Part shown: positions 1 through 20,653 of the stretch, piece after piece
How the letters are laid out: each line of letters begins with the position of its first letter
Numbering within the stretch: the first letter of the stretch is position 1
Virus record (IMG/VR): IMGVR_UViG_3300007363_000132
Span: 1-20,653 of that record
Origin: a virus
Strand: one strand, 5' to 3'
DNA: 20,653 nucleotides
Program-made: the position numbers and the translations under genes
Notes under the pieces: model-generated
The model's database searches: none
What the model saw: the letters and a program-made list of their open reading frames with translations, nothing else
What the model was told of the DNA's origin: nothing

Positions 1-557
1 AGACGTGGAACGCGGGCGCGGTCACGTTTATCGGCATTAAGTTCAACGTAACCAATACAGCGAGTGCCGCCGCTTCTCTGCTGCTCGATCTTCAGGTTGG
101 CGGCACCAGCCAGTTCAAGGTGGACCGTTCGGGCAACGTCACGTTGTCGCAGGGCAACACTAGTAATTTGTATTTTTATAGCAACGTCAACGTTGGTGCG
201 ATCAAAACGGATTCGACCAACTACGGATTGATTTTGTCGGCGTCTGTAAACAACGACTTCTGGTTTATCGACACTCGTTTCATGATGACTTCCGATAAAT
301 ACATTGGCTGGGCAGGCAGCACAAACGCCGTTGCTGGTGCAGACACTATTATCAGCCGCGTTGGCGCGGGCGTCGTTGGTGTGCGCGGCGCGGGAACGAC
401 AACCGGCGGTGCGCTGAACTTTCTTGAGCAGACCGCTCCCTCCGCGCCTTCCGCCAATCAGGTCGTGCTGTACGCCGAGGACAATGGCGCAGGCAAAACC
501 CGGCTGATGGCGCGGTTCAACACAGGCGCGGCCCAACAGGTAGCAATCGAACCATGA
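1..557 (+). CDS. C-terminal part of a tail-fibre-like virion protein (5' partial)
   Basis: The reading frame is already open at base 3 and runs without a stop to TGA at 555-557, giving 184 codons; the true start lies left of the window. A GTG at 120 sits inside this open frame and the residues before it continue the same style of protein, so it is not the start. The visible part is rich in Gly, Ala, Ser, Thr and Asn, contains a FKVDRSGNVT segment typical of beta-structured phage fibres, and ends with a segment containing APSAPSANQVVLYAEDNG followed by AAQQVAIEP. Similar C-termini are common in phage tail fibre or appendage proteins, where they lie near the distal or trimerising end. No enzymatic motif is seen. 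The assignment as fibre is by style and position, so the specific receptor and function are unknown. Confidence 0.7.
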   Translation, partial: TWNAGAVTFIGIKFNVTNTASAAASLLLDLQVGGTSQFKVDRSGNVTLSQGNTSNLYFYSNVNVGAIKTDSTNYGLILSASVNNDFWFIDTRFMMTSDKYIGWAGSTNAVAGADTIISRVGAGVVGVRGAGTTTGGALNFLEQTAPSAPSANQVVLYAEDNGAGKTRLMARFNTGAAQQVAIEP

Positions 558-724
558 TTAACGTGAGTTTCACCGAGGAAGAGGCGGCGGCTCTGAGCCA
601 GATGTTGCAGGAGCGCCGCGACCAAGCGGCTGCCGTGGCAAACACGGCGCACGGACTGCTCCAGCGGATTGCAACCGCCGCACAGCCGGAACCGGCATCA
701 TCTCCCGATGCAATGAGAGGCTGA
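554..724 (+). CDS. Small hypothetical protein, 56 aa
   Basis: A short ORF starts at ATG 554, overlapping the stop of the fibre-like gene in an ATGA arrangement, and ends at TGA 722-724, two bases before the next start. It begins MINVSFTEEEAAALSQML and is dominated by Glu, Ala and Gln, so it is likely one or two amphipathic helices (residues about 7-43) with a Pro/Ser-rich tail. No membrane segment, signal peptide or catalytic motif is visible. The stop/start coupling on both sides and the protein-like composition support a real gene despite its size. Small helical proteins of this type are common after fibre genes in phage genomes. The function is unknown; a chaperone or accessory role for the fibre is only a guess from position. 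Confidence 0.6.
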   Translation: MINVSFTEEEAAALSQMLQERRDQAAAVANTAHGLLQRIATAAQPEPASSPDAMRG

Positions 725-725
725 A

Positions 726-977
726 ATGGCAAACGTAACCCTAACGATTGAAGGCCAGACGGTCGGCACCCTGTCTGTGTCCTACAGCCTCTCGGACGCC
801 GATGCGGTGCGTGTCGTGCAGCACGCCGTTGCGCGGTTCAGTGCAGAGCCGCAGGGCGCGGTCGAGCAGCTTGGAGCCGCTGCGCTGGGAAACATCCTGG
901 CGGAAGTGGTGGCGTGGGAAAAGGCTGAAGCCGCAAAAGCCGCCGCCGAGGCTATCGCGCCCATTGAGGTATCGTGA
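726..977 (+). CDS. Hypothetical phage protein, 83 aa
   Basis: ATG 726 follows a good ribosome binding site (AGAGG, about 6 bases upstream) and comes one base after the previous stop. The 83-residue product starts with a short beta-like segment (ANVTLTIEGQTVGTLSVSYSLS) followed by a helical part rich in Ala, Val and Glu (residues about 25-75). The pattern 'DADAVRVVQHAVARFS' suggests an amphipathic helix. There is no signal peptide, membrane helix or known active-site motif. It overlaps the next gene by four bases (GTGA). I do not recognise the family; it is probably a phage accessory protein translated with its neighbours. Confidence 0.7.
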   Translation: MANVTLTIEGQTVGTLSVSYSLSDADAVRVVQHAVARFSAEPQGAVEQLGAAALGNILAEVVAWEKAEAAKAAAEAIAPIEVS

Positions 978-1360
978 ACCCGCTGCGCTTTGGCGTCTGG
1001 AAACCCGTTCTAGTCGTCGTGGTCCTGATAGCGGTTGGTGTCCTGCTGACCGCCTGTGACGCGCCGTACAAGACGCAGCAGGATGTGATCGACAAGGCGT
1101 GCGCCGTGGTCGAGGACAAGTTTCCGGGCCACAAGTGCGCTGCTGATATTCTGGTGAAGTACCAGAAATTCGAGGGGCGATATTACGGATACGCCCTTGG
1201 TAGCAATGCCGTGCTGCTTGACGAGCGGTGCAAGGATGCGAACTGGTCGCGGGCGTCCAACTGCGTGCATATCCTCGCCCATGAAGTCGCCCACACGGCG
1301 GGCCTGAAGTCCGAGCATCACGCCGAGTTTGTCGCCAACCGTGTCTGGATGTTGAGGTAA
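974..1360 (+). CDS. Putative lipoprotein with HExxH zinc metallopeptidase motif
   Basis: The start is GTG 974, overlapping the previous stop, with GAGG five bases upstream. The 128-aa product has a basic N-terminus, a hydrophobic stretch (residues about 11-25) and a lipobox LTAC with Cys28, so it looks like a signal-peptidase II lipoprotein. The residue after the Cys is Asp, which in E. coli favours retention in the inner membrane. Near the C-terminus is HEVAH (103-107) followed by Gly110 and Glu114-His115-His116, the typical zinc-binding helix of gluzincin/metzincin-like peptidases, with a possible third ligand downstream. Five Cys residues are present, four of them after the lipobox (43, 55, 86, 97), which could form disulfides outside the cytoplasm. 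A membrane-anchored peptidase in a virion operon could act on the cell envelope or on phage or host proteins, but no substrate can be inferred. Confidence 0.65.
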   Translation: MNPLRFGVWKPVLVVVVLIAVGVLLTACDAPYKTQQDVIDKACAVVEDKFPGHKCAADILVKYQKFEGRYYGYALGSNAVLLDERCKDANWSRASNCVHILAHEVAHTAGLKSEHHAEFVANRVWMLR

Positions 1361-1363
1361 GTT

Positions 1364-1993
1364 ATGGCAGCCAGTGACGCGATCCCGGTCCCGCGTAAAA
1401 ACACGGCGTTTCGGTTGACGTTCCCTGTGTACGACACGGCCGGCGCGCTCAAGTCATCGCTGGCGGCTGCGGATAGCGAGGTGAGCCTGGATGGTGCTGC
1501 ATTTGCCGATTGCACCAACGAGGTAACCGAGATCGGCTCGACGGGTGTTTATTACATCGACCTGACGGCATCGGAGATGAACGCCGACACGGTGGCGTAC
1601 AAGCTCACCGGCACGGGGATCAATCCGTTGTGTGCTGTGATCTACCCAGAGGAAGCGGGCGATTACCGGGCGGCTGTGACCAGCATCGGTGCGGGAGCCA
1701 TCACGGCGGCAGCCATTGCCACAGGCGCGATTGACGCCGACGCCATTGCTACCGACGCGGTAACGGAGATCCAGTCCGGTATCGGTGCCGCTGTGCTGGC
1801 TGCCGGCGACATCGACGGCTACACGCTCGAGGAAGCGCAGAAGCTGGCTCTCTCAGTGCTGGTAGGCAAACTGACGGGCGCGGCCACCACGACCAACACA
1901 TTCCGGGCTGCGGACGATAGCAAGAACCGGGTTGTGTCCACTGTGGACAGTGACGGCAACAGGAGCGCGGTCACACTCGACGCGGCGGGCTAA
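1364..1993 (+). CDS. Virion-associated protein with Ala-Ile pentapeptide repeat, 209 aa
   Basis: ATG 1364 is preceded by GAGGTAAGTT, a clear ribosome binding site. The N-terminal part (residues 1-105) is beta-rich: PVPRKNTAFRLTFPVYDTAGAL, then 'STGVYYIDLTASEMNADTVAYKLTG', resembling small beta-sandwich domains in phage baseplate or fibre adaptor proteins. Residues 112-136 contain five consecutive five-residue units starting A-I or A-V (AITAA, AIATG, AIDAD, AIATD, AVTEI). The C-terminal part contains 'NRVVSTVDSDGNRSAVTLDAAG', suggesting another beta element. No enzymatic residues are visible. It sits directly before another pentapeptide-periodic gene and is separated from it by a TAAGTG junction, suggesting translational coupling. 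A virion-surface or tail-appendage role is likely but unproven. Confidence 0.7.
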   Translation: MAASDAIPVPRKNTAFRLTFPVYDTAGALKSSLAAADSEVSLDGAAFADCTNEVTEIGSTGVYYIDLTASEMNADTVAYKLTGTGINPLCAVIYPEEAGDYRAAVTSIGAGAITAAAIATGAIDADAIATDAVTEIQSGIGAAVLAAGDIDGYTLEEAQKLALSVLVGKLTGAATTTNTFRAADDSKNRVVSTVDSDGNRSAVTLDAAG

Positions 1994-2500
1994 GTGGCGC
2001 ACCTTTCGCCCCGGCACCTAGACGCCAACCACTTCAGGTCACGGCATCTAGACCCATCCCAAGCCCCGGCATCAGGTGTTGGTGCCGGCCACTTCGCGGC
2101 GCGGCACTTCCAGGCGAACTTCTACCATTCGCGCCATTGGGACGCCGAAACCGCCGCCGAGGAAGAAAGCGTATCGGGTGGCTGGCTTTCACCCGAGCAG
2201 GCCCGAGCGGTTCTCCGCAAGATCCACCGCCGCCGGTCAGAGAAGGCCAAACGGGCTGAAGAACTACAGGCGGCAATCGAGGAAGCAAGGCAGGCTGAAC
2301 TGGATGGCGCGTCACCGGAACAGGCCGTCGCCCCGGTCCTGGAAATCGTGGAACGCGACACGGGCGTGTTGTTCCTGCCGATTCTGGCAAGCCTGGAGGA
2401 TGCGCTATCGCAACTGGGAATGATCGACCAGCAAATCGCGGCGCTGAACCAAAGGCGCATCGACGATGCTGCGGCGGTCCTGTTGTTGATGGACATCTAG
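1994..2500 (+). CDS. Protein with His-aromatic pentapeptide repeat, 168 aa
   Basis: The likely start is GTG 1994, directly after the previous TAA; the ribosome binding site is weak, so coupling is likely. The first 50 residues carry an unusual repeat: His at 3, 8, 13, 18, 33, 38 and 48, all in the same five-residue register, usually followed by Leu, Phe or Trp (units such as HLSPR, HLDAN, HFRSR, HFAAR, HFQAN, HWDAE). After an acidic linker, residues 66-168 are helical and charged (PEQARAVLRKIHRRRSEKAK and following), with Ala/Leu/Gln-rich helices up to the end. The N-terminal repeat may form a small beta-helix or metal-binding patch; the C-terminal half may be a coiled coil. I do not know a characterised family. 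Its place before terminase suggests a virion or accessory protein. Confidence 0.65.
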   Translation: MAHLSPRHLDANHFRSRHLDPSQAPASGVGAGHFAARHFQANFYHSRHWDAETAAEEESVSGGWLSPEQARAVLRKIHRRRSEKAKRAEELQAAIEEARQAELDGASPEQAVAPVLEIVERDTGVLFLPILASLEDALSQLGMIDQQIAALNQRRIDDAAAVLLLMDI

Positions 2501-2566
2501 GCCCGTTCTGGTTCCAGACACCAGACGTGCAAGAGGCTCTGATTAGGGAACTCAACGGAGACGACA

Positions 2567-2599
2567 ATGGGCAAGAAGAAGGGCGGGCGTAAGTGCTGA
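2567..2599 (+). CDS. Possible 10-residue basic leader peptide before the small terminase
   Basis: In the 92-base gap before the small terminase start there is an ATG at 2567 with a good GGAG seven bases upstream (2557-2560). It encodes MGKKKGGRKC and stops at TGA 2597-2599, overlapping the GTG start of the next gene by seven bases. The following gene has no strong ribosome binding site of its own, so translation of this peptide could deliver ribosomes to it. The peptide is very short and the case rests on the site and overlap alone. It may instead be chance, or a remnant of an older N-terminus of the terminase gene. Confidence 0.3.
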   Translation: MGKKKGGRKC

Positions 2600-2919
2600 A
2601 GAATGGGCGGCGCGGTGTTCGCCTTAACCCCAAACACGACGAAGCAACCCGCGCCAAAATCCAAACCAGTCAGATCATTAACCGCTTGCATGACTTGATC
2701 AACGGCAAGGTGGAAATGCAGCCCCATCAGGTAACCGCTGCATTGGGTCTGCTGAAGAAGACGTTGCCCGATCTGAGCGCGGTTGAACATTCGGGCGAAA
2801 TCCAGACGAGAGAGGCACGTGAGCTATCAGACACGGAGCTTGCAGCCATCGCCGCAGGAAGCCGCACAGGAGCTTCTGACAAGGCGGATAGCGAGGAAAA
2901 GCCTTCTCGCGTTCACTGA
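2593..2919 (+). CDS. Terminase small subunit (putative)
   Basis: The 108-aa product begins at GTG 2593 and contains a helical core 'ATRAKIQTSQIINRLHDLINGK', then 'MQPHQVTAALGLLKKTLPDLSAVEHSGE' and an acidic LSDTELAAIAAGSR segment. The ordering of a basic N-terminus, a QVTAALGLLKKTLPDLSAVEHSGE block and an ELAAIAAG-type tail is common in small terminase subunits. The gene is immediately followed by, and overlaps, the large terminase. Small terminases recognise the packaging site on concatemeric DNA and regulate the large subunit, forming rings. The GTG start is chosen because it gives the longest protein and adjoins the leader-peptide stop, but the exact start is uncertain. It overlaps the large subunit by about 101 bases in a different frame, which is longer than the other overlaps here. 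Confidence 0.75.
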   Translation: MLKNGRRGVRLNPKHDEATRAKIQTSQIINRLHDLINGKVEMQPHQVTAALGLLKKTLPDLSAVEHSGEIQTREARELSDTELAAIAAGSRTGASDKADSEEKPSRVH

Positions 2920-4288
2920 GTACACCAACAGCGCGTACATCGGCGCGGCGCACCACAGACAGATATGCGAGAAGCTGGAGGCTGTAGAGCGCGGCGAGAT
3001 CGACCGGCTCATGATCTTCATGCCACCGAGGCATGGTAAATCGGAACTGGCATCGAGGCGCTTCCCGGCGTGGTATCTCGGGCGCAACCCTGAGAAGTCG
3101 ATCATCGCGGCGAGCTACAACAGCGACCTTGCCAGTGACTTTGGGCGCACCGTCCGCAACATCGTCAAAACGCCTGAGTTCGTGAACCTGTTCGGCCCGA
3201 CGCTGGCGGATGACAGCCGTGCAGCCGATAGGTGGAACACGGTACAGGGCGGGGCTTATGTGGCTGCCGGTGTGGGGACGGCCATTACCGGGCGTGGTGC
3301 CAACGTCCTGCTGATTGACGACCCGCTAAAGGACCGCCAGGAAGCGGACAGCGAGACGATCCGCAAGTCGGTGTGGGACTGGTACACATCGACGGCCTAC
3401 ACCCGGTTGATGCCGGGTGGTGCTGTGGTGCTGATCCAGACACGCTGGCATGAGGACGATCTGGCGGGCCGGCTGCTAGAGGAGATGCGGCGCGGCGGCG
3501 ACAAGTGGGAAGTGCTGGAGCTTAAGGCTCTGGATGATGGCAAGGCGCTATGGCCTGAGTGGTATCCGGTCGAGGCTTTGGAGAGAATACGGGCGGCGAT
3601 TGGTCCGCGTGACTGGTCGGCGCTCTATCAACAGAATCCGGTGCCGGACGAGGGCACGTTCTTTCTCAAGGACTGGATACGGTATTACGACGAGCCACCT
3701 CCGGGCCTGAGAGTGTACGGAGCCAGCGACTACGCGGTGACCGAGGGTGGCGGGGACTACACTGTCCATCTGGTTGCGGGCGTGAACGAGCACGACGACC
3801 TCTACATCCTCGACCGTTGGCGGGCACAGACAACGCCTGATGTCTGGGTGGAGGCGTTTATCGGGCTGCTGAGACAATGGCAGCCGGTCGAGTGGGCCGA
3901 GGAGAACGGCCAGATACTCAAGGCTGTGGGCTCGCTGATCGACAGGCGGCAGATCGAGGAAAAAGCGTGGTGCTTCCGCAAGGCGTTTGCGAGCAGCGCC
4001 GACAAGCCGACCAGGGCGCAGGCCATCAGGGGCCGAATGGCGGCAGGCAAGGTCTATCTGCCCCGCAACGCCCCTTGGGTCGATGAGTTCATTCGGGAAC
4101 TGTTGAGCTTCCCCGCCGGCAAGAACGACGACCAAGTGGACACGCTCAGCCTGCTGGGGCGGATGCTGGGCGAGATGGTGGCGGCAGTCAAACCAAGGCC
4201 CGAGATAGACGAACCGCTTATCAAAGCGCCGACGTACGGCGACATCATGGCGCGGCATCTGGCCGCACGTAAGAGGATGAGAGCATGA
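2819..4288 (+). CDS. terL: Terminase large subunit (ATPase-nuclease)
   Basis: The packaging motor is recognised from a Walker A-type motif PPRHGKS (residues about 69-75), followed by 'IIAASYNSDLASDFGRTVRNIV', a Walker B segment VLLIDDP (from about 163) and a coupling segment 'VVLIQTRWHEDDLAG'. The second half contains 'GASDYAVTEGGGDYTVHLV', where the Asp residues fit the start of the RNase H-like nuclease fold, and a later NDDQVDTLS segment that supplies further acidic residues. In this family the enzyme uses ATP to push DNA into the procapsid through the portal and cuts the concatemer. The frame is open from TTG 2783, but GTG 2819 with AGAGG just upstream gives a normal 489-aa length and is preferred. 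The end overlaps the next gene by four bases. Confidence 0.93.
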   Translation: MSYQTRSLQPSPQEAAQELLTRRIARKSLLAFTEYTNSAYIGAAHHRQICEKLEAVERGEIDRLMIFMPPRHGKSELASRRFPAWYLGRNPEKSIIAASYNSDLASDFGRTVRNIVKTPEFVNLFGPTLADDSRAADRWNTVQGGAYVAAGVGTAITGRGANVLLIDDPLKDRQEADSETIRKSVWDWYTSTAYTRLMPGGAVVLIQTRWHEDDLAGRLLEEMRRGGDKWEVLELKALDDGKALWPEWYPVEALERIRAAIGPRDWSALYQQNPVPDEGTFFLKDWIRYYDEPPPGLRVYGASDYAVTEGGGDYTVHLVAGVNEHDDLYILDRWRAQTTPDVWVEAFIGLLRQWQPVEWAEENGQILKAVGSLIDRRQIEEKAWCFRKAFASSADKPTRAQAIRGRMAAGKVYLPRNAPWVDEFIRELLSFPAGKNDDQVDTLSLLGRMLGEMVAAVKPRPEIDEPLIKAPTYGDIMARHLAARKRMRA

Positions 4289-4599
4289 GCCTTCCATTCC
4301 ATATCGGTGCCGCCGCCAACACGGTGAGCATCAACCTCGCTGCGACCACGGCGAACGTGGCGCTGGGGACCAATCCCTATACGGGTTCGCGTGTGGTGCG
4401 CGTGTTCAACGACGATCAGGCGACGTGCTGGATCGAGTTCGGCAAAGCCAACACTGTCGCGGCAGAGGCGGCGAACGGCCACCCCATCGCCAGCAAGACC
4501 TATCAGGACTTCGAGATCGGTCCTGACATCACGTATCTGGCGGCGATTGGGCAGGGCACGCCGAACGGCGACCTCTACGCCACGGTTGGTTACGCCTGA
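4285..4599 (+). CDS. Small hypothetical virion protein, 104 aa
   Basis: ATG 4285 overlaps the terminase stop (ATGA), and the stop overlaps the portal start (TGATG). The product is a likely all-beta protein: MSLPFHIGAAANTVSINLAAT, 'GTNPYTGSRVVRVFNDDQATCWIEFG' and a final 'DITYLAAIGQGTPNGDLYATVGYA'. There is no signal peptide, membrane helix or catalytic motif. Small beta-sandwich proteins of about 100 residues between terminase and portal are frequent in podovirus-like genomes and may be head decoration or spike-like components. The function here is inferred only from fold style and position. Confidence 0.75.
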   Translation: MSLPFHIGAAANTVSINLAATTANVALGTNPYTGSRVVRVFNDDQATCWIEFGKANTVAAEAANGHPIASKTYQDFEIGPDITYLAAIGQGTPNGDLYATVGYA

Positions 4600-6815
4600 T
4601 GGAAGAGGCCCGCGAATACGACCAGCCCGACGAGAAGACGGAAGCGGGCCTGCTTCGCTATTGGCGGACCGAGATCAGCCTTGCCTCGAAGCGCGAGGAG
4701 AGCTTTCGGCGTGCGGCCAAGGATGTCATCAAGCGCTACAAGGGCGAGCGCGGCGGTGAGACTGAGAAGTACCACCGCGCCCCCTCGTTCAATATCCTGT
4801 ACAGCAACACCGAGACGCTGAAGCCCTCGCTCTACGCAAAGACGCCGGTTCCTGACATTCGCCAGCGGTGGGCAGACGTTCCCAACCCGGTCATCAAGGA
4901 CACGGCGCGGGTGCTTGAGCGTGCGGTGACGTACATTATGGACGTGTACGACTTCGACGCCTGCATGAACGCGGTCGTGTCGGATTATGTGCTGCCGGGT
5001 CGTGGTGTCGTGCGGGTGCGGTACGAGCCGGAGGTCAAGGACGAGATACTGGGCTACCAGAAGCTGTGTTTCGAGCCGGTGCATTGGGAGGATTATCGGT
5101 GCGGGTACGGGCGCAATCGCGACGAGGTGACGTGGGAAGCGTTTCGCCACTGCATGACCCGCGAGGAGGCGCTGAAGCAGTTTGGTGACGCGGCGCGTGG
5201 CTTGAAGATGGATACCGCGCCCGAGGGCCTTGAGGACCGCGAGGACGCTGACGCCCTCAAGCGGGTGACGATCTGGGAAATCTGGGACCGGTCGAAGAAA
5301 AGCACGTTGTTCATCGCCATCGACGGCAACAACCGGCTGTTGCAGAAGATCGATGACGACCCGCTGAAGCTCGACCAGTTTTTCTGCACGCCTAGGCCGC
5401 TAATCTCCGTTGAGACAACGGACGACATGACGCCGGAGCCGGAGTTCCACCAGTACCAGTCGCTGGCCGATGAGCTTGAGGAGGTTACGAAGCGCATCCA
5501 GGCGCTGACCAAGGGCATCAAGGCCCGTGGCGGTTACGCCGGGGCTATGAAGAACGATCTGGCGAGCATCCTCTCGGCGGACGAGAACGACCTTGTTCCG
5601 ATGGAAAACGCCACGGCGTTGGTGATGTCGGGTAAGTCCATCAGTGACGCGGTGTGGATGTGGCCGATTGATGTTCTCTCGGCTGTGCAAGAGCGGCTGT
5701 ATCAGCGTCGGGCTGACATCATCCAGTCGATTTACGAGATTACAGGTATCAGCGACATCATGCGCGGTTCGTCGGACGCGAACGAGACGGCGACGGCGCA
5801 GAACATCAAGGCGCAGTTTGGTTCCCAGAGGATGAACAGGCGCCAGAGGGATGTGCAGCGCTTCGCCCGCGACCTGATCCGGCTGGCGTGCGAGATCATC
5901 GCGGCGCAGTTCACACCTGAAAACCTGACGCAGATGACGGGTATCCCGGTCACGCCGGAGATGGTGCAAATCCTGCGGAACGACGTGGCGATGTCGTTCG
6001 TGATCGACATCGAGACGGATTCGACCATCTCCGAAGACCTGATGATGGCGCAGCAGCGGGCCAATGAGTTCGTGGCCGGCATGGGCACATGGATGCAAAC
6101 CATGATGCCGCTGGTTCAGTCGGGCGGCGTTCCCAAGGAAGTCGCGGTCGAGATGACCAAATCCTACGCGCAGCGGTTCAAGATGGGCCGCTCGGTGGAG
6201 GAAGCCATTGACAAGATGGGCCAGCAGCAGCCTCCGCAGGGTCCGACGAAGGAGCAGATCGACGGTCAGATCAAGCAGCAGGAATTGGCGCTGAAGGGCC
6301 AGGAACTGCAAGGCAAGGCGCAGATCGAGGCGCAGAAGCTCCAGATCGAGGCCCAGCGGGTGCAGATCGAGCAGCAGCGGCTTTTGCTGGAATCGCAGAC
6401 CGTGCAGAAAACCCAGCAGCGCGAGGACGCCCGGTTCAACATGGATGCCGAGGGCGTGAATTATCAGCGCCAGATGGACGGCGAGCGGTTTGCGTTTGAA
6501 CGCCAGAACGCCGAAACCAACATGAAGATGGCCCGCGACAAGATGTATTACGAGCATATGGGCACGCCGCAGATCGCGCCCGTGGGCGAGGACGGCGAGG
6601 AGATGGAGGCGCCGGAAAGCCCCTTGGAGCAGATGCTTATTCGGGTGGAGCAGCAGCAGACGGCGCAGATGGCGCAGTTCATGCAGGGCATCGGCGCGGT
6701 GCTATCCCAGCTTGTGCAGGGCCAGCAGGCGCTGGCGCAGGCCATCTCGGCGCCCAAGCGCATCGTGTACGAGAATGGCCGTCCTGTCGGCTCTGAGCCG
6801 GTGACGATGCAATGA
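4599..6815 (+). CDS. Portal protein, P22-like family
   Basis: The 738-aa product follows terminase, as expected for the portal. The N-terminal part contains 'LLRYWRTEISLASKREESFRRAAKDVIKRYKGE' and 'SFNILYSNTETLKPSLYAKTPVPDIRQRW', characteristic of P22-type portals; the middle contains 'RRADIIQSIYEITGISDIMRGSSDANETATAQNIKAQFGSQRMNRRQRDVQRFARDLIRL' features (listed here in pieces: EITGISDIMRGSS, ETATAQNIKAQFG), which in the family form wing and stem elements. The region from about residue 545 to 620 is a long Gln/Glu/Lys coiled coil, like the barrel extension of P22 portals. Twelve copies would form the ring at one vertex through which DNA enters and leaves. ATG 4599 is set by the TGATG junction with the previous gene. 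The final bases carry a 17-bp sequence repeated at 7031-7047. Confidence 0.9.
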   Translation: MEEAREYDQPDEKTEAGLLRYWRTEISLASKREESFRRAAKDVIKRYKGERGGETEKYHRAPSFNILYSNTETLKPSLYAKTPVPDIRQRWADVPNPVIKDTARVLERAVTYIMDVYDFDACMNAVVSDYVLPGRGVVRVRYEPEVKDEILGYQKLCFEPVHWEDYRCGYGRNRDEVTWEAFRHCMTREEALKQFGDAARGLKMDTAPEGLEDREDADALKRVTIWEIWDRSKKSTLFIAIDGNNRLLQKIDDDPLKLDQFFCTPRPLISVETTDDMTPEPEFHQYQSLADELEEVTKRIQALTKGIKARGGYAGAMKNDLASILSADENDLVPMENATALVMSGKSISDAVWMWPIDVLSAVQERLYQRRADIIQSIYEITGISDIMRGSSDANETATAQNIKAQFGSQRMNRRQRDVQRFARDLIRLACEIIAAQFTPENLTQMTGIPVTPEMVQILRNDVAMSFVIDIETDSTISEDLMMAQQRANEFVAGMGTWMQTMMPLVQSGGVPKEVAVEMTKSYAQRFKMGRSVEEAIDKMGQQQPPQGPTKEQIDGQIKQQELALKGQELQGKAQIEAQKLQIEAQRVQIEQQRLLLESQTVQKTQQREDARFNMDAEGVNYQRQMDGERFAFERQNAETNMKMARDKMYYEHMGTPQIAPVGEDGEEMEAPESPLEQMLIRVEQQQTAQMAQFMQGIGAVLSQLVQGQQALAQAISAPKRIVYENGRPVGSEPVTMQ
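6799..6815 (+). repeat. 17-bp direct repeat, left copy
   Basis: The sequence CGGTGACGATGCAATGA at the end of the portal gene is identical to 7031-7047. The two copies are 232 bp apart and flank the 74-aa gene. Bases on both sides differ, so the match is exactly 17 bp. In this copy the TGA is the portal stop. Confidence 0.95.
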
Positions 6816-7036
6816 TGGATCGCGGGCTTGAAAGGCTCCGCAGCATCGTTGACGGCCACTCCATCGGCCCGCTTGCCATGAAGGCTGGTACGAACGAGGA
6901 CGGTTATTGCGTTCGCATCATGGCAAATGGCAAGGCAATCAGCGTCGTATATGTCGGCCTGACGACAATGGCCGAACACGACAATGACGCGCTTTTGAAC
7001 GCCATAGTTGAAACAGTGAGAAACCAGATTCGGTGA
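6812..7036 (+). CDS. Small protein in a repeat-bracketed insertion, 74 aa
   Basis: ATG 6812 overlaps the portal stop; a second ATG directly follows at 6815 and could be used instead. The product begins MMDRGLERLRSIVDGHSIGP and has a compact alternation of strands and helices ('GYCVRIMANGKAISVVYVG', then an acidic helix ending VETVRNQIR). No family is recognised and no active-site motif is seen. The gene is bracketed by two copies of a 17-bp sequence, one at the end of the portal gene and one at the start of the next gene. This suggests that it was added between two previously adjacent genes. It fits the definition of a moron-like extra gene but has no visible promoter or terminator of its own. 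Confidence 0.65.
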   Translation: MMDRGLERLRSIVDGHSIGPLAMKAGTNEDGYCVRIMANGKAISVVYVGLTTMAEHDNDALLNAIVETVRNQIR

Positions 7037-7047
7037 CGATGCAATGA
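7031..7047 (+). repeat. 17-bp direct repeat, right copy
   Basis: This is the second copy of CGGTGACGATGCAATGA. Here it spans the end of the 74-aa gene and supplies the GGTGA ribosome binding site and ATG start (7044) of the 81-aa gene. If the segment between copies is removed, the portal stop overlaps this start as ATGA, the usual junction in this operon. Confidence 0.95.
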
Positions 7048-7289
7048 CCTACCGCATCCGCGTCAATGGCGAGGTCGTAACCGATTACGACCCGAACGGG
7101 AAGCCGTGCGCGCCGATGGTCTACACGGACACTCCCGGCGTGCGTTCTCCTGTGGACGGCTCATGGATCGAGGGCCGCTACGCCCGCAAGGAACACATGA
7201 AGCGCCACGGGGTCAGGGAGGTCGAGCCCTCGGAACGCCCGAACTACCAGTTCAAACACCCAACCCGGCAACATCTGAACAAGGACTAA
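7044..7289 (+). CDS. Hypothetical phage protein between portal and scaffold, 81 aa
   Basis: ATG 7044 lies in the right copy of the direct repeat with GGTGA seven bases upstream. The product has a beta-like start (MTYRIRVNGEVVTDYDPNGK), then 'VRSPVDGSWIEGRYARKEHMKRHGVREVEPSE', and a basic tail rich in His and Lys. The 'SPVDGSWIEGR...HMKRHG' pattern is seen in small phage proteins encoded just before the scaffold; the family has no established function. There are no Cys pairs, so it is not a zinc ribbon of the usual type. A head-assembly helper is a reasonable inference from gene order only. It ends one base before the scaffold start. Confidence 0.75.
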   Translation: MTYRIRVNGEVVTDYDPNGKPCAPMVYTDTPGVRSPVDGSWIEGRYARKEHMKRHGVREVEPSERPNYQFKHPTRQHLNKD

Positions 7290-7290
7290 C

Positions 7291-8298
7291 ATGAGCATCG
7301 AGAACGACACTCCCGAGGAGGGAGCCAGTCTGGCCGATACCCTGCGTGCGGAACTTTCGAAGGCCCCGCCGCCAGACATACCGGATGAAGTCATCGAGGA
7401 CGGCCCCGCCCGCGACGAGGTGGGCCGCTTCGCACCGAAACAGGGCGAGCAGCCACAGGCGCAGCCCGAACCGATCCCCGACCAGCCGCAGGGCATCCAG
7501 CCCCCAGCGTCATGGTCAAAGGAAGACCGCGCAGTTTTCGCCACTCTCCCACCGAACGTGCAGGAGCTTCTCTCCCGCCGTGAAAGAGAGATGACGGCGG
7601 ACTACACGCGGAAAACACAGGAAATAGCGGACATCCGCCGTTTCTCGGACGAAATACGTCCAGTCTTTGAGAAGAACCAGCAGTTGATCGCCCATGCGGG
7701 CGCATCCCCGGCGCAGGTCGTTGACCAGTTGCTCGGGATGTACGGCTACTCGCAGCGCGATCCTGTCGGCTACCTCAAATGGGCGGCTCAGTCCCTGAAC
7801 GTGGACCTCGCGCAACTCACACAGCCGGCCGACGAGTACGTTGACCCGGCATTTAACGAGCTTCGCAACCAGTTACAGCCTCTGAGCCAACAGGTCCAGA
7901 GCGTGACCCAGTACATCCAGGAACAGCAGCGTTTACAGCAGGAGCAGGCTCTACAGCAGGTTCAATCGACCATCGAGACGTTCGCCTCGGAGAAGGACGC
8001 CAGCGGCCAGCCGCTTCGGCCCTACTTCGAGCAGGTCAAGGTGGCGATGGGCAGGCTGTTGCAGCCCGACGCCAACGGCAACGCCCTGGCGACCGACTTG
8101 CAGGACGCTTACGACAAGGCCACATGGGCAGACCCTGCCATTCGCGCCGAACTTCAGAAGCCGAAACCGGCCAATGACGTGGTGAAGGCGGCGAAACAGG
8201 TCGCGGCCATGAATGTGCGGTCAAGTGGCATGGCCTCCTCTGAGGCTTCTGGATCGCTGCGGGACACGCTGCGGGACGAGATGGCGCGGATGCGCTGA
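7291..8298 (+). CDS. Scaffolding-like protein of head assembly
   Basis: ATG 7291 has AAGGA just upstream, overlapping the end of the previous gene. The 335-aa product directly precedes the major capsid gene, the usual scaffold position. It has an acidic, Pro/Gln-rich and probably disordered N-terminus (about residues 1-75, with PPPDIPDEVIEDGP and VGRFAPK), a helical middle with 'RREREMTADYTRKTQEIADIRRFSDEIRPVFEKN' elements, a Gln-rich coiled coil around residues 190-225 (TQYIQEQQRLQQEQALQQ), and a basic helical C-terminus ending SLRDTLRDEMARMR. Scaffold proteins guide capsid assembly and leave before DNA fills the head; the C-terminal basic helix commonly binds the coat protein. No protease motif is visible, so removal may not involve a fused protease. 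Confidence 0.8.
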   Translation: MSIENDTPEEGASLADTLRAELSKAPPPDIPDEVIEDGPARDEVGRFAPKQGEQPQAQPEPIPDQPQGIQPPASWSKEDRAVFATLPPNVQELLSRREREMTADYTRKTQEIADIRRFSDEIRPVFEKNQQLIAHAGASPAQVVDQLLGMYGYSQRDPVGYLKWAAQSLNVDLAQLTQPADEYVDPAFNELRNQLQPLSQQVQSVTQYIQEQQRLQQEQALQQVQSTIETFASEKDASGQPLRPYFEQVKVAMGRLLQPDANGNALATDLQDAYDKATWADPAIRAELQKPKPANDVVKAAKQVAAMNVRSSGMASSEASGSLRDTLRDEMARMR

Positions 8299-8306
8299 TT
8301 GCGGCG

Positions 8307-8326
8307 CTCACCACCCCCTTGGTGAG
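8307..8326 (+). promoter_or_regulatory. Hairpin covering the capsid gene ribosome binding site
   Basis: CTCACCA (8307-8313) and TGGTGAG (8320-8326) form a perfect 7-bp stem with a six-base loop CCCCCT. The right arm contains the GGTGAGG ribosome binding site of the capsid gene (start 8335). Folding would hide the site and could limit capsid translation or tie it to upstream translation through the scaffold gene, which ends nearby at 8298. There is no T-run, so it is not a normal intrinsic terminator. Confidence 0.55.
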
Positions 8327-8334
8327 GTATTGCA

Positions 8335-8524
8335 ATGGCATCCCCCAATTCGACCTTTGACGAAATCGTCACAACCACCCTGCGGAAGCACCGCCGGGAA
8401 ATCGCCGACAACGTTTCCGAGAATAACGCCCTCTACAAGCGGCTGACCAAGCGCGGCAAGGTCAAGCTCGACGACGGCGGCTCGGAAATCGCCATCCCGC
8501 TCGACTACGCTGAGAATAGCACCT
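8335..8524 (+). CDS. Major capsid protein, exon 1 (63 codons plus first base of codon 64)
   Basis: This is the N-terminal exon of the HK97-fold major capsid protein, starting at ATG 8335 with a GAGG site. It encodes 63 residues from MASPNSTFDEIVTTTLRKH to LDYAENST and the first T of a split Tyr codon. Without splicing the frame runs into the intron and stops at TAG 8542-8544, giving a 69-aa fragment. Joining base 8524 to 9280 gives codons acc-tat-caa-cgc-tat and the peptide ENSTYQRYSGLDVLN, a continuous match to the style of this capsid family (YAEN.TYQRYSG). The spliced gene totals 963 nt and encodes 320 aa, a normal length. The exon's last base is U, as required for group I splicing. The protein forms the icosahedral shell. 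Confidence 0.9.
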
Positions 8525-8540
8525 TGACCCTGATTGCCGC

Positions 8541-9026
8541 TTAGGCGGCGTTGGGAATAGGGTCACCTCCGTTGGGAACGTCCCAGCGGGTCTGTTTCAA
8601 CGATTTAAGCTGATCAACGATGCTCTGCCGGAACGCATACAGTTCCGGGCGCATGTGTGGCCGATACTTGAAATCGGAAGCATGCGCGGTGATGTGCTTT
8701 TGCAGGACAATAGCCAAGTCGGCCTCCTCGCCCTTGACTTTCAGGTGCGGCCTTACAGCCTCCAGAAAGCCCACGGCGGGCCGGGATGATAACCGCCACT
8801 GATAGCAAATCTTATGATTTGGGTTTCGCTTGGCGGCGCTGTCGTTTCGGTGGAGAAGTCCGCCAAACTGGTCTTGCATGGCCTTCATAAGCGGGTAATG
8901 GGACATGCCGACGCCAACAAACAGTTGGTATCGGATGTATTCCCTGCCTGGCACAGCCCAGACATTGACCGTGATCCAGCCTTCACCGTCAAAAAGGCCC
9001 GCAACGTATCGGATATCCAAGTCCAT
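8541..9026 (-). CDS. LAGLIDADG homing endonuclease, antisense inside the intron
   Basis: The 161-aa product has a single LAGLIDADG-type motif at its N-terminus (YVAGLFDGEGWITV, motif from residue 8, with D13 and E15 as acidic residues). Single-motif enzymes act as homodimers and cut a long, nearly palindromic site, here presumably the intronless capsid gene, so that repair copies the intron. The rest fits the family: 'RYQLFVGVGMSHYPLMKAMQDQFGG', then 'CYQWRLSSRPAVGFLEAVRPHLKVKGEEADLAI' (given in part) and a helical end 'SIVDQLKSLKQTRW'. The start ATG 9026 is chosen because AGGA lies six bases upstream and the motif begins a few residues later; the open frame to 9197 is antisense of the ribozyme core. 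The stop lies only 16 bases from the 5' splice site. Expression requires a - strand transcript; no convincing promoter is seen. Confidence 0.92.
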   Translation of the reverse strand: MDLDIRYVAGLFDGEGWITVNVWAVPGREYIRYQLFVGVGMSHYPLMKAMQDQFGGLLHRNDSAAKRNPNHKICYQWRLSSRPAVGFLEAVRPHLKVKGEEADLAIVLQKHITAHASDFKYRPHMRPELYAFRQSIVDQLKSLKQTRWDVPNGGDPIPNAA

Positions 9027-9032
9027 TCGAGT

Positions 9033-9036
9033 TCCT
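9033..9036 (-). promoter_or_regulatory. Ribosome binding site of the endonuclease gene
   Basis: On the - strand AGGA precedes ATG 9026 with a spacing of six bases. This site decides the start in favour of the 161-aa protein over longer forms that would extend into the intron core. Confidence 0.7.
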
Positions 9037-9050
9037 AGCGGTTGTTGAGA

Positions 9051-9279
9051 AGGCGGCGAATTCGGAGAAAGCCCGATGCCCGGCCCGAAAGGGTGCGGAA
9101 GGGTAACCCCGAGCCAAGCAGGCAGTGTCCAAAACTGCCGGGCGTGTGTAACGAACATGTACCGCCCCCGAAAGGGAAGATATGTTCTGACCTCCATAGG
9201 AATATGGAGAAGGCGACAGAAATGATTGCCTCCTACTGTTGTCTAATAATACTGGGCAATTAGTAGAGTAACAACAGTG
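9051..9279 (+). ncRNA. Catalytic core of the group I intron (P3 to P9)
   Basis: Hand pairing gives the full core. P3 is GGCGG 9052-9056 with CCGCC 9162-9166. P4 is TTCGG 9061-9065 with CCGAG 9109-9113. P5 is GCCC 9071-9074 with GGGT 9101-9104, extended by a CCC-GAAA-GGG hairpin. P6 is 9114-9115 with 9141-9142, and P6a is GGCAGT 9121-9126 with ACTGCC 9134-9139. P7 is GAACAT 9153-9158 with ATGTTC 9182-9187, plus A9151-U9188 around a bulged C9152; G9153-C9187 is the expected guanosine-binding pair. P8 is CCC-GAAA-GGG 9167-9176, and J8/7 is AAGAT. P9 is CTCCAT 9192-9197 with ATGGAG 9204-9209. A last hairpin (9235-9242 with 9271-9278, inner 9243-9247 with 9259-9263) leads directly to the terminal G. 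Confidence 0.88.
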
Positions 9280-10052
9280 ATCAACGCTATTCAGGCCTCG
9301 ACGTTCTGAACATCGGCTCGTCCGAGGTTCTGTCGGCGGCTAAGTACGACTGGAAGCAGGCTGCCATCCACGTCGTCATCAGCGGACGGGAACTGCGCCA
9401 GAACAGCGGCTCGGACACCCGTATCATCAACCTGCTGGAAGCCCGCATCGAGAATGCGAAGCGCACGGCGGCGAACAACATGTCGGAAGACCTGTATTCG
9501 TCTGGCTCGCTGACCAATCAGGTGGGCGGCATCCAGCACATCATCCAGGACGCGGGCACCGGCACGGTCGGCGGCATCGTTTCCTCGACCTATACCTGGT
9601 GGAAAAACCAGTTCGAGGAATGTGCGAGCACCGTCAGCAAGTCCACCATCAAGAAAGAGATGATGGACCTGTGGCTCAAGACCTGCCGCGGCGCTGACAA
9701 GACGGACCTCATTGTGGGTTCGACCGAGCTTTTCACCCTCTACTGGGAAGCCCTGTCGGACCTCCAGCGCTTCGCATCGACCGATGAAGGCGACACGGGC
9801 TTTACCTCGCTGAAGTTCATGTCGGCGGATGTGGTCTATGACTCGCTGGCCTCCGGTATGCCGGCCACGCACATGTTCTTCATCAACACCGACTACATGC
9901 AGCTGGTGACCCACCGGGATGCGAACTGGACGGTGGTTGAGGACAAGGTGCCGCTCCAGCAGGACGCCATCGTGAAGCCGTTGTTGTGGATGGGCAACCT
10001 GACCTGCTCCAATCGGGCGCGTCAGGGTGTTCTCATCGACGCCGCCGGTTAA
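9280..10052 (+). CDS. Major capsid protein, exon 2
   Basis: This exon supplies the last two bases of Tyr64 and 256 further residues up to TAA 10050-10052. It begins QRYSGLDVLNIGSSEVLSAA and continues through 'KYDWKQAAIHVVISGRELRQNSG' and the segment NMSEDLYSSGSLTNQVGGIQ. The C-terminal region contains 'LWMGNLTCSNRARQGVLIDAAG'. The whole is typical of an HK97-fold coat protein of about 320 aa. An ATG at 9480 could suggest a shorter free-standing gene, but the open frame extends left to the intron end with strongly capsid-like sequence, so a separate gene is not credible. After splicing the exon forms the main part of the shell subunit. A strong GGAGG for the next gene follows the stop. Confidence 0.92.
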
Positions 10053-10064
10053 GGAGGAAAGACA

Positions 10065-10565
10065 ATGGCATATGTCATTACTTCTCTCGCGGCTGGTGCG
10101 GGTTCGCAGGCTATCGCGGACACCTCCACCACCCAGCGTCACCCGCTCGGCACCATCGTCACGGCTTACGACCCGACGTATGGCGCCGGAGAGTTCATCT
10201 ACCTGCTGGGCGTCGCTTCGACGGCGGTTGGCTCGTGGGTCACCTACAACGCTGACGACTTCAGCACCACCTTGCTGGTGGCGAACGCCATCGGCCCGGT
10301 GGCTGTCTCGATGTCGGCCAACGTGGCTAGCCAGTATGGCTGGTATCAGATCAGCGGCAAGGCGGTCGGCAAGGCCCTCACCGGCTACGTTGACAACGCC
10401 CTGGTCTGGGCGACCTCGACCGCTGGCTCGGTTGACGACGCCGTGGTGGATGGCGACATGGTGCATCTGGCGAAGGGCGCTTCGGCTCTCGATACCCCGT
10501 CTACTGGTTTCGCGGAGTTCGAAATCCACCGCCCGTATACCGACGACATCACCACCAACGACTAA
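10065..10565 (+). CDS. Capsid decoration-like protein, short paralogue (166 aa)
   Basis: ATG 10065 has a perfect GGAGG eight bases upstream, starting at the capsid stop, suggesting high expression. The all-beta product contains a block 'TQRHPLGTIVTAYDPTYGAGEFIYL', then 'STAVGSWVTY', 'SANVASQYGWYQISGKAVGKAL' and a final AEFEIHRPYT segment. The Gly-rich 'TYGAGEFIYL...GSWVTY' and 'YGWYQI.GKA' pattern is seen in phage head decoration or head-fibre-like proteins encoded after the coat gene. The next gene is a clear paralogue sharing this whole region. Such proteins usually sit on the outside of the capsid and stabilise it. There is no enzyme motif. The assignment rests on position and sequence style. 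Confidence 0.75.
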   Translation: MAYVITSLAAGAGSQAIADTSTTQRHPLGTIVTAYDPTYGAGEFIYLLGVASTAVGSWVTYNADDFSTTLLVANAIGPVAVSMSANVASQYGWYQISGKAVGKALTGYVDNALVWATSTAGSVDDAVVDGDMVHLAKGASALDTPSTGFAEFEIHRPYTDDITTND

Positions 10566-10571
10566 CGGGAC

Positions 10572-10593
10572 GGGGAGGGCTTCGGCCCTCCCC
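10572..10593 (+). terminator. Strong C(UUCG)G hairpin between decoration genes
   Basis: GGGGAGGGC (10572-10580) pairs perfectly with GCCCTCCCC (10585-10593) around TTCG, giving a 9-bp GC-rich stem with the very stable cUUCGg tetraloop. It lies in the 48-base gap after the first decoration gene. No T-run follows (AACCTCTT), so it is probably a weak or partial terminator, an RNA-stability element, or a processing barrier that raises capsid and first-decoration mRNA relative to downstream genes. Confidence 0.65.
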
Positions 10594-10613
10594 AACCTCT
10601 TCGGAGAAATTCA

Positions 10614-11444
10614 ATGGCCTATGTGATCCAGAATGCCGCGCTGGCTGGCGCGCAGCCTATCGCTGTTGCAGACACCACCCAGCGGCACACGCTGGGCACA
10701 GTGGTATCCGCCGTAGACCCCACCTATGGGGCGGGAGAGTTCATTTACCTTCAGGGCGCGGCGACCACCGCCGTTGGTTCCTGGGTGACCTATTACGAGG
10801 ACGACTGGACCACGGCTCTGCTGGCGGCTGACGCCGTGGGGCGCGTTGCGGTCGCCATGAGCGCCAACGTCGCATCCTCGTATGGATGGTATCAGATCAA
10901 GGGCAAGGCGGTCGGTAAGGCGCTGACCGGCTACGCCGACAACGCCGCCGTTTACGCGACCGCTACGGCTGGTTCCGTTGATGACGCGGTGGTTGCCGGC
11001 GATCTGGTCATGAACGCCCTAGGGGCCTCTGCCGTGGGCACGCCTTCCACGGGGCTGGCTGAGTTCGAGATTGACCGGCCATACACCCTCGATGGCAAGG
11101 TGACGAACGACTACATGGTGTCGCTGGATATCGCGGACGGCTCTGCGGAGGCTGTTTATTACCTTGTCTGCCCCCATGCGGGCACCATCAGCAAAATCTG
11201 GACGGTTATCGACGGTGCCGTCTCGACCGCCGATATCACGATCACGGCGGCGGTCGGTGTCACTGCCGTAACCAATGGCGTCGTGACCATCGCCACGGCG
11301 TCATCTGCCGCTGGTGATATCGACAGCGCCACCCCGACGGCTGCCAACACGGTGACGGCAGGGCAGGCGGTAAACTTCACGGTAACGGGCGGTGGCGCAG
11401 GCGGCAGCCCGCGCATTCATCTGGTCATGGTGGTGAGCCGCTGA
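10614..11444 (+). CDS. Capsid decoration-like protein, long paralogue with extra C-terminal domain (276 aa)
   Basis: The first about 165 residues are a clear duplicate of the preceding gene: TTQRHTLGTVVSAVDPTYG, GSWVTYYEDD, SANVASSYGWYQIKGKAVG and AEFEIDRPYT all align in the same order. The extra about 110 residues ('DYMVSLDIADGSAEAVYYLVCPHAGTISKIWTVIDGAVSTADITI' in part, then TAVTNG and NFTVTGGGAGG) form an all-beta, Gly/Thr/Ala-rich domain. This 'AGTISKIWTVIDGAVSTAD' type of domain also occurs in other phage virion proteins. Both copies probably decorate the head, the longer one projecting an additional domain. ATG 10614 follows CGGAGAAATTCA. Its stop overlaps the next start (TGATG). Confidence 0.75.
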   Translation: MAYVIQNAALAGAQPIAVADTTQRHTLGTVVSAVDPTYGAGEFIYLQGAATTAVGSWVTYYEDDWTTALLAADAVGRVAVAMSANVASSYGWYQIKGKAVGKALTGYADNAAVYATATAGSVDDAVVAGDLVMNALGASAVGTPSTGLAEFEIDRPYTLDGKVTNDYMVSLDIADGSAEAVYYLVCPHAGTISKIWTVIDGAVSTADITITAAVGVTAVTNGVVTIATASSAAGDIDSATPTAANTVTAGQAVNFTVTGGGAGGSPRIHLVMVVSR

Positions 11445-11656
11445 TGCCTCGCAGAAAAGCAGTGCCGGAAGCGGTTCCGGCTGAATGGCCCAGAACGGTG
11501 ACCATCGACGGCTCGCGTATCGAGGCCGATCTGGTGCAGATCGACGGCAAGGAGTTCGTGCGGCTGACCACGCTGGACGGGGCCTCGACCGAGTTCCCGG
11601 TTTCCAGCCTGAAAGCCGTTCGCCCCAACATCTACAAGGCGGTATTCGATGCTTGA
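11444..11656 (+). CDS. Hypothetical protein, 70 aa
   Basis: ATG 11444 overlaps the previous stop, and the end overlaps the next start by eight bases. The product begins with a basic MPRRKAVPEAVPAEWPRT and continues with a beta-like 'VTIDGSRIEADLVQIDGKEFVRLTTLDGASTEFPVSSLKAV'. It has no membrane segment and no active-site motif. Small proteins at this position, between decoration and head-completion genes, are common but uncharacterised. The coupling and protein-like composition support it as a real gene. Confidence 0.7.
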   Translation: MPRRKAVPEAVPAEWPRTVTIDGSRIEADLVQIDGKEFVRLTTLDGASTEFPVSSLKAVRPNIYKAVFDA

Positions 11657-12227
11657 AGACCTGAACAAGCGCCCTTCGCTGGACGTTTATGCGGAGTTCG
11701 TCGCACGCCCCGGCAAGGACGAGGAAGCCTCTGCGGAGGCGGGTCACGCGGTCTACAAGGACGTGGACTGGGTGATCCTGCACCCCAAGGGCGAGCGGGA
11801 CGCATCCACCGAGTACAAGGTGGCCCTGCTGCCCCGCAGCCGCCCGCACATCTGGGAACAGATCAAGGCGGGTTATGAAGCGTGGAAAGCCGGACAGGAA
11901 GCGCCGCCGGATGGAACGCCCCTGAAGGGCTGGTCCGGCTGCACCGAGGCCGAACGCCTCACACTGGCAAACATCTACATCCGTTCGGTCGAGGACTTGT
12001 CCAAGGCAACGGACGCACAGTGCGAGAAGACGCCGGGCCTGAAGAAGCTGCGCGATCTGGCGAGGAACTGGCTCAATTCCATCGGTGACGGCTCCCGGCT
12101 GGCGGAACAGAATGCGGCGATGCAAGAGGAACTACGCGAAAAGGGCGAGCTTCTTGCTGCACAGCAAAAAGACCTTGATGAGCTTCGGGCACAAGTGGCG
12201 GCGCTGATGAAAAGGTCGGCGGCATGA
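11649..12227 (+). CDS. Hypothetical phage structural protein with C-terminal coiled coil, 192 aa
   Basis: ATG 11649 lies within the end of the previous gene. The N-terminal half contains 'LDVYAEFVARPGKDEEASAEAGHAVYKDVDWV' (in part) and 'ALLPRSRPHIWEQIKAGYEAWKAGQEAPPDGTPLKGW', a pattern found in head or tail proteins of many phages, where the YEAWK..Q..P.DGTPL.GW block is followed by a helix-hairpin-helix-like segment ('ERLTLANIYIRSVEDLSKATDAQCEKTPGLKKLRDLARNW', in part). The last 45 residues form a Gln/Glu/Lys coiled coil (EQNAAMQEELREKGELLAAQ and on). The helix-hairpin-helix-like part could contact DNA near the neck, but this is only inferred. It overlaps the next gene by four bases. Confidence 0.75.
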   Translation: MLEDLNKRPSLDVYAEFVARPGKDEEASAEAGHAVYKDVDWVILHPKGERDASTEYKVALLPRSRPHIWEQIKAGYEAWKAGQEAPPDGTPLKGWSGCTEAERLTLANIYIRSVEDLSKATDAQCEKTPGLKKLRDLARNWLNSIGDGSRLAEQNAAMQEELREKGELLAAQQKDLDELRAQVAALMKRSAA

Positions 12228-12931
12228 CGCTACTGACCCTGATCAACACTGTCCAGCGGGTCGAGGGGCTGGAGGTGACGAGCAACGTTGTCGCCAACAC
12301 CAACCCCACCGTGCAGCAGTTGTTCGGCATAGCCAACCTTGAGGGCAAAGACCTCGCCCTGCGGTATCCGTGGCAGTCCTTGCAGAAGGTCGAGACGCAC
12401 TCGGCCCTGGCGGCTGAAGATCAGGGAACGCTTTCGTCCATTGCCGCGGACATGAGCATGAAGCACATCCGCTTTGCGACGATGTGGAACCAGACCACGG
12501 ACGAGTTCATTCAAGGCCCGCTATCCGCGCAGGAATGGCAGGAACTGAAGGGAACGGGGATTACCGACCCGACCGACAGTTGGCGAATCTACGGCAACAA
12601 GCTGTACATCACCCCGGCACCCACTTTGGCGGATTCCATCGTGTTCGAGTACATCTCGACCAACTGGTGTCAGTCCTCTGGAGGGACGGCTCAAAGCGCG
12701 TGGGCGGCGGATACGGACACCGGAATACTGGACGAGGACATGATGGCGCTCGGCGTCCGGTGGCGCTGGAGGCGGGCAAACGGGTTTGATTACGCGGAGG
12801 AGTTCGCTGAGTACGAACGGCGCGTGAGTGAACTGATGAACGCCAATGGCGGCAAGCCGACGCTGGCGATGGATGGCGGCGGCAGCCTGAAGGGCGTACT
12901 TGTCGGCAGCTACATAACGAGGTCATTCTGA
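12224..12931 (+). CDS. Head-tail adaptor / head-completion protein (putative)
   Basis: The 235-aa product starts at ATG 12224 in an ATGA overlap. It has a helical N-terminus (TLLTLINTVQRVEGLEV), then the pattern 'ALRYPWQSLQKVETHSALAAEDQGTLSSIA' and 'MWNQTTDEFIQGPLSAQEWQELKGTGITD', followed by 'WRIYGNKLYITPAPTLADSIVFEYISTNWC' and a helical end 'GVRWRWRRANGFDYAEEFAEYERRVSEL'. This order is typical of a widespread family of podovirus proteins of about 200-240 aa that sit between the decoration genes and the tail hub and are annotated as head-tail joining or adaptor proteins. It would bind under the portal ring. No enzymatic motif is seen. The identification is by family pattern and gene order. 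Confidence 0.8.
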   Translation: MTLLTLINTVQRVEGLEVTSNVVANTNPTVQQLFGIANLEGKDLALRYPWQSLQKVETHSALAAEDQGTLSSIAADMSMKHIRFATMWNQTTDEFIQGPLSAQEWQELKGTGITDPTDSWRIYGNKLYITPAPTLADSIVFEYISTNWCQSSGGTAQSAWAADTDTGILDEDMMALGVRWRWRRANGFDYAEEFAEYERRVSELMNANGGKPTLAMDGGGSLKGVLVGSYITRSF

Positions 12932-14514
12932 TGTTGCGGGTGCCTGCCGGTGGAGCGCAGCGGCGGGCCAGGACGGGTGTTTTCCAATTGCCCGCGCCTG
13001 TTCTGGGTTTGAACGCCCGCGACAACCTGATGGCGATGGACCCGCGCTATGCGGTGGCGATGGAAGACATGTTCCCCGAGGAAAGCTACATCCGCAGGCG
13101 GGCGGCGGCGGACAGCTTCGCGGGTGGTGCGACGGGAAATTTCCATTCGCTTTTCGAGTACGCCAAGGGCAGCACGTCGGGCAGTTTGGTAGGGTTCACC
13201 ACATCGGGCCGGATGTATGCGGGAATTACATCAGGTTCTCTCCCTGCGGCCACCTCGACCACGATGGGCACGGCGGAAGCAACGGCGGTCAACGTCAATT
13301 CTCTTCTGGTGGTCGCGTTCGACAACAACACCAAGGTTCCGCAGCAATGGGATGGAACCACCCTCTCGAACGTGACCATCACGAACGGGCCTTCGGGCGG
13401 CAATGCGTTTCTTGAGCATATCTCGCTACACAAGAACCGGACCTATTATTGCGAGCGCAACAGCCTGAAGTTCTGGTTTACCGCTACATCGGCCATAGGC
13501 GGCGACCTGACGGGCAAGTCGTTCGATCTGGTCTACATCTGCAAGAAGGGCGGTTACCTGCAATGCACGTCCACCTGGACCGTGGATGGCGGTAACGGGG
13601 TCGATGACCTGTTCGTCGCCGTCACTTCCGAAGGTGAGGTGGTGGTTTACCAGGGTTCCGATCCCTCGGATGCCACCGCGTGGTCTTTGGTGGGTGTCTA
13701 TGAAATCCCCAAGCCGATTGGCCGCAGATGCACGGTGAAGTTCGGCGGTGATCTGCTGATTATCACCGAGGTCGGCATTGTCTCGATGGCGGGGCTGTTT
13801 GCCGAGGGCGGGATTTTCCGGGGCCGGGCGGATTTCTCCAGCGTCATCGGCCCTGCGTGGAGGTCTCTGGTCAACCTCAACACCAAAACCTATCCGGGCT
13901 GGTTCGGGGTTCACTTTCCGGCAATGCGGATGCTGGTGTTCAACGTCCCCGACACCAACAACAGTTACACCGGCAAGCAGTTCATCATGAACACGGCGAC
14001 CGGGGCGTGGTGCCGGTGGAGCGTGAGGATGGGCTGCGCTGCCATATGGCAGTCGCGGATGATTATCGGATACACGACCTCCACCTATGAACTCGAGGTC
14101 AATTCGGCTGTCGCCAGCCCTCCCGGCAAGGATGATTACGCCTCGAGCACAGCTTTGACGGCCTATTTCAAACAGGCTTACAGCACCCTTGGAGTTCCGG
14201 GCCGAAAGAAACTGATCCGCCGCATCATCCCGAGAATGGGCGATGGCGACATCAGCGTGAATTATCACGTCGCGATGGCTGCTGATTATCAGGATGCGGC
14301 CTACTCGTCCTCAAATGTGCGTTCTGTGGAATGGTGGGGCGACAGGGCTAGTGCATCTGATTTCGGGACGGCCCTGCTGAACCCGCAGGAATCGCACGGC
14401 TCGCTTGGAACATCGTTCAGCCTGCGCTTTGCGCTGGACCAGGGCGGCACACAGATAGCCCAGCAAAATATCATCTACGCCGGGGCGGATGTTCATTACG
14501 AAGTCGGGTTTTGA
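12931..14514 (+). CDS. Tail hub / DNA-stabilisation-like virion protein, 527 aa
   Basis: ATG 12931 overlaps the previous stop with GAGGT upstream. The 527-aa product starts with a short basic segment and 'PAPVLGLNARDNLMAMDPRYAVAMEDMFPEESYIRRR', a signature shared by a family of podovirus tail proteins. The rest is repeated beta structure with Gly-, Thr- and Trp-rich turns ('GNFHSLFEYAKG', 'LVVAFDNNTKVPQQWDGTTLSN', 'ISLHKNRTYYCERNSLKFWF', 'GEVVVYQGSDPSDATAWSLVGVYEIPKPIGRRC' in pieces), consistent with a beta-propeller, as in the P22 gp10 hub. It probably forms the tail-tube extension below the adaptor that holds packaged DNA. There is no hydrolase motif. Its last 26 bases overlap the acetyltransferase gene. 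Confidence 0.75.
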   Translation: MLRVPAGGAQRRARTGVFQLPAPVLGLNARDNLMAMDPRYAVAMEDMFPEESYIRRRAAADSFAGGATGNFHSLFEYAKGSTSGSLVGFTTSGRMYAGITSGSLPAATSTTMGTAEATAVNVNSLLVVAFDNNTKVPQQWDGTTLSNVTITNGPSGGNAFLEHISLHKNRTYYCERNSLKFWFTATSAIGGDLTGKSFDLVYICKKGGYLQCTSTWTVDGGNGVDDLFVAVTSEGEVVVYQGSDPSDATAWSLVGVYEIPKPIGRRCTVKFGGDLLIITEVGIVSMAGLFAEGGIFRGRADFSSVIGPAWRSLVNLNTKTYPGWFGVHFPAMRMLVFNVPDTNNSYTGKQFIMNTATGAWCRWSVRMGCAAIWQSRMIIGYTTSTYELEVNSAVASPPGKDDYASSTALTAYFKQAYSTLGVPGRKKLIRRIIPRMGDGDISVNYHVAMAADYQDAAYSSSNVRSVEWWGDRASASDFGTALLNPQESHGSLGTSFSLRFALDQGGTQIAQQNIIYAGADVHYEVGF

Positions 14515-14923
14515 GTTCGTATTTGACCGCTCGGTGGCGGATTGGGTTTCGGAACGGCTGCCGGAGCCGTGCGAGTTCGGGGACTGCGCCGCCATTGGTT
14601 TGATGGACGGCAAACCCATAGCCGGGGTGGTTTACACCAACTGGCTCATTGGCCCCTCGGGGCCGCACTCAATAGAGATGCACATAGCCGCTGAAGGAAA
14701 GCGGTGGGCGCACCGGAGGACACTCAGGGTGTTCTTTGGCTTTGCGTTCGAAAACCTGAAGGCAAATCGGGTAACTGCGGTCACGCAGCCATACAACGCG
14801 GCCTGTATCGACATGTTGGAAAGACTTGGATTCCAGCATGAAGGGACATTGCGGCAGGGCTACCCCTCCGGGGTTGATGCTTTGCTGTTCGGAATGCTCA
14901 AGACGGAATGCAGGTGGTTGTAA
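14489..14923 (+). CDS. GNAT-family N-acetyltransferase
   Basis: The 144-aa product has the GNAT layout: an N-terminal strand-helix part (FEFVFDRSVADWVSERLP), a central 'AAIGLMDGKPIAGVVYTNW' strand pair, the acetyl-CoA-binding region around 'KRWAHRRTLRVFFGFAFENL' and a final 'NRVTAVTQPYNAACIDMLERLGFQHEGTLRQGY', characteristic of the RimJ/RimL-like branch. The N-A-A--MLERLGF-HEG ending is especially diagnostic. It would transfer acetyl from acetyl-CoA to an amine; the substrate is unknown and could be a phage structural protein, a host protein or a small molecule. The start ATG 14489 lies 26 bases inside the previous gene, and the end joins the next gene through TAATG. Acetyltransferases in tail operons are found in many phages, with roles not settled. 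Confidence 0.88.
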   Translation: MFITKSGFEFVFDRSVADWVSERLPEPCEFGDCAAIGLMDGKPIAGVVYTNWLIGPSGPHSIEMHIAAEGKRWAHRRTLRVFFGFAFENLKANRVTAVTQPYNAACIDMLERLGFQHEGTLRQGYPSGVDALLFGMLKTECRWL

Positions 14924-17103
14924 TGGGCGGACTTATCGGCGGCGGTGGCGGCGGCAAGAAGGCGGCAAAGCAGGCCAAGCAGGTTGCTGCGGACCAGTTC
15001 AAGTACAACGTGGACGCGGCCAATCTCTCGGCGGGCCTAAACCGCTACAACGAGACAAACCCTTACGGGTCGGTTTCGTGGACCAAGGACGCGAACGGGC
15101 AATGGTCGGTTAACCAGCAGGCGTCTCCGCAGCTTCAGGGTGCGATTGATTCCAGCCTGAACATGCAGACGGCTGGCAACAACGCCACCACGGGGGCTAT
15201 CGGGCGGGTTGCTGGAACCATCGGGTCTGCGTTCAACCCCAATCTCCCGGCGATGGGCGCAACACCGACCGCCGACGCGGCGGTGAGGTTCACTCCGAAC
15301 AACACACAGGCGCAGACGGGCTTGGGTGGGTTTGGCAGCGCCTATGACGCCCTTTTCGGGGCTGGCGGCGTTCCCAATCCCCAGAACGTGCAGGCGGGCT
15401 CCTATCAGTCGTCCCTTGCCCCTGCTGGCAATATCATGTCTCGGGTGAGGGATGCGGGGCCGATCCAGGGCGGATTCAATGCCGGCGGGCAAATCAATCA
15501 GGACCTTGGCCCGTATCAGCAGGCTTCCGGGTCTGTCGCGCCTTCCGGGGGCATCAATCAGAACCTTGCCTTGCAGGCCTCTCTCGGTGACGCCGGCCAG
15601 ATCAACAGCGGCCCAGCCTCGATGCAGGGCTATCAGCGCGGTCTTGATTTCTCGGGCGCTCCCTCGCTCTACGGTTCGGGGAATGTCTCGGCGGATTATA
15701 ACTCTGCCGTGCAGACCGCGTTCGGCGCGCAGAAGGCCAATATTGACGAGGCTTACTCGACACAGCGCCGCCAGTTGGAGCAGCGCCTTGCGGATCAGGG
15801 TATCCCGATGGATTCCGAGGCTGCGCGGTTTCAGATGGCGCAGCTCGACAAGAACCGGGACGCCTCGTACATCCAGGCGCAGGCTGCGGCAGCCAATACG
15901 GGCCTGAATACGCAGAGCACGCTTTCCGGGCTGTCCCTTGCGAACAGGGGCCAGATTGTCGGAGAGACGGCGCAGCAGGGCCAGTTTGCCAACCAGGCCA
16001 CGGGCGCGACCAATCAGGATGTGCTTACGGGGGCTGGGTTTCAAAACCAGGCGCAGCAGCAGCGCTTTGCCCAGATGCTTCAGTCCGGTCAGTTCGGTAA
16101 TGACGCCATGCTGGCGGCTGCGAACTATAATATGGGCGCACAGGGCCAGCAGTTCGGGCAGAACATGGCCCAGACGCAGCTTGGCAATCAGGCGGCGGGC
16201 CAGAACTTCAACCAGCAGCTTCAGGCGGCTCAGTACGGTCTCGGGGCGCAGGCGCAGCAGTTTGGCCAGAACCAGGCACAGGCTCAGTTCGGCAATCAGG
16301 CGCAGGCCCAGCAGTACAACCAGAACGCCAACAACATGACGCAGGCCAACGCGGCGCAAGCACAAAGGTTTGGTCAGAACCTCCAGTCGGGCCAGTTTGC
16401 GAACTCTGCCCAGCAGCAGCTTTTTGCGGACCAGCTTGCGGCCTCGGGACAGAACTTCAATCAGGCAATGAGTTCCCAGAACACCCGGTTCGGTCAGGCG
16501 TATGACACGCAAAACTCCGCATTCGACCAGTCGCTTGCGGGCGGGCAGTTCTACAACCAGGGTCAGCAGCAGCAGTTCGACCAGAACATGAACCGCGCCG
16601 GGTTCTACAATCAGGCAGCCCAGCAGGACTTCAACAACTCGATGGCCTCGGCGCAGCAGCAGAACGCGCTCAGGCAGCAGGAGTTCGGCATTGCGGCGGA
16701 CAAGCGGGCGATCCCGATCAACGAGACGCTTGGTTTTATGAAGGCGGTCCAGCCGACGCCGCAACTGCCGAGCGTGCAGACCCCGGCCATCAACGTGGCT
16801 GCGCCGGACTATCAAGGCACCTATTCCAACATCATGCAGGCCAACGCGCAGAAGAACGCCGGAAAGATGGGCGCTCTTGGAACCTTGGGCGCTGCCGGCG
16901 TAACGAAGTGGTGTTGGGTGGCCCGCGAGGTATATGGCGAGAGCAACCCGGCGTGGCTTGAGTTCAGGGCGTGGCTGTTCAACCGTGCACCTGCGTGGCT
17001 GCGTTATCTTTACGGGCGCTATGGTGAGCGGTTCGCGGCGTTCATCGCTGACAAGCCCCGCCTTAAATCTGTCATTCGCTTCTTCATGGACAAGGTGCGC
17101 TGA
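14923..17103 (+). CDS. Large Gln/Ala-rich internal virion (ejection-type) protein
   Basis: The preferred start is ATG 14923, with AGGTGG six bases upstream and TAATG coupling; an upstream ATG at 14908 has a weaker site. The 726-aa product opens GGLIGGGGGGKKAAKQAK and 'NRYNETNPYGSVSWTKDANGQWSVNQ', a signature of long podovirus tail/internal proteins ('TPYGS..W...G.W.V.Q'). A central helical part (QRRQLEQRLADQGIPMDSEAA) is followed by about 235 residues rich in Gln, Asn and Ala, with an aromatic or Leu residue every 9 or 11 positions. The last about 65 residues form a separate domain starting CWVAREVYGE and ending VIRFFMDKVR, with Trp/Arg-rich helices. It likely enters the cell or spans its envelope during DNA delivery. 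Confidence 0.75.
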   Translation: MGGLIGGGGGGKKAAKQAKQVAADQFKYNVDAANLSAGLNRYNETNPYGSVSWTKDANGQWSVNQQASPQLQGAIDSSLNMQTAGNNATTGAIGRVAGTIGSAFNPNLPAMGATPTADAAVRFTPNNTQAQTGLGGFGSAYDALFGAGGVPNPQNVQAGSYQSSLAPAGNIMSRVRDAGPIQGGFNAGGQINQDLGPYQQASGSVAPSGGINQNLALQASLGDAGQINSGPASMQGYQRGLDFSGAPSLYGSGNVSADYNSAVQTAFGAQKANIDEAYSTQRRQLEQRLADQGIPMDSEAARFQMAQLDKNRDASYIQAQAAAANTGLNTQSTLSGLSLANRGQIVGETAQQGQFANQATGATNQDVLTGAGFQNQAQQQRFAQMLQSGQFGNDAMLAAANYNMGAQGQQFGQNMAQTQLGNQAAGQNFNQQLQAAQYGLGAQAQQFGQNQAQAQFGNQAQAQQYNQNANNMTQANAAQAQRFGQNLQSGQFANSAQQQLFADQLAASGQNFNQAMSSQNTRFGQAYDTQNSAFDQSLAGGQFYNQGQQQQFDQNMNRAGFYNQAAQQDFNNSMASAQQQNALRQQEFGIAADKRAIPINETLGFMKAVQPTPQLPSVQTPAINVAAPDYQGTYSNIMQANAQKNAGKMGALGTLGAAGVTKWCWVAREVYGESNPAWLEFRAWLFNRAPAWLRYLYGRYGERFAAFIADKPRLKSVIRFFMDKVR
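15970..16690 (+). repeat. Coding repeat with 9/11-residue aromatic periodicity
   Basis: Within the large Gln-rich protein, Phe, Tyr or Leu followed by Gly/Asn/Ala recurs with spacing of mostly 9 residues (27 bp), sometimes 11 or 18. A typical stretch reads QFGQNMAQTQLGNQAAG, then NFNQQLQAAQYGLG, QQFGQNQAQAQFGN. The DNA has matching CAG/CAA-rich 27-bp periodicity but units have diverged, so it is an old tandem array. Confidence 0.8.
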
Positions 17104-18404
17104 TGGCTAATCTTCTCCTCTACAACCCGGCATCCCTTCAGTCCGCCGCGCTGCTTCAACGCCGCCCCATGTCCCAGGCACAGCAAAACGAGATGCTGTC
17201 CAAGGCGCTTCAGGAACAGATGGCGAATGATCCCCAACAGGGCCAGATACAGGACTGGCGCGACCGCTCGATGACGCCGTTTGGTGTCGGGGCGGGGTTG
17301 ACGGGCGTTGCCGCCCAGATCGCCTCGGCGCTGGTAGCCAAGGACAAGGAAAAAAAGCTGACCAAGGACTATCAGGGCCGTCAGCAGTCGCAGACCGAGA
17401 TGTATGCGCGCATTCTCGCGCCGAACTCGGACGGCGCAAGCCCGCTTGATTCACTTACGCCCGCTCAGCGGCAGATGATTGAACCCTATCTTGCGAACCC
17501 CGACACGCGGGAACAGGCGTCGGCGATCCTGATGAAAAGTGCATTTGATCCGCAGGAGACGCCGATTTATCAGACCTACACCGGGTCGGACGGCCAGCAG
17601 TACGCATGGAACCCGAAGAAGCCGGATGAGCAGCCCCGCGCCCTTCCCAACTCACAGAAGCCCGACGAGTTCGACAACATCGAGACGGTTGTTGATGGCC
17701 GTCCCGGCATCTATCGGCAGAACAAGCGCACGGGTGAAATCAGCAGTTATGTGGGCGCGCTACCGCCAAAGCAGCCGGCTACTGTCGTCAACAATATTCC
17801 TGACAACGGACAGGGTGCGTGGGCCAAGGAAGACGCCAAACTCTGGGCGCAGAGACACGCTGACACAGTGACGCTAGCGTCAAAGTCTCCCACACAACTG
17901 GCTCTTTATGACGAGTTCGAACGCTTGAACAGCAGCGCGGACAGCGGCCCCATTCCCGCCGTATCGCTTGGGGTGCGGGCGGCGCTGAAAGATTATGGTT
18001 TTGACGACAAGAACGTGCCCAACCAAGAGGCCATGCGAAGCATGACTAATCAGTTTACGCTGGGCAAGGTTGACGAGCTTGGTGGAAACCAGATTTCAGA
18101 CGGCGACCGGGCGTTCCTGAAAGAGATTCCGCCGTCTTATTTCAACACTCGGGAAGGCAACAAACTTATCATCGACATCGGCAGGCGCACCGAGAAGCGC
18201 AAGATGGATATTGCCCGCCTCCAGCAGAAATACATTGCCGAGAATGGCAGGCTGGACAGCGGGTATATCTCATACGAGCAGGATTGGGCGGAAAAGAACC
18301 CGCTGTTTGATGACAAGTTCCGCGCCAAGGTTGCGCAGGGCAAGGGTGGCGATGGTAACCGCAAGGAATACAACTACGGCCCAGACGGGAGGCGGATTCC
18401 ATGA
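17103..18404 (+). CDS. Internal virion / ejection-type protein, 433 aa
   Basis: ATG 17103 overlaps the stop of the preceding gene (TGATG) with AAGGTG upstream. The N-terminal 100 residues include a Gln-rich helix (AQQNEMLSKALQEQMAND) and 'FGVGAGLTGVAAQIASALVAKDKEKKL', a small-residue hydrophobic helix followed by lysines that could be membrane-active. The middle contains 'DPQETPIYQTYTGSDGQQYAWNPKKPDEQPRALPN', and the C-terminal half is helical with 'GDRAFLKEIPPSYFNTREGNKLIIDIGRRTEKRKMDIARLQQKY' (in part) and a 'GYISYEQDWAEKNPLF' end. This C-terminal pattern is frequent in phage internal or ejected proteins. No lytic enzyme residues are recognised. Its position in the three-gene block suggests a role in DNA ejection. 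Confidence 0.7.
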   Translation: MANLLLYNPASLQSAALLQRRPMSQAQQNEMLSKALQEQMANDPQQGQIQDWRDRSMTPFGVGAGLTGVAAQIASALVAKDKEKKLTKDYQGRQQSQTEMYARILAPNSDGASPLDSLTPAQRQMIEPYLANPDTREQASAILMKSAFDPQETPIYQTYTGSDGQQYAWNPKKPDEQPRALPNSQKPDEFDNIETVVDGRPGIYRQNKRTGEISSYVGALPPKQPATVVNNIPDNGQGAWAKEDAKLWAQRHADTVTLASKSPTQLALYDEFERLNSSADSGPIPAVSLGVRAALKDYGFDDKNVPNQEAMRSMTNQFTLGKVDELGGNQISDGDRAFLKEIPPSYFNTREGNKLIIDIGRRTEKRKMDIARLQQKYIAENGRLDSGYISYEQDWAEKNPLFDDKFRAKVAQGKGGDGNRKEYNYGPDGRRIP

Positions 18405-20554
18405 TTACAGCCACAGCCCCTGACGGCAGCAGGCATAACTTTCCAGATGGCACCGACGATGCTGTTATCGACCGCGCCATGCAGGAATACATTGCTGGAA
18501 TCAAGCAACCCAAAGAGCCGGGATTGCTGGAGCAGGCTGGGTCTGCCGTGAAGGGCTTTGCCAAGGGCGCTTACAACATGGTGACGGGCGCTGACCGGAT
18601 GACTGATGAAGTCCGCCGCCTGCCGGAGGGCATTCAGGAGCCGTCACCGTCTATCGGGGCTAATCTGAGGGGCGGGATTGGTTATGCAGCCGCCAGCGAT
18701 GACACCCAGCGCCGCCAGATCATGGAGCAGAATTATCCGGGGATCGAGTTCCGGCAGGACGCCAAGGGCAACACCATCGGCAAGTACAACGGCAAGGAGT
18801 TCGTGCTGAACAAGCCGGGTCTTTCCCAGACCGATATTCTCCCGGCTGCCTTGCAGGGGGTGGCGTACACCTACGGAGCGATGGGCGGGGCAAAGTTGGC
18901 TCCTTGGCTTGGCAGGGCGCTTGGTGTTGGCGCGGGCGCGGCTGGAACCTCGGTGGCGCTGGATACCACGGCTAACGCAGGCGGGGCCAAGAAGGGCCTT
19001 ATCGACATAGGTAAGAGCGCCGGTATGGCTGGTGTGACCGGCGCGGGGTTTGAACTGGCAGCGCCCGCTGTGGCAAAGCTTTACCAGGCGGTTCGCAGCC
19101 GTGGGGCTGAGATGACCAACATGGCTGGCGGTTTGACGCCGCAAGCCAAGGAAGCCATGCGCGAGGCCGGGATTAATCCCGATGACCTCTCGGATGAGTT
19201 CATGGGCATCCTGCGGAACTACACCGGCAAGATGGACGATACCGCCGCCGCTCGCCTCTCTCAGGGCCAGAGCCTCCCGGTTCCGATCCAGCAGACACGC
19301 GGCCAGCTTACGATGGACCCGCAGGCCCAGAGGCTTGAGGAAGCCATGCGGGCGGGTTCCTATGGCGAGACGGCAGGCCAGCGCATGAGGGGTGTTGCTG
19401 GTGACCAGCAGGCGCAGATCGGGCAGAACCTGGACGCTATTCAATCGGGCATGTCGGGCGGGCAAAGGCAGGTTGTCCAGCGCGGGCAGGGCGGCGAGAT
19501 GGTTTCAAACCGTCTTAACCAGTTGTACGACACGCAAAAGGCGGGTGTTGATGCCGCCTATGACGCAGCGCGGAATGCCCCTCCGGCGTTTGTGCAGCCT
19601 GATGTAGCTGCCAGCGGGGTGAACCGTGTTGCGACCGCCGTTAAGCAGAACCATGATCTTCTGGCTGTGCCTCGGGTTGCATCCGGGCTTGACCAACTTG
19701 CCGCTCTTGCTCCTGACGGGGCCACGCCCGCCAACATCAAGGGCTTGTTTCAGTGGCGGCAGCGAATGAGCAACGTGCGCGCAAACGGCGGTCAGGAGGC
19801 CGTCGCCGCAAAGGACGCGCTCAGGGAGTTTGATGCGTTTGTGAACGAGGCTGTAGACAATGCCTTGATGTCTGGCGATGACGCCGCCGTTGCCTTGTGG
19901 CGCGATGCCATTGCCAAGAACCGGGAGTTTGCCCAGCGTTTCAAGGGTAACGATCTTGTCGGCAAGCTGACACTGCGCGTCTATGACACGGATTCCCGCC
20001 AACTGGCCGTCGATCCCACATCGGCGGTAAACTACATCCTTGGCCAAGCCAAGATGGGGCCTGCCGGTAAGCAAAACATTGTCCCCAACATGAAGAAGCT
20101 GCGCGACACGCTCGGCGCAGACAGTCAGGAATGGAATGCGCTTCGCGAGGAGGCATTCATGCGCTTCGCTTCGGCGGGGAAGGGCGCGTCACCTGGCGGT
20201 GTAGAGCAGTTCTCGGGCGTGAACTTCAAGACCAACTGGACCAATGCGTGGCAAAAGGACGCCCCGTTGATGAGCCAGCTTTTCACCCAGCGCGAGAAGC
20301 AGATCATCGACCAGTTTGCCGATGTTTCAGCGCGCGTGACCAGCCAGACCAAGTATGGCGGCAACCCCTCGGGCACATCCTACGCCATGAACGATCTTCT
20401 GCTCAAACTGCCGTTTGGCCGGAAGCTGCGAGACTTCCTGAAAGAGGCGGAAGGCGCAAGCAGGGCCAGTCAGGCGCTCAAGGTGCCGTATAAGGAAATC
20501 CCGGCGGGCTATCTGGGGGCGGGTGGAGCAACGGCGGGAACGCGGGATTATTGA
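18401..20554 (+). CDS. Large internal virion / ejection-type protein, 717 aa
   Basis: ATG 18401 overlaps the previous stop with GGGAGG upstream. The N-terminus, TATAPDGSRHNFPDGTDDA then VIDRAMQEYI, is a short domain common at the start of phage internal virion proteins ('DG....FPDGT.DA.I...M'). Residues 140-230 contain a series of Gly/Ala-rich hydrophobic helices (LPAALQGVAYTYGAMGGAKL, LGVGAGAAGTSVALD, SAGMAGVTGAGFELAAPAV) that could enter a membrane. The remainder is mainly alpha-helical and charged with many Gln and Arg. No lysozyme Glu or peptidase motif is evident, so a structural pore-forming or DNA-escort role is more likely than wall digestion. It is the last + strand gene seen and ends tail-to-tail with a small gene on the - strand. 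Confidence 0.75.
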   Translation: MITATAPDGSRHNFPDGTDDAVIDRAMQEYIAGIKQPKEPGLLEQAGSAVKGFAKGAYNMVTGADRMTDEVRRLPEGIQEPSPSIGANLRGGIGYAAASDDTQRRQIMEQNYPGIEFRQDAKGNTIGKYNGKEFVLNKPGLSQTDILPAALQGVAYTYGAMGGAKLAPWLGRALGVGAGAAGTSVALDTTANAGGAKKGLIDIGKSAGMAGVTGAGFELAAPAVAKLYQAVRSRGAEMTNMAGGLTPQAKEAMREAGINPDDLSDEFMGILRNYTGKMDDTAAARLSQGQSLPVPIQQTRGQLTMDPQAQRLEEAMRAGSYGETAGQRMRGVAGDQQAQIGQNLDAIQSGMSGGQRQVVQRGQGGEMVSNRLNQLYDTQKAGVDAAYDAARNAPPAFVQPDVAASGVNRVATAVKQNHDLLAVPRVASGLDQLAALAPDGATPANIKGLFQWRQRMSNVRANGGQEAVAAKDALREFDAFVNEAVDNALMSGDDAAVALWRDAIAKNREFAQRFKGNDLVGKLTLRVYDTDSRQLAVDPTSAVNYILGQAKMGPAGKQNIVPNMKKLRDTLGADSQEWNALREEAFMRFASAGKGASPGGVEQFSGVNFKTNWTNAWQKDAPLMSQLFTQREKQIIDQFADVSARVTSQTKYGGNPSGTSYAMNDLLLKLPFGRKLRDFLKEAEGASRASQALKVPYKEIPAGYLGAGGATAGTRDY

Positions 20555-20649
20555 TCCCAGGTTATCCAGCGGCCCGTTCCAAGCTTGTGGCCGATCTGCA
20601 CGAAGATCGCGGCGGCAGTAACCGCCAGCACCCCCCAGAACCCAAACAT
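20548..20649 (-). CDS. Possible small single-pass membrane protein, 33 aa (or the end of a longer gene)
   Basis: On the - strand, ATG at 20649 opens a 33-residue frame ending at TAA 20548-20550, overlapping the end of the 717-aa gene by seven bases. The product starts MFGFWGVLAVTAAAIFVQIG and ends KLGTGRWITWDQ, that is, one hydrophobic helix and a short polar tail. The window ends four bases upstream of the ATG, so the ribosome binding site and any longer N-terminus cannot be seen. Small membrane proteins near the end of tail modules are often lysis-related, but nothing specific supports this here. Confidence 0.45.
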   Translation of the reverse strand: MFGFWGVLAVTAAAIFVQIGHKLGTGRWITWDQ

Positions 20650-20653
20650 CAGA

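Follow-up and report, generated by a model that had tools for sequence, protein, structure and literature searches.

The major capsid protein gene carried by a viral DNA fragment is interrupted by a group I intron of 755 nt, located on the plus strand at positions 8525–9279 of a linear fragment from an IMG/VR record (20,653 nt; the whole analyzed stretch is hereafter called the window). Comparative sequence evidence was decisive in confirming this assignment. The element is very likely a mobile intron that splices itself out of the capsid transcript and carries an I-CreI-like homing endonuclease. The group I interpretation made in a first-pass annotation of this DNA was upheld, and it was incomplete in that the antisense endonuclease gene, the sister introns at two capsid sites, and the precedent of mycobacteriophage LittleE had been missed.

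Capsid gene and splice junction

The capsid gene consists of exon 1 at 8335–8524 (+), which contains residues 1–63 and the first base of codon 64, and exon 2 at 9280–10,052 (+), which extends through the stop codon. Both were delimited by the spliced ORF, the PHROG 9953 match, and comparison with intronless relatives. As the first-pass annotation had read it, exon 1 meets an early stop and exon 2 has no in-frame start yielding a complete capsid; the unspliced frame starts at ATG 8335 and ends at a TAG (8542–8544), giving a 69-aa ORF. Joining 8524 to 9280 restored a single 320-aa ORF through the proposed junction peptide ENSTYQRYSG, which is found with identical letters in several intronless relatives (e.g., L002, L003, L004, and L006). 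The spliced protein matched PHROG 9953 (“major head protein”) over residues 4–317 (E = 3.2e-93), a full-length match that places it among the SU10/Mx8-like major capsid proteins, and was 41–49% identical to the head proteins of Myxococcus phage Mx8 (41%), a Bradyrhizobium phage, and a spring-water phage. Homologous capsids do not contain the insert as protein; they are without it altogether.

The junction was set from intronless relatives, and the intron coordinates are exact because only the cut T8524/T8525 and G9279/A9280 gives the junction tyrosine codon. The last base of the 5′ exon is U (U8524) and the last base of the intron is G (G9279), as had been noted from the letters alone. In the first sample of relatives, the capsid gene was uninterrupted in 37 of 37 viral contigs, a count that reflects a sampling effect of the close-relative search patterns; the idea drawn from it that no relative carries the intron was overturned by the sister introns found later.

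It follows from the broken frame that capsid output would depend on splicing. That the insert is instead an intein-like or translationally bypassed sequence, without RNA splicing, we regard as having a negligible chance of being right. It does sit in a coding gene, and its removal restores the frame, but several stops close the capsid frame inside the insert, which excludes an intein, and the covarying group I core described below, together with the U and G termini, provides a full explanation. A length of 755 nt also greatly exceeds those known for translational bypass. Intein, translational bypass, and frameshift were considered and dropped, and so was an assembly chimera, since the same architecture recurs in independent samples.

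Two further regions of the window were recorded. Two neighbouring ORFs, at 10,065–10,565 and 10,614–11,444, stand in tandem and are related to the same virion structural protein (PHROG 29386 in each case), suggesting from their sequences a possible gene duplication next to the capsid gene. Among the tail genes, an ORF at 14,489–14,923 resembles GNAT acetyltransferases (Pfam Acetyltransf_3, E = 1e-4, just below the cut-off).

Ribozyme core

A default Rfam scan of the window gave nothing that reached the gathering threshold, which for the group I family RF00028 is 50 bits, a limit set by the database and not a biological property. In E-value mode, RF00028 matched the intron at 25.8 bits, with E-values of 3.4e-4 in an all-family search and 1.4e-6 in a single-family search of the record; the group I match anticipated by the first-pass annotation is thus present and weak. 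As the default scan was empty, E-value mode and covariation within the intron family were both needed.

For the covariation analysis, the cores of 12 related introns were aligned on a structure drawn from the window sequence. In P3–P5 and P7–P9, 312 of 312 cells were paired across the family, a figure that is biased upward because one of the aligned sequences supplied the structure. Compensatory changes on both sides, which are not subject to this bias to the same degree, occurred in 12 of the 26 pairs and lay in P3, P5, P7, P8, and P9. The covariation score was 0.463 against 0.176 for shuffled alignments, with none of 500 shuffles reaching as high, and controls with slid partners all remained at or below 0.105. 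The RF00028 alignment and the covariation agree on a conserved P3–P8/P4–P6 core with a guanosine site in P7, which bears out the P3–P9 core with its P7 that had been drawn by eye.

P1 (8521–8563, +) was obtained from an unconstrained minimum-energy fold of 8500–8640. It is formed by A8521-U8563, C8522-G8562, C8523-G8561, U8524·G8560, U8525-A8559, and G8526·U8558, with an inner stem (8529–8534/8550–8555) and a hairpin (8536–8540/8545–8549), and its pairing within the exon is limited to 4 bp. The wobble U8524·G8560, in which the U at the 5′ exon end pairs with a guide G, falls exactly at the splice site, which was set independently by protein alignment; with the terminal G9279, these are the ends of a group I intron, and the same U and G ends occur in six other listed family members.

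The remaining helices lie on the same strand. P3 (9052–9166; 9052–9056 with 9162–9166) is pseudoknotted with P7, is paired in all 12 members, and has the strongest covariation, with GC, CG, UA, and AU pairs across the 12. The region 9062–9112 contains P4 (9062–9065/9109–9112) and P5 (9072–9074/9101–9103), both paired throughout the family alignment, and P5a (9084–9086/9091–9093, with a GAAA loop), placed by the family alignment. The P6a stem GGCAGU/ACUGCC (9121–9139) covaries in a five-member alignment. P7 (9153–9187; 9153–9156/9184–9187) was assigned by covariation and by the RF00028 alignment of J8/7 (AAGAUAU); it encloses the 3′ strand of P3 and P8 (9167–9169/9174–9176), and G9153-C9187 is likely its guanosine-binding pair. 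P9 (9192–9209) is a 7-bp hairpin with a GGAA loop in which five of the seven pairs covary. A possible P10, between 8548–8553 and 9282–9287, is a candidate read from the letters.

A model built from the intron family detected the experimentally spliced LittleE intron (L049), which is outside its training set, at 21.7 bits (E = 3e-4). An exact search of viral contigs for the window S/P9 motif, GAAGATATGTTCTGACCT, found none, and neither did a search of 84,980 bacterial genomes with the family core pattern. When the intron was compared with phages by blastn, the only match was a 37-nt stretch of S–P9 in two T7-like phages, pointing to an unannotated intron there. In Klebsiella phage RCIP0039 (L046:2374–3034), a group I core scoring 36.1 bits with RF00028 lies between two ORFs; in Acinetobacter phage vB_AbaA_LLY (L047), both ORFs flanking the core are annotated as DNA polymerase, the RF00028 score being from the Klebsiella phage only. 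In both phages, the core is an intron overlooked in the records.

We also weighed whether the insert has degenerated, does not splice, and so destroys the capsid gene, as might be seen in what is left of a defective prophage. The Rfam score is low, and a record that is a 20.6-kb linear fragment gives no basis for judging viability. Against this, every core helix pairs perfectly and covaries, both exons are open and conserved, the terminase, portal, and tail genes around the capsid gene are intact ORFs, the endonuclease frame is open, and the same-site relatives are intact, making such decay very improbable.

Endonuclease gene on the opposite strand

Between P1 and P3, a 161-aa ORF runs antisense to the capsid gene (8541–9026, −; read from 9026 to 8541), covers approximately two thirds of the intron, and has its stop codon within the P1 hairpin. 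It was identified as a homing endonuclease gene by PHROG 5046 (E = 4e-23), by profile, and by structure prediction. The protein bears a single LAGLIDADG motif, AGLFDGEGW; a profile of five member endonucleases matched I-MsoI (E = 7e-11) and I-CreI (E = 5e-6); and the AlphaFold model (pLDDT 80.5) had I-CreI as its top Foldseek match (E = 2.5e-8, TM about 0.7), with the α-β-β-α-β-β fold of the class. On the basis of the motif, the profile matches, and the predicted I-CreI-like structure, we assigned it to the LAGLIDADG class; its Pfam LAGLIDADG_1 score of 16.3 bits falls below the curated cut-off of 23.1, a database limit rather than a biological feature. PHROG 5046 is labelled HNH, a name that appears to be a misnomer, as the predicted model matches LAGLIDADG structures and not the ββα-metal fold.

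I-CreI and I-MsoI are encoded in introns of chloroplast rRNA genes. Like them, the window protein has a single motif, approximately 160 aa and, as predicted, the same fold, and a homodimer is expected, so that it presumably acts as one; its identity to I-CreI is about 20% and, unlike their genes, its gene lies antisense in a phage capsid intron. Endonuclease genes opposite the ribozyme strand are also found in the myxomycete nuclear rDNA group I introns Dir.S956-2 and Dsq.L2066 (PMC9548176), which differ from the window in having His-Cys endonucleases, a eukaryotic rDNA setting, separate polymerases, and spliceosomal introns.

An AGGA resembling a Shine-Dalgarno site (9033–9036, −) lies 6 nt before the endonuclease ATG, and similar purine-rich sites precede four of the five other antisense endonuclease genes. 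A promoter-like TTGTTA-17-TATTAT facing the gene (9246–9274, −) is the sole match in 8200–9700, where 0.6 matches are expected by chance; as a promoter for the antisense gene, it is a weak lead only. On either side of the joined site lies a 7-bp inverted repeat, GAATAGC...GCTATTC, whose centre is one base from the junction. Such a repeat would suit a homodimer target; this pseudo-palindrome is striking in the window and weak in most family members, so it is a suggestive hint that is not general in the family.

In the mechanism we propose, the RNA would fold within the late transcript as a P1–P9 ribozyme, an exogenous guanosine would dock at P7, and cleavage after U8524 in the P1 wobble would be followed by joining of 8524 to 9280 to give the full-length capsid. 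The 161-aa protein, an I-CreI-like homodimeric homing endonuclease, would be expressed from the opposite strand at another time or level. Most likely it would cut, close to the same junction, those capsid alleles of co-infecting phages that lack the intron; repair of the cut alleles would then copy the intron in and so spread it.

Sister introns, known systems, and significance

A first search with the endonuclease reached distant relatives only, and an alignment search then recovered true sisters: the endonucleases closest to that of the window are encoded inside introns that interrupt genes of this capsid family. L131 (789 nt), L132 (717 nt), and L162 (725 nt) have introns with antisense endonucleases at exactly the site seen in the window and in its phase. 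At a second capsid site (MYFL/NTDY), the endonuclease is antisense in L130 (765 nt) and L168 (759 nt) and sense in L171 (729 nt) and L170 (727 nt). The gene keeps a constant position 5′ of the core in both orientations, and its frame has stayed open in all eight introns, six with the antisense and two with the sense orientation. These eight endonucleases fall into one group, moderately supported (91/89). The sense pair is a clade of its own at 100/100, so one change of orientation is enough. RF00028 found no match, even at E = 10, in the introns of L130, L131, L132, and L162, and the clade is largely missed by Rfam. In another contig, L042, a sense LAGLIDADG ORF at 2944–3479 overlaps a group I core (RF00028, 41.8 bits) in a different gene that looks capsid-like by eye.

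The window core is 69–77% identical to the other cores, compared with 45–49% for the capsid proteins, and the capsids of L168 and L171 share 87% identity, but their cores at the same site share only 75% and their endonucleases are oppositely oriented. These contrasts suggest mobility, as judged from sequence identities; part of the excess of core over exon identity could be due to structural constraint on the core and not to transfer. An intron that splices around a non-working antisense ORF, and is thus immobile and inherited vertically or carried by neighbouring recombination, is unlikely, though it deserves weighing. No solid antisense promoter was seen, an endonuclease expressed from the non-coding strand of a late gene calls for an explanation, and the target pseudo-palindrome is visible in some members only. 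By contrast, the 161-aa frame is open with its motif intact and a predicted I-CreI fold, ribosome-binding-like sites are present, the protein family stays open in introns of both orientations, and the intron distribution does not match capsid relatedness. We therefore retain the mobile intron as the preferred reading.

Two relatives carry several introns in the capsid gene. In L165 (IMG/VR 3300037840_000553), pieces of the gene extend from 10,534 to about 13,660, and the family model found eight group I cores in order (E = 1e-4 to 3e-36), at 10,717, 11,440, 11,846, 12,599, 12,853, 13,072, 13,267, and 13,485, of which those at 11,440 and 12,599 are part of its training set. Independently, RF00028 found five cores in this contig, three of them above the curated cut-off. 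Taking out nine introns and a 51-nt insert gave one 342-aa capsid that shares 53% identity with the protein of the Bradyrhizobium phage; for each of the nine introns, the exon ends in U and the intron in G, and exons are as short as 22 nt. The L165 capsid gene thus appears from its sequence to be split by nine group I introns, where the junctions were chosen with the help of frame and homology, those of L165 and L170 were set with each other and with relatives, the ninth intron (11,005–11,350) has no detected core, and the ends of intron 4 are uncertain. The 51-nt insert (10,612–10,662), which lies between DNMS and RNNAALL, has in-frame stops, is too short for a ribozyme, and is absent from L170; it may be a bypass-like element or an intron remnant. 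The L170 capsid gene has at least five cores by the family model. Across L170:826–4292 we observed an intron in codon 6, a second intron, approximately 1 kb long, containing an HNH-like ORF, an intron with the sense LAGLIDADG gene, and two further cores downstream. The introns of L165 and L170 are mixed, some being of the window’s clade and others of another group I type.

Introns in phage structural genes are already known, and one of similar architecture occurs in another phage lineage, that of LittleE. There, an 819-bp insertion in the major capsid gene, with a bottom-strand LAGLIDADG-like ORF, is spliced, as RT-PCR and N-terminal sequencing of the protein established (Pope et al. 2013, PMC3706429). 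Like the window intron, it is about 0.8 kb long and group I-like, follows an exon that ends in U, itself ends in G, and carries a bottom-strand LAGLIDADG-like endonuclease; given this precedent, a capsid-gene intron is less exceptional than the first-pass annotation implied. LittleE differs in phage type and insertion context, and its endonuclease lies near the intron 3′ end, whereas that of the window is 5′ of the core. Similarity between the two endonucleases is confined to the region of the motif (42% over 19 residues), and the window core is much closer to those of L130, L131, and their kin than to the LittleE core. LittleE gp14 (L049:1565–2098) is labelled an HNH endonuclease, yet bears a LAGLIDADG motif. 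The T4 td, nrdB, and nrdD, SPO1, and Bastille-type introns share the group I ribozyme and homing logic, and lie mostly in DNA-metabolism genes with endonucleases that are mostly of other families, among them HNH and GIY-YIG (PMC2988022, PMC11878797). A literature search with little coverage of subscription journals or preprints found no paper on introns in Mx8-like phages.

We consider it probable that capsid genes of the Mx8-like lineage are an intron hot spot, invaded at two or more sites by a clade that Rfam largely misses and that carries I-CreI-like endonucleases at the same 5′ place in either orientation; the clade would accumulate together with other group I introns, up to nine in the L165 capsid gene. 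The literature surveyed here gives three introns per phage gene as its highest count (PMC11878797), so the nine in L165, if true, would be well above that number. As the clade lies below the Rfam threshold, standard annotation would describe a disrupted capsid gene and an isolated ORF. Capsid protein is needed late and in hundreds of copies; therefore, splicing would have to be nearly fully efficient or be itself a control point. The sister introns constitute a natural experiment, with the same gene and site, sense or antisense endonucleases, and one to nine introns. It makes two questions testable: by what route an endonuclease gene facing a late transcript comes to be expressed, and what number of group I introns one essential phage gene tolerates. 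More surprising than the intron itself is that a single capsid gene family has been invaded repeatedly, with several introns in some genes and with endonucleases that switch orientation.
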